From NCBI RefSeq assembly GCF_004745595.1, contig NZ_SRLH01000006.1:62001-126000 (forward strand): a stretch of DNA of 64,000 nucleotides, given 5' to 3'. Position 1 is the stretch's first letter. Each line of letters opens with the position of its first letter. The position numbers were made by a program, and so were the translations under genes. The stretch comes from Flavobacterium humi. GTDB taxonomy: Bacteria > Bacteroidota > Bacteroidia > Flavobacteriales > Flavobacteriaceae. The notes under the pieces were generated by a model. It searched no databases and was not told the DNA's origin. It was given only the letters and a program-made list of their open reading frames with translations. Shown here in pieces: positions 1 through 64,000 of this stretch.

Positions 1-552
1 CGTAGAAAACAACAAATCATGAAGCGGCAGCGTTCCGCGAAGACGAGGAAGCATGACGAGCGGTTCGGAACGCGGAGCGGTGCTTCGAGGTAGTTTTTGC
101 GCTTTTCTTTTTGCAGGCTTGATTTTTGGTACTTTGCATCAAGACAAAGTACAAGAAGAAAAACTAACAAAGATGTTTCCTTCGTCAACATGACAAGATT
201 ACGATAGCTTTACTTTATGCACAATATTTCACCTTAACGTTTGTCATCCCGACGAAGGAGGGATCTCTATAATCTTACCAAGCCTTCCACTTTGCCCTTT
301 TGTAAAAAACAATCAGGCTTGATTTTTTGTTTCTTTTAGTTCACCGTAATTTATTTTCATCGGTGTTCATTGAACCTCATGCTTCGGTTTGCATTAAAGC
401 AAAAGAAAAGAAGAAAAGAAAAACCCCCCAATAGCTCTAACTAAATCTCCCTCTACACCCCTCATTGCTTTTCCCCAAAATGCAATAATGTAAGAATTTA
501 TATATGATTTTAAATTACATTGCACCCCATTAATTATAAAAAAAGTAAAAAA
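1..552. other. intergenic region without a gene, repeat-rich
   Basis: I see no convincing coding region here. The first 75 bases are GC-rich and carry an inverted repeat (GCGTTCCG at 30-37, CGGAACGC at 66-73). A perfect 8-bp inverted repeat follows at 129-136 and 145-152 (GTACTTTG/CAAAGTAC). Around 243-267 lies a motif of the GTCATCCCGACGAAGGAGG type, which I remember as dispersed in intergenic DNA of Bacteroidota. The rest is AT-rich. This may be a decayed repeat element; copy number in the genome cannot be judged from one window. Confidence 0.5.
129..152. repeat. short perfect inverted repeat
   Basis: GTACTTTG, 8 bases, then CAAAGTAC forms a perfect hairpin. It lacks a T-tract on either side, so it is not an obvious terminator. 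It lies within the repeat-rich leader of the window. Confidence 0.5.
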
Positions 553-1314
553 ATGAATGCAAATGTAACTGTGCAAAGCACAAAAAAGAAACGATCAATG
601 AGTGAAACCGGCCATGCCAAGAACGTTGCCAATTTTCAAGATCTAATTTCCTTTTGCGAAGGATACGGATCCACCTACAATCCTTCCAAAGAAAATTTAA
701 AGATTGTTAGTATGCTTAATCAATACCAAAGATCACTAGACAGGTTGTACCAGGTCAAAACAGATAAAACCGGTTTTGATATCGCTACAAACAACCGCCG
801 CAACGAATTCGACGACCTGAAAAGATTATCTACCAAAGTGTTGAGTGCTTTTATGGTGTCCGGAGCCGATAAATTGGCCATTGACGATGTAAATTCGATA
901 CAGAAAAAGATACAGGGGCGCAGTAGCAAAAAAATTAAAGAAGAAGCAACAGGGGAAGACATTAAAAGAATTTCCACTGCACAGCAATCCTTCGATCGTT
1001 TTATAGATCATTTCGCAAATTTATTGCAAGTGTTGGAACAGAATCCGGTGTATAACCCTAATGAAATGGAATTAAAATTGACATCACTGCGGATGAAGTT
1101 TGAAAGTATGAAAAGGGTAAACAAAGACTTAACAGATGCTTATACCCAATATAGCAATGCCATGATCCGTAGAAACCATGCACTTTATGATGCCTCTACA
1201 GGATTAGTGCAAACAGCCAAAGAGGTGAAATTATACATAAGAAGTATTTTTGGAGCCACCAGTCCACAGTTTCGTCAGGTCAATTGTATTGAATTCAGGA
1301 TGATGAAAGAATAA
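553..1314 (+). CDS. hypothetical protein, 253 aa, mostly helical
   Basis: I do not recognise the family. The protein has no signal peptide or membrane segment. It is rich in Lys, Asn, Gln and Ser, and most of it reads as amphipathic helix, for example the stretches around residues 45-90 and 170-215. The short N-terminus is basic (KKKR near residue 10). I chose the ATG at 553 rather than the in-frame ATG at 520 because the extra eleven residues look like untranslated AT-rich leader. It stands alone on the plus strand between repeat-rich DNA and a minisatellite, and shares the terminator at 1621-1652 with the convergent tsf gene. Function unknown. Confidence 0.7.
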   Translation: MNANVTVQSTKKKRSMSETGHAKNVANFQDLISFCEGYGSTYNPSKENLKIVSMLNQYQRSLDRLYQVKTDKTGFDIATNNRRNEFDDLKRLSTKVLSAFMVSGADKLAIDDVNSIQKKIQGRSSKKIKEEATGEDIKRISTAQQSFDRFIDHFANLLQVLEQNPVYNPNEMELKLTSLRMKFESMKRVNKDLTDAYTQYSNAMIRRNHALYDASTGLVQTAKEVKLYIRSIFGATSPQFRQVNCIEFRMMKE

Positions 1315-1334
1315 GTACTGCAATTTATTTGAAT

Positions 1335-1599
1335 TAGAGGCTGCATTGTTTGAACAAGCATCTGCAACGTTTGAATCCGAGCCTGCATTGTTTGAATAAG
1401 CACCTGCAGCGTAAAAAGAAGCGTCTGCAATGTTTGAATTAGAGGTTGCAGTGCTTGAATAAGCACCTGCAGCGTAAAAAGAAGCGTCTACAACGTTTGA
1501 ATTCGAGCCTGCATTGTTTGAATGAGCACCTGCAGCATAAAAAGAAGCGTTTGCAATGTTTGAATTCGGGACTGCACTGTTTGATGAAGCACCTGTTAC
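1335..1599. repeat. minisatellite, 21-bp units in a 63-bp higher-order repeat
   Basis: Twelve complete 21-bp units plus a partial one can be laid end to end from 1335. Each carries a core resembling AGCnnCTGCAnnGTnnnAA. From 1398 the units come in a repeating set of three (beginning AAGCACC, AAGCGTC, then TAGAG or TCGAG), giving a 63-bp period. Since 21 bp is seven codons, all frames stay in register. One plus frame reads as a Leu/Lys/His heptad pattern interrupted by two TAG codons; the minus strand is open for 128 codons with a 21-residue repeat (ASFYAAGA then SNNAGSNSN). I see no start signal for either and do not call a gene. Confidence 0.85.
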
Positions 1600-1620
1600 A
1601 ATACAGACAAGCCCCAAAAC

Positions 1621-1652
1621 AAAAAATCCCGGGCAATACCCGGGATTTTTTT
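1621..1652. terminator. bidirectional rho-independent terminator
   Basis: A-tract, CCCGGG stem, five-base loop, CCCGGG, then a T-tract. The symmetry serves both the plus-strand gene ending at 1314 and the convergent tsf gene ending at 1672. Confidence 0.85.
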
Positions 1653-1671
1653 ATGATATGAAAAAGGAATA

Positions 1672-2496
1672 TTATCCTAATGCAACTCTTTTGAAACCTG
1701 TAACAGTCAAACCACCATCGATAGTTTTGATGTAACCGGCAACGCTCATAGAACCGTCTTTGATATAATCCTGGTTTACCAAAGTATTGTCTTTGTAAAA
1801 ACGTTGGATTTTCCCTTTAGCGATATTGTCTAACATAGCTTCAGGTTTACCTTCCTGACGCAATTGGTCTTTAGCGATTTCAACTTCTTTCTCGATGATA
1901 GAAGCATCAACTCCAGCCTCGTCCAAAGCGATTGGGTTCATAGCAGCAGCTTGCATAGCAACGTTTCTTGCCGCTTCTTCTCCACCTGCAACGTTAGCTG
2001 ACAAAGCAGTCAAAGTAGCGATTTTGTTTCCAGCGTGGATGTAAGACCCGATGAAAGGACCTTCCAATCTTTCGAAAGAACCGATCTCGATTTTCTCTCC
2101 GATAACTCCTGTTTGCTCGATTAATTTCTCAGCCACAGTAATTCCGTTGAAATCAGAAGCCAATAATTCTTCTTTAGTAGTATAGTTTAACGCCTGGTTA
2201 GCCAAGTCTGTAGCTAATTTCACGAAACCTTCATTTTTACCTACGAAGTCAGTCTCACAGTTTAATGTGATAACCACACCAGCTGTTTTGTCTGCGTTTA
2301 CAACAGCAATAGCAGCTCCTTCAGTAGATTCTCTGTCTGAACGGTTAGCAGCTACTTTTTGTCCTTTTTTACGAAGGTTCTCAATTGCCAAATCGAAATC
2401 CCCATCAGCTTCAACTAATGCTTTTTTGCAATCCATCATACCGGCACCGGTGATGGTTCTTAATTTGTTTACGTCTGCAGCAGTGATATTTGCCAT
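1672..2496 (-). CDS. tsf: translation elongation factor Ts
   Basis: EF-Ts exchanges GDP for GTP on EF-Tu in the cytoplasm. The N-terminal UBA-like domain is clear (start MANITAADVNKLR, then TGAGMMDCKKAL near residues 16-27), and the core carries the conserved CETDFVGKNEGF around residues 79-90 that contacts EF-Tu. At 274 residues it is close to the usual bacterial length. It is the last of four minus-strand translation genes (rplM, rpsI, rpsB, tsf), about 110 bp after rpsB, the conserved rpsB-tsf pairing. Its 3' end shares a strong bidirectional terminator with the opposing gene. Confidence 0.97.
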   Translation of the reverse strand: MANITAADVNKLRTITGAGMMDCKKALVEADGDFDLAIENLRKKGQKVAANRSDRESTEGAAIAVVNADKTAGVVITLNCETDFVGKNEGFVKLATDLANQALNYTTKEELLASDFNGITVAEKLIEQTGVIGEKIEIGSFERLEGPFIGSYIHAGNKIATLTALSANVAGGEEAARNVAMQAAAMNPIALDEAGVDASIIEKEVEIAKDQLRQEGKPEAMLDNIAKGKIQRFYKDNTLVNQDYIKDGSMSVAGYIKTIDGGLTVTGFKRVALG

Positions 2497-2610
2497 TTTG
2501 TATAAGTTTAAATTTTAATCCTGATTTTAAAAAAAATCCAAATCAAATATCTCAATATCCAAAAGTGTTGATTTTTTGGAGCAAGAAATAAATGATTTGG
2601 AAATTATGAT

Positions 2611-3399
2611 TTACTCTTCAGTTGCAGGAGTTGCAGCTTCAACTGCTGGTGCAGCTGTTTCTTCAACCTGAGCAACTGTTTCGTCACCTTTACCTTCTTC
2701 TTTATCGGAAGTTCTGTTTGCAAGACCTTCGATAACAGCAGCAGTTACAAGTGATAAAACTTTATCGATTGATTTAGAAGCATCATCGTTTGCAGGGATT
2801 ACATACTCTACCTGACGTGGGTCAGAGTTCGTATCAACCATTGCGAAAACTGGAATGTTTAATTTTTGAGCTTCTTTAATTGCGATGTGTTCAGCTTTGA
2901 TGTCCACTACGAATAATGCAGCAGGCAATCTTGACATATCAGCGATAGAACCTAAGTTCTTCTCTAATTTTGCACGTAAACGATCAACTTGTAAACGTTC
3001 TTTTTTAGACAAAGTCATGAAAGTACCGTCTTTTTTCATTCTGTCGATAGAAGCCATTTTCTTAACGGCTTTACGGATAGTAACGAAATTTGTCAACATA
3101 CCACCTGGCCATCTTTCAGTGATGTAAGGCATGTTAGCGGCAGCAGCTTTTTCAGCTACGATGTCTTTTGCTTGTTTTTTGGTAGCTACGAAAAGTATTT
3201 TTCTACCGGATGCAGCGATTTTTTTCAAAGCTTCATTAGCTTCTTCGATTTTAGCTGCAGTTTTATATAGATTGATAATGTGAATACCATTACGCTCCAT
3301 ATAGATGTAAGGGGCCATGTTTGGATCCCATTTTCTAGTCATGTGTCCGAAGTGAACACCTGCTTCTAGTAAGTCTTTAACTTCTACTTTATTTGCCAT
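2611..3399 (-). CDS. rpsB: 30S ribosomal protein S2
   Basis: S2 is a late-assembling protein of the small subunit that binds near the S1 site. The N-terminus (MANKVEVKDLLEAGVHFGH) and the motifs MAPYIYMERNGIHIINL, RWPGGMLTNF and DTNSDPRQVEYVIPANDD are diagnostic. I start it at 3399, giving 262 residues; an in-frame ATG 33 bp upstream would add an AT-rich leader with no family counterpart. The C-terminal 30 residues or so are an acidic, Ala-rich tail. It lies between rpsI and tsf; a 141-bp gap to rpsI holds a small hairpin. Confidence 0.97.
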   Translation of the reverse strand: MANKVEVKDLLEAGVHFGHMTRKWDPNMAPYIYMERNGIHIINLYKTAAKIEEANEALKKIAASGRKILFVATKKQAKDIVAEKAAAANMPYITERWPGGMLTNFVTIRKAVKKMASIDRMKKDGTFMTLSKKERLQVDRLRAKLEKNLGSIADMSRLPAALFVVDIKAEHIAIKEAQKLNIPVFAMVDTNSDPRQVEYVIPANDDASKSIDKVLSLVTAAVIEGLANRTSDKEEGKGDETVAQVEETAAPAVEAATPATEE

Positions 3400-3490
3400 T
3401 TTGTAATAGTTTACGTTCTGTTGAATTAGCAATGATTAAGTAGCGATTGGAAATCAGGTCTTAACCATTTAGATGCTAAACTAATTCCTA

Positions 3491-3504
3491 CCTCGGTAGG
3501 AGAG
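3491..3504 (-). promoter_or_regulatory. hairpin in the rpsB leader (possible S2 leader element)
   Basis: A perfect palindromic stem (CCTACC, two bases, GGTAGG on the minus strand) lies about 90 bp upstream of the rpsB start in the 141-bp rpsI-rpsB gap. No T-tract follows in the direction of rpsB transcription, so it is not a simple terminator. Many ribosomal-protein leaders use such stems for autoregulation, but I cannot tie this one to a known leader family. Confidence 0.3.
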
Positions 3505-3540
3505 CAACAATAACTTGAGTTTTTTAATAATAAATAAATA

Positions 3541-3927
3541 TTAACGTTTAGAGAATTGGAATCTCTTACGAGCTTTTTTCTGACCGAATTTCTTACGTTC
3601 AACCATTCTTGGGTCTCTCGTTAATAATCCTTCAGGTTTTAAGATTGCTCTGTTTCCTTCTCCAACTTCACACATTGCTCTTGCGATAGCCATACGAACA
3701 GCCTCAGCTTGTCCTGTTGAACCACCACCGTATACGTTTACTTTTACATCAAAATTCTCAACATTTTCTGTCAATGTCATTGGTTGTAAAACTTTGTACT
3801 GTAAAGTTGCTGTAGGGAAATAAGTTGCAAATGCTTTTTTGTTTACAGTGATAGTTCCAGTTCCTTCTGAAACGTATACACGGGCAACTGCGGTTTTTCT
3901 TCTACCGATTTTGTGAATAACTGCCAT
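3541..3927 (-). CDS. rpsI: 30S ribosomal protein S9
   Basis: S9 of the small subunit, whose C-terminal tail reaches the P-site tRNA. The sequence has IGRRKTAVARVYV at the N-terminus, YGGGSTGQAEAVRMAIARA in the middle and the universal basic tail ending FQFSKR. Length is 128 residues, normal for the family. Its ATG overlaps the rplM stop by one base, so the two are translationally coupled, the almost universal rplM-rpsI arrangement. Confidence 0.98.
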   Translation of the reverse strand: MAVIHKIGRRKTAVARVYVSEGTGTITVNKKAFATYFPTATLQYKVLQPMTLTENVENFDVKVNVYGGGSTGQAEAVRMAIARAMCEVGEGNRAILKPEGLLTRDPRMVERKKFGQKKARKRFQFSKR

Positions 3928-4358
3928 TATTTTAGATCGTTTAGGTTAACTGTTCTTGGTTTTTGAGCGCCTTGTTTGTGCTCTGAACCAACAACAACAT
4001 TTAGATTTCTGAAAAGTTCAGCTCCTAATTTGTTTTTAGGCAACATTCCTTTTACCGCTTTTTCTACTAATAATGCAGGGTTTTTCTGTTGCATTACTTT
4101 AGCAGTCAAGCTTCTTTGTCCTCCTGGGTAACCTGTGTGACGGATGTACGTTTTCTCGTCAAGTTTGTTACCTGTAAGGTTGATTTTTTCTGCATTGATA
4201 ACAATTACGTTATCTCCACAGTCCACGTGCGGTGTATAACTCGGCTTGTATTTACCTCTTAAAATCATAGCGACTTTTGAAGATAAACGCCCTAAGTTAT
4301 GACCTTCAGCATCTACAACAATCCACTCTTTAGTAACAGTAGATTTGTTTGCTGACAT
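3927..4358 (-). CDS. rplM: 50S ribosomal protein L13
   Basis: L13 is an early-assembly protein of the large subunit. Motifs seen: WIVVDAEGHNLGRLSS, YTPHVDCGDNVIVINA, RHTGYPGG and GMLPKNKLG. I place the start at 4358 (MSANKSTVTKEW), giving 143 residues; an in-frame ATG at 4382 would add eight residues but leave little leader. It is the first gene of the minus-strand ribosomal block, and a well-formed Bacteroidota promoter lies about 70 bp upstream. Confidence 0.97.
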   Translation of the reverse strand: MSANKSTVTKEWIVVDAEGHNLGRLSSKVAMILRGKYKPSYTPHVDCGDNVIVINAEKINLTGNKLDEKTYIRHTGYPGGQRSLTAKVMQQKNPALLVEKAVKGMLPKNKLGAELFRNLNVVVGSEHKQGAQKPRTVNLNDLK

Positions 4359-4427
4359 TGTCTTGTAGCTTAATGTGTTCACAATAATTATTTTTAATTA
4401 AACATTCCATTCCCAATAAAGGGAGTG

Positions 4428-4458
4428 CAAAAGTACAAATAAATATTTATTATACAAA
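4428..4458 (-). promoter_or_regulatory. Bacteroidota-type promoter for rplM-rpsI
   Basis: On the minus strand the -7 box TACTTTTG (4428-4435) is preceded by TTTG (4455-4458) with a spacer of exactly 19 bp. This matches the TTTG-N19-TAnnTTTG consensus of the primary sigma factor of Bacteroidota. It is well placed for a leader of about 60-65 nt before the L13 start. Confidence 0.7.
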
Positions 4459-4519
4459 TAGCGATTGGATTATTTTGTGTATTGATTGTCAAGCGGATAC
4501 TAAATTTGCGTAAATCGAT

Positions 4520-5830
4520 TTACTCTTTGGTAAAAAGATATTCGGCTCCGCCCTGTTTTAAGGTCATGTTCTTCCCGTTAAAAATCAATTTTATACTGGC
4601 CGGGTCAAAAACGAATTCCGTAGCACTGATCGGGTTTAACGTGAAGGAACCCTGGCCGGTAGCCTGAGCAGTCAATTCCCCTTTTTCGACCTTAATGGTG
4701 ATTTTCATCGGAAGCTGCGGCGAAGCATATATTCCCTGGTAACTGCTGAGTGTTTCCGGTTTTACATTGAAAGTGACTAAATTAGGGAATTGGTAAGGCA
4801 TCTTATAATAAATGCTCAAAATACCGATCATAATGTCGTTTCGGTTGTAATTATCACCGTTTACAATTAAGGAAACCCCTACTTTATCGGAAGGATAATA
4901 GCCCACGACCGAACGGAAACCTTCAATCCCTCCGGTATGGCCATAGTATTTGCGTTCCCCAAAAGGGAAAGTCATCAGCCCTTTTCCATACGACTGTTCC
5001 AGTTTGGTCATTTGGTCGAGTGTTGATTTCTTGAGCAGCGTTTCATTAAAAAGGGCATTCATAAATAAGGTCAGGTCCGATGCTGTCGAAGAAATATGCC
5101 CTGCACCAAAAGCCTGTGACATATTCCATTCCGGGATTAGATTCCATTTGTTGTCGGAAAAAATATACGAATGGCTTTCATTCCTGGCCAGGTCCGCCTT
5201 GTCAGAAACAACGGTATTCCGGAGCTGCGCCTTTTTGATGATGCGTTCCGATAGGTTGGTGGCATAATCTTCTTTGGTTACATCTTCCAAAATCCTTCCC
5301 AACAAATAATAATTCGAATTGCTGTATTCAAATTTGGAATTCGGTTCAAACAAAGGTTCGTAAGCGGCAATTTTAGCGATCATTTGTTCTTTGCTTACTT
5401 CTTCAAGCATATTGACAGTGCTGTCGCCGTTCAGGAAATCGATGATTCCGGTCCGGTGGTGCAACAGGTCGTGGATGGTTATTTTGTCTGCATTTTTTAT
5501 TTGAGGGTAAAATTTGGAAAGCTTGGTGTCCAACTTCAGTTTTTTCGCCTCCACCAACTGCATGATCATCACTGCAGTGAAAGTTTTAGTGATCGAGCCT
5601 ATTTTGTATTTTGTCTTTGCATTGGCCGTTAGGTTGTTTTCCACATCGGCATAGCCATAGGCTTTTTCAAAAACCGTATTCCCGCCTTCGCGGATGCTAA
5701 CCTGGCCCATAAATTTATTGTTGGCACTCAGGAAGGTAAGCAAGCTGTCTATTTTGTTGAAACGGGTCTTTTGCTGGGCAGAAACCGTAACGGATAACGC
5801 AAAAATGAATAATAAGATGGATTTTTTCAT
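4520..5830 (-). CDS. secreted serine hydrolase, beta-lactamase/PBP-like (family S12 type)
   Basis: The protein opens with a signal peptide (MKKSILLFIFALSVTVSAQ), so it acts outside the cytoplasmic membrane. The penicillin-recognising fold is shown by S79-x-x-K82 (SITK), Y169-S-N171 and the third motif HTG at 298-300. After about residue 350 comes a beta-rich C-terminal extension often seen in this family. At 436 residues it fits esterase, D-aminopeptidase or alkaline-D-peptidase relatives rather than a dedicated resistance enzyme. It starts 6 bp after a methyltransferase and is the last gene of the eleven-gene cluster, so it may trim or hydrolyse the cluster's product. Substrate unknown. Confidence 0.85.
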   Translation of the reverse strand: MKKSILLFIFALSVTVSAQQKTRFNKIDSLLTFLSANNKFMGQVSIREGGNTVFEKAYGYADVENNLTANAKTKYKIGSITKTFTAVMIMQLVEAKKLKLDTKLSKFYPQIKNADKITIHDLLHHRTGIIDFLNGDSTVNMLEEVSKEQMIAKIAAYEPLFEPNSKFEYSNSNYYLLGRILEDVTKEDYATNLSERIIKKAQLRNTVVSDKADLARNESHSYIFSDNKWNLIPEWNMSQAFGAGHISSTASDLTLFMNALFNETLLKKSTLDQMTKLEQSYGKGLMTFPFGERKYYGHTGGIEGFRSVVGYYPSDKVGVSLIVNGDNYNRNDIMIGILSIYYKMPYQFPNLVTFNVKPETLSSYQGIYASPQLPMKITIKVEKGELTAQATGQGSFTLNPISATEFVFDPASIKLIFNGKNMTLKQGGAEYLFTKE

Positions 5831-5836
5831 GGTTGT

Positions 5837-6523
5837 TTATAATGTTGGGTTTGTAAAGTTGCGTGTTTTACTGATTTTATAAATATAATTGATTTCCTTA
5901 AAAACGGTTTTTTCCAGAATACATTTTGCCGCAAGCCCGTTTTTTTCCGCGATAGCAAAAATAACATCTGTTTTGCAATCTTCCGAAAGAATCATATACA
6001 CTTCATTCTTTTGGGTGGTAAAATCAGGAAGCTGGGCGAAGAGTTTTTCAAAATATTCGAAATGCTCGCCGCAAAACCAGGCTTTTTCCGCTACCGAATC
6101 CGGGTTTTTGGGGTAATAAGGAGGATTGATGACAATACAATCGAAGGACTTGTGTTGTAAACCATCAAACAGGTCCGAATACAGGATTTCTATCTGGGTC
6201 TCATTGTCTTTTGCATTTTTCCGCAAGGCTTCCAAAGCAATCATGTTAATGTCTGAAGCAGTGGTTTTTGCTCCTTTTTTGGCCGCCAGGATAGAAATGA
6301 TGCCACATCCGCACCCTAATTCCAAAAAAGTTTTCTTTTCCAGGGAAAGTGTTTCCAGGAATTCCAGGAGCAGTTTTGTACTGATGGTTATAAAAGGTGG
6401 GAAAACGGAAGGTTCTACCCAAACACAAAGATCTTTATATTTGTATTTCCTTGGTCTGGACAAGTAAAGGGTACTTGTTTTCTTCAGGAAAGGACTAATT
6501 ATTTTCTGAACCAGTTTTCTCAT
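5837..6523 (-). CDS. class I SAM methyltransferase with NPPY motif (PrmC/MTS-like)
   Basis: A 228-residue SAM-dependent methyltransferase. Motif I is LELGCGCGIIS near residues 67-77, the acidic post-I strand is TASDIN, and the catalytic loop is NPPYYP near residues 130-135. NPPY normally marks enzymes acting on planar nitrogen (glutamine in proteins, or bases in RNA or DNA), so it may be a protein or RNA modifier, or have been recruited to a small molecule. It directly abuts the upstream radical-SAM gene with no gap and lies 6 bp before the serine hydrolase, so it belongs to the same transcript. True substrate not deducible. Confidence 0.8.
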   Translation of the reverse strand: MRKLVQKIISPFLKKTSTLYLSRPRKYKYKDLCVWVEPSVFPPFITISTKLLLEFLETLSLEKKTFLELGCGCGIISILAAKKGAKTTASDINMIALEALRKNAKDNETQIEILYSDLFDGLQHKSFDCIVINPPYYPKNPDSVAEKAWFCGEHFEYFEKLFAQLPDFTTQKNEVYMILSEDCKTDVIFAIAEKNGLAAKCILEKTVFKEINYIYKISKTRNFTNPTL

Positions 6524-8047
6524 TTATTCCGAATAAAATCCTTCAATTTCCGGTTGGCGGTATTTCCATATTTTGTGCAAAGCCTTGATTTCATAAGGAT
6601 AATGATAAAAATTGGTTTTATACCGGAATCCGGAAACCACTTGAAGCAACTGCTTTTTGTAACCGCGTATCCTGAAATCGGAAACAGTTGGGTAATAGCC
6701 GTTAAGGACTGTTTCGAAATTTTTAATGGTATCGATCATATAAGGTTTCAGCCAAGGCGTGAGCGGATTTTTCCTCAGGTCGAAATTTTCCCAGGAAGGC
6801 GAAATCCATTCTTCGAGTGTTTCGGGAAACGAAAAACCGGCATCGAGTATTTGTTTGTATAAATCGGAACCTTCGGTAGGAACCGGACTGAAAAGGTAAA
6901 TGATGATTTCCGCATCAGGATTGATCGTTTTTATCTCCTTGATAAAATTGATGTCCCAGAGGATTTGGTCGTATACTTCTTTTTCGGTTTTGGCCGGCAT
7001 GCCTAAAACAAAAGACAGTTCGGGTATGATGTCGGCATTCTTCATCCGGAGCACAAAATCCTTAATCATCTGGCCAGATTGCGTACCGCCTTTGTTCATT
7101 TGTTTCAACACGGCATCGTTACCGGTTTCGGCACCCAGGAAAATCATCTTGCAACCGGCTTTGCGCATCAGTTTCAAATCATCATCGCTGTACATGTTGA
7201 TGGTGTCAATGCGGCCTTCGCCCCAATAACTGATGTTGTCGTCCATGATTAAGTGTGAAAATTCCAGGACTCTTTTCTTGGAAGTGAAAAAATTATTATC
7301 GTGGAATTCTATGGCGTCGATATTGAAATTTTCTTTAAAATATTTCACATCCTCATAAATCCTTGCCGCAGACATCCCTTTCCATTTGGCATTGAAAATA
7401 GGGACCACAGCGCAAAAAGAACACGAAAAAGGACAGCCCATGCTGGAATGGTAGGAAAGGGTTTTGCTCCCCATAAAAGTCTTGGCCAGGTAATTCCTGA
7501 CGGGATAAAATGAATTTAGGTAATCATACGGGAAACGTGGCAATGTATCCTGGTCGAGCAGGGCTTCGACTGCGGTTTTTATGATGTCCCCTTTTTTGTT
7601 TTTGAAAATAAGGTTTTTTATCGTTTCCAATTGTTCGTCCCGGCCATTTTCCAATGCGTGTATCAACTGCGGGAAAGTCGTGTCGCCGGGGCCGTTGATG
7701 ATATAATCCACATAACCCGAATGAAGGGCAACCTTATATTGATTGGAGGCAAAATAACCACCCCAAACAGTTACAATGCCTGGAAAATCTTCTTTTATTT
7801 TTTTGGTGAAAGGAATCGCCTGGCGCAATTGCGGCCCGGGCATGACTGTAGAACCAAAGTATTTGAATTCTCCTGTTTTTAAATAGTTCCGGATTGTTTC
7901 CCAGGGATCGTTTTCCAGGTTGCCATCCACAAAGACATAACTGTATTTGCCATGGATGGAAGCGCCCACCTGTAAAATGGAATTGGGGATGCGATGCTTT
8001 CCATTGGCACTTCTTGGATTGAATATGATGGTTTTGTTTTGGGACAA
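6524..8047 (-). CDS. B12-binding-type radical SAM protein
   Basis: The N-terminal 150 residues or so read as a Rossmann-like cobalamin-binding domain (VWGGYFAS, then GPGDTTFPQL), without the DxHxxG cobalt-ligating motif. The radical-SAM core follows with C205-x3-C209-x2-C212 (GCPFSCSFC), which would bind the 4Fe-4S cluster. Later motifs include FLGAETGND and FVLGMPAKTE. Relatives catalyse methylation, ring formation or other radical chemistry on lipids, sugars or secondary metabolites. It is one of three such proteins in this cluster and the most divergent of them. It sits 3 bp after the GT2 gene and abuts the methyltransferase. Confidence 0.88.
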   Translation of the reverse strand: MSQNKTIIFNPRSANGKHRIPNSILQVGASIHGKYSYVFVDGNLENDPWETIRNYLKTGEFKYFGSTVMPGPQLRQAIPFTKKIKEDFPGIVTVWGGYFASNQYKVALHSGYVDYIINGPGDTTFPQLIHALENGRDEQLETIKNLIFKNKKGDIIKTAVEALLDQDTLPRFPYDYLNSFYPVRNYLAKTFMGSKTLSYHSSMGCPFSCSFCAVVPIFNAKWKGMSAARIYEDVKYFKENFNIDAIEFHDNNFFTSKKRVLEFSHLIMDDNISYWGEGRIDTINMYSDDDLKLMRKAGCKMIFLGAETGNDAVLKQMNKGGTQSGQMIKDFVLRMKNADIIPELSFVLGMPAKTEKEVYDQILWDINFIKEIKTINPDAEIIIYLFSPVPTEGSDLYKQILDAGFSFPETLEEWISPSWENFDLRKNPLTPWLKPYMIDTIKNFETVLNGYYPTVSDFRIRGYKKQLLQVVSGFRYKTNFYHYPYEIKALHKIWKYRQPEIEGFYSE

Positions 8048-8050
8048 CTC

Positions 8051-8929
8051 TTATTTGATTACGTTAATTTTCAGATACATCAAAAACGATTTAAAACCGG
8101 AATAGCAAAAAAACATGGATTGGAAACTCAACCGGTAATTTTCCTTTGCCTGCCGGTATTCTTTTTGCCTGTGATAAATGTAAGCAATTTTGGAGTACAT
8201 TTTGCTGCTCAAGCCGGCATGTTTTACAGAAGAAATAATTCCGCGTTTTTTTAGTTTGCCAATGCTTTTGAAATAATCATCATAATGATCCATATTCCTT
8301 TTTTTTGAAATATTCTGATCGTGTTTCCTTATGAATGCCAGTTTTTTTGCCGAATAATAAAAAGGAACCTTTGAAGCGGCCCTTAAATATAAATCAAGTT
8401 TGCCGTCAATCATGGATTCATCCAAAAAACCAATTTCTGCAAGTGTTTCTTTTTTAATGGTATACGTTGATAAGGCAAGGATTTTTTCTTGTAGTAACTC
8501 TGGTAACGCATTTCCCGAAAAACCTGTTTTATAGTTAAAAAAAACAATATCCGAAGTATCGCTTTTAGGGAAAGCGGCAGCGTCATGAATAACAAAACCG
8601 ATAGCCGGATTTTTAGTTACAATAGTGTTTATGGTTTCCAGCTTGTCCTTTGCCCAGATATCATCAGAATCCAGGACACTAATAAAATCACCTCCGGCAA
8701 GATGGAGGCCGCGATTGGTAACAGCACTCCTGTTCTTGCGTTTTTCATATTTGTAATACCGGAGCCGGCTGTCATTGAATTGCTTTACAACAGCTTCCGT
8801 ATTGTCTGTAGACCCGTCATCAATAATAATATGCTCAAAATCCGTATGGGTTTGGTCCAGGACACTTTGGATGGTTTCCGCAATCAAATGGGCCCTGTTA
8901 TGGGTTATGGTGACAATACTAAACTTCAT
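8051..8929 (-). CDS. glycosyltransferase family 2
   Basis: GT-A fold transferase that would add a sugar from a nucleotide-sugar or polyprenyl-phosphate donor on the cytoplasmic face. It begins FSIVTITHNRAHLIAETIQSV, followed by DDGSTDNT near residues 37-44 and the metal-binding DSDD near residue 87. The usual Q/RxxRW is not obvious; the C-terminal 90 residues are basic and end in a hydrophobic segment that may sit on the membrane. Its start overlaps the end of the ABC transporter gene by 11 bp, indicating coupled translation. Confidence 0.9.
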   Translation of the reverse strand: MKFSIVTITHNRAHLIAETIQSVLDQTHTDFEHIIIDDGSTDNTEAVVKQFNDSRLRYYKYEKRKNRSAVTNRGLHLAGGDFISVLDSDDIWAKDKLETINTIVTKNPAIGFVIHDAAAFPKSDTSDIVFFNYKTGFSGNALPELLQEKILALSTYTIKKETLAEIGFLDESMIDGKLDLYLRAASKVPFYYSAKKLAFIRKHDQNISKKRNMDHYDDYFKSIGKLKKRGIISSVKHAGLSSKMYSKIAYIYHRQKEYRQAKENYRLSFQSMFFCYSGFKSFLMYLKINVIK

Positions 8930-10619
8930 GTAAACTTCCTTTTTGCAATTGATATACGGTGTCGCAATAGCCCAAGGTTTTGGTATCGTGCGAAATAAGA
9001 ATTACCGTCAGTTTTTCTTTTTTGGACAGCTCCTGTATGTAATTCAGGATTTTGATTTCGTTTTCCTCATCGAGCTGATTTGTAGCTTCATCCAGGATCA
9101 AAATTTGCGGATTCGTATACAAAGCCCTGATAATGGCCAGTTTCTGTTTTTGCCCTCCCGATAATTTTTGCCCGTTATTGCCCGTCGGAGAGTAAATACC
9201 TTCTGGGGAATTTTGAATGATCTTATCAAAAAAGACCGCCTTTGTAAGGGTTTCAATTCTTTTAAAATCGATTTCGCTTTCTTTTTGGCCGATGGCAATA
9301 TTCTCCAAAATGGTCCCATTGAAAATATAAGGTTCCTGGGTCACATAGCCAATCAGGTTTAAATACGCATTTTTGTTTTCCGGGGTTATTTTCCTGGCGT
9401 CTAGGGTAATGGTGCCGGATTCAGCATCGATAAGTTGCAGCAAAATATGCAGCAATGTGGTTTTCCCTGTTCCGGACCTTCCGGTAATGCCAATGATTTC
9501 TCCCTTGCTTATTTGGAGGTTGATGTTTGAAATCAGTTTGTTTTCAGCCGAATAACTGAAAGATAGGCTGTCAATTTCCAATTGGTTCTCAAAATTGATT
9601 TTTAAGGTATCGGAAACTGATTTTGCATCCGTTGCGGTATTTTTCAGTATAGATTCGATGGTATAATCATAAGATTTAAGGCTGGAACCGGCAATAATCA
9701 ATTTGTTCAGCGAAGGAATCACCTTAAAAAAAACCGATGCCATAAAGGAAACCAGCAGGACATTCCTGGAGTTTTCATCCGGATTGTGAACCAGGTAGAA
9801 AACCAAAAAGCTCAAGACGATTATAATGGTAATTTCGAGGTATTTTGCGTTTGAATTCTTTAGGGTAGTCAGGAAAGCATAGGTTTTGTTCAGTTTTTTG
9901 TTAGAAGAATTGAATTTATCCAAAAAAGCATCTTCCTGCGCCGCACTTTTAATTTCAAAAAAACCATTGATCAGGTCCAGCAGGAAATTTACATTGTTCC
10001 TGTAATCGGAGGAAAGGCTTTTCTGTACTTTCTTTAATTTCCGGAAGGCATAAAAAACAAGGAATGCAACAATAAACAACAGTAGGGCAAATGTTGTAAT
10101 CTTTGGAAATAAAAAGAATCCCGCTCCCAAAACGAAGACGATAATAATGCCTTCGGAAATAATAGTGTTTAAGGAAAGCAATACATTATTGGCAAAATTA
10201 TTGGGGACTTCAATCGTATTTTTGATGATGTCGCCCTTGTCCTGATCTTGGTAAAAAAGATAATTGCCATGAATAAAAAGCTCGGTGTATTTTTTTGAAA
10301 TTTCCGAAGAAATAGCATAAATCAACCGGTTTTGGTAATTTATAAACAGAATGCTGACCATATTCTTCGCCATAAAAAAAACAATCAGCAAGGTTATGCT
10401 TAAAACCAGGTGTTCTTTCTGAAACAGGAATTGCAGGTATTTGTTCCCGAATTTGGACTGCGTATCGATGGCGAGCATCAGAAAAGGAAGCAGATACGCT
10501 ACAGATACTAAATCCAGGAGGACATTGCTGAGCGAAAATCCGAAAAAAGGCAAGAGTTTCTTTCGGTATTTGTCAGGTACACAGCTGATTATTGCTTTTA
10601 TTTTACTTTTAGTGATCAT
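8919..10619 (-). CDS. ABC exporter with fused permease and ATPase (PglK/MsbA-like)
   Basis: Half-transporter of 566 residues. The N-terminal 310 or so hold about six membrane helices (for example around 23-50, 70-95, 150-200, 250-280). The C-terminal ATPase has Walker A GRSGTGKTT near residue 375, signature LSGGQKQKLA, Walker B ILILDEATNQLD and H-loop SHD. Such proteins flip lipid-linked sugars or lipids. Lying between GT4 and GT2 genes, with 11-bp overlaps on both sides, it is the likely exporter of the glycosylated product of this cluster. That role is inference from context. Confidence 0.88.
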   Translation of the reverse strand: MITKSKIKAIISCVPDKYRKKLLPFFGFSLSNVLLDLVSVAYLLPFLMLAIDTQSKFGNKYLQFLFQKEHLVLSITLLIVFFMAKNMVSILFINYQNRLIYAISSEISKKYTELFIHGNYLFYQDQDKGDIIKNTIEVPNNFANNVLLSLNTIISEGIIIVFVLGAGFFLFPKITTFALLLFIVAFLVFYAFRKLKKVQKSLSSDYRNNVNFLLDLINGFFEIKSAAQEDAFLDKFNSSNKKLNKTYAFLTTLKNSNAKYLEITIIIVLSFLVFYLVHNPDENSRNVLLVSFMASVFFKVIPSLNKLIIAGSSLKSYDYTIESILKNTATDAKSVSDTLKINFENQLEIDSLSFSYSAENKLISNINLQISKGEIIGITGRSGTGKTTLLHILLQLIDAESGTITLDARKITPENKNAYLNLIGYVTQEPYIFNGTILENIAIGQKESEIDFKRIETLTKAVFFDKIIQNSPEGIYSPTGNNGQKLSGGQKQKLAIIRALYTNPQILILDEATNQLDEENEIKILNYIQELSKKEKLTVILISHDTKTLGYCDTVYQLQKGSLHEV

Positions 10620-11646
10620 ATATGTCCTGATAGTGTTGTACCGTTTTTTCTAGTAAAAAAGTATTTTTCCCGGCTTCAGAAAAGGATCCCGAAAGCAATT
10701 TGCGGCAGGCTTCAGCCATTTCATTTTTGGTATGGGCTATGATCCAGTTTGGAGATTCAGCGGCACTGCCCACCTTTTTGGACACGATCATCGTTTTGCT
10801 TTGCAGCGCTTCGGCAAAAATCATCCCAAAACCTTCAAACTCGCTGGGATGCAATAAAATTTTGGATTGGGCCAGGTAATGCATGGTTTGCTTATAACTC
10901 AATTTCCCTTTCAGTAAAATAATATCATTCAAATGAAGCAACTGTATTTTTTCCTGCAATTCGTTGTGTAAAACCCCATCACCAATGATAATGGCTTTGA
11001 TTGGTTTTTCCTTGGCTATTTCGGCAATGATTTCAATAAAAAGCATGTAGTTCTTTAAGGGAATCAGGGAGCCAATGCCGATAATATCAATGGTTTTGCT
11101 TTCCGACGGGCTAAAATCATCCGGATTGATCCCGAAGGGGATAATAGCTGTCCGGGCGTTGTAATTTTTGTGGAAAACACCTTGATGGAATGGCGAAAGC
11201 GTAATGAGTTCCATCTTCTTCAAAGGTAATATCCCGACATATTTATTTCCTTTCAAAGCATCCTGGCCCATTAAGGTTACGATATGTTTTGTCTTATTTT
11301 TTACCGAAAACCAATGCCCGACCAAAGCACACTCGCCCAGCCAGAAACTGTGTAAGGCAGTAATCGGTTTCTCACGGTTGAGCTGTTTTAAAAACCGGTA
11401 GGCCTTATGCCAAAGCATTATTTTAGAAATAAAAGGGCTGCTTCCCAAAGTGTACACCTGGATGCCATTCCAGGTATAAGCTGATTTTTTCTTCGGATAA
11501 TGAAAGGAAACAACAGTAATTTCATATCCGGTATAATCAAGTAAAGCTTTTGCATAGAGGTGCAATGCCGGAATACAGCTGGTATCGGCTTCACTTTCAG
11601 GAAAACCCGGCGTCAGGATTACGATATGGTTATTTTTTTTTGACAA
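10609..11646 (-). CDS. glycosyltransferase family 4
   Basis: GT-B fold retaining glycosyltransferase, 345 residues. The N-terminal domain begins with VILTPGFPESEADTSC; the C-terminal donor domain has IIGIGSLIPLKN, IIGDGVLH and the E-x7-E signature in EFEGFGMIFAEAL. Donor and acceptor sugars cannot be read from sequence. It overlaps the upstream membrane protein gene by 17 bp and the downstream ABC gene by 11 bp, so it is co-translated with both. Confidence 0.9.
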   Translation of the reverse strand: MSKKNNHIVILTPGFPESEADTSCIPALHLYAKALLDYTGYEITVVSFHYPKKKSAYTWNGIQVYTLGSSPFISKIMLWHKAYRFLKQLNREKPITALHSFWLGECALVGHWFSVKNKTKHIVTLMGQDALKGNKYVGILPLKKMELITLSPFHQGVFHKNYNARTAIIPFGINPDDFSPSESKTIDIIGIGSLIPLKNYMLFIEIIAEIAKEKPIKAIIIGDGVLHNELQEKIQLLHLNDIILLKGKLSYKQTMHYLAQSKILLHPSEFEGFGMIFAEALQSKTMIVSKKVGSAAESPNWIIAHTKNEMAEACRKLLSGSFSEAGKNTFLLEKTVQHYQDIYDH

Positions 11647-13042
11647 TACGGTACAAATTGAAATCCCCGGGAAGGTTTTGCAGTTTTTCTAATTGGTAGT
11701 CCTTTTTTGCGGTTTCCCAATTAAGCCACGGATTCTTCCCTTTCCATTGCTTTTTAAGTTGTTTTTCGTTGACTAAAAGTAAGGCATTTTTTTCAAAATC
11801 GAGAAGTTTTTCCTTCCATAAGCTTTTGTACCTAAAATCCAGTTTCCTGTTTTTCAAAGCAATGTCAATATCAAAGGAATATAGCGTGTTTCCTTCGAAT
11901 GGCCTGATTTCATTTGCAATGTTTTTTTCCAATGTGTTCCTTTCGTAAAAAGGCCTTCCGTAATAAAACCCTAGGGAAAGCTGTAACAGCAGGACAAGAT
12001 AAAAGACGGTTTTCTGGTTTTTTACAATCGCAAACAACTCTTTCAATAATGGGAAAAGAAAAACAATGATTAACGGGAAAGACAATATCAGGAAGCGTTT
12101 GTTTTGAAAGGGAATACCACCCAGGAAAAAAGCATATAGTAGGATGGAGGCCAGCAGTATTTTTTGGTATTTATGGAATTTCAGGCTACCGTGTTTAAAT
12201 AAAACGATGGGCAGTAAAACCCCAAAAAACAAGAAGGATGGATGGAAAAAGTTGAAAAAGGCATATACCAGGTTGCTATAACGGTTGTGCATTTCACCAT
12301 CGATTGTACTGAAATCGCTTCGGAACAGGTTTAGAAAAGACCAGGACCGCAACCACTGATGGGACAGGAACTGCAAGCTGTTTTGGGAACGGATGGCAAT
12401 ATGCGGCAGGGCAACCCAACCGGCTGCCAACATCGAAAATAAAAGAGAAAGATATCCTTTATTCCTAATCAGCTGGACAAACGCGGCCAGGCAAAAGGGG
12501 ATCAAGATTACGCCGGCAGCATAACGTGTGAGCAGTGCCAAAACACTCAAAACAGAGCCGAAGATAAAATTCCTATTGTTGTTTTTTTCCATAAAAAGCA
12601 AAAAGGAATAAACGCCAAGGGTCGTAAAACAACAGGCCAACAGGTCAGACATGGCCAACAAGCCATGGATAAGGATTATGGGTGACAGCGTAAAACACAA
12701 GAAAGGAATAGGGCCGTTCGTGTTTTCGGGGTAAACCAATCGGATGGTTTTTTCGAGGTAAACCGAAGTAATCCCAAGTGAAAGGATCGAAACCAGCTGC
12801 AAGGCAATGCTTGTATTGGGAATGATGAAACTCAAAAGACTACCGAAAACCGGATAATAAACACCCCAAAAATAATCTCCGGGCGCTTTTCCTGTTTCCA
12901 TAAAAGTTTTCAAGGCTTCAGTATACCTTAGGTATTCATAGGAATCCTGCCCGTACAGCCCATCGAATGAAAATCCGTAATAGAGTGCCATCCAAAGCAA
13001 AACCGGAGAGAAATAACGAAGATACTGTAATTTGATTTCCAA
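11630..13042 (-). CDS. multispanning membrane protein, GT39/ArnT-like
   Basis: A 470-residue integral membrane protein with about ten hydrophobic helices in the first 350 residues and a soluble C-terminal 110. After the first helix comes a periplasmic loop with acidic residues (FSFDGLYGQDSYEYLRYTEA), the position of the catalytic Asp/Glu in polyprenyl-phosphate-dependent GT-C glycosyltransferases. On that basis I read it as a GT-C/PMT-type transferase acting at the outer face of the membrane, but the similarity is topological and no signature is decisive. It lies 4 bp after a radical-SAM gene and overlaps the GT4 gene. Confidence 0.7.
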   Translation of the reverse strand: MEIKLQYLRYFSPVLLWMALYYGFSFDGLYGQDSYEYLRYTEALKTFMETGKAPGDYFWGVYYPVFGSLLSFIIPNTSIALQLVSILSLGITSVYLEKTIRLVYPENTNGPIPFLCFTLSPIILIHGLLAMSDLLACCFTTLGVYSFLLFMEKNNNRNFIFGSVLSVLALLTRYAAGVILIPFCLAAFVQLIRNKGYLSLLFSMLAAGWVALPHIAIRSQNSLQFLSHQWLRSWSFLNLFRSDFSTIDGEMHNRYSNLVYAFFNFFHPSFLFFGVLLPIVLFKHGSLKFHKYQKILLASILLYAFFLGGIPFQNKRFLILSFPLIIVFLFPLLKELFAIVKNQKTVFYLVLLLQLSLGFYYGRPFYERNTLEKNIANEIRPFEGNTLYSFDIDIALKNRKLDFRYKSLWKEKLLDFEKNALLLVNEKQLKKQWKGKNPWLNWETAKKDYQLEKLQNLPGDFNLYRIVKKK

Positions 13043-13046
13043 AATC

Positions 13047-14429
13047 TTACCTATTGATTAGCATTAAAGAACTGGCCAAAACGGATTTGATTTTCAGTTT
13101 CAGCATTTTTGCAATATCCGGACGGTGTTTTTTCTTCCATTCCCGATGGAATTCCACTTCGTTAACCACTTTGGAAACCGCATAATCATAGTATTTCCGG
13201 GTGTAGTTTCTCTTAAAATCAATTTCCCTGTCGGTTGAAGTTTCCCAATCAGGTTTATTGGTAATTTGATTTTCAATTTCAGTATACAGGGAAGTCCCTT
13301 TTATAGGATACGCAATGGTGATGGTATAATGAGTAGGATCGGCTTCCTTGAGATATTGTATCGTTTGGAGTATGTCCGTTTCCTTTTCCCCCGGATAGCC
13401 TACCATGATAAAGGTTCCGGTTTCAATTCCCAGTGCGTTAGTGTTCTGGATCATTTTTTTGACATGGTTTATATCCACGCGCCGGTCCATGGCATCAATG
13501 ATCTTTTGCGAACCGCTTTCGGCACCAATCCAAATACGGAAACAACCGGCTTCCTTGAGCAAGCGCAGGATTTCATCATTTAAGCGTTCAGCACGGGTAA
13601 TGCACTCAAAACGGATTTGGGCGCCCTGTCGGACTACTTCTTCATGGAAAGCGGTCAGCCATTTGTGGCTTATGGTAAAAACATCGTCTACAAACCAAAT
13701 GGCGTCCGGATTGTATTTATCCTTGAGCATTTTCATTTCCTGCGCGACCAAGTGCGGTGGCCGTCGCCTGTAACTCTGGCCGTATACTGCGGTGCTGCAC
13801 CATTTGCAGGTGTAAGGGCAGCCGCGTTGCGTAGAAATAGTCATGGAACTTTCCCCATGGTTGTTTTTCCAGGTTTCCAGGTATTTCTCGTTTGGGATAG
13901 CATCGCGGTTGGGCAACGGAAGCTCATCGAGTTCCTTAAATTTAGTCCTTTCGGGGTTTTTTACCACGATTCCGTTTTCCAGGTAAGCAATTCCGGCTAC
14001 TGCCGAAAAATCACCATTGGCCATAATGGCCGTGTACAGCTCGTGTGTGGTTTCTTCGCCCTCGCCAATAATCAGGAAATCGGCACCGGTTTTCAGGTAA
14101 TTTTCCAGGTTGAAGGTCACGTCGGGCCCACCCAGGATTATTTTAGGGAAGCCGTAGGTTTGCGTTTTTAATTTTTTGATCAGTTTGACGACTTCTATTT
14201 TGGTCATCAAATTGGTGTAAATAGAAATGACTTTCGGTTTTTTTTCCAGGATGAAATCCAATTGCATCGATTGGGAATAAAAAGTGCTGTCGAAAACATC
14301 ATTGGGGATATCCTTGCTTAGCAGATAGGCCGAAACATACAACAAACCCAATGGCGGATAGGGTTTCATTATTTTTTGTTCCTTCGGGTCATCGGACAAA
14401 TAATAAGCATGTGTAAACAGGATACTCAT
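13047..14429 (-). CDS. B12-binding-type radical SAM protein
   Basis: Residues 1-150 form the cobalamin-binding-type domain (PYPPLGLLYVSAYL, ILGGPDVTF, GEGEE); the His-on DxHxxG motif is absent. The radical-SAM core has C204-x3-C208-x2-C211 (RGCPYTCKWC), then WFVDDVFT and IWIGAESGSQ. It resembles the protein of 15198-16658 along its length: both begin LFxHxYY followed by a DPK or DPKE stretch and PPLG, and share GAESxSQKIxDAMD. The two are clearly paralogues on either side of a methyltransferase gene whose end overlaps this start by 4 bp. Substrate unknown. Confidence 0.88.
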   Translation of the reverse strand: MSILFTHAYYLSDDPKEQKIMKPYPPLGLLYVSAYLLSKDIPNDVFDSTFYSQSMQLDFILEKKPKVISIYTNLMTKIEVVKLIKKLKTQTYGFPKIILGGPDVTFNLENYLKTGADFLIIGEGEETTHELYTAIMANGDFSAVAGIAYLENGIVVKNPERTKFKELDELPLPNRDAIPNEKYLETWKNNHGESSMTISTQRGCPYTCKWCSTAVYGQSYRRRPPHLVAQEMKMLKDKYNPDAIWFVDDVFTISHKWLTAFHEEVVRQGAQIRFECITRAERLNDEILRLLKEAGCFRIWIGAESGSQKIIDAMDRRVDINHVKKMIQNTNALGIETGTFIMVGYPGEKETDILQTIQYLKEADPTHYTITIAYPIKGTSLYTEIENQITNKPDWETSTDREIDFKRNYTRKYYDYAVSKVVNEVEFHREWKKKHRPDIAKMLKLKIKSVLASSLMLINR

Positions 14430-15208
14430 TTTTTTTGCAGTGTTATCAGATAATGATCGGCATATTTTGATAAAAACGAATGTTTTCCGGCGGTATTTTC
14501 CAGCGAATGCAAAACCGAAACCAGTTTGGGCCTGCTCCTGAAAAAAGGTTCCAGATAGGACGGCGGTATGAAAAAGCCGATCGGCTTCAACAGTCTGATC
14601 CTGAAATCGGCCGAAGCCAAATGGGTAACTTCCTTCGGATTGAAATAATTGGTTTTTATATTTTCGCCATCAACATTGGCTACGACATTTTCTTTTTTCC
14701 TTCGGAAAACGGATTTGAAATCGGCTTTCGCCAAAAAATAAAGCTGTTCCCATAGGGTGTTTTTCGGCATGATGACCAAAACCAATTGCCCGTTTTGGGT
14801 AAGCAGGCCGGATGCGTTTTTTAAAAATTGCCCCAATTCTGTTTTTGTAAGGCAGTTGAGCCCACCGAAATTTGAAAAAATCAAATCGAATTTTTCATCC
14901 GGGAACGGTTGGGGCAGCCGGTTTATATCTACTTGCCTGAAGTTGAGGTTTTCCAGGTTGGTTTTTTTCTCGGCAACAGCAACCATCAAAGGGGAAATGT
15001 CGGTTGCCGTTACCGTATAGTTTTGTTTGGCCAGCCAAATGGCATCTTCGCCCGTGCCGCAATTGATTTCCAGGATGTTTTGTATCCGGTTTTCCTCCAA
15101 GATACCCCTCAAGTGACGGTACACCAGGTTCCGCTGTAATTTCCCGATTACCGTGTGGGTAAAAGAGTTGTCATAGTTGGCAGCCGCTATGTCAAAACTA
15201 GCGTTCAT
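14426..15208 (-). CDS. class I SAM methyltransferase (UbiE-like)
   Basis: 260-residue SAM-dependent methyltransferase. Motif I is LEINCGTGEDAIWLA near residues 46-60, post-I VTATDIS, then VDINRLPQPF and the strand LIFSNFGGLN. The last 90 residues form a basic cap with hydrophobic stretches (FFIPPSYLEPFF), compatible with a lipid or membrane-bound acceptor. It overlaps the upstream radical-SAM gene by 11 bp and the downstream one by 4 bp, so the two radical-SAM enzymes and this methyltransferase probably act on one pathway. Substrate not known. Confidence 0.85.
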   Translation of the reverse strand: MNASFDIAAANYDNSFTHTVIGKLQRNLVYRHLRGILEENRIQNILEINCGTGEDAIWLAKQNYTVTATDISPLMVAVAEKKTNLENLNFRQVDINRLPQPFPDEKFDLIFSNFGGLNCLTKTELGQFLKNASGLLTQNGQLVLVIMPKNTLWEQLYFLAKADFKSVFRRKKENVVANVDGENIKTNYFNPKEVTHLASADFRIRLLKPIGFFIPPSYLEPFFRSRPKLVSVLHSLENTAGKHSFLSKYADHYLITLQKK

Positions 15209-16658
15209 GGGCTTGTTTTTTTAAATACAAAGAATCGGCAAAAGCGCTTGGGATATAATACGCTAATTTGGCAATGGATTTGATTTTCCGGAAAGACAAG
15301 TGCATCGGGTTCCTGGCAATCGTTTTTAAGTTTACGAAACCCTGGCTTTTGCGGTATTCCTTATGGACGAACCGCTGCAGTTTCCGGTAATAATCGGATT
15401 TGAAAGTCCCTCTGAACATCATTTCCAGGTCATCTGAATCTTTCCAGTTCGATTTTTCCTTTAGGTCATTTTTGACTTTTTCATAAAACAAAGTCCCGGG
15501 CAACGGATAGGAAACCGAAATACCGATATTGTCCGGCATCAGCTCTTTTACCATGGCGATGGTTTTTTGTATATCGGACTGGTTCTCTGTAAGGTAGCCA
15601 AATTGCAGGAAGAAGGCGACGCGGATATTTTTGGCTTTCAACATTTTGGTAGCCTCATAAATCTGTGCTACTTTCGTGCCTTTGTCCATAGCATCGAGTA
15701 TTTTTTGGGAAGCACTTTCGGCACCGACCCAAACCTCTTCCAATCCTGATTTTGCCAGCACATCGATGGTGTCTTCTTTTAAGAGCAGGTCAACCCGGCT
15801 TTGGATGTAATACCGTATCTTCAGGTTTTGCTGCTGTAATTCGGAATAGAATTCCTGTACCCAATTTGGTTTTAACCCAAAAATATCGTCACACATCCAA
15901 AAACGATCTACCCCGAACGTGTCTTTCAGATAGCGGATGTGGTCTGCTATGTATTTCGGCGAATGCGCATGGTAACGGTTCCCATAAATAGGCTTGGCGC
16001 ACCAATTGCATTTGTAAGGGCACCCCCGTGTGGTGGCGATGTTTAAGGTAAAATCCTGACGGCTTTGTTTCCAGATATTTTTATAATCTTCCATGGCAAC
16101 CAGGTCCCAGGCCGGCAAGGGCAACTGGTCCAAATCCTGGAGGACGCTGCGTTTCGGGTGGACTTTGACCTGGTTTTCCTCCGAATGCACAATTCCGGGG
16201 ATAAGGGCTACCGATTCGTTTTTTTCAAGGGAATTTATAAGTTCCAAAAGCGTCATTTCTCCTTCGCCCTGAATGATAAAATCGGCACCTTTTTCCAAAT
16301 ATTTCCCATAATGGTCCGTAGCATCGGAACTGCAGACAATCACGGTGCAATTTTGTTCCTTGCCCAGGCAGATCATTTCAAAACAGGCTTCCCGCATGTT
16401 GGTCAGGCACATTTTAGTCAGATAATTGAAGCCATCGTCATAAATGACCAGGTATTTGGGCTTTTTCTCTTGTATCACAAACCGGATTTCGGAAGGGCCG
16501 TTAAGCAGGTTGGTGTCGAATAAATCAACCTCATATCTGTTTTCCCGCAGTAAAGAAGCAGCATATAGTGTCCCTAAAGGTGGAAAAGGTGTTTTGTTCT
16601 TCCATTGTTTCGGGTCAAGCCTGTAATAATACGAATGTGAAAAAAGGATATCAAGCAT
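15198..16658 (-). CDS. B12-binding-type radical SAM protein
   Basis: 486 residues when begun at the ATG at 16658 (MLDILFSHSYYYRL), which aligns with its paralogue at 13047-14429 and overlaps the upstream gene by only 8 bp; the in-frame ATG at 16703 would add 15 Ser/Lys-rich residues and a 53-bp overlap. The cobalamin-type domain (PFPPLGTLYAASLL, GEGEM) precedes the radical-SAM core with C213-x3-C217-x2-C220 (RGCPYKCNWC), WMCDDIFGL and WVGAESASQ. Like its paralogue it lacks DxHxxG. It is the second gene of the cluster, after a nucleotidyltransferase. Confidence 0.88.
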   Translation of the reverse strand: MLDILFSHSYYYRLDPKQWKNKTPFPPLGTLYAASLLRENRYEVDLFDTNLLNGPSEIRFVIQEKKPKYLVIYDDGFNYLTKMCLTNMREACFEMICLGKEQNCTVIVCSSDATDHYGKYLEKGADFIIQGEGEMTLLELINSLEKNESVALIPGIVHSEENQVKVHPKRSVLQDLDQLPLPAWDLVAMEDYKNIWKQSRQDFTLNIATTRGCPYKCNWCAKPIYGNRYHAHSPKYIADHIRYLKDTFGVDRFWMCDDIFGLKPNWVQEFYSELQQQNLKIRYYIQSRVDLLLKEDTIDVLAKSGLEEVWVGAESASQKILDAMDKGTKVAQIYEATKMLKAKNIRVAFFLQFGYLTENQSDIQKTIAMVKELMPDNIGISVSYPLPGTLFYEKVKNDLKEKSNWKDSDDLEMMFRGTFKSDYYRKLQRFVHKEYRKSQGFVNLKTIARNPMHLSFRKIKSIAKLAYYIPSAFADSLYLKKQAHER

Positions 16659-17553
16659 GTTCTTCCGGTAAGATGATGTTGAAGTTGCTTCTGACTTCTT
16701 CAATTTTACTGTTTAAGGCCAAAATGACTTTCTTCTGAAAATGAGAAGGATGGTGTTTCGAGATATTTTTGGTCGATTTGAGCGCTATTTTAAAATCTTC
16801 CTCTTTCATAAAATGGAATTTGGATTTCCATTTGCGGAAGGTGATTTTTTTAAACAGGGCATCTGCAAATCCTCCAATAGGATTGTCAAGTGCAAATTCA
16901 ATTGCTTTGGTGAAAGCCGGTTTGCCCGTATTTTGAATGGTGGACATATCCGCTTCGAATTTTGAAAAATAATCTGTGACCCAAAGGTTTTTACGGTAAA
17001 ATTCTTCAAAAACGGTTTTTCCCTGCATTGGGATCAAGGTTTTGAGCTCGGTGGCGGTAAACCTGTTCTTTTCCTCAATTTCAAGGTTGGATGTGGCAAT
17101 GAAATAATTGATGCAGAAATATTTGCGGGAATTCAGCAGGAATATTTTTTTATACAGCATCAGTAGTGTCCGGCAGAGCCACAATTTGTCCGGCTTTGTG
17201 ATGACAAAAAAATCAATATCGCTCTTTTGGTCATAATACCCTTTGGACAGCGATCCTGAAATGCCAACGGCTTCAACGTAAGGGAATTGTGCTATAAAAG
17301 AAGCTTTTTTACGTGCTTTTTCCATTATTTTCCCTGCTTCGATATTTCCTTTGAGCCTTTTGGTCACGCTGGCCAGGTCGTGTGCGTATATATAGAATTC
17401 ATCTACCTTGACCAGGATTCTTTCCTCAATCAAATGATGCAGTTCCTTCTCCGTGTCACACAGCTCCGCATAGTTTGTATAGCTGTGGATTTCCTCTATT
17501 TTTAAAGGATACCTGAAAATAGAAAAGTATAATATGGTTTTTAGGGCTTCCAA
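16651..17553 (-). CDS. pol-beta-type nucleotidyltransferase
   Basis: Residues near 98-118 read GISGSLSKGYYDQKSDIDFFV, the GS...DxD signature of the polymerase-beta nucleotidyltransferase superfamily with two metal-binding Asp. The N-terminal 70 residues look like a winged-helix domain (FRYPLKIEEIH, then LHHLIEERILVKV). Members transfer a nucleotide to small molecules, proteins or RNA, or act as MNT antitoxins; no HEPN toxin partner is adjacent. It is the first gene of the cluster, 41 bp after polA on the same strand, and overlaps the next gene by 8 bp. It could prime an intermediate, but that is speculation. Confidence 0.8.
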   Translation of the reverse strand: MEALKTILYFSIFRYPLKIEEIHSYTNYAELCDTEKELHHLIEERILVKVDEFYIYAHDLASVTKRLKGNIEAGKIMEKARKKASFIAQFPYVEAVGISGSLSKGYYDQKSDIDFFVITKPDKLWLCRTLLMLYKKIFLLNSRKYFCINYFIATSNLEIEEKNRFTATELKTLIPMQGKTVFEEFYRKNLWVTDYFSKFEADMSTIQNTGKPAFTKAIEFALDNPIGGFADALFKKITFRKWKSKFHFMKEEDFKIALKSTKNISKHHPSHFQKKVILALNSKIEEVRSNFNIILPEEHA

Positions 17554-17594
17554 ATGAATTCATTTACTGCCTAAATATACTAAAAAATGTTTTC

Positions 17595-20426
17595 CTAGTG
17601 CGCTTCGAGCCAATCTTTTCCTAATCCCAGGTCTACTTCCAACGGAACGTTCAACGTGAAGGCATTTTCCATCTCGTGCTTAATCATAGGTTGTATTTTT
17701 TCGAGTTCACTGTTGTGGACGTCAAACACAAGCTCATCATGTACCTGAAGCAGCATTTTTGATTTCCAGTTTTCAGCAACCAGCTTTTTATGGATGTTGA
17801 TCATCGCGATTTTAATGATATCTGCGGCACTTCCCTGGATAGGTGCATTTACCGCATTTCGTTCGGCAGCACCACGGACTACTGCATTGGCAGAATTGAT
17901 ATCCTTTAAATAACGGCGGCGTCCCGAAACGGTTTGCACATAACCCCTATCACGGGCAAATTCAATCTGTTCCTGTATGTATTGCCTTAAACGGGGATAG
18001 GTTTTGTAATAAGCATCGATCAGGGCAGCACTTTCGCTTCTTGAGAGATTGGTCTGATTGCTCAATCCGAAAGCGGAAACACCGTAGATAATCCCGAAAT
18101 TTACGGTTTTGGCATGGCTACGTTGTTCTTTGGTTACTTCTTCCAAAGGAACATTAAACACTTTTGCGGCGGTACTCCTGTGGATATCTTCACCGTCCTG
18201 GAAGGCCTTGATCATGTTTTCTTCACCACTCACAGCTGCAATGACACGCAGTTCGATTTGCGAGTAATCGGCAGAAAGAAGCGTATAGTCTTCATCTTTG
18301 GCAACAAAGGCTTTTCGGATCAGGCGTCCTCTTTCCGTTCGGATCGGGATATTCTGTAAGTTCGGATTGTTGGAACTCAAACGCCCGGTCGCGGCTACCG
18401 TCTGCATATAATCGGTATGGACCCGTAGCGTTTTGGCATCGACCTGCTCCGGCAAAGCCAGGATATAAGTGCTCTGTAATTTGACCATTTGGCGCCAGTC
18501 GAGTATTTGCCTTACGATTTCATGTTCGTTTGCCAGGTAACTCAAAATTTCTTCTCCGGTAGCATATTGCCCGGTTTTGGTTTTCTTTTGTTTGGCTCCG
18601 CCGATTTTCATTTTTTCGAAAAGGATCTCACCCAATTGTTTTGGGGAAGCCAGGTTGAATTTCTCGCCGGCGGTTTCGTATATTTTCTGCTCCAGGCCTT
18701 TTATTTCAACGTCCATATCTTTTGACATCGATTTCAAAAAACCCACATCCAGGCGTATTCCTTCGCGTTCCATGGCGGCCAGGACTTCAATCAGCGGGAT
18801 TTCGATTTCCTCGAAGAGTTTCCTGGTCCCGGTGTTGTCCAATTTCTCGACAAAAACTTCTTTCAGCTGTAAAGTGATGTCTGCATCTTCTGCCGCATAT
18901 TCCTTGATTTCTTCCAAGGGAACATCGCGCATTGATTTTTGGTTTTTGCCTTTTTTCCCGATTAAGGTTTCGATGGATTTTGGCGAATATTTCAGGTACG
19001 TTTCCGCCAAAACATCCATATTGTGGCGCATGTCCGGATTGATCAGGTAATGGGCGATCATGGTATCGAATACCTTTCCTTTAACCGAAACACCATAATT
19101 GGCGAGTATTTTTAAATCGTATTTGATGTTCTGGCCTATTTTCTCGATGTTTTCATTTTCGAAAAAAGGCACGAATTTTTCTAATAGTGCTTTGGTTTCT
19201 TCCTGGTTTTCCGGGAACGGGATGTAATAGGCTTTTCCTTTTTCGAACGAAAAGGACATTCCTACCAACTCCGCATTCAAGGCATCAATCCCGGTGGTTT
19301 CAGTGTCAAAACAAACCGAAGGTTGCTGCAGTAAGGTTTGCAGGAACAATTGGATGCCCAGGTTCCCCTGAACGATCTCGTAATGGTGGTTGGTGTTTTC
19401 CAAAGTATTGTAATAACTGCTGTGCCTGTCAGGGACTTCACTGTCACCACTGTCGAAAAGCGAAAATTGGTCTTCGTTTTTTACCGCCTTTTTCGATGAG
19501 GAAGAGCTTCCGTTTTCCGTGTTGATTTCATCATACTCTTTCCCGGTACCGAATAACTTGTCAAATTGTGTCTTGAGTTGGCGGAATTCCAGTTCCATAA
19601 AAAGCGCATCTGTTTTTTCCACATCCGGTTTGGAGAGTTCGTAGGCTTCGGCATTAAACGTAACAGGGCAGTCGAGTAGGATAGTGGCCAGTTTTTTGGA
19701 TAGGATCCCTTGTTCTTTATTGGCTTCGATTTTTTCTTTCAGGGCACCTTTAAGCTTGTCGGTATTCGCCAATAAATTTTCCATAGAACCGAACTCCGCC
19801 AATAATTTCTTGGCTGTTTTTTCCCCTACGCCAGGAAGCCCAGGTATGTTGTCTACAGCATCGCCCATCATACCAAGGAAATCAATAACCTGAAGAGGAT
19901 GTTCGACTTCAAATTTCGCCTGTATTTCCGGGATGCCCCAAATTTCAATATCATTGCCTAGACGGGCCGGGCGGTACATAAAAATATTTTCGGAAACCAA
20001 TTGCCCAAAATCCTTGTCAGGAGTAACCATAAATACCTGGTAATCTTCTTTTTCAGCCTGTTTTGCCAAAGTCCCAATCAAGTCATCCGCTTCGCATCCT
20101 GCCACTTCAACGATAGGAATGTGCATGGCACGCAATATTTCCTGGATGTACGGAACGGCTATTTTGATGGCTTCCGGAGTGGCATCTCGGTTGGCTTTGT
20201 ATTCCGGGTACATTTCAGAACGTACGGCACTTCCGCCTTTGTCGAATGCCACAGCCAGATGATCCGGTTTCTCACGCTTGATCACATCAATCAGCGAATT
20301 CATAAAACCCAAAACCGCTGAAGTATCGACCCCTTTGGAATTGATTCGTGGGTTTTTGATAAAAGCGTAGTATCCGCGGAAGATTAAAGCGTAGGCATCT
20401 AAAAGAAAAAGACGTTTTTGTGACAT
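17595..20426 (-). CDS. polA: DNA polymerase I
   Basis: Family A polymerase for primer removal and gap repair. The three parts are present: an N-terminal 5'-3' exonuclease (FLLDAYALIFRGYYAF to about residue 290, with ACEADDLIGTLA-type acid clusters), a 3'-5' exonuclease with an intact DxE (FDTETTGID) and AEDADITLQL, so proofreading should be active, and the polymerase with motif A SADYSQIELRVIA, motif B RSHAKTVNFGIIYG and motif C QVHDELVFDV. Length 943 is typical. A Ser-rich linker near residue 310 separates the exonuclease domains. It is divergent from the response regulator at 20566 and lies 41 bp upstream of the radical-SAM cluster on the same strand. Confidence 0.97.
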   Translation of the reverse strand: MSQKRLFLLDAYALIFRGYYAFIKNPRINSKGVDTSAVLGFMNSLIDVIKREKPDHLAVAFDKGGSAVRSEMYPEYKANRDATPEAIKIAVPYIQEILRAMHIPIVEVAGCEADDLIGTLAKQAEKEDYQVFMVTPDKDFGQLVSENIFMYRPARLGNDIEIWGIPEIQAKFEVEHPLQVIDFLGMMGDAVDNIPGLPGVGEKTAKKLLAEFGSMENLLANTDKLKGALKEKIEANKEQGILSKKLATILLDCPVTFNAEAYELSKPDVEKTDALFMELEFRQLKTQFDKLFGTGKEYDEINTENGSSSSSKKAVKNEDQFSLFDSGDSEVPDRHSSYYNTLENTNHHYEIVQGNLGIQLFLQTLLQQPSVCFDTETTGIDALNAELVGMSFSFEKGKAYYIPFPENQEETKALLEKFVPFFENENIEKIGQNIKYDLKILANYGVSVKGKVFDTMIAHYLINPDMRHNMDVLAETYLKYSPKSIETLIGKKGKNQKSMRDVPLEEIKEYAAEDADITLQLKEVFVEKLDNTGTRKLFEEIEIPLIEVLAAMEREGIRLDVGFLKSMSKDMDVEIKGLEQKIYETAGEKFNLASPKQLGEILFEKMKIGGAKQKKTKTGQYATGEEILSYLANEHEIVRQILDWRQMVKLQSTYILALPEQVDAKTLRVHTDYMQTVAATGRLSSNNPNLQNIPIRTERGRLIRKAFVAKDEDYTLLSADYSQIELRVIAAVSGEENMIKAFQDGEDIHRSTAAKVFNVPLEEVTKEQRSHAKTVNFGIIYGVSAFGLSNQTNLSRSESAALIDAYYKTYPRLRQYIQEQIEFARDRGYVQTVSGRRRYLKDINSANAVVRGAAERNAVNAPIQGSAADIIKIAMINIHKKLVAENWKSKMLLQVHDELVFDVHNSELEKIQPMIKHEMENAFTLNVPLEVDLGLGKDWLEAH

Positions 20427-20565
20427 GATCTGAAAAATTAGGACGTAAAAATAAGCAATCGCATTTTAAAGTTTGTACGGAAGTTAAATTTTAATTAATT
20501 AAAATCAAAATGGAGATCATTCTTTGTTACTTTGAGTATGTTTTTTCGGAAATCAAAAATAAAAT

Positions 20566-21246
20566 ATGAACATCCTAATTGTTGAAGACCACCGGGAACT
20601 GGGCTCAGAGATAGCAGATTATCTTGTCGGGGCGGGTTATATCTGCAAATGGGTGGATACTTGCGAGATGGCTTTGGAAGAGCTGCACAGCAATGATTTT
20701 GATGCCATGCTTTTGGACGTAGGGCTTCCCGACGGCAGTGGTTTCGATGTCCTGAAGGCCGTAAGGAAGCAAAAATCCAAAATAGCCGTCATCGTCATTA
20801 CCGCCCGCGGCGAATTGAATGACAAAATAGACGGATTGCAGCTCGGGGCCGATGATTACCTTACCAAGCCTTTTGCCCTGACAGAACTGGGCGCGCGGCT
20901 TTATGCCATCATCAGGAGGATTCATGGTTTTTCGGCAAATGAGTTGGAAATACATGGGTTCACCATTCAATTGCAGGATTATAAAGTGAGCTACGATTCG
21001 GAAATTATAAGCCTCACCAAAAAGGAATTTGACATTTTCCAATACCTGGCCTTGAATAAAAACCGTGTCATTACAAGGCTGCAGCTTACCGAACATATTT
21101 GGGGCGATATACTCGAAGTGAATTCGGATTCCAATTTTATAGATGTGCATGTGCGGAATTTGCGTAAAAAATTGGACAAGCATGCTCCTCTGGATTGGTT
21201 TGAAACGGTCCGCAATGTAGGGTACCGCATTAATGTAGAGCCATGA
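20566..21246 (+). CDS. OmpR-family response regulator
   Basis: 226 residues: a receiver domain (acidic pair near residues 7-8, phospho-acceptor D51 in LLDVGLPDGSG, T79, K101) followed by an OmpR/PhoB winged-helix DNA-binding domain (LTKKEFDIFQYLALN, then HVRNLRKKLD and VRNVGYRI). It overlaps the histidine kinase gene by 4 bp (ATGA), so the two form a two-component system. Target genes are unknown; the small secreted Lys-rich protein downstream is a candidate, as such basic secreted peptides are sometimes controlled by the adjacent system. Confidence 0.95.
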   Translation: MNILIVEDHRELGSEIADYLVGAGYICKWVDTCEMALEELHSNDFDAMLLDVGLPDGSGFDVLKAVRKQKSKIAVIVITARGELNDKIDGLQLGADDYLTKPFALTELGARLYAIIRRIHGFSANELEIHGFTIQLQDYKVSYDSEIISLTKKEFDIFQYLALNKNRVITRLQLTEHIWGDILEVNSDSNFIDVHVRNLRKKLDKHAPLDWFETVRNVGYRINVEP

Positions 21247-22574
21247 AAATCAAACACCAGCTTACGATCTTCAGCGTTATCAACAAATTGATCATCATTT
21301 TGGTCTTATGGTTCCTGCTGCCGTTGCTGGCCGAAAAAGTAGTGTATTCCCATATTGACAAAAGCCTCCTGGAGAAAAAGCAGAAATTTGTCCAGCATCT
21401 GGATAAAGAAGAAATCAATGATTTTTTAATCCGCAAGGATACCACCGAAACCTATGCCAGTTTTTCTACGCTGCATAGCGAGTTCCTGCAATTGTACCAG
21501 ATCGGGCAAGGCACCGGCAGCCCTAAATCCTTTTATAAAAACGAGACCCGCATTATCGAAGAGGAAGAAAGCAATTACCGGATATTGTATTTTGATTTTG
21601 CCTATGAAAACTGCTATTACAGGCTCGAGATCGGGAACAGCCTAAGCGAGATGGAAGACCTGATGTATGTGATCAGGATTTTTATTTTCATTGTCCTGAT
21701 TGCCTCCATTGTGGTTACTTTTTTTTCCGAGGCTGTTTTTATCGAATATCTGCTGCGCCCTTTCCATAAAATCATCCATACAAAAATCAAACATATCAAC
21801 GATCCTGAATCTTTTGATTTCACTGCCGTGGAAACCCATTCGGACGAGTTTAAAGAGCTGGACCAGGGGCTTCATTTGATGATGGGCCGGATCCGTGAGG
21901 TTTTTAACAAGGAAAAACAATTCATTGCCAATGTTTCCCACGAATTGCTCACGCCGATTGCCTTGCTGAAAAACCGTTTTGAAAACCTGATCCAAAACCA
22001 AAGCCTTGACGATCAGGCGGTCGATAAAGTAGTCAGTTCTTTAAAAACGCTAGACGTCCTAAAAAAGATCATCAATAATTTACTGCTCGTTTCCAAAATC
22101 GAAAATAATCAATACCATGCCAATGAAACAGTCAATCTCACGGAATTACTGCTGGAACTGATTGAGGAGTTTGACGACCGCATCCGGAATAAAAATATCA
22201 GTATTGATTTCAATATGGCGGAAAGTGTTGCCGTAAAAGGAAACAAAGCCTTGCTGCATGTCATGTTTTTCAACATCATCGGCAATGCCATAAAATACAA
22301 TGTTGCAAACGGAACGATAATCCTCTCCGACGGGTATGCAAATGACCAATACACCATAACTATCGCCGATACCGGGCCCGGCATGACACCAGAGCAAATC
22401 GGGCAGGTTTTTGACCGCTTTACCAGGATGGACCTGAACCAGGAAGGCCAGGGTTTGGGGCTGGCCATTACCAAGAGTATCGCGCAATTCCATCATATTG
22501 CCATTGACACCACTTCTGAAGTTGGCAAAGGAAGTTCCTTTCGCTTGCTTTTCCCCACCGAGGCAAAAACCTAA
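21243..22574 (+). CDS. sensor histidine kinase
   Basis: 443 residues with two membrane helices (about 8-30 and 143-165) that bracket a periplasmic sensor region of about 110 residues without a recognised domain. Then come a HAMP-like linker, the dimerisation domain with phospho-acceptor H233 (NVSHELLTPIALL), and an ATPase domain with N-box FFNIIGNAIKYN, G1 DTGPGMTPEQ, F-box FDRFTR and G2 GQGLGLAI. Partner of the overlapping response regulator. The sensed signal cannot be inferred. Confidence 0.95.
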   Translation: MKIKHQLTIFSVINKLIIILVLWFLLPLLAEKVVYSHIDKSLLEKKQKFVQHLDKEEINDFLIRKDTTETYASFSTLHSEFLQLYQIGQGTGSPKSFYKNETRIIEEEESNYRILYFDFAYENCYYRLEIGNSLSEMEDLMYVIRIFIFIVLIASIVVTFFSEAVFIEYLLRPFHKIIHTKIKHINDPESFDFTAVETHSDEFKELDQGLHLMMGRIREVFNKEKQFIANVSHELLTPIALLKNRFENLIQNQSLDDQAVDKVVSSLKTLDVLKKIINNLLLVSKIENNQYHANETVNLTELLLELIEEFDDRIRNKNISIDFNMAESVAVKGNKALLHVMFFNIIGNAIKYNVANGTIILSDGYANDQYTITIADTGPGMTPEQIGQVFDRFTRMDLNQEGQGLGLAITKSIAQFHHIAIDTTSEVGKGSSFRLLFPTEAKT

Positions 22575-22682
22575 ATAAAAGTTAAATTACCAGGCTTGGG
22601 GATTTCTTCATCTCATCTTCATTTTCGGATTCTAATTTTGACCTGTAAATCATAACAAATAACAATTTAAATCTTAGAAATC

Positions 22683-22859
22683 ATGAAAAAATTATTGATG
22701 TTAGCCGTTTTAGCTTTAGGAACAACTGCCATGGTAAATGCTCAAACAGAGCCAGCCAAAAAAGCTCCGGCCAAAGAAGTAAAAATGAAAAAAAGCAAAA
22801 TGCACCACAAAGCTGAAAAAACAGAAGCCAAAACAGAAGACACAAAAGCTAAAAAATAA
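22683..22859 (+). CDS. small secreted Lys/Ala-rich protein, 58 aa
   Basis: This short gene reads MKKLLMLAVLALGTTAMVNA as a signal peptide, followed by a 38-residue mature part made almost entirely of Lys, Ala, Glu, Thr and His, including a KMHHK stretch. No folded domain is expected. It begins 108 bp after the histidine kinase and ends before a strong terminator at 22918. Similar short basic periplasmic peptides are found in many Bacteroidota; no function is established that I know of. Confidence 0.75.
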   Translation: MKKLLMLAVLALGTTAMVNAQTEPAKKAPAKEVKMKKSKMHHKAEKTEAKTEDTKAKK

Positions 22860-22917
22860 GTAGTTGCACTTTTACTTAATTTATTGAGGGAGATTGAGAA
22901 AAAGGCTTTTTTTGGTG

Positions 22918-22943
22918 GCCGGCATTTTTTGCCGGCTTTTTTT
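22918..22943 (+). terminator. rho-independent terminator
   Basis: GCCGGCA, a short T loop, TGCCGGC, then seven T residues. It closes the two-component/small protein transcription unit. Confidence 0.85.
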
Positions 22944-23025
22944 AATTGCATCGGCGTTAAATTTTTAATAAATACGAAATTTCCAAGGTGAATATTCGTT
23001 ATTTTGCTTAAAATTTTTGGAACTA

Positions 23026-24261
23026 ATGATTTTACGAGTTGCTATTTTAATAGGGATACTGTTATTGATTGAATTTTACGCTTTTCAGGCTTTCAGGACG
23101 ATTGTCAAAACCAAATGGATGCTGCAGGTTTATATGGCGGCCAGTGTTTTAATCGCGGTATACATAACCTATTCTATTTTCCAGTTTGACCGACACGTGG
23201 GCCAGACCCAAAAAACATTGTTCACGATGGGGCTGTTTTTGCTGGTATACCTGCCAAAAATAGTCATTTCGGTAGTATTGCTTGGGGAAGATATTATCCG
23301 CCTTTTAGCAGGGACCGCCAGTTATTTCATCGAAAATGACAATAGCGAATCGTTCTTGCCCGCCCGAAGGAAATTTGTGAGCCAGATGGCATTAGGCTTG
23401 GCCGCAGTCCCGTTTTTATCCCTGATTTACGGTGTGACCAAAGGCAAATATAATTTCAAAGTGTTCAAACAGGATATCTTTTTCCCGGATTTGCCGGACG
23501 CCTTCGACGGATTTACCATTACCCAGATTTCAGATATCCACAGCGGCAGTTTCGATGACCCGGAGAAAATCGCCCATGCTGTCAACATGATCAATGAACA
23601 GCCTTCGGACATCCTATTGTTTACCGGAGATATCGTCAATGCTAAAGCAGAAGAAATGCATCCGTGGATAGACATTTTCAACACGCTAAAAAAACCGGAA
23701 TTCGGTAAGTTTTCCATCCTTGGAAACCATGATTACGGCGCTTACCTGGACTGGAATTCGGAAGAGGAAAAAGCCAAGAACTTCCTTGATATCAAAGACC
23801 TGCACCGCCAGATTGATTTCAAGCTGATGCTCAATGAACACATAAGGATTAAAAAGGGAGACGACCAGATTGCCTTGATCGGAGTGGAAAACTGGGGGAA
23901 ACATTTCGGGCAGAAAGGAAACCTGGACAAAGCTTCCGAAGGTGTTTCGCCGGAAGAATTCAAAGTCTTAATGAGCCATGACCCCAGCCATTGGGAAGAA
24001 ATTGTAAAGAAACACGACAAGAATATCCAGCTCACCCTTAGCGGGCATACACACGGAATGCAGTTCGGTATTGAAATCCCGGGTTATTTCAAATGGAGCC
24101 TGGCGCAGTATATGTACAAGCAATGGGCCGGTTTATACGAGGAAATGGGAAGATATGTCTATGTGAACAGAGGCTTTGGGTTCCATGCTTATCCGGGACG
24201 TGTGGGCATAATGCCGGAAATAACGGTGATACGCTTAAAAAAGGGAGAAAAATTAGCATAA
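23026..24261 (+). CDS. membrane-anchored metallophosphoesterase
   Basis: 411 residues from the ATG at 23026; an in-frame TTG nine bases earlier is less likely. The N-terminal part has about four membrane helices (residues 4-20, 32-52, 68-90, 120-145). The calcineurin-like phosphoesterase domain follows with all metal-binding motifs: DIHSG, GDIVN, GNHDYG, and near the end SGHTHGMQ. This type (YkuE/YaeI-like) hydrolyses phosphoesters at the membrane, sometimes of lipid substrates such as UDP-diacylglucosamine. Substrate here is not determined. It stands as a single gene between a terminator and the thioredoxin-fold gene. Confidence 0.92.
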   Translation: MILRVAILIGILLLIEFYAFQAFRTIVKTKWMLQVYMAASVLIAVYITYSIFQFDRHVGQTQKTLFTMGLFLLVYLPKIVISVVLLGEDIIRLLAGTASYFIENDNSESFLPARRKFVSQMALGLAAVPFLSLIYGVTKGKYNFKVFKQDIFFPDLPDAFDGFTITQISDIHSGSFDDPEKIAHAVNMINEQPSDILLFTGDIVNAKAEEMHPWIDIFNTLKKPEFGKFSILGNHDYGAYLDWNSEEEKAKNFLDIKDLHRQIDFKLMLNEHIRIKKGDDQIALIGVENWGKHFGQKGNLDKASEGVSPEEFKVLMSHDPSHWEEIVKKHDKNIQLTLSGHTHGMQFGIEIPGYFKWSLAQYMYKQWAGLYEEMGRYVYVNRGFGFHAYPGRVGIMPEITVIRLKKGEKLA

Positions 24262-24275
24262 TTGGGTAAAAACAC

Positions 24276-24283
24276 TATATTTG
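24276..24283 (+). promoter_or_regulatory. -7 box upstream of the thioredoxin-fold gene
   Basis: TATATTTG matches TAnnTTTG and ends 29 bp before the ATG at 24313. No -33 TTG is found at the 19-bp spacing, so the promoter is judged from the -7 element alone. Confidence 0.5.
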
Positions 24284-24312
24284 TATAACAAAGTTTAATA
24301 AAATATTATACT

Positions 24313-24609
24313 ATGTCAAAATTTGGAGAACTTATAAATACCCAAGTGCCGGTTTTAATCGATTTTTACACCGATTGGAATGAATCGTCACAATCGATGC
24401 ATCCCGTGATAAAAGATGTTGCGGCAGCGTTGGGAGATAAAGCCAAAGTGATTAAGATTGATGTAGACAAGAATCAGGAACTGGCTGAAGCACTTCGTAT
24501 AAAAGGATTGCCTACCTTAATGATTTATAAGGAAGGCCAGATGATGTGGCGCCAGTCAGGCGAATTGGATGCCAATACGATCATCAACCTGGTCCAGGAA
24601 CAGCTCTAA
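24313..24609 (+). CDS. thioredoxin-fold protein lacking the redox cysteines
   Basis: 98 residues with the complete thioredoxin fold: VLIDFYTDW leads into the active-site helix, IDVDKNQELAEALRIKGLPT carries the cis-proline, and a C-terminal helix closes the domain. The CxxC motif that should follow the Trp is absent: the sequence is WNESSQSMH, and there is no cysteine at all. It therefore cannot do thiol-disulfide exchange and may act as a chaperone or binding partner. I recall similar cysteine-less members in other flavobacteria, so this is probably a family trait and not a recent lesion. It is convergent with the deacetylase gene, with overlapping stop codons. Confidence 0.85.
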   Translation: MSKFGELINTQVPVLIDFYTDWNESSQSMHPVIKDVAAALGDKAKVIKIDVDKNQELAEALRIKGLPTLMIYKEGQMMWRQSGELDANTIINLVQEQL

Positions 24610-25265
24610 CCGATCACATCGAAAACAAACCCCTTTTCCTTTAGCATTTTTATGGTTTCCGGTAAGGCGTACCGTGTATTTTTAAAAGTCTTTATACTGT
24701 CGTGAAAAACAATGATACTTCCCGGAGTTACTTTTTGCGTTGCATTTTCCAGGCATTTTTCCGGTGAAACGTTTCGGTCAAAATCTGCCGTAAGTACATC
24801 CCACATGATTATTTTATACCCCAAACCTTGTAATTTCCTGGATTGCGCTGGTTTTATCTTCCCATAAGGAGGCCGGAACAGTTTTTCTCTTTGCGTGCTA
24901 TTTCCGTTAGCCGGACTTATTTTTGCACTGATTCTTTCCTCACACCGCGCAATATTCTCCAGGTAGTCTTTTGTACGCGTTTTCCAGCCTTGCAGATGAT
25001 TGAAAGTATGGTTGCCTATAGCGTGGCCTTCCGCAATGATTTTATCGAATATTTCGGGATGTTTCTCAATGTTGTGGCCAATGCAGAAAAAAGTAGCCAA
25101 TACGCCGTTCTCTTTCAAGGTGTCCAAAATCCATTGTGTGGCTTCAGGCGTTGGGCCGTCATCAAAAGTAAGGTAGATCTTATTACATGTATTGGGAATA
25201 TCCCAAACCTGATTGCTAAACAATCGCTTGATAATGCCGGGCGTTTTTATCCAGTAGAAATCCAT
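24606..25265 (-). CDS. polysaccharide deacetylase (NodB domain)
   Basis: 219-residue carbohydrate esterase family 4 protein that removes N-acetyl groups from peptidoglycan or other glycans. Motif 1 is TFDDGP (D35, D36), motif 2 HTFNH (H86, H90) and motif 3 RPPYG (131-135); WDVLTADFDRN and a late FHD complete the metal site and catalytic pair. No signal peptide is visible, so it may be cytoplasmic or exported by an atypical N-terminus. It lies downstream of the DUF2723 gene but is separated by a terminator. Confidence 0.93.
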   Translation of the reverse strand: MDFYWIKTPGIIKRLFSNQVWDIPNTCNKIYLTFDDGPTPEATQWILDTLKENGVLATFFCIGHNIEKHPEIFDKIIAEGHAIGNHTFNHLQGWKTRTKDYLENIARCEERISAKISPANGNSTQREKLFRPPYGKIKPAQSRKLQGLGYKIIMWDVLTADFDRNVSPEKCLENATQKVTPGSIIVFHDSIKTFKNTRYALPETIKMLKEKGFVFDVIG

Positions 25266-25270
25266 GCTGT

Positions 25271-25305
25271 AAAAATAAGGCTTTCAAAGTAAAACCCTGA
25301 AAGCC
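25271..25305 (-). terminator. rho-independent terminator after the DUF2723 gene
   Basis: On the minus strand GGCTTTCA, 11 bases, TGAAAGCC, then a T-rich tract. It lies between the DUF2723 stop at 25321 and the deacetylase start at 25265, so the two are probably separate transcripts. Confidence 0.75.
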
Positions 25306-25320
25306 TGTTGTGTGTTCCTG

Positions 25321-28300
25321 CTATTCCATTTCGGCGCCAAAACGCTCGAATCGTTTGTTATAGCTATTGAATATAACTTTTTGCTCGTTATAGAAAGCAT
25401 CGTCCTTATTGTCTTTCATGATGTGGAGCAAGCCGCGGTACCTTTCAATGCTGGTAAAGATATCAACACCCATATCGTTTTGGTCGCTGGCAGCTATTCC
25501 GCTGAAATATTTAAGGTTGTCCTGGTATTTTGCGGCCAGTTGTTTAAGCAACTGACGTGCTTTTTCCTTTTCTCCCAGTTTGTAATAACCGTCTGCGAAA
25601 GGATCGACCATGCTGTAGAAATCATAATAATCCAGCGGCATTTTGGCCAGGGCCAGTTCAATTATCTTTTTGGCTTTGTCATTCTTGCCTTCTTCTATCA
25701 GCTTGTTCATCAGTCGGGTCAGGTTCGTCCTGTACGAAATACAGTCCTTACGGGTTTGCGGATCGTGGTAAATATCTTTACTGTCCCCGTTGCCCCATGT
25801 CCATTTCATGACATTGTTGTACATGATATCCGAATCGATCTTGCCCATGTCAAACCCGTAGGCATCTTTAGGAAGCGGTGTCCTGATCGGAACCAGTCGG
25901 TAGACCATTCCGTCCAATTGCAGGTAATCTTTCATCCAGATATAATCTTCATCTGCGAAAGCGCCCGGAGAGAAATAAATAGGCCTTTTCCAATGGTTGT
26001 TCCTAACAATGTCAAGCATCATCAGCCTGTTTTTATACAAAGCATCGCCTTTGATATCCACATCAATATAAGGGACAATAGAATCCTGGTATTTCGCATT
26101 TACAACCTTGTTTTTCAAAACGGTGTTTTTGTCTACAGGGATCCGGATTTTATTGGATGGATAGAAATGGATGCTTTGCCCGTTTTTCATTTCGATTAAT
26201 GTCCTCGGATCATCGCTGGATACAAAATCAAAGAATTTGTTCACATCGAGCCTGTCTTCTGTTGTTTTGTCAAAAATCAAATAGTCACGGGTCCCGGCCA
26301 CATAATCCTTATGCGTAAACGAGATAGGCACCGGATCGGAATCATACGCTTTGGCTTTCATCTGGTCGATATACCAGTCTGTCATCAGGAGGCTGGTGTT
26401 CACGATACGCACATCGGTACGGTAGCCTTCAATTTCCTGAAGGTACCACAATGGGAAAGTATCGTTGTCTCCAATGGTAAATAGGATAGCGTTTTTCTCG
26501 CACGAATCAAGATAAGCCCTAGCTCCCGAAGTTGCCGTATATTTTCCGGAACGGTCATGGTCGTCCCAGTTTTGGGAAGCCATCAGTATCGGTGCTGCAA
26601 AAAGGCAGGCCGTAATGGCTACCGGTGCGGCAATTTTTGGCGTGATATAGGATTTTAGGAAATCGTAAATCGCGTAAACACCTATGCCAATCCAAATGGC
26701 AAATACATAAAAGGAACCCACAAGGGCATAATCCCTTTCCCTTGGCTCAAAAGGCCTTTCGTTCAGGTAGATTTTCAAGGCAAGCCCTGTAAATAGGAAT
26801 AAAGCCAGCACAACATAAAAACTCTTGATGTCTTTTTTGGCATGGAAGAAAAACCCGATAAGGCCAATGATAAATGGCAAAAAGAAATACGTGTTCCTAC
26901 CCTTGTTGTTTTTCCAGTCTGCCGGAAGGTTTTTCTGGGACGGCAGGCGCATTTCGTCAATAAAACTGATTCCGCTAATCCAATTCCCGTCTTTTAGATC
27001 GTATTCACCCTGGTTGTCGTTTTGCCTTCCGGTGAAATTCCACATCAGGTACCTCCAGTACATGTATCCGAACTGGTATTGGAACATAAACGTGAAATTG
27101 TCCAGAGTCGTCGGTTTTTCCACATCCAGGTAACTTCCGTAGGTTTTAAGGAATTTTTCATAATCTTCCACATCCAGTTTTCCGGATTGGTAGGCTGCCC
27201 TGAATTCGGAAACGATTTGCAGCAATTCCTGTTCTTCGGCATATTCGGCCTTGACCCTGAAAGTCAGGACATTGGTAAATTTCATATAATTGGCAGCATG
27301 TTCGGTGCTCCACATACGCGGCAGCAGTGCCTTCTGTTTGTCATCGGTATTCTGGCCGGCATTTTTATAATTGTTTACAATTACATATTCTCCTTTTTTG
27401 TAATCCCTTTCATAGTTGGGTTTTTCGTCTACATACGGGTTGTTTTCATCCAAACCGGCATACGCATCAGAAAATTGCGGCCCGTAGAATAATTTCTGCT
27501 CACCGTATTGCTCCCTGTTGTAGTACGCTAAAACTTCTCGGGCATCAGACGGGTTGTTTTCGTTGATAGGCGTTTTTGCATTGGCACGGATAGGCAGCAT
27601 CATCCATGTTGAGAAACCGATGAAGATGAATAATATGCAAAGGATTAAAGTATTGTACAGCACTTTCCCTTTTTCGCGGGTGTATTTCAAACCGAAATAA
27701 AAGAAAGTAACCAGTACGATTGTGGCAAAGATTGTCCCGGAATCAAAAGGCAAGCCCAGGCTGTTTACCATAAACACTTCGGTGGCACCAAAGAAAGTCA
27801 TGGTCCACGGCAATAATAATTTGAAGATGAAAAGCAACACGGCTACTACCACGATATTGGCAATAATGAAACTTTTGATCGTAATGTTTCTGTAGTTTTT
27901 AAAATAATACAGGAATCCTATAGAAGGAATCGTTAGCAAGGCCATAAAATGCACCCCGAACGAAAGGCCTACCACAAGGGAAATCACCAACAGCCACTTG
28001 TTGCCGCGAGGCGTGTGCATGTCGGCTTCCCAGCGCAATCCCAGCCAGAACAGCAAGGCAATAAGTAAAGTAGCCATGGCGTATACTTCCGCTTCAACGG
28101 CATTAAACCAGAAACTGTCTGAAAAAGTAAAGGCCAAAGAACCCACAAAGGCACTTCCTAAAATGGCAATAGCACTGTTTTTGCTGATTTCCTTCGGCTG
28201 ACCGGCATCCTGATCTGTAAAGGAAGCAATGATTTTCCTGAGCAGGATAGTCGAGGACCAAAACATAAATAAGATGGTAAAGGCACTTGAGAAAACAGAC

Positions 28301-28545
28301 ATCATGTTGACCATCAGGGCAATGTGCTCTTTATTGGTCGCAAACATGGCGAAAAACGCACCGATCATCTGGAACAAAGGAGCTCCCGGCGGATGCCCAA
28401 CCTCCAGTTTTGCAGCAGTTGCAATGTACTCACCGCAATCCCAAAAACTCATAGTAGGCTCTACTGTAAGCGAATATACAGCAAGCGCTATAAAAAAAGT
28501 GATCCATCCCAGAACAGTGTTCCATTTATTAAAGTTGAAAGACAT
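25321..28545 (-). CDS. DUF2723 membrane protein (GT117/protein O-mannosyltransferase-like)
   Basis: 1074-residue protein. The first 660 residues contain about twelve membrane helices, beginning KWNTVLGWITFFIALAVYSL; the remainder is a soluble periplasmic part with TPR-like helices at the end (KKIIELALAKMPLDYYDFY, then KARQLLKQLAAKY). After helix 1 the loop TMSFWDCGEYIATAAKLEVG holds conserved acidic residues D36 and E39, in the position of the catalytic acids of GT-C enzymes. DUF2723 proteins are widespread in Bacteroidota and are classed with lipid-linked-sugar glycosyltransferases. Activity here is inferred from family only. It is divergent from tRNA-Gln. Confidence 0.88.
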   Translation of the reverse strand: MSFNFNKWNTVLGWITFFIALAVYSLTVEPTMSFWDCGEYIATAAKLEVGHPPGAPLFQMIGAFFAMFATNKEHIALMVNMMSVFSSAFTILFMFWSSTILLRKIIASFTDQDAGQPKEISKNSAIAILGSAFVGSLAFTFSDSFWFNAVEAEVYAMATLLIALLFWLGLRWEADMHTPRGNKWLLVISLVVGLSFGVHFMALLTIPSIGFLYYFKNYRNITIKSFIIANIVVVAVLLFIFKLLLPWTMTFFGATEVFMVNSLGLPFDSGTIFATIVLVTFFYFGLKYTREKGKVLYNTLILCILFIFIGFSTWMMLPIRANAKTPINENNPSDAREVLAYYNREQYGEQKLFYGPQFSDAYAGLDENNPYVDEKPNYERDYKKGEYVIVNNYKNAGQNTDDKQKALLPRMWSTEHAANYMKFTNVLTFRVKAEYAEEQELLQIVSEFRAAYQSGKLDVEDYEKFLKTYGSYLDVEKPTTLDNFTFMFQYQFGYMYWRYLMWNFTGRQNDNQGEYDLKDGNWISGISFIDEMRLPSQKNLPADWKNNKGRNTYFFLPFIIGLIGFFFHAKKDIKSFYVVLALFLFTGLALKIYLNERPFEPRERDYALVGSFYVFAIWIGIGVYAIYDFLKSYITPKIAAPVAITACLFAAPILMASQNWDDHDRSGKYTATSGARAYLDSCEKNAILFTIGDNDTFPLWYLQEIEGYRTDVRIVNTSLLMTDWYIDQMKAKAYDSDPVPISFTHKDYVAGTRDYLIFDKTTEDRLDVNKFFDFVSSDDPRTLIEMKNGQSIHFYPSNKIRIPVDKNTVLKNKVVNAKYQDSIVPYIDVDIKGDALYKNRLMMLDIVRNNHWKRPIYFSPGAFADEDYIWMKDYLQLDGMVYRLVPIRTPLPKDAYGFDMGKIDSDIMYNNVMKWTWGNGDSKDIYHDPQTRKDCISYRTNLTRLMNKLIEEGKNDKAKKIIELALAKMPLDYYDFYSMVDPFADGYYKLGEKEKARQLLKQLAAKYQDNLKYFSGIAASDQNDMGVDIFTSIERYRGLLHIMKDNKDDAFYNEQKVIFNSYNKRFERFGAEME

Positions 28546-28641
28546 GTGAAATTTTCGGTTTATGTTTTACAATACAAAGAAACTATTTTTTTGGCTAAAC
28601 AAAAGGGTAAAATAAATTTTTAATTTTTTTCTCGTAAAAAC

Positions 28642-28671
28642 TTGCAAGAATTAAAATTTGTGGTAAATTTG
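28642..28671 (+). promoter_or_regulatory. Bacteroidota-type promoter for tRNA-Gln
   Basis: TTG at 28642-28644, a 19-bp spacer, then TAAATTTG at 28664-28671. This is an exact match to the TTG-N19-TAnnTTTG consensus and lies 20 bp before the tRNA 5' end. Confidence 0.75.
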
Positions 28672-28691
28672 CACTCGCAATAAGGAATTAT

Positions 28692-28762
28692 TGGTCTATG
28701 GTGTAATGGTAACACAGCTGTTTTTGGTGCAGCCTTTCTAGGTTCGAGTCCTAGTAGACCAA
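28692..28762 (+). tRNA. tRNA-Gln (anticodon UUG)
   Basis: The acceptor arms TGGTCTA and TAGACCA pair perfectly. The anticodon stem GCTGT/GCAGC encloses loop TTTTGGT with TTG at 28724-28726, reading CAA. The T-arm CTAGG-TTCGAGT-CCTAG is canonical. CCA is not encoded after the discriminator A. Own promoter upstream, terminator downstream. Confidence 0.96.
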
Positions 28763-28763
28763 C

Positions 28764-28794
28764 AAAAAAGCTCTCAGTAATGGGAGCTTTTTTT
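28764..28794 (+). terminator. rho-independent terminator after tRNA-Gln
   Basis: A-tract, GCTCTC, short loop, GGGAGC, then seven T residues, starting two bases after the mature tRNA 3' end. Confidence 0.85.
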
Positions 28795-28873
28795 GTTTTT
28801 GGCAAGTCCCTGGGGATCCTGGTTTTAGCTTATGGATTTGAGGGTGTTTAGGAGGCGGTGTCTCGGTTGCATT

Positions 28874-29506
28874 TTAATCATCATCAATTTGCAGCACAGT
28901 TAAAATTTTATCCATTCGGTTTATTGAAAATCCGCATAGGTAACTTGATAAGTGAAATGGACTTAAATCATTGTATTTCCAATCCGCAGGAAGTAATTGA
29001 TAAAATTCATGTGAGTTTGTTTTTACTTCTTCAAAATCATTTTTTACTTTTCCAATGAACTCATAGTATTTGATTTCTCGTTCTGGGATATCATAGTCTG
29101 ATAACATTTCGGTCGCCAATTCCTCAAACTCCTCAACGGATATCTTTTTATAATCTTCCATTTCCAACAGATCGATTGGGTATGGCCCAAAATCATAAAT
29201 TTTAAATACCTTTCTTTGTCCAAATTCGTTTATGTGGTCATTTGTATACCCGCCAACATATTTTCTGGCAAAATCAAAATCTTCCGGGAAATTAATAAAT
29301 GCATGAATAATCTCTTTTCCGTTTTCCGTCATATTTCCGTCAACTTCAAAGTTAATGGCGCTAAAAGCTATGGCTCCTTGCCCTAAAACGTAATAATGTT
29401 TGGATTTTTCCTTGAAAGTCATACTCGTTCTTGTTTTTAACATTCCGCTGTTTAGCTCAGCAGTGGCTTTGTTATTGCTTATTTTCCGACTAAGATAATT
29501 TCCCAA
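28874..29506 (-). CDS. hypothetical protein, about 210 aa, start uncertain
   Basis: I do not recognise the family. The C-terminal 100 residues are acidic and Tyr/Phe-rich (DYKKISVEEFEELATEML, DIPEREIKYYEF). No ATG is available at the 5' end: the first possible start is TTG at 29506, and the next ATG is 63 bp further in. In-frame codons upstream of the TTG, back to a stop about 40 bp away, read SIAFSVVGFE, like a short hydrophobic N-terminus, so the gene may begin at a rare codon or be cut at its 5' end. It follows the 110-residue gene on the same strand with a 65-bp gap. Base composition is more AT-rich than the neighbours, compatible with acquired DNA. Confidence 0.6.
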   Translation of the reverse strand: MGNYLSRKISNNKATAELNSGMLKTRTSMTFKEKSKHYYVLGQGAIAFSAINFEVDGNMTENGKEIIHAFINFPEDFDFARKYVGGYTNDHINEFGQRKVFKIYDFGPYPIDLLEMEDYKKISVEEFEELATEMLSDYDIPEREIKYYEFIGKVKNDFEEVKTNSHEFYQLLPADWKYNDLSPFHLSSYLCGFSINRMDKILTVLQIDDD

Positions 29507-29571
29507 CTCAAAACCGACAACGGAAAAAGCAATTGAGTTATTGCGTCAAACTACGGTTAATGCTAGTGTTG

Positions 29572-29904
29572 TTAACCTTGCCGTGCTTTTACACTTTTTG
29601 TTTTTTTGTCCCAATATAACTTGTCACTATTTTTGTCATACCAATCTCGCCATGCTTTAAGGATTTCTTTTGGTGGAAAGATCGGCATATCAAAATCTTT
29701 TTCTAATTCATATTTTATCCCAGTTGTTTTTAACAGAAAACTCCTTGCCTCATATAAAGTATTTAGATCAATGGATTCATTTTCATCATTTGAAACTTTT
29801 TCAAGTACGGCAAGATTTTCGAGAAAAATCTTTTGAGCGTTTTCTGTTTTTTGAGCAGTAACGGAAAGGGTTGAAAATATAAATAAAATTAAAAGACTTT
29901 TCAT
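29572..29904 (-). CDS. small secreted hypothetical protein, 110 aa
   Basis: A signal peptide (MKSLLILFIFSTLSVTAQ) precedes a 92-residue charged mature part with WRDWYDKN near the C-terminus. No known domain is recognised. It is upstream of the other unrecognised gene on the same strand. The stop codon lies within an inverted repeat (GGTTAA 29555-29560, TTAACC 29572-29577). A -7 box lies about 90 bp upstream. Confidence 0.65.
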   Translation of the reverse strand: MKSLLILFIFSTLSVTAQKTENAQKIFLENLAVLEKVSNDENESIDLNTLYEARSFLLKTTGIKYELEKDFDMPIFPPKEILKAWRDWYDKNSDKLYWDKKTKSVKARQG

Positions 29905-29991
29905 ATTGTATAAGGTTGTTAAATATTTCCGCTAATGTTACAGGGCTTTGCATTAGAAAAAATTAGCGCCATTTTGTATCCCAGATTGTAG

Positions 29992-29999
29992 CAAAGATA
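29992..29999 (-). promoter_or_regulatory. -7 box, minus strand
   Basis: TATCTTTG on the minus strand matches TAnnTTTG, 88 bp upstream of the start at 29904. No -33 element at the expected spacing. Confidence 0.4.
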
Positions 30000-30097
30000 G
30001 TTTTTTTATAAATCTGAAACACATCCCAAAAACCACACATTTTCTCATAATTACACCTCTCCAAAAAAACATACCACAACCCCCAAATTATTTTCTC

Positions 30098-30152
30098 TAG
30101 AGTGCACTTAGAGTGCACTTAGAGTGCAGTTAGAGTGCAGCTAGAGTGCAGT
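30098..30152. repeat. five tandem 11-bp units
   Basis: TAGAGTGCACT, TAGAGTGCACT, TAGAGTGCAGT, TAGAGTGCAGC and TAGAGTGCAGT follow without spacers. The period is close to one helical turn, so identical faces would be presented on one side of the DNA. It lies in the roughly 360-bp non-coding stretch 29905-30270; I see no gene in that stretch. Confidence 0.9.
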
Positions 30153-30270
30153 ACCATTGCAGCCTGCTTTGGGGCAACTACCAAATATCACCCTAAAACC
30201 ATGTTCAATACTGCTAATATTATCAGCGTTGAACACCTTTGCAGCATGACAGGAATGCCTAAAAAACCAA

Positions 30271-30296
30271 TAAAAAAGCTCCCGTTTTCGAGAGCT
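30271..30296 (-). terminator. rho-independent terminator
   Basis: On the minus strand AGCTCTCG, loop AAAA, CGGGAGCT, then TTTTTTA. It lies 60 bp past the stop of the hydrolase gene at 30356. Confidence 0.8.
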
Positions 30297-30355
30297 TCTG
30301 TGGTTTTTATCGGATTGGTTTCTTCGGTATGTAGTTGTGTTATAATCAGATAGGG

Positions 30356-31213
30356 TTATCCGGGTATCTTAGCGAAATTCTTAGCCAGGAAGGTAAAAAC
30401 CAAATCGAAATGTTCTAAAGGTGCCGAATGCGTGCCTTTTATGGCGATGTGTTTGTATGCATATTTGAATTTTTTGCTTTTCAACCGGTCGGCCATCTTT
30501 TCAGACATGGGCGTAGAAGGGCATATTTCATCTTCCGTCGCAGACATCAGAAGAATCGGGCCTTTGCAGTTTTCCACTTTAATCAATGCTTTTTCTTCGG
30601 CAATACTGTCTTTGAGCATGGTTTCAAATGTCTTGCGCAATTCTCCTTTTAGCAATGCCGGGACCGCTTCTTCCGTTAACGGCACAAAAGGAAGTTCCTT
30701 GTTTTGATACGTCCAGCAGGAAGTCGAAAAGTGATTGGTATGCCCGGGAAACGAAACATGGCTCGGTACAAGGGCCACGACACATTTTATATCAGGGTAA
30801 TGGCTGGCCAGGAGCAATGCCAGGTCACCGCCTCTCGAACCGCCGACAATCGCTATCTTATGCTTGCTGACCTGGATGTTTTTTGCCGCTTCGAGTATGG
30901 CATTGTGGACATCTTCGAGTGCAATCTTATTTAAAGTATCAGGAGTCCCTTTGCATCCGAAGTATCCCAGGGCCAGGAAGGCATATCCTTTTTCAATAAA
31001 CTGGTCCCTTGTCTTTTTCCAATGGTCGGATGCCCATGCATTGCCGCCTTCAGAACCGCCAAGGCCTACCACAAGCGGCTGGTTTGCGCCTTTGCCAAGA
31101 TAGAGCCGGCTTTCAATGTTTGGAGTGTTTAAAAGGGTCTGGCAAAAGGTTTGTGAGGTAATAATCAGGAAGATGCCCACGAACAAGGTCTTTACAATTG
31201 GAAGTTTTTTCAT
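30356..31213 (-). CDS. secreted alpha/beta hydrolase (BAAT C-terminal-like)
   Basis: 285 residues, with an N-terminal hydrophobic segment ending near QTFCQ that acts as signal peptide or lipoprotein-like leader. The nucleophile elbow is GGSRGGD with S126, an oxyanion-type GLGGSEGG lies near residue 50, a likely acid is in SATEDEICP, and the catalytic His is in GTHSAPLEH. The pattern resembles acyl-CoA thioester hydrolase/bile acid-CoA transferase C-terminal domains. Substrate unknown. Its own terminator follows; upstream lies the Crp/Fnr gene on the same strand, 64 bp away. Confidence 0.85.
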   Translation of the reverse strand: MKKLPIVKTLFVGIFLIITSQTFCQTLLNTPNIESRLYLGKGANQPLVVGLGGSEGGNAWASDHWKKTRDQFIEKGYAFLALGYFGCKGTPDTLNKIALEDVHNAILEAAKNIQVSKHKIAIVGGSRGGDLALLLASHYPDIKCVVALVPSHVSFPGHTNHFSTSCWTYQNKELPFVPLTEEAVPALLKGELRKTFETMLKDSIAEEKALIKVENCKGPILLMSATEDEICPSTPMSEKMADRLKSKKFKYAYKHIAIKGTHSAPLEHFDLVFTFLAKNFAKIPG

Positions 31214-31277
31214 TGCTTTGTTTTTTTTGACAAAGTTGAAGGATTAAACGTTCCTAATTTTTGACCTATATCAAAAA

Positions 31278-31856
31278 CTATCTTTCCGCCCGGATCCGGC
31301 TTAATGTTTCTTGTGTAATGCCTAAATAGGAAGCGATCATTCCCAACGGGATCCGATGGTAAATATCATGGTATGTATGGCAAAAATGCTCGTATTTCTC
31401 TTTTGCCGTAGTAAAGCGCATAGAAGTAATCCGTTCTAAAAAATGACCGAAAACAGTATTCATGGACAATCTTGCATAACGTTCCATTTCCGGGAAATGA
31501 TCAAAAAGGAAGACCAGGTCCTGTACTTTAAGGGTAAAGACTTCTGTGGTTTCAAGGGCTTCAATATAATAAATATCCGTTGTCCTTTGGGTGAAGCTGC
31601 GGGGCGAATTGACCCATTCGCCCTCACTGCTGAAATATTCGGTTATTTCCTTACCGTCTTTTAAAAAGTACAAACGCGTCAGCCCCTGGAAAATAAAATG
31701 GCTTTCCGTACAGACTTTGCCGGCATTATGGATTTCCTGGCCTTTTTTGAAAGTACTGAAAGCAATCCTGTCTTCCAATTCCTTTTTCAGGGAATCGCTA
31801 AGCGGGATATAGCTTTCAAAATGCCGGAATAATTGTTCTTTTGTTTCGACAGGCAA
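31278..31856 (-). CDS. Crp/Fnr-family transcriptional regulator
   Basis: 192 residues: a cyclic-nucleotide-binding-like beta-roll (residues about 25-115, FKKGQEIHNAGKVCTESHFIFQG) and a C-terminal winged helix with recognition helix PLGMIASYLGITQETLSRIR. The Arg that binds the cAMP phosphate is not obvious, as usual for the many Bacteroidota members of unknown ligand. It starts 26 bp after fbp on the same strand and may be co-transcribed with it. Confidence 0.9.
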   Translation of the reverse strand: MPVETKEQLFRHFESYIPLSDSLKKELEDRIAFSTFKKGQEIHNAGKVCTESHFIFQGLTRLYFLKDGKEITEYFSSEGEWVNSPRSFTQRTTDIYYIEALETTEVFTLKVQDLVFLFDHFPEMERYARLSMNTVFGHFLERITSMRFTTAKEKYEHFCHTYHDIYHRIPLGMIASYLGITQETLSRIRAER

Positions 31857-31882
31857 AATACTAAGATTGATACGGTATGGTT

Positions 31883-32884
31883 TTACTTGGCCATGAATTC
31901 TTCCGCTTTTTCCACCATGTTAAGGCTTCCGCAGAAGAAAGGAACGCGTTGGTGCAGTTCGGTCGGCTTGATTTCCATAATACGGTTGTATCCGTCCGAA
32001 GCCTTTCCGCCGGCCTGTTCTGCAATAAACGCCATAGGATTGCATTCGTAAAGCAAACGGAGTTTCCCTTTTGGTGCTTTCGAGCTCGTCGGGTAAATGT
32101 AAATCCCACCTTTGATCATATTCCTATGGAAATCCGATACCAAACTTCCGATATACCTTGAGGTGTACGGGCGGTCGCCTTCCTCAGACTGGCAATATTT
32201 GATATAATCTTTTACACCCTGTGGGAAGTGTATATAGTTCCCTTCGTTTACCGAATAAATGCTTCCGTCTTTGGCATATTGCATATTTGGGTGCGAAAGA
32301 TAGAAAGTCCCGATGGCAGGATTCAGTGTAAAACCGTTCACACCATGGCCTGTAGTATACACCAGCATGGTCGAAGTCCCGTAAATGACATAACCCGCCG
32401 CTACCTGATTGACACCCGGTTGCAGGAAGTCTTCTAATGTAACAGGGGTTCCCATAGGTGTCACTCTCCTAAAAACAGAGAAGATAGTACCTACCGAAAC
32501 ATTCACATCGATGTTGGAAGAACCGTCCAGTGGGTCCATCAAAACTACATATTTGTTGTTATGGCTGTTGTCTGAACCGGCAACGGTAATAAAGTCGTCG
32601 TTTTCCTCAGAAGCGATCCCGCAAACGATTTCACGGTTTATCAGTGTCTGGATAAAAACCTCATTGGCATACACGTCCAGTTTTTGCTGGTCTTCGCCCT
32701 GGATGTTCTGGTCTCCCGCAGCTCCGATGATATCTACCAAACCGGCTTTGTTCACTTTATAGTTTACCACTTTTGCCGCCAACCTGATGGAGTTGATGAT
32801 CCTGGATAATTCACCCGAAGAGTATTGAAAATCAGATTGTTTCTCAATGATAAATTCCCCTAAGGTCTTGTTGCGTTCTTCCAT
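31883..32884 (-). CDS. fbp: fructose-1,6-bisphosphatase class 1
   Basis: Hydrolyses fructose 1,6-bisphosphate to fructose 6-phosphate in gluconeogenesis. The 333-residue sequence has the metal site [21 protein letters not shown] near residues 117-137 and upstream ASEEND, plus the substrate-binding [10 protein letters not shown] and [15 protein letters not shown]. Length is normal for class 1 enzymes. It lies upstream of the Crp/Fnr gene and is divergent from the M48 protease. The AMP-site N-terminus looks intact, but allostery cannot be judged. Confidence 0.97.
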
Positions 32885-33062
32885 TTTGTAATCGTTGTAG
32901 TTATTTTTGCAAATATCATCATTTTATTTTGAATAATGAACACTCGCCACCATGGTTATTTCATAAGTCCGGCTGTGATTATGACAATGTTATTTCACAA
33001 AAAAATAGAAAATATTGATTTTTTTTGCCCTGTCGCATCAACTAAATCAAATGAACTTATTT

Positions 33063-33070
33063 TATCTTTG
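33063..33070 (+). promoter_or_regulatory. -7 box upstream of the M48 protease gene
   Basis: TATCTTTG matches TAnnTTTG and ends 23 bp before the ATG at 33094. Confidence 0.5.
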
Positions 33071-33093
33071 TTCTTCACAAAAAAGTAAAAATT

Positions 33094-33927
33094 ATGAAAA
33101 GAAAATCATTGTTGTCAGCTGCATTATTTGTTTTGTTCGGTTTTCCGATGGCCAACGCCCAGGTCAATTTAGGCGAAAAGGCTATGGGAGCACTGCAGAA
33201 AGGAGTGACAGGATTTACATTTAGTGATGAAGATGCCGCGAGTTTATCGAAAGAAGCGGTTGTCAAAATGGACGCCGAAAATAAAATAGCCGGCCCAAAA
33301 GACCCGTATACCGTACGATTGAATAAGATTTTTGGCAAGCACAGCAATGAAAACGGGCTAAAATTGAATTATAAAGTCTACCTGACCAAAGACGTCAATG
33401 CTTTTGCTACCGCAGACGGAAGTGTCCGTGTTTTTTCCGGATTGATGGATATTATGGACGATAACGAGCTGTTGGCGGTCATAGGACATGAAATAGGCCA
33501 TGTGGCCAATCATGATTCCAGGGATGCAGTCAAGGCGGCCTATAAAAAAGAAGCCCTGCTGGACGCCGTAGCTTCACAATCCGATAAAGTAGCGAAACTG
33601 ACCCAAAGCCAGCTTGGTCAAATCGGCAATGCCATGATAGACAGCCGCCACAGCCGTCAGCAGGAAACCGAAGCCGATACGTATTCCTACGATTTTATGA
33701 AACGCCACGGCTACAATGTCAATGCGGTGGAATCGGCATTCACAATCCTGGCCAAACTCAATGAAGGCGCCGAATCTTCCTTTTTTACCAGGATGTTAAG
33801 TTCCCATCCGGAACCTAAACAAAGAGCGGAAGACGCAAAAAACAAAGCCATTGCAGACAAATTATACAAACCGTATGTCAAAGCAGTGAAAAAAACAGCA
33901 GCAAAAACAACTAAAAAGAAGAAATAA
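33094..33927 (+). CDS. secreted M48-family zinc metalloprotease
   Basis: 277 residues with a signal peptide ending in NAQ. The zinc site is H132-E133-x2-H136 (GHEIGHV), with the third ligand in ETEADTY near E193. No membrane helices follow, so this is a periplasmic BepA/YcaL/LoiP-like member, thought to take part in outer-membrane protein quality control. The C-terminus ends in a Lys-rich tail (KKTAAKTTKKKK). It is the first gene of a likely three-gene unit with an acetyltransferase 4 bp downstream and aspartate kinase. Confidence 0.92.
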   Translation: MKRKSLLSAALFVLFGFPMANAQVNLGEKAMGALQKGVTGFTFSDEDAASLSKEAVVKMDAENKIAGPKDPYTVRLNKIFGKHSNENGLKLNYKVYLTKDVNAFATADGSVRVFSGLMDIMDDNELLAVIGHEIGHVANHDSRDAVKAAYKKEALLDAVASQSDKVAKLTQSQLGQIGNAMIDSRHSRQQETEADTYSYDFMKRHGYNVNAVESAFTILAKLNEGAESSFFTRMLSSHPEPKQRAEDAKNKAIADKLYKPYVKAVKKTAAKTTKKKK

Positions 33928-33931
33928 TAAA

Positions 33932-34405
33932 ATGAATATACGAGTTGGGACCAGGGAAGACATGCCTTCTGTACTGGAATTAATCAAAGAACTGGCTGTT
34001 TTTGAAAAGGAACCGGAAGCCGTAGTAGTAACTGTGGAAGACCTTATCCGTGACGGATTTGGCGAAAAACCGCTCTTCCATACCTTTGTGGCAGAAGTCA
34101 ATGCTAAAATCGTTGGGATGGCCCTGTATTACTATCGTTATTCCACCTGGAAAGGAAGGACCATCCACCTGGAGGACCTGATCGTAAAAGAAGAAATGCG
34201 GGGCACCGGCATAGGCCTTGACCTGTATTCGGAAATCATCAGGCAGGGAGAAAAGGACAATGTCCGCCGCATCGAATGGAATGTACTGGCCTGGAATAAA
34301 CCGGCTGTCGATTTTTACATCAAATCCGGCGCCAGGATCCTGGATGACTGGCAAGTGGTCCAAATGGACGAAAAAGGAATACATAATTTTTTACAACAAT
34401 TATAA
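33932..34405 (+). CDS. GNAT-family N-acetyltransferase (diamine acetyltransferase-like)
   Basis: 157 residues with one GNAT domain. The acetyl-CoA loop is RGTGIGLDLYSEI near residues 90-102; the flanking strands HLEDLIVKEEM and WNVLAWNKPAVDFYIKSGA match the spermidine/spermine acetyltransferase-like subgroup. Substrate is not proven; small amines or thialysine are known for relatives. Located 4 bp after the protease and 4 bp before aspartate kinase, so it is co-transcribed with both. Confidence 0.9.
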   Translation: MNIRVGTREDMPSVLELIKELAVFEKEPEAVVVTVEDLIRDGFGEKPLFHTFVAEVNAKIVGMALYYYRYSTWKGRTIHLEDLIVKEEMRGTGIGLDLYSEIIRQGEKDNVRRIEWNVLAWNKPAVDFYIKSGARILDDWQVVQMDEKGIHNFLQQL

Positions 34406-34409
34406 TAAA

Positions 34410-35663
34410 ATGAGAGTTTTCAAATTTGGTGGAGCTTCTGTAAAAGATGCTGAAAGTGTCAAAAACGTATTTGACGTTTTACAAAAAGTTGGGTATGAAG
34501 AAGTGTTGCTTGTGGTTTCGGCCATGGGAAAAACAACCAACGCCCTGGAAGTGGTCATTAAGGACTATTTTGAAAAATCAGCCAACCTCAATGCATCCAT
34601 CCAAGAAGTAAAAAAATACCATAACCAGATTTTACTGGATTTGTTCGATGATGAAAAGCATGAGGTTTTCTGGGCGGTAAATGAACATTTTGCAGATTTG
34701 GAATATTTTGTCAGAAGCAATAAATCACCGAATTACAATTTTGTATACGATCAGATAGTGAGTTACGGCGAGATCATTTCCACTACGATTTTATGCCATT
34801 TTATGAAGTATAGCGGGATCGAGGCACAATGGCTGGACGTCCGGAATTATATCAAGACAGACAATACCTATCGTGATGCCGAAGTAAACTGGGAAATCAC
34901 CCAAAAGAACATCGCCAAGATCGCCAAGAAAAAATCACTGTTCATCACCCAGGGCTTTGTAGGTTCTGACGAAAACGGGTTTACCACAACATTGGGAAGG
35001 GAAGGTTCCGATTATACGGCGGCCATCTTCGCTTATTGCCTAAACGCGGAAAGCGTAACGATCTGGAAAGACGTGCCTGGCGTTATGAATGCCGATCCGA
35101 GATATTTTGAAAACGCCACGTTATTAAACCAGATTTCCTACCGCGAAGCGATCGAGCTGGCTTTTTACGGAGCGAGCGTTATCCACCCAAAAACGCTTCA
35201 ACCTTTACAGAAAAAGGAAATCCCATTGTTTGTCAAGTCATTTGTAAATCCTTTGCTCCCTGGCACAAGTGTTTCCAAAGGCCAGGATTTGGAACCGAAA
35301 CTACCTTGTTTCATCCTCAAAAAAAACCAATTGCTGCTGTCGCTTTCGTCCATAGATTTCTCTTTTATCATGGAAGAAAACATCAGCGAGATCTTCAGCC
35401 TGTTGCATCAGTTCAAGATACGGGTCAGCCTTATCCAGAATTCTGCCATCAGTTTTTCGGTTTGTATTGAAGATAAATTCGGGAATTTCAATGACTTGAA
35501 AAAAGTCCTGTCCAAAAAATTCAAGGTATCTTATAACGAAAACGTGTCGCTGTATACCATCCGCCATTTTGATGCGAAGGCTTCTGAAATGGTCGAAAAG
35601 AACAAAACGGTCCTCTTAAAGCAATTAAGCCGGGAAACGATGCAGATTGTCGCCAAAGAGTAA
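34410..35663 (+). CDS. aspartate kinase (monofunctional)
   Basis: Phosphorylates aspartate in the first step to lysine, threonine and methionine. I start it at the ATG at 34410 (MRVFKFGGASVKD), 417 residues; the frame is open 192 bp further but that part lies inside the acetyltransferase gene. Motifs: KFGGAS at the start, TQGFVGSDENGFTTTLGREGSDYTA, WKDVPGVMNADPR, and GASVIHPKTL. The last 120 residues form a regulatory ACT region, shorter than the two-ACT classical form. KFGGAS replaces the more usual KFGGTS. No homoserine dehydrogenase domain is fused. Confidence 0.93.
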   Translation: MRVFKFGGASVKDAESVKNVFDVLQKVGYEEVLLVVSAMGKTTNALEVVIKDYFEKSANLNASIQEVKKYHNQILLDLFDDEKHEVFWAVNEHFADLEYFVRSNKSPNYNFVYDQIVSYGEIISTTILCHFMKYSGIEAQWLDVRNYIKTDNTYRDAEVNWEITQKNIAKIAKKKSLFITQGFVGSDENGFTTTLGREGSDYTAAIFAYCLNAESVTIWKDVPGVMNADPRYFENATLLNQISYREAIELAFYGASVIHPKTLQPLQKKEIPLFVKSFVNPLLPGTSVSKGQDLEPKLPCFILKKNQLLLSLSSIDFSFIMEENISEIFSLLHQFKIRVSLIQNSAISFSVCIEDKFGNFNDLKKVLSKKFKVSYNENVSLYTIRHFDAKASEMVEKNKTVLLKQLSRETMQIVAKE

Positions 35664-35771
35664 TTTATCGATAAAATCATAACAATTACCGGTAAACAGC
35701 ATAAACTATTCTGATGTAAGTATATTATTAGTCGTAATTTTATGTGGTAAAATATTTAAAACCAAATAATT

Positions 35772-36323
35772 ATGAAAAAATTACTTACATCAAAATGGTT
35801 TGTTGTTTTCTTTTTTCTTGTTCAGGTTACACTATATGCACAGGAAGGCAAGATAAAAATTTACGAAAGCAATTCCGGAGACGGATCTTGCGTAATTGTT
35901 TTCCCGAATAGCCCTGAACCGTTAATGGTTTTGACCGGAAACGGAGCATGTACCGTTTTGAAAACCATGGCCATGGACGACTGGCACGAAATGTCTGCTA
36001 CTACAGTAGTTACGACCAGCGTGGTCGAACCAACGGGCCATACCATTACTTCGCCCAGGGATGCCGCTTCCGGGATGGCTACCGGCAAAAGGCAGCATAA
36101 ACCATTTCTTTTGAGTGATCTTACCCTTAATTCCTTGGGAAGTGAAGACCAGTCGTATGCCTTTTCCTGGAACATAAAATCCAACACAGGTGCCAAAACC
36201 GCTGCTTCCAGGTCCAGTTCACGAACCGTTTCGAACAGCTGTTGCGCAGACGGGGTTTGTACCGTTTTGGTTTCGGTAAGCCGAAAACATACAAAATCAG
36301 GACATGTCACTTTGATGAAATAA
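35772..36323 (+). CDS. secreted hypothetical protein, 183 aa
   Basis: Signal peptide through about residue 23 (VQVTLYAQ). The mature part is rich in Ser, Thr and Val and contains a C-terminal cysteine cluster, NSCCADGVCTVLV, plus two earlier cysteines (GDGSCVIVF, GNGACTVL), so disulfides are plausible. I do not recognise a family. It stands alone on the plus strand between aspartate kinase and the large outer-membrane protein. Confidence 0.7.
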   Translation: MKKLLTSKWFVVFFFLVQVTLYAQEGKIKIYESNSGDGSCVIVFPNSPEPLMVLTGNGACTVLKTMAMDDWHEMSATTVVTTSVVEPTGHTITSPRDAASGMATGKRQHKPFLLSDLTLNSLGSEDQSYAFSWNIKSNTGAKTAASRSSSRTVSNSCCADGVCTVLVSVSRKHTKSGHVTLMK

Positions 36324-36390
36324 ATCCATGCTTTTTTGAGCCTGGGTTTTGACTCCAAAACATAAAATAGCTTTTTTTTATTTATTACAA

Positions 36391-36398
36391 TATCTTTG
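36391..36398 (+). promoter_or_regulatory. -7 box upstream of the large outer-membrane protein gene
   Basis: TATCTTTG matches TAnnTTTG and ends 22 bp before the chosen ATG at 36421. It lies downstream of the ATG at 36349, which supports the later start. Confidence 0.5.
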
Positions 36399-36420
36399 GT
36401 GTTTTGGAGTTTTTTTCTTT

Positions 36421-39400
36421 ATGCTTGGAAAACAGTATCTTTTACCATTATTCTTATTCTTCTCGCTGAGTATCTTGGCTCAGGAAACTGATTCTCCGTA
36501 CCGCTCAAAAAAGATTACCGTTTCCCGCGATTCCGTCCGGATCGACAGTGTGAGCATCAATGCCAGTTTCTTTAAGTTGCTTGACGCCAAAGGACAAGCC
36601 ATTGATACTGCTTTTTATAAAGTTGATTTTTCGAAAGCAATAGTAGTGTTTGGCAAAAATTACCAATCTTCAGATACGTTAACCGTCAGGTATTTGAAAT
36701 TCCCCGATTATTTAACCAAAGAATATACGATTTATGACAAAAGCAGAGTCGTAAGCAACAACAGCGGTTTGGGGAATTTATACAAAGTGACCCGGGAAAG
36801 TGCTAAAAAATTCACTCCTTTTGACGGTTTGACCACTTCCGGAAGCATTTCCAGGGGCATATCTATAGGAAATAACCAAAATACTTCTGTAAACTCTAAT
36901 CTGGACCTTCAGATTACCGGGAAATTATCCGATAAGGTCAGTTTGAGGGCTTCTCTCCAGGATAGCAATATTCCGCTGCAGGAAGGCGGCTATTCTCAGA
37001 AACTGGATGAATTTGACCAGATTTTCATCGAATTGTTCAGTGATAGGTGGAGCGTGCGTGCCGGCGATCTTTTTTTGGAAAACAGGAAATCACGCTTTTT
37101 GAATTTCAATAAAAAAGTACAGGGACTGGCTACGCAGTTTACTTTCGGGACACCGGAAAAAAAAACCGAAGTATATGCTTCGGCGGCTTTGGTACGCGGG
37201 CAATATGCAAAAAGCAGTTTTGTGGGCCAGGAAGGCAACCAGGGGCCTTATAAATTACGAGGGCCTAACGGAGAGCTTTTCATCCTGGTTATTTCAGGTT
37301 CCGAAAGGGTTTTCGTAAACGGGATCCTGCTCAGTCGTGGGGAAAACAACCAATACGTGATTGATTACAATGCTGGGGAAGTCACCTTTACCTCGCTGTA
37401 TCCCATAACTTCAGAAATGCGTATTACCATAGAATACCAATTTTCGGACAGGAACTATACCCGTTTTGTAACCTATGGAGGTGTTAATCATGAGCAGGAG
37501 AAATGGAGCCTGGGGGGCTATCTTTATTCTGAAAACGATGTGAAAAACCAGCCACTGCAGCAAAACCTTTCTCCGGAACAGGCTCAGATACTGGTTGCGG
37601 CGGGTGATGATCCGAATTTGATGAATGCGCAATCTGCGGTAGCGGATACGTATTCGGACAACAAGATTTTATACAAAAAAGTCATGATCAGCGGAGTGGA
37701 GGCTTTTGAATATTCTACCAATCCGACAGATGTTTTGTTTAGTGTCAAATTCAGTTTTGTGGGGAATAACCTAGGGAATTATATCGTTTCCAATACCATA
37801 ACTAACGGTCGTGTTTTCAAATATACCGAGCCCATTGCCGGTGTGCCACAAGGAAGTTACGAACCGATCATTAAATTAGTCGCCCCAACCAAACTCCAGA
37901 TTGCCACCGTTCTCGGAAAGTATAATCCAAGCGAAAAAACCAGCCTCGATTTTGAACTGGGCATCAGCAATAATGACAAAAACCTGTTTTCAGGCATTGA
38001 TGACAATAACAATCAAGGCCTGGCAGGGAAACTAAATATTAAACAACGGTTGCTTTCTAAAAAATGGAATGTGGATGTTTTTGGGAATTACCAATTCGCA
38101 CAGGAAAATTTCAAAACGATAGAAAGATTGTTCACCATCGAATTTGACCGGGACTGGAACCTTGTTGATCCGTTAGGGAACCAAAGTTTCATTACCGCCG
38201 GTTTGGCATTCGACCTTCCGGGGAAATCCAATTGGAGGTATCAGTTCGAGAAATTGGATTTCTCAAAAAGTTTTTCAGGAAGCCGCCAGGTGGTTTCGGG
38301 GTATTTTAAAAATAAAAACTGGGTTTTTTCCAATGACGGAAGTTTCCTGGACAGCAACAGTAGCCTTTCGACTTCGGCATTTTTGAGGAACCGGTCACAA
38401 GCGAAATACCATTTTAAAAAGAATTGGATCGGCGGGAGTTTCCGCCATGAAAACAACCAGGAAAAAAGCAAGGCAACGGGGCAGTTATCATCATTGAGCC
38501 AGCGTTTTTCAGAATTCGGGGCTTTTTTGGGCAGGGGCGATTCGACCAAAGTGTTCGTGGAACTGGGGTATCTCAACCGGGTAAACGATAGTTTGCAATC
38601 CGGGCAATTGGCACGGGTCAATACATCGCAATCGTATTACCTGAAATCGAAATTGATCCAGACCGAGAAAAGCGACCTGTCCGTTTTTGTCAATTACAGG
38701 AACCTGAAGTTTAAAGACGCTTTGCGCGGCAACGAACCTTCCTTGAATTCGAGGCTGCTGTACAATGACCGTTTCTTCAACCAGCTGATCCAGTCTACTA
38801 CAGCGTATGAAACCACTTCGGGAACCATCCCGCAGCAGGAATTCAGTTTCCTCGAAGTGGAAGCAGGGCAGGGCGTATATGCCTGGAATGATTACAATGG
38901 CAACGGTATTCAGGAATTGCAGGAATTTGAGATCGCACCCTTTCCGGACCAGGCCCGGTATGTGAAAATTTTCCTTCCGAACCAGATTTTTATCAAAACA
39001 CATCAGAATAAATTTTCACAATCCCTGACGTTAAGCCCTATCCAGTGGCAAAGCGAAACAGGTTTTAAGAAAGTCCTGTCGCATTTTTACAACCAGTCCT
39101 CGTATTTGATCGAGCGGAAAATCAGAAGGGAGCAGGATAATTTCGACCTGAACCCGTTTGCGACCAATGACAAAGATTTGCTGGGGCTGAACTCAAGTGT
39201 CCGGAACAGTTTGTTTTTCAACCGCGGAAAGCAAAACCATTCGGTTACCTATACTTTTATTGCAAACCGGTTAAAAAGCCTGCAGTCTTCCGGGGCACAG
39301 GAAAGTAAAAGCGGATCGCACCAGTTGCAGTATGCGCATTTGTACAAACGGTTTTGGCTGTTTTCCATGTCTGGGAAAGTATTCAGTTCGAGTATTACTT

Positions 39401-39831
39401 CTGAAAATTATGCCAGCCGTAATTTCGACATTGACGGGCAGCAATTAGAACCAAAAATATCATACCTGTTCACTAAAAATGCAAGCTTGGATATTTTTTA
39501 TGAAAGGCAGCAGAAAGGCAACAGGCTCGGTAACAGGGAATCGCTGCAGCAAAACAGGTTTGGAACGTCTTTTAGTTTTGCCAGCGAGAAAAAACTAACC
39601 TTAAATGGCGAATTTTCTTTTTATGACAATGCTTTTTCCGGGAATGAATTTTCACCGGTGGCTTTCCAGATGCTTGAAGGGTTGCAGGCCGGCAAAAATA
39701 TGATTTGGCGGTTGTTGGTCCAGAAAAATTTGACACAATACCTCGATATCAATATCAATTACCAGGGGAGGAAAAGCGAAACCAGCCAGACCGTACACAC
39801 CGGCAATATACAATTGAGAGCATATTTTTAG
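36421..39831 (+). CDS. large outer-membrane beta-barrel protein, 1136 aa
   Basis: The ATG at 36421 gives a proper signal peptide (MLGKQYLLPLFLFFSLSILAQ); an in-frame ATG 72 bp upstream would place another hydrophobic stretch before it and precedes the -7 box. The mature protein is rich in alternating aromatic and polar strands, contains SGSISRGISIGNNQNTS and repeated SLRASLQDS-like strands, and ends in a strand finishing QLRAYF, with a terminal Phe typical of OMP assembly signals. Near residue 820 is a loop NDYNGNGIQELQEFE that resembles a calcium-binding EF-hand loop. No TonB plug or SusD partner is seen. Function unknown. Confidence 0.75.
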   Translation: MLGKQYLLPLFLFFSLSILAQETDSPYRSKKITVSRDSVRIDSVSINASFFKLLDAKGQAIDTAFYKVDFSKAIVVFGKNYQSSDTLTVRYLKFPDYLTKEYTIYDKSRVVSNNSGLGNLYKVTRESAKKFTPFDGLTTSGSISRGISIGNNQNTSVNSNLDLQITGKLSDKVSLRASLQDSNIPLQEGGYSQKLDEFDQIFIELFSDRWSVRAGDLFLENRKSRFLNFNKKVQGLATQFTFGTPEKKTEVYASAALVRGQYAKSSFVGQEGNQGPYKLRGPNGELFILVISGSERVFVNGILLSRGENNQYVIDYNAGEVTFTSLYPITSEMRITIEYQFSDRNYTRFVTYGGVNHEQEKWSLGGYLYSENDVKNQPLQQNLSPEQAQILVAAGDDPNLMNAQSAVADTYSDNKILYKKVMISGVEAFEYSTNPTDVLFSVKFSFVGNNLGNYIVSNTITNGRVFKYTEPIAGVPQGSYEPIIKLVAPTKLQIATVLGKYNPSEKTSLDFELGISNNDKNLFSGIDDNNNQGLAGKLNIKQRLLSKKWNVDVFGNYQFAQENFKTIERLFTIEFDRDWNLVDPLGNQSFITAGLAFDLPGKSNWRYQFEKLDFSKSFSGSRQVVSGYFKNKNWVFSNDGSFLDSNSSLSTSAFLRNRSQAKYHFKKNWIGGSFRHENNQEKSKATGQLSSLSQRFSEFGAFLGRGDSTKVFVELGYLNRVNDSLQSGQLARVNTSQSYYLKSKLIQTEKSDLSVFVNYRNLKFKDALRGNEPSLNSRLLYNDRFFNQLIQSTTAYETTSGTIPQQEFSFLEVEAGQGVYAWNDYNGNGIQELQEFEIAPFPDQARYVKIFLPNQIFIKTHQNKFSQSLTLSPIQWQSETGFKKVLSHFYNQSSYLIERKIRREQDNFDLNPFATNDKDLLGLNSSVRNSLFFNRGKQNHSVTYTFIANRLKSLQSSGAQESKSGSHQLQYAHLYKRFWLFSMSGKVFSSSITSENYASRNFDIDGQQLEPKISYLFTKNASLDIFYERQQKGNRLGNRESLQQNRFGTSFSFASEKKLTLNGEFSFYDNAFSGNEFSPVAFQMLEGLQAGKNMIWRLLVQKNLTQYLDININYQGRKSETSQTVHTGNIQLRAYF

Positions 39832-39904
39832 CCTTCGTGCTGTTTTTTGTGTAAAAAAATTAGTAATTTTAACAGATACCAAAATCATTAAAACTGTATT
39901 AATT

Positions 39905-40519
39905 ATGAAAAAATTACTATTATTATGCTTAGTATTTGTTTTTTCAAATAGCTACTATGCACAAGAAACAGAAACTAAAAAAACAACCAAAACAGCCGCT
40001 GAAAAAGTAGACAAAGCCAAAGCAGACGCTAAAAAAGAAAAAGAAAAAGCCAAGGAAAAAGAAGCCAAAGCCAAAGCGAAAGAAAAAGAAGCCAAGGAAA
40101 AGGCCAAAGAGAAAGAAGCAAAAGCCAAAGCAGACGCTAAAAAAGACAAGGAAAAAGCCGAAGCCAAAGCCGAAAAGGAAACAAAAACAGCAGTCACTAA
40201 AGCCAAAACAGCCAGCAACAAAGCCGATGCCAAAGTAAAAGAAGAGAAAGCGGTGGCCAAAGCCAAAGTGGATGCCAAAAAAGATAAAGCAGTTGCGGAA
40301 GAAAAAGCGGCTAAAGCCAAAGCCAAGGCAACGGAAACCAAAGCCAAAACGACTGTTAAAAAAGAAAGGGTTTCCAACGAAAAAGCAAATCCGAACACTA
40401 CCGACAAAGTAACCGGGGAATACAAAGGAAGAAAAGTGTACACAGGCCCGCGCGGTGGTAAATACTATATCAACAAAAATGGGAATAAAACCTATATAGA
40501 TGAAGGTCAGGTAGAATAA
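39905..40519 (+). CDS. secreted Lys/Ala/Glu-rich coil with C-terminal basic YTGPRGGKYY domain
   Basis: 204 residues. A signal peptide ending SYYAQ is followed by about 140 residues of low-complexity Ala/Lys/Glu helix, largely alternations of KEKEKAK, KAKEKEAK and KADAKK. The last 30 residues form a compact module, GRKVYTGPRGGKYYINKNG, which resembles the short basic adaptor domain first described in chlorella-virus proteins (PBCV_basic_adap) and found at the C-termini of various bacterial secreted proteins. Role unknown; a charged helical spacer with a binding tip is plausible. A terminator follows at 40539. Confidence 0.75.
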   Translation: MKKLLLLCLVFVFSNSYYAQETETKKTTKTAAEKVDKAKADAKKEKEKAKEKEAKAKAKEKEAKEKAKEKEAKAKADAKKDKEKAEAKAEKETKTAVTKAKTASNKADAKVKEEKAVAKAKVDAKKDKAVAEEKAAKAKAKATETKAKTTVKKERVSNEKANPNTTDKVTGEYKGRKVYTGPRGGKYYINKNGNKTYIDEGQVE

Positions 40520-40538
40520 TTTTTCCTGCTTATGAATG

Positions 40539-40566
40539 AAAAAGCCTTGCATTTGCAGGGCTTTTT
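40539..40566 (+). terminator. rho-independent terminator
   Basis: AAAAAGCCTTGCA and TGCAGGGCTTTTT pair with one G-U and a short loop, 20 bp past the preceding stop codon. Confidence 0.75.
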
Positions 40567-40615
40567 GTTATCCGGAAAGTTTGAATTTAAATAAATGGGT
40601 TTGGTTATTTAATCG

Positions 40616-40623
40616 TATTTTTG
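40616..40623 (+). promoter_or_regulatory. -7 box upstream of the GH13 lipoprotein gene
   Basis: TATTTTTG matches TAnnTTTG and ends 38 bp before the ATG at 40662. It supports starting the gene at 40662 and not at the in-frame ATG at 40536. Confidence 0.4.
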
Positions 40624-40661
40624 GAAAAAATAAAAAGCAATATTTTGTTTCCATAACACGC

Positions 40662-42071
40662 ATGAAAAAAATAGTTCTATTCGCACTTATATTGATTGCC
40701 TTTTTTGGCTGTAAAAAAGAGAAAGCCGTCAGCCAGCAAGGCAAAATTAAAAATGACATCCAGCCGGTTACCGCTGCTTTAATGGAAAATGCGGTACTAT
40801 ACGAAGCCAATATCCGCCAATATTCGCCTGAAGGGACTTTCAATGCCTTTACATCAGACATCCCAAAGCTGAAGAAAATGAACGTGAAGATCCTTTGGCT
40901 GATGCCCGTCCATGAAATTGGAGTCAAGAACCGCAAGGCGAAAGAAGATCTGTCAGTTGAACAAATAACCGATAGCCTTGAAAAAGCAAAATACCTGGGC
41001 AATCCTTACGCCGTCAAGAATTACCGTAGCCTGAACAAGGATTTCGGGACTCCGGAAGATTTTAAAAAACTAATAAAAACGGCACACCAAAACGGTATTT
41101 ATGTAATCCTGGATTGGGTTGCCAACCATACGGCCTGGGACCATCCCTGGATTACGCAGCACCCGGATTTTTACCGTCATGATGCCAAAGGCCAGATGGT
41201 TTCGCCTTTTGACTGGACGGATGTTGCTGAACTCGATTACAGCAACCCCAATCTCCGCAAAGCGATGCTGGAAGAAATGAAATACTGGCTCACCACCTAC
41301 AATATTGATGGTTTCAGGTGTGATGTAGCGGCCGAAGTGCCTACGGATTTCTGGAACAGTGCCAGGGCGGAACTCAACAAAATCAAGCCGGTATTTTTAT
41401 TGGCTGAAGCCGAAAAAGAAGAATTGTCCCAAAAAGCCTTCGACGTGCAATACGGCTGGGAAGCGCATTATATTTTCAATGGGATTGCCCAAGGGAAAAA
41501 AACAGTAAAAGACTGGGACAAATATGCCTTCAAAAGAGACAGCCTGCACTTGGGGAATGCCGTCAGGATGAATTTCACATCCAACCATGCCGAGAATTCC
41601 TGGAACGGTACCGAATACGAGCGCATGGGTGATGCGGTAGAAGTTTTCGCCGCCATGACGTACATGGTTCCCGGGATGCCGCTTATTTACAACGGACAGG
41701 AATACGATTCGGATAAAAGGCTGAAACTTTTCGAAAAAGACACCATTGCCCATTCCTTGTCAAAAATGTTTAGTGTGTATGAGAAACTCGGCAAGCTTAA
41801 AATGCAAAACGAGGCTTTGAACGGCGGTAAAAAACCGGGCGCTTACAAACGCCTGGCAACTTCTTCTGATGATAAGATACTGGCTTTTGAAAGAACGAAA
41901 AACAATAAGAAAATCATTTTCGTAGCAAACCTAAACAAGGAAAACAGCTCTTTTACGGTAGAAACCGAAGGAACCTTTACAGATTACATGACCCAACAGG
42001 AAATCACATTGGCACAAGGAGAGACATTGCATTTCAAACCTTGGGAATATAAAATATGGATCGCGAAATAA
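40662..42071 (+). CDS. GH13 alpha-amylase-family lipoprotein with altered catalytic Asp
   Basis: 469 residues from the ATG that opens a lipoprotein signal (MKKIVLFALILIAFFGC, Cys followed by KKEK), so it is anchored to a membrane outside the cytoplasm. The GH13 barrel has region I VILDWVANHTAWDHPW, region II GFRCDVAAEV with the nucleophile Asp, and region III LLAEAEKEE with the acid/base Glu. Region IV reads TSNHAENSWNG: the NHD aspartate that stabilises the transition state is Ala (codon GCC at about 41589). The enzyme may therefore be weak, inactive, or a binding protein. A short beta domain ends the protein. Substrate unknown; alpha-glucans are usual for the family. Confidence 0.88.
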   Translation: MKKIVLFALILIAFFGCKKEKAVSQQGKIKNDIQPVTAALMENAVLYEANIRQYSPEGTFNAFTSDIPKLKKMNVKILWLMPVHEIGVKNRKAKEDLSVEQITDSLEKAKYLGNPYAVKNYRSLNKDFGTPEDFKKLIKTAHQNGIYVILDWVANHTAWDHPWITQHPDFYRHDAKGQMVSPFDWTDVAELDYSNPNLRKAMLEEMKYWLTTYNIDGFRCDVAAEVPTDFWNSARAELNKIKPVFLLAEAEKEELSQKAFDVQYGWEAHYIFNGIAQGKKTVKDWDKYAFKRDSLHLGNAVRMNFTSNHAENSWNGTEYERMGDAVEVFAAMTYMVPGMPLIYNGQEYDSDKRLKLFEKDTIAHSLSKMFSVYEKLGKLKMQNEALNGGKKPGAYKRLATSSDDKILAFERTKNNKKIIFVANLNKENSSFTVETEGTFTDYMTQQEITLAQGETLHFKPWEYKIWIAK

Positions 42072-42078
42072 TTTTTTG

Positions 42079-42759
42079 ATGGTACAGAAGATAGGACACC
42101 GCGGGGCGAAAGGGCATTTGGCCGAAAACACACTCGAATCCTTTCAAACGGCTTTGGATTTAGGCGTGGATGCAGTCGAGCTGGATGTGCATGTATGTGC
42201 ATCGGGTGAATTGGTTGTTTTTCATGATTTTACGGTGGACAGAATGACAAACGGTACCGGTGAAGTTCATAAATTAACGCTCACAGAATTAAAAACCTTG
42301 CAAGTAGCCGGTCAATTTAGTATTCCAACGTTGGTTGAGGTCCTGGATTTTATCGATCGGAAATGCTGGGTAAATGTAGAACTTAAAGGACACGGGACAG
42401 CGCAGCCGGCCACAGCGTTACTGGAGCAGTACGTCCGGGAAAAAGGCTGGCTTTACGATGACTTTGTGGTTTCGAGTTTCCAGAAGGAAGAACTCGAAAA
42501 AGTGTGTGCTTCGAATCCGGAAATCAATTTAGGGGTCCTCACACAAGCCAGTGTCGAACAGGCTTTGGAATGGGGCATGCAGTTATCGGCGAAAGCCATT
42601 CACCCGCATTTTTCTTTATTGACGGAGGAAAACTGCAAGGAGGCCGTTCAAAAGGGATTTAAGGTTTTTACCTGGACAGTGAACCACCAAGAGGATATTC
42701 ATCGGTTACAGGAGTATGATATAAATGGGATTATTTCCGATTTTCCGGATAGATTATGA
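42079..42759 (+). CDS. glycerophosphodiester phosphodiesterase
   Basis: 226 residues with the GDPD TIM barrel: GHRGAKGHLAENT at the N-terminus (H7, R8, E16), VELDVH (E34, D36) and FHDFTVDR with H49, the metal site and catalytic His pair. No signal peptide is present, so it acts in the cytoplasm, releasing glycerol 3-phosphate from glycerophosphodiesters. I start at the ATG at 42079; a TTG overlapping it at 42076 is less likely. It lies 7 bp after the GH13 gene and its end overlaps the flavoprotein gene by 4 bp. Confidence 0.93.
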   Translation: MVQKIGHRGAKGHLAENTLESFQTALDLGVDAVELDVHVCASGELVVFHDFTVDRMTNGTGEVHKLTLTELKTLQVAGQFSIPTLVEVLDFIDRKCWVNVELKGHGTAQPATALLEQYVREKGWLYDDFVVSSFQKEELEKVCASNPEINLGVLTQASVEQALEWGMQLSAKAIHPHFSLLTEENCKEAVQKGFKVFTWTVNHQEDIHRLQEYDINGIISDFPDRL

Positions 42760-43976
42760 ATTCAAAATACGATATAATTATTGTTGGCGGCGGTGCTGCA
42801 GGTTTTTTTTCGGCTATAAACATTGTGGAGAACGATCCGAAACTCCGTGTCGCTATTTTAGAAAGAGGCAAGGAAGTGTTGGGCAAAGTCCGGATTTCCG
42901 GAGGTGGCCGCTGTAATGTGACCCACGCCTGTTTTGTGCCGGATGACCTGGTTAAATTTTATCCCAGAGGCGAAAAAGAACTCCGGGGCCCGTTCCATCA
43001 GTTTTGTTCGGGCGATACAATAGAATGGTTTGAAAGGAATGGCGTAGCGCTTAAAATTGAAGACGACGGAAGAATGTTCCCGGTGTCCAACTCTTCGCAA
43101 ACCATTATAGATTGCTTTATGGCTTCGGTAAAAAAACTCGGAATCGATGTGCTGACCGGGCAAAGCGTACAAAATATATTCAAAAGCGAAACGTATTGGA
43201 AAGTAGAAACCAGCCATGAAACATTTGCCTGCAAGAAATTGGTCATGACCACAGGGAGCAATCCCAAAATCTGGGAAATGCTTCGCGATTTGGGCCATTC
43301 GATCATAGATCCGGTGCCTTCGTTGTTTACGTTTAATATAAAAGATGCCAGGATCAAAGATTTAATGGGAGTTTCAGCTTTGGCTTCGGTGAAGGTGAAA
43401 AATTCAAAATTGGAGGCTTCCGGGCCTTTACTAATCACGCATTGGGGAATGAGCGGGCCTGGAATCCTGCGGCTTTCAGCTTGGGGCGCCCGGGAATTAT
43501 CGGATAAAAAATACCACTTTGCCATTCAGGTCAATTGGCTGCATGATAAAACACAGGAAGAAACTTTAAGCCTGCTTAAGGAATTGAAAATCGAACATTC
43601 CAGAAAAGCGGTTTCCAAGAAATCACCGTTCGAATTCCCCAACCGTTTATGGGAAAGCATTGTTTTGGCATCGGGCATTACAGCCGAAACAAAATGGGCG
43701 GACCTGACTAAAAACCAATTAACTGATTTGGCCAGTCAACTTACCAATGCTGAATTTCAGGTGAACGGGAAAAGTACTTTTAAAGAAGAATTTGTGACTG
43801 CCGGCGGTATCGATTTAAGGGAAATCAATTTCAAAACCATGGAAAGCAAAATTTTGCCATCACTTTATTTAGCTGGTGAAATTGTCAATATTGATGCCAT
43901 TACAGGCGGGTTTAATTTCCAGAATGCCTGGACAAGCGGGTTTATTGTAGCCAATAGCATAGCAATTGGAAAATAG
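42756..43976 (+). CDS. NAD(P)/FAD-dependent oxidoreductase (BaiN/YhiN/HI0933 family)
   Basis: 406-residue flavoprotein. The N-terminus carries the dinucleotide-binding GGGAAGFFSA, followed by ERGKEVLGKVRISGGGRCNVTHA, the hallmark of this family, and the C-terminal FAD-binding stretch AGGIDLREINFKTMES and GGFNFQNAWTSG. The physiological reaction is not established for most members; some reduce bile-acid intermediates or other enones. It overlaps the phosphodiesterase gene by 4 bp. A diverged copy of its last 35 codons recurs at 45155-45259. Confidence 0.92.
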   Translation: MNSKYDIIIVGGGAAGFFSAINIVENDPKLRVAILERGKEVLGKVRISGGGRCNVTHACFVPDDLVKFYPRGEKELRGPFHQFCSGDTIEWFERNGVALKIEDDGRMFPVSNSSQTIIDCFMASVKKLGIDVLTGQSVQNIFKSETYWKVETSHETFACKKLVMTTGSNPKIWEMLRDLGHSIIDPVPSLFTFNIKDARIKDLMGVSALASVKVKNSKLEASGPLLITHWGMSGPGILRLSAWGARELSDKKYHFAIQVNWLHDKTQEETLSLLKELKIEHSRKAVSKKSPFEFPNRLWESIVLASGITAETKWADLTKNQLTDLASQLTNAEFQVNGKSTFKEEFVTAGGIDLREINFKTMESKILPSLYLAGEIVNIDAITGGFNFQNAWTSGFIVANSIAIGK

Positions 43977-44199
43977 CTGCTGTTCCTTCTTTTTTTCAGG
44001 CCTATGTTTTTTCGGTAAAGCCGGCGTGGGAAATCCATCCCAAAAAAGCTACGGTTCGTCCCTATGCACTATTTTAAAAAGCTAAGAGTTTTAAAGTTAA
44101 TCACTTTTTTGTAGGTGTTTTGTCACAAATTTTGTTTTTCATTCTTTTTTGATATTGGTCTGTTTTAGTTTCGTAAGACTAATCTTAAAAAATAATAAC

Positions 44200-45075
44200 A
44201 TGAAAAAAACAGTTTATGGAATTGCATTCCTTGCTTTAATGGGCATTACATTTGTTTCCTGCGAGAAAGAGTCTTTAGTACAAAATACTGAGGAAAAAAA
44301 TGTGGTTGCACAAAATACGAACAAGGCGCTTACTTTTAATTATGCCTTGGGTGCCGAAACCCTGAACCAGGAATTGTTAAGGAAGAAATACGATTTCAAT
44401 ACGGCTTTATTCACTTCAGGGACTTCATTCAATAATCATTTATATCATGGTGTGGGCGCCTACGATGATGATTTGGCAACTTTGGAAAAAGTAGGGACAA
44501 CACAATCTTGGGTCTACTATGAATCAGGTAGTTTAGGATCTACTGCTGGGCCTATAAAATATGGAGGCAACGATATTATAATGGATGAGATCGAGCTGTT
44601 GGATGACGATATCAACAAACTATTTGCGCTTCGCGGAGGCAGTATCTACAAATTGACATACAATGCAGGGAATTTTAATGCTACTTTGCTGTATACTTAC
44701 CCAACGACGCCTACAGCACCAAGAAGATTTACGATTGCGCCACTGGCCACCGGCAATTCTTTCATTCGTTTGTATACGGCACTTTCTGTGGCATCTCAAT
44801 TTCCGAACCCACCGGCGATGACAGCTTTAACGTATGTTGATTTAGATACGGCAAGCCCACTGATAACTGCACCGACAAATACGACAACTTTAATCCCCGG
44901 ATTAGGAAATTTAAGCTCTTTTACAGCAAAAGACTATTTTAACGCACCTCCGATGACATCAAAATATTATGTGGTTGTAGATAAAAACATTTACGATCTG
45001 AATACGCCGACAACATTGGTTTTGGTAAGTAGTTTTGCCAACTCTGTAAGAGACTGTAGCTTTTACCATTATTAA
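44200..45075 (+). CDS. hypothetical lipoprotein, 291 aa
   Basis: From the ATG at 44200 the protein has a lipoprotein signal (MKKTVYGIAFLALMGITFVSC, then EKES). The mature part has beta-rich stretches with many aspartate, glycine, threonine and proline residues (DDLATLEKVG, IELLDDDINKLFALRGG), suggestive of a beta-propeller-like fold, but no clear repeat. I do not recognise a family. It lies between the intact oxidoreductase gene and a displaced copy of that gene's 3' end, which suggests that it was inserted here or arose with a local rearrangement. A terminator follows. Confidence 0.75.
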   Translation: MKKTVYGIAFLALMGITFVSCEKESLVQNTEEKNVVAQNTNKALTFNYALGAETLNQELLRKKYDFNTALFTSGTSFNNHLYHGVGAYDDDLATLEKVGTTQSWVYYESGSLGSTAGPIKYGGNDIIMDEIELLDDDINKLFALRGGSIYKLTYNAGNFNATLLYTYPTTPTAPRRFTIAPLATGNSFIRLYTALSVASQFPNPPAMTALTYVDLDTASPLITAPTNTTTLIPGLGNLSSFTAKDYFNAPPMTSKYYVVVDKNIYDLNTPTTLVLVSSFANSVRDCSFYHY

Positions 45076-45095
45076 TCTTTAGGATTTGAATTTTC

Positions 45096-45131
45096 AAGAG
45101 CTGTTCGTTACCGGCGGATGGCTCTTTTTTT
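45096..45131 (+). terminator. rho-independent terminator
   Basis: AAGAGCTGTTCG and CGGATGGCTCTT pair with three G-U pairs around a seven-base loop, then a T-tract. It ends the lipoprotein gene and directly precedes the oxidoreductase remnant. Confidence 0.7.
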
Positions 45132-45154
45132 ATGGATTAACGTACAATAGTAAC

Positions 45155-45259
45155 TTAGCTGGTGGAATTGTCAATATTGATGGCATTACAGGCGGGTTTG
45201 ATTTCCAGAATGCCTGGACAAGCGGGTTTATTGTGGTGAATTCGGTAACCGGAGAGTAA
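45155..45259 (+). pseudogene. remnant of the 3' end of the BaiN/YhiN-family gene
   Basis: This stretch translates as LAGGIVNIDGITGGFDFQ and continues NAWTSGFIVVN to a stop, matching the last 35 codons of the intact gene at 43871-43976 with a few substitutions and a different last few residues. No start codon or upstream homology is present, so it is a fragment left by a duplication or by insertion of the intervening DNA. Confidence 0.85.
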
Positions 45260-45297
45260 GTACTGATTTGGGGGGAAATAAGTAGGTTACAGTTTTT

Positions 45298-45789
45298 TTA
45301 GCAATTCAGCCACCAGATGGCGCCGTTAAGGACAGCCGAAAAACTGGCCCAAGCCAATTGGGGAAGTAATAATCTTGCGGCATAACGGTCTATGACATAG
45401 AATGCTTTTATGGTTTCAAAAATGAACAGCCAAAGCAATAGGATTTCGATTAACGCTAAAAAGGGATTGCACAGCGCGAAAAAAATATATGTCCATAAAA
45501 AATTGAGTGCCAATTGTATACCGAAAATAATCATGGCATTATTCACTATTTTTTTACTTCTGGGGCTTACCGGTTCCCGGCTCCAGATCTGGGCAAAAGA
45601 ATAGCCCATCAAAACGTGCAAAATGATCCAGACGGGTATGAAAGTCCAGTGCGGCGGGTTAAAAAATGGCTTCTCGATGTTTGAAAACCAGATGGTTACG
45701 GAAGACTGGGTAATATAGCCGGATACTACCCCAATCAAGGAGCAGACAGCCATCGATATTATAGTTCTAGAATAGTTAATTTTCTTCAA
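45298..45789 (-). CDS. TspO/MBR-family tryptophan-rich protein
   Basis: 163 residues with five membrane helices and the family pattern around NPPHWTFIPVWIILHVLMGYS, including the conserved FNPP-W-F-P-VW motif and a late WASFSAVLNGAIWWLN. TspO proteins bind porphyrins and cholesterol-like ligands and affect stress or pigment regulation; here the role is not shown. Stands alone on the minus strand and is divergent from mvaD. Confidence 0.93.
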   Translation of the reverse strand: MKKINYSRTIISMAVCSLIGVVSGYITQSSVTIWFSNIEKPFFNPPHWTFIPVWIILHVLMGYSFAQIWSREPVSPRSKKIVNNAMIIFGIQLALNFLWTYIFFALCNPFLALIEILLLWLFIFETIKAFYVIDRYAARLLLPQLAWASFSAVLNGAIWWLNC

Positions 45790-45866
45790 GATGTTGAATT
45801 TTAAGATTATACCTACAACAAATAAATAATAAACTAATTAAAAAACCAACGAATTATCAAAAAAAA

Positions 45867-45874
45867 GTATCTTT
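45867..45874 (+). promoter_or_regulatory. -7 box upstream of mvaD
   Basis: TATCTTTG matches TAnnTTTG and ends 38 bp before the ATG at 45913. Confidence 0.5.
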
Positions 45875-45912
45875 GCGCAAATTTTTTTAAATGATTTGTT
45901 CCACTAATTTAT

Positions 45913-46995
45913 ATGCCTGTGCCTGAAAATAATTTTATCGCTTCACATTATACCGCTTCGGTTGAAAATGGAATTTTTGAATGGTCAGCACCCAGTAATA
46001 TTGCCCTGGTGAAATATTGGGGGAAAAAAGACAAACAAATTCCAGCCAACCCATCCATCAGTTTTACGCTCAATAACTGCAAAACGGTTACCAGGCTGGC
46101 ATTTGCCAAAAAAGCAAACGATGGGGATTTTTCATTCGATTTGCTTTTTGAAGGGAAACCAAAAGAGGATTTTAAGCCGAAAATACAAAAGTTCCTGGAA
46201 CGCATTTTTGACTATTGCCCTTACCTAAAGGATTTTCATTTTACAATCGACACCCAAAATACATTCCCGCACAGTTCCGGTATTGCTTCTTCTGCTTCCG
46301 GGATGGCTGCCTTGGCGATGAATATAATGAGTTTGGAAAAAACACTGGATCCGTCAATTTCGGAGGAATATTTTTACCGGAAAGCTTCTTTTCTGGCCCG
46401 TTTGGGTTCGGGAAGTGCTTGCCGGAGCGTTAAAGGAAAGGTGGTCGTTTGGGGGAAACATGATGAAATTGAACGTAGTTCAGACTTGTTCGGGGTTGAA
46501 TTTCCTTCCGTCCACGCTCATTTTCAAAATTACCAGGATACCATTTTATTGGTTGACAAGGGGGAAAAACAAGTGTCGAGCACGGTTGGCCATGACCTGA
46601 TGTTTGGGCATCCGTTTGCCGAACAGCGTTTTCTCCAGGCACACGATAATCTATCAGCCATGAAGCGCATCCTGGAAAATGGCGATATTGACGGTTTTGT
46701 TAAGATTACCGAAAGCGAAGCCCTGACCCTGCATGCCATGATGATGACATCGATGCCATACTTCATCCTAATGAAACCGAACACCCTGGAAATCATCAAC
46801 CGCATCTGGAAATTCAGGAACCAGACACAAATACCGGTTTGTTTTACCCTTGACGCCGGCGCGAATGTGCATGTCCTTTACCCCGAAAATGTAAAAGAAA
46901 AAGTTTTGCAATTTATTCAGGACGAATTAGTTGGCTATTGTCAAAATGGTCAGTACATTTGCGATGTAATTGGAGTGGGCGCCCAATCAATATAA
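45913..46995 (+). CDS. mvaD: diphosphomevalonate decarboxylase
   Basis: Converts diphosphomevalonate to isopentenyl diphosphate, the last step of the mevalonate pathway. The 360-residue GHMP-fold protein has APSNIALVKYWGKKD at the start, the decarboxylase-typical NPSISFTLN, and the ATP loop SGIASSASGMAALA. It heads a plus-strand isoprenoid cluster (mvaD, mevalonate kinase, prenyltransferase, pseudouridine synthase). Its end is 34 bp before the mevalonate kinase start. A -7 box lies upstream. Confidence 0.95.
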   Translation: MPVPENNFIASHYTASVENGIFEWSAPSNIALVKYWGKKDKQIPANPSISFTLNNCKTVTRLAFAKKANDGDFSFDLLFEGKPKEDFKPKIQKFLERIFDYCPYLKDFHFTIDTQNTFPHSSGIASSASGMAALAMNIMSLEKTLDPSISEEYFYRKASFLARLGSGSACRSVKGKVVVWGKHDEIERSSDLFGVEFPSVHAHFQNYQDTILLVDKGEKQVSSTVGHDLMFGHPFAEQRFLQAHDNLSAMKRILENGDIDGFVKITESEALTLHAMMMTSMPYFILMKPNTLEIINRIWKFRNQTQIPVCFTLDAGANVHVLYPENVKEKVLQFIQDELVGYCQNGQYICDVIGVGAQSI

Positions 46996-47029
46996 TTTGT
47001 ATATTTATCGTCTCAAATCTGTAATACAC

Positions 47030-47968
47030 ATGAAAGGACCTCTTTTTTACTCTAAAATTTTACTCTTCGGGGAATACGGGATTATTCGTGATTCTAAAGG
47101 GTTGTCTATTCCTTATAATTTTTATAACGGTGCCCTGAAAGTGGATGGGAACCTATCGGATGAGGCGGTAAAATCGAATGCAAGCCTGAAAAGATTTGCT
47201 TCCTATTTGGAGAAATTGCAACAAGAGCAACCGGAATTGGTCACTTTCAATAGTACGGCATTACAAACAGATGTCGAACGGGGTATGTACTTTGATTCCA
47301 GTATCCCGCAAGGCTACGGCGTAGGAAGCAGCGGTGCTTTGGTGGCCGCTATTTACGATAAATATGCCCATAATAAAATTACGGTTTTAGAGAATTTAAC
47401 ACGAGAAAAATTATTGCAGCTCAAGGCTATTTTTGCTACAATGGAATCGTTTTTCCATGGCAAAAGCTCCGGGTTGGATCCTTTAAACAGTTACCTGAGT
47501 ATTCCGATCCTGATCAATTCGAAAGACAATATAGAAGCTACGGGAATCCCGACACAAAGTGCTAATGGCAAAGGTGCTGTCTTCCTGCTTGATTCCGGTA
47601 TTGTTGGGGAAACCGCCCCGATGGTAGGTATTTTTATGGAAAAACTAAAGGAGGAAGGATTCCGGAAAATGCTGAAATCCCAATTCATCAAATATACGGA
47701 TGCCTGCGTGGAGAATTTCCTTCACGGCGATGTGAAATCCCTTTTTGCCAATACCAAGAAGCTTTCAAAAGTGGTCCTGAACAACTTCAAGCCTATGATT
47801 CCTGAAAAATTCCACCAGGTCTGGCAGCGTGGCATCGATACAAACGATTATTACTTAAAACTTTGCGGATCGGGCGGTGGCGGCTACATCCTGGGCTTTA
47901 CACAAGACCTGGAAAAGGCCAGGGCTTCACTAAAAGAGTACAAATTAGAAGTAGTCTATCAGTTTTAA
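47030..47968 (+). CDS. mevalonate kinase (GHMP kinase)
   Basis: 312 residues starting at the ATG at 47030 (MKGPLFYSKILLFGEYGII); an in-frame ATG 60 bp upstream lies inside mvaD and is unlikely. GHMP motifs: LFGEYG, the ATP loop GVGSSGALVAAIYD, and LCGSGGGGYILGF near the C-terminus. Phosphorylates mevalonate to mevalonate 5-phosphate. The position beside mvaD supports the mevalonate assignment over other GHMP kinases. Confidence 0.9.
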   Translation: MKGPLFYSKILLFGEYGIIRDSKGLSIPYNFYNGALKVDGNLSDEAVKSNASLKRFASYLEKLQQEQPELVTFNSTALQTDVERGMYFDSSIPQGYGVGSSGALVAAIYDKYAHNKITVLENLTREKLLQLKAIFATMESFFHGKSSGLDPLNSYLSIPILINSKDNIEATGIPTQSANGKGAVFLLDSGIVGETAPMVGIFMEKLKEEGFRKMLKSQFIKYTDACVENFLHGDVKSLFANTKKLSKVVLNNFKPMIPEKFHQVWQRGIDTNDYYLKLCGSGGGGYILGFTQDLEKARASLKEYKLEVVYQF

Positions 47969-48051
47969 CACAATTTTATAGCATCATGACTGCGAGATTA
48001 TCTAAGAGTTATATACTTTTAAATGCTTATAATTTTTAGACATCCAATAGA

Positions 48052-48969
48052 ATGCTAACACGAAAATCCAAATTACTTTTAATGAAGGTCCTCAGTCTTT
48101 TTTCTGTGGTCCGGGGTTATAATATTTTCATTATCGTTTTAGCGCAATACCTGTCTTCCATATTTATTTTGGCACCTGAGAAAAGGGCTTTGGACGTCAT
48201 CCTGGACTGGAGGTTGTTTATCATCGTTTTTGTTTCCACACTGACCATTGCCTCGGGTTATATCATCAATAATTTTTACGATTCGGAAAAAGACCTGATC
48301 AACCGGCCAAACAAATCGATGTTGGATCGGCTGGTCAGCCAGAAAACCAAACTCAAGGTGTATTTCGGGCTGAATTTCCTGGCTACTGCTTTGGCGTATA
48401 TCATCTCATGGCGCGCCGCACTTTTTTTCGCGGCTTACATATTTATGATCTGGTTTTATTCCCATAAACTCAAAAAATACCCTATTGTCGGGAACCTGAC
48501 GGCTTCTTTGCTGGCTGTCCTGCCTTTTTTTGGTATTTTGTTGTACTTCAAGAATTTTTACCATGTTATTTTTGCCCATGCCAGTTTTTTGCTGCTGCTG
48601 ATTTTAATCCGGGAAATGATCAAGGACTTGCAGAATATCAAAGGGGATATTGCCAATGATTACCAAACGATTCCGGTGCGTTTCGGGGAAAAAACATCCA
48701 AACGGATTATTACCCTCTTAACAATTTCCACTATAATCCCTGTGTATATCTTAATTGAAAAATACGACGTAGGCTATATGGATATTTACTTTTACATCAG
48801 CCTGATCGTTTTGGTTTTATTTTTGCTGAAGCTCTGGAAATCCCAAACCCAGGAAGAATACCTGCAATTGCATAACATCCTTAAATCCCTTATTGTGGCC
48901 GGGGTTTTTTGTATTTTGCTGATCGATCCGTCCGTTTTGCTCAACGGAAGGGCCTTGTTGAAAATTTAA
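48052..48969 (+). CDS. UbiA-family prenyltransferase (geranylgeranylglycerol-phosphate type)
   Basis: 305-residue integral membrane protein with about eight helices. The two Asp-rich diphosphate-binding motifs are NNFYDSEKDLIN and KDLQNIKGDIAND. Sequences of this type in flavobacteria are annotated as geranylgeranylglycerol-phosphate geranylgeranyltransferase, an enzyme known from archaeal ether-lipid synthesis, although the product in Bacteroidota is not established to my knowledge; a quinone or other prenylated product remains possible. Its place behind mvaD and mevalonate kinase links it to isoprenoid supply. Confidence 0.88.
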   Translation: MLTRKSKLLLMKVLSLFSVVRGYNIFIIVLAQYLSSIFILAPEKRALDVILDWRLFIIVFVSTLTIASGYIINNFYDSEKDLINRPNKSMLDRLVSQKTKLKVYFGLNFLATALAYIISWRAALFFAAYIFMIWFYSHKLKKYPIVGNLTASLLAVLPFFGILLYFKNFYHVIFAHASFLLLLILIREMIKDLQNIKGDIANDYQTIPVRFGEKTSKRIITLLTISTIIPVYILIEKYDVGYMDIYFYISLIVLVLFLLKLWKSQTQEEYLQLHNILKSLIVAGVFCILLIDPSVLLNGRALLKI

Positions 48970-48995
48970 ATTTCCAAAAGCAAATCCTAATTCAT

Positions 48996-49003
48996 TACCT
49001 TTG
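48996..49003 (+). promoter_or_regulatory. -7 box upstream of the pseudouridine synthase gene
   Basis: TACCTTTG matches TAnnTTTG and ends 17 bp before the ATG at 49021, suggesting that this gene has its own promoter within the isoprenoid cluster. Confidence 0.5.
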
Positions 49004-49020
49004 CATAAATAAATGAAGTT

Positions 49021-49926
49021 ATGAATAATTCAGGAGGCAATAAAAGAGGTGGTTCAAGACCTAACAGCTCAAGGCCAGGTTCTAATAAGCCGAAACCTGC
49101 CATGCCGAAACGGGCCCAAGGGGCAAAAAAAGCGAAACCGGCTGCAAAAGCTGATGATAAGGTAACGGATAAAGTGGCCAAGAAGCCCAATCCGACAGCA
49201 AAAAGACCTAAAAACGATGGAGAAATCCGTCTGAACAAATACATTTCCAATTCAGGGGCATGTTCCCGCCGTGATGCGGATATTTACATCCAATCCGGCA
49301 ATGTCAAGGTAAACGGCGTTCCTGTGACCGAAATGGGTTATATGGTAAAGCAAGGAGATGTGGTCAATTTTGACGGCGTTACTCTAATACCTGAGCGTAA
49401 GGAATACCTGCTGCTCAACAAACCGAAAAATTTTACGACTTCGTTTGATGAAAACGATATGCACCGAAATGTTGCAGAATTGGTTCGCGGTGCCACCAAT
49501 GCCAAAATCCAGGCAGTAGGCCGAATGGACAAAAACACAACCGGTTTGCTGTTGTTTACCAACGATACGGACATGATCCGTAAATTCAGCCTGCCAAATC
49601 AGAAATCCTCCAAAATCTATCAGGTTTCCTTGGATAAGAATTTAAAGTTCGAAGACCTGGAAAAAATATCCCATGGCGTAACGCTTGACGGGCACAGGTT
49701 GTTTGTGGAAGAAATCAGTTATATCGAAAACGAGCCTAAAACAGAAATCGGATTGAAACTACGCACGGCAAATGTAAAAGTGGTGCGTGCCATTTTTGAA
49801 AATTTCAAGTATGATGTGATCAAAATCGACAGGGTTGCTTTTGCCGGCCTGACCAAAAAGAACTTGCCACGCGGCAATTGGCGTTTTCTTACGGAACAGG
49901 AAATAATTAATTTGAAAAACATCTAG
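49021..49926 (+). CDS. RsuA/RluB-family pseudouridine synthase
   Basis: 301 residues. The first 65 form a disordered basic Lys/Pro/Gly/Ser-rich extension, common in Bacteroidota members. Then an S4 RNA-binding domain (IRLNKYISNSGACSRRDADIYI) and the catalytic domain with GRMDKNTTGLLLFTND, catalytic Asp D170, and LPRGNWRFLTEQE at the end. It should isomerise uridines in ribosomal RNA; RluB-like (23S helix 89 region) is the best guess over RsuA. A hairpin with a T-tract follows. Confidence 0.92.
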   Translation: MNNSGGNKRGGSRPNSSRPGSNKPKPAMPKRAQGAKKAKPAAKADDKVTDKVAKKPNPTAKRPKNDGEIRLNKYISNSGACSRRDADIYIQSGNVKVNGVPVTEMGYMVKQGDVVNFDGVTLIPERKEYLLLNKPKNFTTSFDENDMHRNVAELVRGATNAKIQAVGRMDKNTTGLLLFTNDTDMIRKFSLPNQKSSKIYQVSLDKNLKFEDLEKISHGVTLDGHRLFVEEISYIENEPKTEIGLKLRTANVKVVRAIFENFKYDVIKIDRVAFAGLTKKNLPRGNWRFLTEQEIINLKNI

Positions 49927-49954
49927 TTTTCCCTATAAACTTTTAATACCATTC

Positions 49955-49990
49955 AAATTCCTGCTCCTTTTAAAGTGGGAATTTCTTTTT
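49955..49990 (+). terminator. probable rho-independent terminator
   Basis: AAATTCC and GGAATTT are separated by 16 bases and followed by CTTTTT. The stem is short and the loop long, so this is weaker than the others in the window. Confidence 0.45.
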
Positions 49991-49996
49991 ACAGAT

Positions 49997-50362
49997 ATGA
50001 TGACACCAGAACAATTACAATCGATAGCTTTCCGCTGGTTCGAAGCTTTCAATACGAAAGAATTGGAAAAATTATTATCGCTTTACGATGATGAAGCCCA
50101 GCATTTCAGCCCGAAGCTTAAAATCCGCCAGCCGCAAACCAACGGCCTTGTGGTCGGAAAAGATGCCATGCGGGCCTGGTGGCAGGATGCTTTTGACAGG
50201 TTGCCGAGCCTGCATTACAAAGTAACTTCGCTTACCGCGAATTCGGATCGTGTTTTTATGGAATACATCCGTCAGGTGGATAACGAAGAAGACATGCTTG
50301 TGGCCGAAGTCCTAGAAGTAAAGAACGGCAAGATCATTTTCTCAAGGGTGTACCACGGATAA
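49997..50362 (+). CDS. NTF2-like (SnoaL-type) protein
   Basis: 121 residues with the cone-shaped NTF2-like fold pattern: an N-terminal helix AFRWFEAFNTKELEKLLSLYDDEAQHFSP, then alternating strands ending VKNGKIIFSRVYHG. Family members range from isomerases and cyclases to non-catalytic subunits; no signature residues decide which. Two adjacent ATG codons (49997, 50000) could start it. A long hairpin terminator follows, so it is a single-gene unit. Confidence 0.8.
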   Translation: MMTPEQLQSIAFRWFEAFNTKELEKLLSLYDDEAQHFSPKLKIRQPQTNGLVVGKDAMRAWWQDAFDRLPSLHYKVTSLTANSDRVFMEYIRQVDNEEDMLVAEVLEVKNGKIIFSRVYHG

Positions 50363-50388
50363 TTTCTGTTGCATTCCTTCAACAATCT

Positions 50389-50430
50389 AAACCATTAAAC
50401 CTAACAAAATGTTAAGTTTAATGGTTTTTT
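50389..50430 (+). terminator. long-stem rho-independent terminator
   Basis: A 17-bp stem with one mismatch (left arm 50389-50405, right arm 50411-50427) and five-base loop, ending in a T-tract. Confidence 0.85.
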
Positions 50431-50492
50431 CATTTGCAAACCGCTCAATTTTATTAGATTTACTGTTCCAACTAGTAGAAACCATTTAAATT

Positions 50493-52256
50493 ATGAAGAA
50501 AATAGTAATTCTCTCACTGGCCTTGTCGTCATTGCTTTTTGTCAATTGTAAAAAAGAAGAAAGTATGCAGGATTTCAAATCATTAACCGAAAATTATTTC
50601 AAAGAGAAAAACGCGTTAAACCCGCTCGATGCCACTTTGAATGGCTTTAATGACTATAATGACCAATTGCAACTGGAAATGACTGATGCTTACAGGAAAA
50701 AACAGGGCGAATTTTTTGATAAATACGAAAAAGAACTTTCTACCATTGACAAGGATAATTTATCCCCGGAAGAGAAAATAAGCTACGAAATCATCAAATG
50801 GGAAACCGCTATCGGTAAAGATTTGCTCAAACAGGAAACCAACCTAATGCCTGTCCAGCAGTTTTGGGGAACACACCTGACTATGTCTCAATTTGCCAGC
50901 GGAACGGCAGCACAGCCTTTCAAAACGGAAAAAGATTACCGCAATTTCCTCAAAAGAATAGATACGTACGGCATTTGGCTGGATTCTGCCATGGTGTACA
51001 TGAAAAAAGGAATCCAAAAAGGAATGGTATTGCCAAAAGCCTTGACGGAAAAAGTAATTCCGCAATTCCAGGACCAGATCACACCTAAAGTGGAAGACAA
51101 CCTGTTCTATTCTTCCATTAAAAACATGCCAGCCGATTTTTCTCCGGAAGTAAAAAGTGCCTTAACCAAAGAATACGCTATGGAGATCAATGAAAAACTG
51201 ATGCCGCGTTATCAAAAAATGGCAGCATTCTTAAAGAACGAATATTTACCGGCTTCCAGGACGACAAGCGGAATAGGAAGCTTGCCTAACGGAGCGGCCT
51301 TATACGCAACGTATGTAAAGCAGTGGACCACTACAGATATGAAACCGGAAGAGATCCATGAACTGGGATTGAAAGAAGTGGCCAGGCTAAAAGCCGAAAT
51401 GGAAAAAGTAAAAGAACAAGTGGGTTTCAAAGGGACAATTGTGGCATTTTTTGATCATGTCCGCAACCGTAAAGAGCTAATGCCTTTCAAAAAACCGGAA
51501 GAAGTAATCGCGAATTTTGAAGCCATCCATAAAAAAATAGAGCCAAGCGTCAATAAATTATTTTCATTACAGCCTAAAACCCCTTTCGAGATAAGGAGAA
51601 CGGAAGAATTCAGGGAAAAAACAGCCAGTGCCGAATATGTACAGGGAACTGCAGACGGAACCCGTCCTGGGATTTTTTATGTTCCGATCCCGGATGTGGC
51701 GAAATACAATTATTACGGAGACGAAGATTTGTTCCTGCATGAAGCCATTCCAGGGCATCATTTCCAGATTTCCCTGCAACAGGAAAACAAGGAATTGCCG
51801 GATTTTAGAAGATTCAACTGGTTTGGTGCTTATGGCGAAGGCTGGGCTTTGTATACCGAAAGTTTAGGGAAAGAATTGGGATTGTATTCTGATCCATACC
51901 AGTATTTCGGGATGCTGGGGAATGAAATGCACAGGGCGATCCGCTTGGTGGTAGACACCGGCTTGCACAGCAAAGGCTGGACGCGTGAACAAGCCATCCG
52001 TTATTCATTGGAAAACGAAGCGGAAAGCGAAGCCAGCATTATTTCCGAAGTGGAGCGATACATGGCCATTCCGGGCCAGGCACTTTCCTATAAAATCGGG
52101 CAATTGAAGATTATGGAATTGCGCCAGAAAGCAAAAGATAAAATGAAAGATAAATTCGACATCAAAGTATTCCATCAAAAAGTGCTGGAATCGGGTGTCA
52201 TGCCTTTGGCCTTATTGGAGAAAAAAATCAACGACTGGATAGAAACGGGCAAATAA
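50493..52256 (+). CDS. DUF885-family lipoprotein, putative metallopeptidase
   Basis: 587 residues. The lipoprotein signal MKKIVILSLALSSLLFVNC is followed by KKEES. The C-terminal half has the DUF885 signature FLHEAIPGHHFQ, a variant of an HExxH zinc motif, with a downstream glutamate-rich helix (GEGWALYTESLGKELG) and EAESEASIISEVERYMA that would complete the metal site. Such proteins are thought to be zinc carboxypeptidases distantly related to thermolysin-fold and M32 enzymes, but substrates are unknown. Single gene, closed by a terminator. Confidence 0.9.
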   Translation: MKKIVILSLALSSLLFVNCKKEESMQDFKSLTENYFKEKNALNPLDATLNGFNDYNDQLQLEMTDAYRKKQGEFFDKYEKELSTIDKDNLSPEEKISYEIIKWETAIGKDLLKQETNLMPVQQFWGTHLTMSQFASGTAAQPFKTEKDYRNFLKRIDTYGIWLDSAMVYMKKGIQKGMVLPKALTEKVIPQFQDQITPKVEDNLFYSSIKNMPADFSPEVKSALTKEYAMEINEKLMPRYQKMAAFLKNEYLPASRTTSGIGSLPNGAALYATYVKQWTTTDMKPEEIHELGLKEVARLKAEMEKVKEQVGFKGTIVAFFDHVRNRKELMPFKKPEEVIANFEAIHKKIEPSVNKLFSLQPKTPFEIRRTEEFREKTASAEYVQGTADGTRPGIFYVPIPDVAKYNYYGDEDLFLHEAIPGHHFQISLQQENKELPDFRRFNWFGAYGEGWALYTESLGKELGLYSDPYQYFGMLGNEMHRAIRLVVDTGLHSKGWTREQAIRYSLENEAESEASIISEVERYMAIPGQALSYKIGQLKIMELRQKAKDKMKDKFDIKVFHQKVLESGVMPLALLEKKINDWIETGK

Positions 52257-52264
52257 AATTACTA

Positions 52265-52292
52265 AAACGGGAAATCATTTTCCCGTTTTTTT
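52265..52292 (+). terminator. rho-independent terminator
   Basis: AAACGGGAAA, loop TCAT, TTTCCCGTTT, then further T residues; begins 9 bp after the DUF885 stop. Confidence 0.85.
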
Positions 52293-52368
52293 ATGCATTT
52301 CAATCCCGGGTAATTGCCATGGTATTGTTTTTGTGGGGAGAAATTTGTTAAAATCCATAATTGTGTTT

Positions 52369-52376
52369 TATTTTTG
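52369..52376 (+). promoter_or_regulatory. -7 box directly before the AsmA-like gene
   Basis: TATTTTTG matches TAnnTTTG and ends only four bases before the ATG at 52381. A TTTG at 52344-52347 gives a 21-bp spacer. If used, transcription would begin at or next to the start codon. Confidence 0.4.
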
Positions 52377-52380
52377 TAGT

Positions 52381-55185
52381 ATGAAAAGCGGTTTTAAGAA
52401 TATAGTCCTCAAGGTTTTGAAAATTTCAGGGATTTCAATAGGTGTTATCCTGTTGGCCCTGTTCCTGATTCCTATTGCTTTTCCCGGTCAAATTGCCGAG
52501 AAAGTGAAAGATTTTGCCAATAAAAAATTAGAGGGCGAGCTTAATTTCAAGGAAGCGAACCTTTCGTTTTTCAATCATTTCCCGTCGCTTACCGTTACGT
52601 TGAATGATTTTTCGCTCAAAGGATCGGCTCCTTATAAAAACGAAACACTTATAAAATCTGATGAAGTCGCTTTTGGCATCAATGTGATGAGCCTGATTTT
52701 CGACAATTCCATCAAAATCGATAAGATCTTTGTGTCCAATGCCGAAATGAATGTTTTGGTAAACGAAAAAGGGGAAGCCAACTACAATGTGTACATTTCC
52801 GATAAAAATGCTCCTAAGGATTCTTCGGGAACTTCGCTGCGCCTGGAAAAAATCGCCATAGAAAACAGCCACCTGGTCTATAATGATAAATCCGCCAAAA
52901 TACTTATTGATGCCAAAGGGTTTAATTATGTCGGGAACGGAGGCCTGGACAAAGCTATTTTCGATTTGTATACCGAAGCTAAAATTGATTCTTTCGATTT
53001 CAGTTTTGCCGGAGAAGAATACCTGAAAAACAAAAAAATAGACGCGGACCTGATTACACAAATCAATACCAATTCCCTTGCTTTTGTGTTTCGCCAGAAC
53101 AACTTGATCGTCAACAAGCTTCCGGTGGAGTTTTTAGGGAAATTGGATTTCCTGAAGAACGGTTACGATATCGATTTCAGTGCAAAATCCGATGACAGCA
53201 ACCTTAATGACCTGTTTACGGCATTGCCGCCGCAATATGTCGAATGGCTCGAAAAGACTAAAGTTAAAGGCCGGACAGACCTTATGCTTACTTTTAAAGG
53301 ACGATATAGCGCCGCCACGAATTCCAAACCGGACCTGGCCTTTGCCATGAATATCCGCAAGGGTTACATTTCTTATAAAGAAAGCCCGTTTCCGACCTCC
53401 AACATCGAAATGAAGTTTAAGACGAAATTACCGTCATTGAACACAGACAGCCTGATTGTTGATCTGGATACGCTGTTCTTCAATGTTGACAAGGATTTCC
53501 TGGGAGCAAGGATTCATTCGAAAGGGATGAAGAACATTGCCCTTTCCGCAGATGTAAAATCGAAACTGGACCTGTCAAAATTAAACCGGGCCATAGGATT
53601 GCAAAACCTGGATATGAAAGGATTGTTTTCTGCCAAAATAAAAGCCAAAGGAGTTTATAACGCGTCCAGGCATTTGTTCCCGAAAGCGGACGGTTTTGTC
53701 AATTTGGAAAACGGATGGTTAAAAACCAGTTATTATCCTAATCCGATCGAGCATATTCAGTTTAAAGGAAAAATCAAGAATACGACAGGATTGTACAAAG
53801 ATTTGAATGTTTCCCTGACACCGGCTTCTTTTTCGTTTGAAGGAAATCCTATATATGTGCAGGCCGCCCTGTCGGATTTCGATAACATACACTATGATAT
53901 CAAGGCGAAGGGCAATCTGGATGTGGGCAAGATATATAAGGTTTTTGCGCAAAAAGGCTTGAGTGTCAACGGATTTATCAAAGCAGATGTTGCTTTTAAG
54001 GGAACACAAAGCGATGCTATGTCCGGACGGTACGACCGATTGGACAACAAAGGGACGCTCCTGGTACAAAACATTGTGACGGTTTCGAAATATTTTCCTA
54101 AGCCTTTCCTGATCAAGGAAGGGAGTTTTACCTTCGACCGGGATAAAATGTGGTTTAAAACCTTTATGGCTAACTACGGCCAGTCTGATTTTGCGATGGA
54201 TGGCTACCTTCAAAATGCCATCAATTTTGTCTTGGCAGAAAAAGGGACTTTGAAAGGGAATTTCTCGGTTCATTCCGATTTTATAAATGTTGATGAATTC
54301 ATGTCAGGAACCAATGAAGGACAAGTTCCGCCGTCAGGGGCAAAACAGGCCAAGCCGGCTACAGGAGAAGGAGTGGTGCTTTTGCCGGTCAATACGGCCC
54401 TTTCTTTGGCTGCGAATGTTAAAAAAGTAAGCTTTGAAGGCCTGGACCTAAACAACCTGGCCGGGAACCTTGCCCTGGAAGAGGGAAAACTGAAACTGAA
54501 AAACACTTCCTTTAACCTCATTGACAGCCGCCTGATGATTGATGGGGCCTATGATGATATAAATACCGGTAAAGCCAACTTTGATTTGCGTTTCCTGGCC
54601 AAAGATTTTAATGTCAAAAAGGCCTATAACGAAATCCGGCTTTTTAAGGAATTGGTTTCCGCTGCCGAAAACGCCGAAGGGATCATTTCTGTCGACTACA
54701 AACTCAAAGGAGTCCTCGACGGGGCAATGCAGCCCATAATGCCTTCTTTGCAGGGCAATGGCGTAATTTCTGTGAGAAAGGTAAAAATGAAAGGGTTCCG
54801 GTTATTGGGCGCTGTAAGCAAAAAAACAGGCTCGGATGGCATTAACGATCCGGACCTTAGTGCATTTGACATAAAATCGTCTATCAGGAATAATGTCATT
54901 ACCGTAGAGGAAACCAAAGTGAAAGTTGCCTTGTTCCGCCTTAAATTTAACGGGGAAACGAATTTTGACGGACAGTTGAACCTCAGGATGCGCCTTGGAT
55001 TGCCGCCTTTGGGGATTATAGGAATCCCGGTGGTTATTACCGGTACCAATGATAAACCGGTTGTGAAAATATTCAGCAAAACGGGCAAGGAAGTCGAGAA
55101 AACGGAATTTACTGAAGATAAAAGCGTTTCGGCCCCACCTGCAACAACAGAACCTAAAGCAGAGGAATCTCCTAAAAAACCGTAA
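52381..55185 (+). CDS. AsmA-family envelope protein, 934 aa
   Basis: The ATG at 52381 gives an N-terminal membrane anchor (VLKISGISIGVILLALFLIPIAF) and a large beta-rich periplasmic body, as in AsmA/TamB-like proteins thought to form hydrophobic grooves that carry lipids to the outer membrane. A characteristic start is LEGELNFKEANLSFFNHFPSLTVTLNDFSLKG, and the C-terminal AsmA domain includes LRMRLGLPPLGIIGIPVVITG. The tail is Pro/Glu/Lys-rich. It converges on a second, smaller protein of similar build at 55188-56753, with only two bases between the stops. Confidence 0.9.
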   Translation: MKSGFKNIVLKVLKISGISIGVILLALFLIPIAFPGQIAEKVKDFANKKLEGELNFKEANLSFFNHFPSLTVTLNDFSLKGSAPYKNETLIKSDEVAFGINVMSLIFDNSIKIDKIFVSNAEMNVLVNEKGEANYNVYISDKNAPKDSSGTSLRLEKIAIENSHLVYNDKSAKILIDAKGFNYVGNGGLDKAIFDLYTEAKIDSFDFSFAGEEYLKNKKIDADLITQINTNSLAFVFRQNNLIVNKLPVEFLGKLDFLKNGYDIDFSAKSDDSNLNDLFTALPPQYVEWLEKTKVKGRTDLMLTFKGRYSAATNSKPDLAFAMNIRKGYISYKESPFPTSNIEMKFKTKLPSLNTDSLIVDLDTLFFNVDKDFLGARIHSKGMKNIALSADVKSKLDLSKLNRAIGLQNLDMKGLFSAKIKAKGVYNASRHLFPKADGFVNLENGWLKTSYYPNPIEHIQFKGKIKNTTGLYKDLNVSLTPASFSFEGNPIYVQAALSDFDNIHYDIKAKGNLDVGKIYKVFAQKGLSVNGFIKADVAFKGTQSDAMSGRYDRLDNKGTLLVQNIVTVSKYFPKPFLIKEGSFTFDRDKMWFKTFMANYGQSDFAMDGYLQNAINFVLAEKGTLKGNFSVHSDFINVDEFMSGTNEGQVPPSGAKQAKPATGEGVVLLPVNTALSLAANVKKVSFEGLDLNNLAGNLALEEGKLKLKNTSFNLIDSRLMIDGAYDDINTGKANFDLRFLAKDFNVKKAYNEIRLFKELVSAAENAEGIISVDYKLKGVLDGAMQPIMPSLQGNGVISVRKVKMKGFRLLGAVSKKTGSDGINDPDLSAFDIKSSIRNNVITVEETKVKVALFRLKFNGETNFDGQLNLRMRLGLPPLGIIGIPVVITGTNDKPVVKIFSKTGKEVEKTEFTEDKSVSAPPATTEPKAEESPKKP

Positions 55186-55187
55186 GG

Positions 55188-56753
55188 TTAAATCAGTATT
55201 TTTTTCAAGCCTTCTTCAATGCTGCGCCAAAAGAGGTTGTAAAACGATTTTTCCGGAATGCGTTCCACGGCTACTTCAGTATCCTTTATTTTTTCGTCCG
55301 TATCTTTTTTAACAAAAATACGCGCAATGGCGGTTAGCAGCTTGTTTTTCTTTTCCGGTTTTTTTTCCCGGTAAACGGTAAATTTCAAATCGTCATAATC
55401 AATCCCAAAATGGCCTCCGGAGGTTTTATCATTTCCTGTAAAATCAAAATAAACGATGTCAAGCATCCCTTTGGCCGTAACATTTATATAGGGTTTTATA
55501 AAAGGGGCCAGCCTGTCTGCCGGCAATTTGCGAATGTTGCCTTTGATCCTGAAACCATCGGTTTTGTCCAGTACATTGAGCGACCAGTTTACTTTCATGG
55601 GTGAAATATTCATGAAACGGCATCGGATGGCAATGGCAACATCGGGTAGTTTTTTCTTTTGGAAACCACTGTTAAGGTGCCTGGCATTCAGGTTGAAATG
55701 ATTAAAGGATATAAGGCCCGGGCCTCTTTCGGAAGTTTTTTCTTCTTCGTATTCCAGTACTGAATTTTGAATTTTAAGGGTGTCGATAGCCAAATCAAAT
55801 GGCATTTCCCGAAGCAGTTTATTGTACAGCGGCTTTTTCCGAAGGTCGTCAGGCGGCATTTTCGGACGGTAAATATTGGCATTGGCTCGGTTTATCAGTA
55901 TCGCCCCGGCATGGAAAAAGAATTGCTCCTCTTTGTCAAAACCCCATCGCATTTTCTCAAACCGTATGGTTGAAGCATTTAAAGTGTAGATGTCCCGTTC
56001 TTTCGGCATTCGTTTTACGAAATCTGCCCGGTTGTATTGAGGGGTCATGGTGAATTTTTCCAGCAACAATCCTGTATCGCTGGTTTCAATCTGCCCGGAT
56101 TTGATGTGATAAAACGCATTGGGGCGGTAATACAGGCTGTCGCATCGGAAAGTATAGTTTTGGTACGCAAAAGGGATTTTATGTTCCAGGAGCTTATCGG
56201 TAATGGCTACATTTTTCAGTTTAACCGAAATATTGGCAACGTTTAAAATAATCTTATCGTTTTTGATGTTTATGATTTTTATATCGCCACGGTTCAGGTA
56301 AATGTCGGGCACTACAATAATTTTCCCAAAAGGGGCAACTACGTCAGACCGGATGCTTTTAGGATTGTTGATTGCGTTTTCATTTTGTTTGTATAAAATG
56401 ACTTCAGGCTTGGTGATAGTGATGTTTTCAGCCTTGATTTTAGACCGGAAGACAAGGTCCCAAATCTTGACGCCTTTTATGTCAACCACACCGATTTTCG
56501 CATAAATGCCTTTTTTTATTACCGTGTCGTTAAGCGCGGCTTTTGGGCATAGCATGATGTTTTCCGCGAGGATAGTGTTTTTCAATAGGGAAATATCCAG
56601 ATTTTTGTAAGTGATGCTGTATGGAGAATTGTTCTGGTCGTTAATGAGTTTTGGTAGCCGTACCGAAACCCAATAGTCCAGCCCCAAATCAAGCAATATT
56701 GCAGCTAGGAATAATACCAATACACTTATAAGTATTTTTTTAACCCATTTCAT
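55188..56753 (-). CDS. AsmA/DUF748-like membrane-anchored protein, 521 aa
   Basis: An N-terminal anchor helix (KKILISVLVLFLAAILLDLGLDYWV) is followed by a long beta-rich part with phrases such as YSITYKNLDISLLKNTI, IWDLVFRSKIKAENITITKPEV and PYINVTAKGMLDIVYFDF, typical of AsmA-like or DUF748 envelope proteins. The extreme C-terminus is helical and basic. Assignment rests on architecture; no single motif is decisive. It is convergent with the larger AsmA protein and is the last gene before the island boundary. Confidence 0.75.
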   Translation of the reverse strand: MKWVKKILISVLVLFLAAILLDLGLDYWVSVRLPKLINDQNNSPYSITYKNLDISLLKNTILAENIMLCPKAALNDTVIKKGIYAKIGVVDIKGVKIWDLVFRSKIKAENITITKPEVILYKQNENAINNPKSIRSDVVAPFGKIIVVPDIYLNRGDIKIINIKNDKIILNVANISVKLKNVAITDKLLEHKIPFAYQNYTFRCDSLYYRPNAFYHIKSGQIETSDTGLLLEKFTMTPQYNRADFVKRMPKERDIYTLNASTIRFEKMRWGFDKEEQFFFHAGAILINRANANIYRPKMPPDDLRKKPLYNKLLREMPFDLAIDTLKIQNSVLEYEEEKTSERGPGLISFNHFNLNARHLNSGFQKKKLPDVAIAIRCRFMNISPMKVNWSLNVLDKTDGFRIKGNIRKLPADRLAPFIKPYINVTAKGMLDIVYFDFTGNDKTSGGHFGIDYDDLKFTVYREKKPEKKNKLLTAIARIFVKKDTDEKIKDTEVAVERIPEKSFYNLFWRSIEEGLKKILI

Positions 56754-56900
56754 AGGAATGATTTTAGGTTTTTAAATTTCGGTATAAATGGTTGGCAGAT
56801 ACTTACATTTTGCAGGATTTAGTTTATGTAATTATTAGGTGATTGAGGATTTGCATGTGAAAATGTGGTTCCAGGCAAAAAACGGAATAGCATTAAATAC

Positions 56901-56930
56901 AAAAAACCCACTCGTTTGAGTGGGTTTTTT
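56901..56930. terminator. strong bidirectional terminator at the island edge
   Basis: A perfect 13-bp stem (arms AAAAAACCCACTC and GAGTGGGTTTTTT) with a GTTT loop. No gene ends nearby on the plus strand. On the minus strand it lies right behind a 12-bp tRNA 3'-end match (56936-56947), as expected for the terminator of a tRNA gene whose body has been displaced. Confidence 0.85.
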
Positions 56931-56935
56931 AACAG

Positions 56936-56947
56936 TGGTGCCTCCAG
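56936..56947 (-). other. putative attachment-site core (tRNA 3'-end remnant)
   Basis: On the minus strand the sequence is CTGGAGGCACCA, which reads as the last T-stem bases (CTGG), a seven-base acceptor strand (AGGCACC) and A of a tRNA. I recall flavobacterial tRNA-Phe genes ending this way, but identity is unverified. The rest of the tRNA is missing; the bases beyond have no T-loop. Tyrosine recombinases often integrate at tRNA 3' ends, and one is encoded 190 bp away. Confidence 0.5.
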
Positions 56948-57114
56948 TACTAAAGTAGTATTTTATCTAAACTATTGGAAACATTACTTAAATGCCATTA
57001 TTGGTAGGGTTTTACAAAGTTTTATAAAAATGGTCACTTATCAAAATATATCAAAAATAGCCATATTTTAATAGTTTTTTATACCGTATATTCTACCGTA
57101 ATGTAAAAAATGAG

Positions 57115-57122
57115 TATCTTTG
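57115..57122 (+). promoter_or_regulatory. -7 box upstream of the integrase start at 57140
   Basis: TATCTTTG matches TAnnTTTG and ends 17 bp before the ATG at 57140. It lies inside the reading frame if the earlier ATG at 57110 were used, which favours the later start. Confidence 0.35.
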
Positions 57123-57139
57123 AGTATCAAAAAAGTGAT

Positions 57140-58591
57140 ATGAAAAAGCCAGTTATAAATTACGTACTCGAATCCAAGGCAAAAAATCCGAATGAGCGAA
57201 CAAAACCCGAACTCATTATCGCAATGGTTCACGCTGGGTTTATTACTCAAATTGATAATCAAATAAAACACGAGCGTTTTAAAGTATCGCTTGAAACAAC
57301 GATAAAACCAAAAAATTTCGGTTTGATTAAAGATAACTTCCGATTCAATGAAGACGTATTTGCAAACTTTTCAAGACAAAATAAAGGCGTTAAAACCGCA
57401 ATGCAGATTTTTGAAACCAAAGTTGACGAATTATATAGTAACTATTTGATAAACGACATTCAACCGACAGCTAAGCAGTTTAAAACAGATTTGTTAATTC
57501 AGCTGGGGCGTAAACAACGGGAGCAAAAGAAAACTTTCACGATATTAGCTTACCTCAACGATAAGATAAGTTTGTTTGAATCGTTGAAAGGTAGCGGGCG
57601 TAAAGATGAAATTGACGAAAATTCAATCAAAGTGTATCGAACTTTAAAAGTATATTTAGAGCGTTATGAACTTGTTAAGCAAATTCAATTAACATTTGAG
57701 AATTTTGACGAATCAACATACTGGGAGTTTTGGAACATTCAGGATGAAATTTTGAGGGGCAAAATAAGCATTCCAAAAAAAGTAGGTGAACGCAAAATAG
57801 CTGTCCAAGAAAACGGCTTTCTGATGAGTTCAATTAATAAGTATCAAAAAACATTAATGCGTTTATTGCGTTTGGCAATTGTTGACGGTATAAACGTCAA
57901 TCTGAATGTTAATAATACTAATCTCATTGTTACTAAAAGCCCAGCGAGCAAAGATATATACGTAAGCGAAAGCGATTTGGTTAAAATTTGGAATTATGAG
58001 CCCACCACCACCGAAATGCTATTAGCTAAAGATTACCTTATGTTAGCCAGTTTAACGGGAATGCGCTACGAAAGCATGGAAGTGGCTAATTTGGAACAGA
58101 TTGAAACGTATAAGGACGGCAGTTATAATTTCAGTTACATTCATTCCAAACAAAACAAAACGGAGACTGAGTGCTATATACCATTGTTTAATCCAGTAAT
58201 GGAAATCTTAAAGCGATACGGAAATAAGTTTCCTGTACTACCAGCTAATCAAATCGTAAATGAAAATATTAAAATGTTGTTCGGATTGGCGGGAATAAAC
58301 GCAATGCAGACAATAACTAACGTTACGTATAAATCAGGCGTGATAATTGAAAGCAAGCCCGCTAATGAAGTTATAAGCACACATGATTGTCGTAAAAGTT
58401 TCATAACCAACTTGTTTTTAGCTGGCGGAGCTGAAAATATTGTAATGGGAGTAACGCATCCCGATAAAAAACCAATGCACGCAATGGCTGGGGTTTATAA
58501 CAAATCAACTCTTTTGGATAAAGCTAAGCAGTTTTATGATGAGGTTAATCGTGTTCAAAGAGAAAAACAAAGTGAACTATATAAATTCTAA
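57140..58591 (+). CDS. tyrosine recombinase / site-specific integrase
   Basis: 483 residues from the ATG at 57140; an in-frame ATG at 57110 would add ten residues but places the -7 box inside the gene. The C-terminal catalytic domain has the Arg in LTGMRYESME (R309), a Lys in HSKQNK (337 or 340), H415-x-x-R418 in THDCRKS, H440 in THPDKKP and the nucleophile Y453 in GVYNKS, so the active site is complete. The N-terminal 270 residues are the arm- and core-binding part. Orientation and position next to a tRNA-end remnant indicate that it integrated the island carrying the type I restriction system. Confidence 0.93.
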   Translation: MKKPVINYVLESKAKNPNERTKPELIIAMVHAGFITQIDNQIKHERFKVSLETTIKPKNFGLIKDNFRFNEDVFANFSRQNKGVKTAMQIFETKVDELYSNYLINDIQPTAKQFKTDLLIQLGRKQREQKKTFTILAYLNDKISLFESLKGSGRKDEIDENSIKVYRTLKVYLERYELVKQIQLTFENFDESTYWEFWNIQDEILRGKISIPKKVGERKIAVQENGFLMSSINKYQKTLMRLLRLAIVDGINVNLNVNNTNLIVTKSPASKDIYVSESDLVKIWNYEPTTTEMLLAKDYLMLASLTGMRYESMEVANLEQIETYKDGSYNFSYIHSKQNKTETECYIPLFNPVMEILKRYGNKFPVLPANQIVNENIKMLFGLAGINAMQTITNVTYKSGVIIESKPANEVISTHDCRKSFITNLFLAGGAENIVMGVTHPDKKPMHAMAGVYNKSTLLDKAKQFYDEVNRVQREKQSELYKF

Positions 58592-58770
58592 CATATTAAG
58601 AAATATATGTGTTTGTAAATAAAAAACTTTAAGAGATGGCATTCAAAAAGAGATGGGATGAGCGCACTCTAACATGTCCTCCTTTTTCTTTTTGTTACAG
58701 TCTAATATTCTTTTAATCACAAAAACAAGTTCGAGATTTCTACATTTCATTCATGCCAATAGTGTGAGCA

Positions 58771-60402
58771 TTATATTGGATTCAATCCTAACTCTTTCAA
58801 ATATTCGTTGTGTTTATCTGTGTTTGTTTTTATACTTTTATTTATTTCAGTTAGTTTAATGTTTACATCTTTCAAGTCAATTTGTATCTCGTCTTCTGAG
58901 GTACTCACATATCTTGAAATGTTTAGATTGTAGTCGTTCTTTTTGATTTCGTCCATTGAAACTCTACGAGAATAACGCTCTCTTTCATTTCTGAATTTGT
59001 ACGTTTCTACTATATTGTCCAAATGTTTTTCAGAAAGTGTATTTTGTCGTTTTCCTTTTTCAAATTGTTCTCCTGCATTGATAAACAATACATCATCTTT
59101 CTTCTTACATCTTTTCAAAATCAAAATGCAAACAGGAATACCTGTCGAGTAAAATAAATTGGAAGGTAAACCAATTACAGTGTCAATATAGTTTTCTTTT
59201 AAAAGTTTTTCCCTTATTCTTGATTCTGCACCACTACGGAATAAAACTCCGTGAGGTAAAATAATTGCCATAGTTCCTTCTTTAGCTAAAAAGTGCATTC
59301 CGTGTAAAAGGAAAGCAAAGTCGGCTGCTGATTTGGGTGCTAAACCATATCCTTTGAAGCGAAAATCTTCTGCTAAAGTATCATTTGGTTCCCAACGCAA
59401 ACTAAATGGCGGATTGGCTACAATGGCATCAAACTCAATTTTTTTACTCGGATTCATTTCATTGAGTAAATCCCATTGATTGAGCAAAGTGTCACCGTGG
59501 AATATCTCAAACTCGGAATCTTTCATACCGTGCAAAAGCATATTCATTCGGGCAAGATTGTAGGTTGTTATATTCTTTTCTTGCCCATAAATTTTACCGA
59601 TATTTCCTTTAGCTTTCTTTAGTTGGGTTCTTACATTTAAAAGCAAAGAACCCGAACCACAAGTGAAATCCAAAACCTTGTTCAGTTTAGACTTATAACC
59701 AGTTGTTGGGTCGTGGGAATCTAACAATACAATTCGTGAAAGAATGGTTGAAATTTGTTGAGGCGTATAAAATTCTCCTGCCTTTTTTCCTGAACCTGCT
59801 GCAAACTTCCCAATCAAATATTCATAAGCATCACCAAGCGTGTCGGTATCGGTCGAAAAGTCTGCAATTCCTTCAGCTATTTTGGTTATTATCTTACAGA
59901 GTTTATCGTTTCTTTCTTTTTCAGTTTTACCAAGCTTTTCCGAATTCAGATTAATTTCAGAGAACAAGCCCTTAAAAGTGCTATCAAACGATTCATTTTC
60001 TATGTATCGAAACCCATCTCCTAAAGTTTTTAATAATTCACCTTTTTGAGTACGGGCTAACTCGGTAATGTTACTCCACAAAAATTTTGGTTTGATTACA
60101 TAATGGACTTTTTTACGCATTTGTTCCTCAAACTCATCAATGTCTGCTTTATTTTTTTTGTACCAAAGTTCCAAAGGTGGTGGCACTAAAAAGTCTGCTC
60201 TTAAATCTTTTGACGGACTTGGTGGGTAATCTTTGCCTAATTCTTTTTTTGCGGCTTCTTCGTAATTGAAAGACAAATAACGAAGGAACAGAAATGAAAG
60301 CATATAATCACGGAAATCATCCGCATTCATTACGCCTCTCAAATCATTGGCAATGTCCCAAAGAGTATCGCCTAATTTTTTATTATTTTCTTTTTGTGTC
60401 AT
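58771..60402 (-). CDS. hsdM: type I restriction-modification system, DNA methyltransferase subunit
   Basis: HsdM methylates adenine (N6) in the target sequence together with HsdS. The 543 residues contain an N-terminal helical domain (LGDTLWDIANDLRG to about 170), the SAM motif VLDFTCGSGSLLLN at about 243-256, and the catalytic NPPF at 330-333 in AIVANPPFSLRW. YTPQQI near residue 212 is the usual HsdM signature. It is last in the operon (hsdR, hsdS, nuclease candidate, hsdM), 13 bp after the ATPase gene. Confidence 0.96.
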   Translation of the reverse strand: MTQKENNKKLGDTLWDIANDLRGVMNADDFRDYMLSFLFLRYLSFNYEEAAKKELGKDYPPSPSKDLRADFLVPPPLELWYKKNKADIDEFEEQMRKKVHYVIKPKFLWSNITELARTQKGELLKTLGDGFRYIENESFDSTFKGLFSEINLNSEKLGKTEKERNDKLCKIITKIAEGIADFSTDTDTLGDAYEYLIGKFAAGSGKKAGEFYTPQQISTILSRIVLLDSHDPTTGYKSKLNKVLDFTCGSGSLLLNVRTQLKKAKGNIGKIYGQEKNITTYNLARMNMLLHGMKDSEFEIFHGDTLLNQWDLLNEMNPSKKIEFDAIVANPPFSLRWEPNDTLAEDFRFKGYGLAPKSAADFAFLLHGMHFLAKEGTMAIILPHGVLFRSGAESRIREKLLKENYIDTVIGLPSNLFYSTGIPVCILILKRCKKKDDVLFINAGEQFEKGKRQNTLSEKHLDNIVETYKFRNERERYSRRVSMDEIKKNDYNLNISRYVSTSEDEIQIDLKDVNIKLTEINKSIKTNTDKHNEYLKELGLNPI

Positions 60403-60415
60403 TGACTTGTCTTTT

Positions 60416-61552
60416 TTAAGCGAATATTTCAGGTAATTGGAATTCGTATTTTCCCAAAAATGCAGTTAATATTCTGTTGAATAATTCTTTGTTGTCTTCG
60501 TTCATTACTACAGGTTGATAGATGGAATACTTACCGTGACTTAACAAATTTAAAGCTCGTGAAAAAAGCATTTCATCTTCAACTCCTGTGATGCAACTTG
60601 AAAAGTCGTCATAGCCAAAAAAAGTTGATGTTTTTTCTAAAATAGCTCTCAACATATTAAAATGATAGGTATTTACTATGCCATTTTCTGAAACCTTTTT
60701 TAATTCGGTTAATATAGCAACGTGGTGAAAAAATGGTGTTTCATCTGTAGCTCTCAAAATGTAACCGTCCGCACCGTTTTTATGCAGGAAATGGCTTTTG
60801 TGCTCAATCTTCTTTAGCTCATTATACATTACGTTGTAGAATAATGAATGATGCGAAGAAATAACCACTTTTACTTTGTCTTTTCCCTTTTTCAAAAGTT
60901 TGGCTAAATCACTTGCTACACCAATGGCGTTGTTATCGTCTAATGATGAAATAGGGTCGTCTATGTAAATGTTTTTTACCCAGTTGTACGGACCATTACC
61001 ATCATCATCAATGGCAAGTTCAATAAGGACAAGAAAAATACACCAAATAAAAATATTCTCTTCACCTCTTGAAACCTTAATGTCTGGTTGCATAATGTAT
61101 TCAGGTTCACCAGTATCAGGTTTGAATTTTGGATTTTTTACTTGTTTTTTAAATGAAATAGTTTTTTTGATAAAATCAAGGTCAAAATTGAAGTCAGCGT
61201 AACGTTCTAAATAACCAAATATTTTTTCATCTAAAGCCAACTCCTTAAAACCATTAAAAAATGCAGACTGGGTATTTATAATTAAATGCCTTTCAATGTC
61301 ATTATCTAGGTCGTTATTCCAATGAAAAAGGTCTTCTGTAAAAGCATTATAATAAAGTGTGTCAGTTTCAGGATTTTTCTTTCTCTGCTTGCTGATATTT
61401 TTGAACTCCATTGAAAGACGTGTTTTGCCCGTTCCATTATAGGCATACAGCAAAACAAAGTGATGATTGTTTAAATCGTCTCTTAGCCTGACAGCCACAT
61501 TTTTTAATGTTTTGTACTTATATATTTTTTTTTGACCGCTCATTTTATTCAA
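60416..61552 (-). CDS. PrrC-like anticodon nuclease candidate (ABC-type ATPase)
   Basis: 378 residues. The N-terminal ATPase has a Walker A-like AYNGTGKT (37-44), an ABC-like signature VSRGEE (160-165), Walker B NIYIDDPISSLDD (194-206) and H-loop SSHH (H234). The C-terminal domain contains R302-x3-E306 and H339, close in spacing to the Arg-Glu-His triad (320, 324, 356) I recall for E. coli PrrC, a tRNA-Lys anticodon nuclease held inactive by a type I restriction enzyme. The gene lies inside the hsd operon, overlapping hsdS by 8 bp. No zinc-hook coiled coil is present, so it is PrrC-like and not RloC-like. A start three codons later (61543) is also possible. Target is inferred. Confidence 0.7.
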   Translation of the reverse strand: MNKMSGQKKIYKYKTLKNVAVRLRDDLNNHHFVLLYAYNGTGKTRLSMEFKNISKQRKKNPETDTLYYNAFTEDLFHWNNDLDNDIERHLIINTQSAFFNGFKELALDEKIFGYLERYADFNFDLDFIKKTISFKKQVKNPKFKPDTGEPEYIMQPDIKVSRGEENIFIWCIFLVLIELAIDDDGNGPYNWVKNIYIDDPISSLDDNNAIGVASDLAKLLKKGKDKVKVVISSHHSLFYNVMYNELKKIEHKSHFLHKNGADGYILRATDETPFFHHVAILTELKKVSENGIVNTYHFNMLRAILEKTSTFFGYDDFSSCITGVEDEMLFSRALNLLSHGKYSIYQPVVMNEDNKELFNRILTAFLGKYEFQLPEIFA

Positions 61553-62843
61553 TCATTTTCGGAAATAAACTCTGCATCAATCCACTTTTGTGATGCTTCA
61601 ACTCTTCGATTCTTTCCGTTTGAGCAGTGATTACTTCATCTAAAGCAGAAAGACAAGAAGCTATTTTTTGTTGCTCTTTTATATTGGGGGGAAACCAAAC
61701 TTTGTAATTTTTAATTTGCTGTGCACTAATGTGAGGTATTCCAGAACTCGTATTTACTGAATCTACATATGTTCTAAAATTATCTGAAATGAAAAATTGA
61801 TATATAAAACTAAAATCTGCTTTTTTATTTGCTCTGATTCTTGCTACTCTTTGAATTAAAATTGCATTTTCATCAGACTTACCTACAAGAGCAACATTTT
61901 TCCCAACTTTAGAACCGTCCATTGCAATAACAATGTCATTTTCTTTAACAAAATATCTCTTTAATTTTTCTAATGTTCCTAAATAGTATTTGTCAATTTC
62001 TTTTGAATGTCTGATATATCCTTCTGTTATATTGATGCCTCTTAATATTGGCATTCCAGATTCATCATCACATATTTCCTCACCTTTAAGTGCTATTCCA
62101 GAAAATAAATCAATAAAATCATCCACCTCTTTCAACATCCAAGCACCATCTTTCTCAAACTCCTTGAACCGATATTTCGGCACTTTCTTTCCCTCTTGCG
62201 GAAAAAGGTTTTGCATCAAGCCTTTTTTGTGGTCTTTGAGTAAATCCAATTTTTGAGTTTGACCTGCAATTACTTCGTCTAAAGACGAAAGGCAGGATGC
62301 GATTTTTTGTTGTTCTTGTGGGTTTGGAATTGGAACTTTTAGGTTGAGAAACGCAACTTTTGACAAGTTGTATCTAGTACTCCCTTGTGCTATTGCCGAA
62401 ACAGACGTTCTATAAATTGGACTATGAAATAAGTATCGGGAAAATTGTGGTTGCGTTTTTTCTAATTCAAATGGTCTTAGGGCAAAGCAAAAACTATTCA
62501 AATAAATATCCTCTTTAGGAGAATCAACAAGCACAGATGCAAAGCCAACTTCATCTGGAGTTTCTGAAGAAGTAGTATATAAAATGTCACCTTTCTGGAG
62601 TGTGTTTTGGTTCTCATTTTCATCAATTTCAACTTTACCGCACTTTTGGTAATCTATAATGGAGTTGTCGAAAACTTGCTTGTAAGTTACATATGATTTA
62701 CCTGTACCAAAATCTTCACCACTTTTACCAGTTAGCCCATTTATAGTTATGCCAAGCTCAGAAATTTTCTTTTCTGCCCAATCTCCATCATTCTCAAAGT
62801 CAGGAAAACGCAATTCAGGTGTTAATTTTTTCTTCTTACTCAT
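61545..62843 (-). CDS. hsdS: type I restriction-modification system, specificity subunit
   Basis: HsdS determines the bipartite DNA sequence recognised by the complex. The 432 residues hold two target-recognition domains (about 1-170 and 215-390), each followed by a conserved coiled segment: QKIASCLSSLDEVIAGQT and QKIASCLSALDEVITAQT, then HKKGLMQNLFPQ and HKSGLMQSLFPK. The two halves are internal repeats, as usual. The gene overlaps hsdR by 8 bp and the nuclease candidate by 8 bp. Confidence 0.95.
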   Translation of the reverse strand: MSKKKKLTPELRFPDFENDGDWAEKKISELGITINGLTGKSGEDFGTGKSYVTYKQVFDNSIIDYQKCGKVEIDENENQNTLQKGDILYTTSSETPDEVGFASVLVDSPKEDIYLNSFCFALRPFELEKTQPQFSRYLFHSPIYRTSVSAIAQGSTRYNLSKVAFLNLKVPIPNPQEQQKIASCLSSLDEVIAGQTQKLDLLKDHKKGLMQNLFPQEGKKVPKYRFKEFEKDGAWMLKEVDDFIDLFSGIALKGEEICDDESGMPILRGINITEGYIRHSKEIDKYYLGTLEKLKRYFVKENDIVIAMDGSKVGKNVALVGKSDENAILIQRVARIRANKKADFSFIYQFFISDNFRTYVDSVNTSSGIPHISAQQIKNYKVWFPPNIKEQQKIASCLSALDEVITAQTERIEELKHHKSGLMQSLFPKMIE

Positions 62844-64000
62844 ACGCTGCTAATCCTGAAATTTCACGCCCTTGGGCAAGTTTTTTTAATTGTGGTACTA
62901 AATCTTCCATCAATGCCAACTCTTTTACTCTGCGTTCTTTCCAACTCAAATCCAATGGTGCTAAAAGGTCGGTTAGTTTTTCACCGTCAAAAATCATTCG
63001 GCTCGTTATCTTTTCAATAAATTTTTTTAAGTCAGTCGTTTGCAAGCCGTGTTTGTTAGCAATTGTCGCTATTTCCTTATTGTACTTATCGTCTTTAAAT
63101 TTGTCATAGCCCTTGCGAAGCATTTCAACATCTTGTCCGCTTTCCCAATCTAAACCATTGATATATTCAGTTAAATCTTCTTCTTCATCCATTAAATTGG
63201 AATTGGATTTCAACAAGCTAATCACTTGTGATTTAGTCATTTTTTGCTTGGCAGGTTTCTTTTGTGTGCTGTCGGCAATCAAACTCATTATGTAATCGTA
63301 ATCTATTACGGCAGAAGCAAACAACACAAATTCAAAATCAAGTTGCTGAATTTCAGGCGGTGCATTTTCACCTTCTTTTTGTTGTATTTCTCGTAACTGC
63401 TTGGCTGTTTCTATGTACGAACTACGGAACTCTTGCAAAGATTCTTCGGGCAAAATAGCTTCAATTTTTGCTTTTTGTTTTTCGTCTATGTCCGTGTATT
63501 GGTCAAGCTGTGTTTTTAACCTTTGTACTTCTTTGAAATTTTTCACAAAGGCAATTCTTGCTGCATCACCTTTTAAATTGTAAACTTCCTGTGGTTCGTT
63601 TACCAAATTATGCTCCTGCATAAATACACCCAATTTCTCAACCGCTTCTTTGTACTTGTCAATCATTACAGGTGCAGGGTCAACCAACCAAATTTCTCTT
63701 GCTTTTCCTTTGTCTTCTCCTGAGAACAATGCAATGGCTTGATTTACGGAATCCTGTTGCGAACGGAAATCTAAAATATTTCCATAAGGTTTGGTGTCGT
63801 TCAATACACGGTTTGTTCTTGAAAATGCCTGAATCAATCCGTGGTATTTCAAATTCTTGTCCACATACAAGGTATTCAAGTATTTGCTATCGAAACCCGT
63901 GAGCAACATATCTACTACTATGGTAATGTCAATTTTATTCTCGTGTGAATAATCTTTGTTGCTGTATTGTTGGTCTTTGATTCGTTTTTGTACATCTTGA
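62836..64000 (-). CDS. hsdR: type I restriction-modification system, restriction subunit (partial, 5' part outside window)
   Basis: The visible 387 residues are the C-terminal part of HsdR, which translocates and cuts unmodified DNA. The frame stays open to the right edge, reading IDITIVVDMLLTGFDSKY and then SF2 helicase motif VI GLIQAFSRTNR; after these comes the helical C-terminal domain (DPAPVMIDKYKEAVEKL, LSWKERRVKELALMEDL) that binds the methylase core. The nuclease and the first helicase motifs lie beyond the window, so activity cannot be judged. It is the first visible gene of the operon. Confidence 0.95.
   Translation of the reverse strand, partial: QDVQKRIKDQQYSNKDYSHENKIDITIVVDMLLTGFDSKYLNTLYVDKNLKYHGLIQAFSRTNRVLNDTKPYGNILDFRSQQDSVNQAIALFSGEDKGKAREIWLVDPAPVMIDKYKEAVEKLGVFMQEHNLVNEPQEVYNLKGDAARIAFVKNFKEVQRLKTQLDQYTDIDEKQKAKIEAILPEESLQEFRSSYIETAKQLREIQQKEGENAPPEIQQLDFEFVLFASAVIDYDYIMSLIADSTQKKPAKQKMTKSQVISLLKSNSNLMDEEEDLTEYINGLDWESGQDVEMLRKGYDKFKDDKYNKEIATIANKHGLQTTDLKKFIEKITSRMIFDGEKLTDLLAPLDLSWKERRVKELALMEDLVPQLKKLAQGREISGLAAYE

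What the first reader, a model, noticed from the sequence alone, without database searches (positions are those of the whole stretch)
60416..61552. Candidate PrrC-like anticodon nuclease embedded in an hsd operon
Seen: ABC-type ATPase motifs plus R302-x3-E306 and H339, close in spacing to the PrrC triad, in a gene overlapping hsdS. Known: E. coli PrrC is silenced by its type I enzyme and cuts tRNA-Lys when a phage inhibits the enzyme, aborting infection. The Walker A begins with Ala where Gly is usual, and the target tRNA is unknown.
Basis: partly seen in the sequence, partly recalled or inferred. Interest (0 to 1): 0.6.

Follow-up and report, generated by a model that had tools for sequence, protein, structure and literature searches.

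The report
A PrrC-type tRNA-cutting phage-defence gene
This is a clear relative of the known bacterial PrrC toxin, which sits inside a DNA-restriction operon and probably cuts a transfer RNA to stop protein synthesis when a phage disables that restriction enzyme; it is a further member of a known kind rather than something new.

Summary
On the minus strand, hsdR-hsdS-prrC-hsdM lie in one row. The third gene matches PADLOC's PrrC model over its whole length (E 3.1e-132), and its last 114 residues alone match at 1.4e-36. It aligns at 36% identity with an E. coli PrrC reference whose R320, E324 and H356 fall on R302, E306 and H339. The triad is intact in 122 of 122 family rows. Three corrections: the Walker A alanine is a family trait (121 of 122 rows); the start is probably ATG at 61543, so the gene abuts hsdS rather than overlapping it; R-x3-E-x30-52-H alone is common by chance (6 of 43 long ORFs here). 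The operon order is R-S-C-M, unlike EcoprrI's M-S-C-R. PrrC170, published with the R-S-C-M order, blocks phages T1 and T7 and targets tRNA-Lys. The operon is cargo of a ~13.8 kb element integrated at tRNA-Phe. The tRNA cut by this protein, its silencing and its trigger are inferred, not shown. Verdict: a new member of a known kind.

The parts
60416..61543 (-). prrC: PrrC-family ABC-ATPase/anticodon nuclease, 375 aa from ATG (378 aa from TTG at 61552)
   Evidence: ORF; PADLOC PrrC E 3.1e-132 over residues 6-372; AAA_13 9.3e-13; 36.1% identity to E. coli PrrC reference over 332 positions
61421..61444 (-). Walker A AYNGTGKT (residues 37-44, TTG numbering)
   Evidence: AFNGTGKT in E. coli PrrC
61055..61072 (-). 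ABC signature-like motif SRGEEN (161-166)
60935..60970 (-). Walker B/D-loop IYIDDPISSLDD (195-206)
   Evidence: D198, D199, P200, S203, D205 in 122 of 122 rows
60635..60649 (-). catalytic R302 and E306 (R-x3-E)
   Evidence: 122 of 122 rows; aligned with R320 and E324 of E. coli PrrC
60536..60538 (-). catalytic H339
   Evidence: 122 of 122 rows; aligned with H356 of E. coli PrrC
58771..60402 (-). hsdM, type I methylase subunit, 13 bases downstream of prrC
   Evidence: TIGR00497 1.2e-119; N6_Mtase 1.6e-106
61545..62843 (-). hsdS, specificity subunit
   Evidence: Methylase_S 5.3e-33; PADLOC Specificity_I 7.1e-86
62836..64000 (-). hsdR, 3' part; the whole gene is 998 aa and runs on to the equivalent of 65832 outside the window (L098 11837-14833)
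   Evidence: EcoR124_C 9.9e-64; full ORF
57110..58591 (+). tyrosine-recombinase-like integrase of the element that carries the operon (493 aa)
   Evidence: Phage_integrase E 0.0012, 19.1 bits, below Pfam's cut-off of 27.1
56927..56948 (.). left attachment-site repeat; the second copy (21 of 22 bases) overlaps the 3' end of tRNA-Phe at L098 19717-19738 (window-equivalent 70717-70738)

Best explanation
A PrrC-family anticodon nuclease with an abortive-infection role. Shown by sequence and model: an N-terminal Rad50/SMC-like ABC ATPase fused to a C-terminal helical domain with the R-E-H triad, encoded between hsdS and hsdM of one type I restriction-modification operon. Inferred: the Hsd complex binds PrrC and keeps it silent. 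When a phage blocks the restriction enzyme (or changes the nucleotide pool), the ATPase domain lets the nuclease cut a host tRNA in its anticodon loop, most likely tRNA-Lys(UUU) 5' of the wobble base, and translation stops. Also supported by sequence: the operon is cargo of an element of about 13.8 kb integrated at the 3' end of tRNA-Phe.
For: Whole-length PADLOC PrrC match, E 3.1e-132; C-terminal 114 aa alone 1.4e-36. Alignment at 36.1% identity over 332 positions with a 396-aa E. coli 'anticodon nuclease' in an M-S-C-R operon, whose R320, E324 and H356 agree with the numbering in PMC2610378 (passages read). R302, E306 and H339 in 122 of 122 rows. All 80 loci from the scan of genome contigs carry at least one hsd gene within the fetched stretch; 62 of 80 show hsdR and hsdS upstream and hsdM downstream. 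The window's own genome has 1 strong N6_Mtase match, this hsdM; the only other lies in a 1776-aa frame, not examined. The model's residues 13-267 match a Rad50 head at Z 12.9. PrrC170, published with order HsdR, HsdS, PrrC, HsdM and 35% identical to EcoPrrC, blocks T1 and T7 and targets tRNA-Lys (PMC11555353, passages read). The own genome has two tRNA-Lys(UUU) genes with loop CTTTTAA.
Against: No activity, tRNA or phage was tested. The segment aligned with EcoPrrC 284-295 differs in most R-S-C-M rows: F for S293 in 84 of 94 and H for Y294 in 84 of 94. The target could therefore differ. The Hsd partner is only 36% (HsdM) and 32% (HsdR) identical to that of the E. coli M-S-C-R operon, so silencing by the EcoprrI mechanism is an extrapolation. 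The fold of the C-domain alone is not a strong HEPN match: best HEPN row Z 6.1, below an unrelated row at 6.7.
Confidence: 0.85

Rival explanations
1. PrrC-like protein of the same architecture whose target is not tRNA-Lys but another tRNA, because the tRNA-recognition segment of the R-S-C-M rows has diverged.
For: 28 of 28 M-S-C-R rows have F, S, Y, H at positions 292-295 (E. coli numbering); R-S-C-M rows have F at 293 in 84 of 94 and H at 294 in 84 of 94. Overexpressed E. coli PrrC also cuts tRNAs with similar anticodons (PMC2610378, passages read).
Against: PrrC170, which has the R-S-C-M operon order, was reported to target tRNA-Lys (PMC11555353). An acidic residue is kept at the position aligned with D287 (E271 here; D or E in 84 of 94 R-S-C-M rows). 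The lack of residues 289-290 in 94 of 94 R-S-C-M rows does not set them apart, since 9 of 28 M-S-C-R rows lack them too.
Confidence: 0.11
2. RloC-type anticodon nuclease, or a general AAA_13 ATPase, rather than PrrC.
For: Pfam names it only AAA_13; RloC shares the triad and the ABC motifs (PMC2610378); weak matches to PADLOC PDC-S06 models of 727-862 positions.
Against: 375-378 aa falls within the published PrrC range (341-416) and outside that of RloC (658-897). The sequence has no CxxC hook and no room for a long coiled-coil insert. The PrrC model outscores the next one by 392 bits. It is hsd-linked, whereas RloC rarely is.
Confidence: 0.03
3. Decayed or inactive prrC copy carried along by the hsd operon.
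For: No activity data.
Against: Open frame, all motifs and the triad intact; 89-90% identical to an uninterrupted copy in Chryseobacterium piscicola.
Confidence: 0.03

Closest known systems
PrrC170 (carbapenem-resistant Klebsiella quasipneumoniae isolate 170; PMC11555353)
   Same: Operon order HsdR, HsdS, PrrC, HsdM as here; 35% identity to EcoPrrC reported there, 36% measured here for the window protein.
   Different: A K. quasipneumoniae plasmid relative (L137) is 52% identical, but it has two extra genes between hsdR and hsdS and may not be the same locus.
E. coli PrrC / EcoprrI (prr locus), through the reference L136
   Same: Whole-length homology, triad, Walker A with Ala, hsd linkage.
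   Different: 36% identity; operon order M-S-C-R there and R-S-C-M here; HsdM 36% and HsdR 32% identical; segment 284-295 differs.
Homologue in Chryseobacterium piscicola DSM 21068 (L018)
   Same: 89-90% identical PrrC, same R-S-C-M order.
   Different: DNA similarity is confined to three blocks of 73-79% within hsdR to hsdM; no match in the rest of the 17 kb compared.
RloC
   Same: R-x3-E ... H triad after an ABC ATPase (PMC2610378, passages read).
   Different: Twice the size, with a coiled-coil/zinc-hook insert that is absent here.

Membership tests
PrrC (type I R-M-linked anticodon nuclease) | Whole-length sequence similarity to PrrC | tested here: met
   PADLOC PDLC02360 E 3.1e-132, residues 6-372; 36.1% identity to E. 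coli PrrC reference L136
PrrC (type I R-M-linked anticodon nuclease) | R-x3-E ... H triad in the C-terminal third | tested here: met
   R302, E306, H339 aligned with R320, E324, H356; 122 of 122 rows
PrrC (type I R-M-linked anticodon nuclease) | Size 341-416 aa, ABC ATPase without zinc-hook insert | tested here: met
   375-378 aa, no CxxC; size range from PMC2610378
PrrC (type I R-M-linked anticodon nuclease) | Gene inside a type I hsd operon | tested here: met
   hsdR, hsdS, hsdM adjacent and co-directional; at least one hsd gene in the fetched stretch of 80 of 80 scanned homologues
PrrC (type I R-M-linked anticodon nuclease) | Cuts tRNA-Lys in the anticodon loop 5' of the wobble base | not testable with these tools
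   Needs expression; only the presence of tRNA-Lys(UUU) in the genome was checked
PrrC (type I R-M-linked anticodon nuclease) | Silenced by the Hsd complex and released by an antirestriction factor | not testable with these tools
   Published for E. coli PrrC (PMC2610378; PMC12707154); not tested for this one
PrrC, M-S-C-R (EcoprrI) branch | Operon order hsdM-hsdS-prrC-hsdR and place on that branch of the tree | tested here: not met
   Order is R-S-C-M; one branch, support 99, parts 94 R-S-C-M rows from 28 M-S-C-R rows
HEPN superfamily | HEPN-like helical fold with catalytic R and H | tested here: inconclusive
   C-domain model (pLDDT 83.3): 7 of the first 13 rows are named HEPN or AbiV, Z 4.8-6.1, mixed with unrelated rows at Z up to 6.7; Foldseek alone nothing at E up to 0.001. 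PMC3710099 classes PrrC as HEPN
RloC | 658-897 aa with coiled-coil/CxxC zinc-hook insert | tested here: not met
   378 aa, no CxxC

The most novel reading that the evidence does not exclude
The R-S-C-M PrrC proteins, the Bacteroidota ones among them, are tied to a different class of type I enzyme and have a re-built tRNA-recognition segment (FFHH in place of FSYH in most rows), and therefore a different tRNA target or a different release signal from the E. coli prototype.
Probability: 0.12. Interest if true: 0.5.

Novelty: new member of a known kind. Interest (0 to 1): 0.25.

Why it matters
It adds a Bacteroidota member to the PrrC guardian systems, which detect that a restriction enzyme has been disabled. 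The two operon orders, each with its own Hsd partners, make a natural comparison for mapping which PrrC residues bind the Hsd complex and which read the tRNA. The tRNA-Phe element offers a way by which the operon can move between families.

Tried and rejected
The bare motif as evidence: R-x3-E-x30-52-H occurs in 6 of 43 long open frames of the window, so it was set aside in favour of homology.

An anomalous Walker A: rejected, since Ala is in 121 of 122 rows.

RloC: rejected by size, lack of a CxxC hook and relative scores.

Sequence search of the PDB: no match for the single protein up to E 1; three matches at E 0.33-0.63 for the profile, Rad50 among them. Foldseek with the full model gave 3 matches at E up to 0.001, with TM-scores to the query of 0.27-0.35, one of them Rad50; retron and PtuA rows lower in that list were read as general ABC-ATPase resemblance. 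Foldseek with the C-domain alone gave nothing at E up to 0.001. NCBIfam gave no match over its cut-off for the protein.

Phage-borne copies: no tblastn match at E up to 1e-5 in 50,697 phage records. The plasmid collection had 113 records with a match; six places were opened.

Rows left out before the 122-row counts: L001-L003, L098 and L105 were not given to (own-genome stretches and a second copy of L064's genome); L014-L017 gave no match at its cut-off; L044, L054, L058, L091 (under 330 aa: cut at a contig end or interrupted) and L133 (488 aa) were dropped, with 4 exact duplicates. Rows were found by similarity, so 122 of 122 is partly selection. The R-S-C-M label takes in rows for which not every gene was seen (6 'R>C>M', 11 'S>C>M', 4 'SR>C>', 1 'S>C>', 1 '>C>M' and others), and 3 of the 28 M-S-C-R rows are 'S>C>R'. 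On the midpoint-rooted drawing the R-S-C-M rows are not one clade: 6 short rows lie outside the rest.

M1 conservation as evidence for the ATG start: set aside, since I chose ATG starts myself.

Full report
What is there. The minus-strand ORF 60416-61552 encodes 378 aa from a TTG. The ATG at codon 4 (61543) lies one base after the hsdS stop and is the more likely start: annotated starts of relatives align with or near it (L103). The conserved M1 does not count, because I chose ATG starts for those rows. The gene is flanked, on the same strand, by hsdS (61545-62843) and hsdM (58771-60402). hsdR (998 aa; 62836 to the equivalent of 65832 outside the window) precedes hsdS. The order of transcription is hsdR-hsdS-prrC-hsdM. 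The own genome has 2 N6_Mtase matches: this hsdM and one in a 1776-aa frame that was not examined.

Family. Pfam gives AAA_13 (9.3e-13). NCBIfam gives no match over its cut-off. PADLOC gives PrrC at 3.1e-132 over residues 6-372, and the C-terminal 114 residues alone give 1.4e-36. A reference for E. coli PrrC was found as a 396-aa protein annotated 'anticodon nuclease' in an hsdM-hsdS-X-hsdR operon on an IncY plasmid (L136). Its R320, E324 and H356 fit the numbering in PMC2610378 (passages read), and its D287 fits a residue that I recall from the PrrC literature (no call). That it equals the prototype is inferred from length, numbering and order. The window protein is 36.1% identical to it over 332 aligned positions, with the triad in register and Walker A AFNGTGKT there against AYNGTGKT here.

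Conservation. In 122 aligned rows, R302, E306 and H339 are present in 122 of 122, Ala at Walker A position 1 in 121 of 122, and G42 and K43 in 122 of 122. Rows were found by similarity, so this shows constraint within the family, not independent discovery. The bare triad pattern occurs in 6 of 43 long open frames of the window.

Linkage. Of the 80 loci kept from one scan of genome contigs (225 confirmed relatives, best 80 kept), 80 have at least one hsd gene in the fetched stretch. 69 have hsdS within 400 bases upstream on the same strand, 61 have hsdM within 400 bases downstream, 73 have hsdR, and 62 show hsdR and hsdS upstream with hsdM downstream. hsdM was never seen upstream and hsdR never downstream. 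In 14 loci hsdM lies 605-2700 bases downstream. The 5 loci without hsdM all have under 900 bases of contig left. In four loci (L033, L035, L037, L038) hsdS lies downstream of hsdM instead.

Two operon orders. On a tree of 122 rows (quick method), operon order needs a single change: 94 R-S-C-M rows on one side of a branch and 28 M-S-C-R rows on the other, support 99, 0 of 500 shuffles as low. The window lies in a branch of 88 R-S-C-M rows (support 98); 6 short R-S-C-M rows fall outside it when the tree is rooted at the midpoint, so R-S-C-M need not be one clade. For many rows from whole genomes only about 1.5 kb of flank was held, so some labels rest on part of the operon. The Hsd proteins follow suit: the window's HsdM is 69-71% identical to those of R-S-C-M operons in E. 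coli (L099), Klebsiella (L137) and Parabacteroides (L103) and its HsdR 68-69% to those of L099 and L103, against 36-37% and 32% for the M-S-C-R operons L136 and L138; HsdS is only 29-33% identical even within the R-S-C-M set.

The recognition segment. At positions 292-295 (E. coli numbering) 28 of 28 M-S-C-R rows have F, S, Y, H; R-S-C-M rows have F at 293 in 84 of 94 and H at 294 in 84 of 94. Residues 289-290 are missing in 94 of 94 R-S-C-M rows, but also in 9 of 28 M-S-C-R rows, so the length difference does not part the two. An acidic residue at 287 is kept in 84 of 94 R-S-C-M rows. That this segment reads the tRNA is recalled; PMC2610378 says only that such a region has been described in PrrC.

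Published relative. PrrC170 of K. quasipneumoniae was cloned as HsdR, HsdS, PrrC, HsdM. It is 35% identical to EcoPrrC, protects against T1 and T7, arrests growth when expressed alone, and targets tRNA-Lys by tRNA sequencing (PMC11555353, passages read). By operon order it belongs with the window's kind; its sequence was not compared. This makes tRNA-Lys the best guess for the target here. The host has two tRNA-Lys(UUU) genes with loop CTTTTAA (30 of the 42 tRNA matches were fetched and scanned). PMC12707154 describes PrrC as a guardian that senses inhibition of the restriction enzyme (passages read).

Structure. The full model (pLDDT 78.3, pTM 0.68) matches Rad50 and SMC ATPase heads; the top row is 4ncj_C with Z 12.9, rmsd 3.3, 202 aligned, model residues 13-267. 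The C-domain alone (pLDDT 83.3) is a bundle of helices; R299 and E303 lie in the second and H336 follows the fourth (ATG numbering). Seven of the first 13 rows of the second-look alignment are named HEPN or AbiV (Z 4.8-6.1), mixed with unrelated bundles and below an ESCRT row at Z 6.7, so this is compatible with HEPN but not proof. PMC3710099 places PrrC in HEPN (passages read).

Mobility. A 22-base direct repeat (21 of 22) lies at 56927-56948 and at the 3' end of tRNA-Phe 13,790 bases away. An integrase-like gene sits just inside the left end (57110-58591; Pfam E 0.0012, below cut-off). Of 61 genomes of the genus, 13 matched the left flank, the own genome included; in 7 relatives the match ended at the repeat, and 6 of these were fetched. 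In 5 of the 6 a tRNA-Phe lies within 2-8 bases of the matched terminator; in the sixth (L176) the fetched match is about 380 bases off, but another match of that genome ends just before tRNA-Phe. That is the empty arrangement. An exact 13-base piece of the repeat was found in 2 of these 6 loci. G+C is 34.5% inside and 41.6% in the left flank; the right flank was not measured. In a sample of 296 genomes of the order, the closest homologues are in another family (89% and 74%), while same-genus genomes give at best 33%, which fits horizontal transfer.

How common. PrrC matches at E up to 1e-30 occur in 19 of 296 genomes of the phylum, the own genome included. In the order of Samsonia 71 of 394 genomes match at E up to 0.001, 30 of them at 1e-30 or better; many of the weaker ones lie in frames of 700 aa or more. 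In E. coli, 83 of 5,426 genomes match a DNA query from L071, each over at most part of it and at 60-80% identity; three that I opened have hsdR and hsdS upstream and hsdM downstream.

Verdict. The protein is a member of the PrrC family by every feature that sequence could test here; activity, target and trigger are inferred. Literature searches covered open papers only, and papers were read in passages; I make no claim that the split by operon order is unpublished.

Noticed in passing
window 56927 to window-equivalent 70738 (L098 5927-19738): Integrated element of about 13.8 kb at tRNA-Phe with integrase-like gene, low G+C and the hsd-prrC operon as cargo.
   Followed up: partly
L098 15225-16853 (-): 542-aa ORF upstream of hsdR inside the element, with no Pfam match listed at E up to 1.
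   Followed up: no
L137 973-4760 and L101 928-4712: In plasmid-borne relatives of Klebsiella and E. coli, two genes lie between hsdR and hsdS of the prrC operon; in L137 they are annotated as a TrlF-family ATPase and an RNA-binding-domain protein.
   Followed up: no
L033, L035, L037, L038: Variant operon order with hsdS downstream of hsdM (R-C-M-S).
   Followed up: no
L102 4176-5606: An extra 'hypothetical protein' gene sits between hsdS and the prrC homologue in one E. coli genome.
   Followed up: no
L011, L012, L013, L132, L134, L135: A separate branch of shorter PrrC proteins (344-357 aa) with hsdS before and hsdM after; two of the six are in the window's own genus.
   Followed up: partly
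L136: The E. coli M-S-C-R prrC reference lies on an IncY plasmid next to genes annotated as terminase and late promoter-activating protein, so perhaps on a phage-plasmid.
   Followed up: no
L002 (G000:C7:240826-241371): A second, 776-aa frame in the same genome with a weak AAA_13 match, perhaps RloC-like.
   Followed up: no
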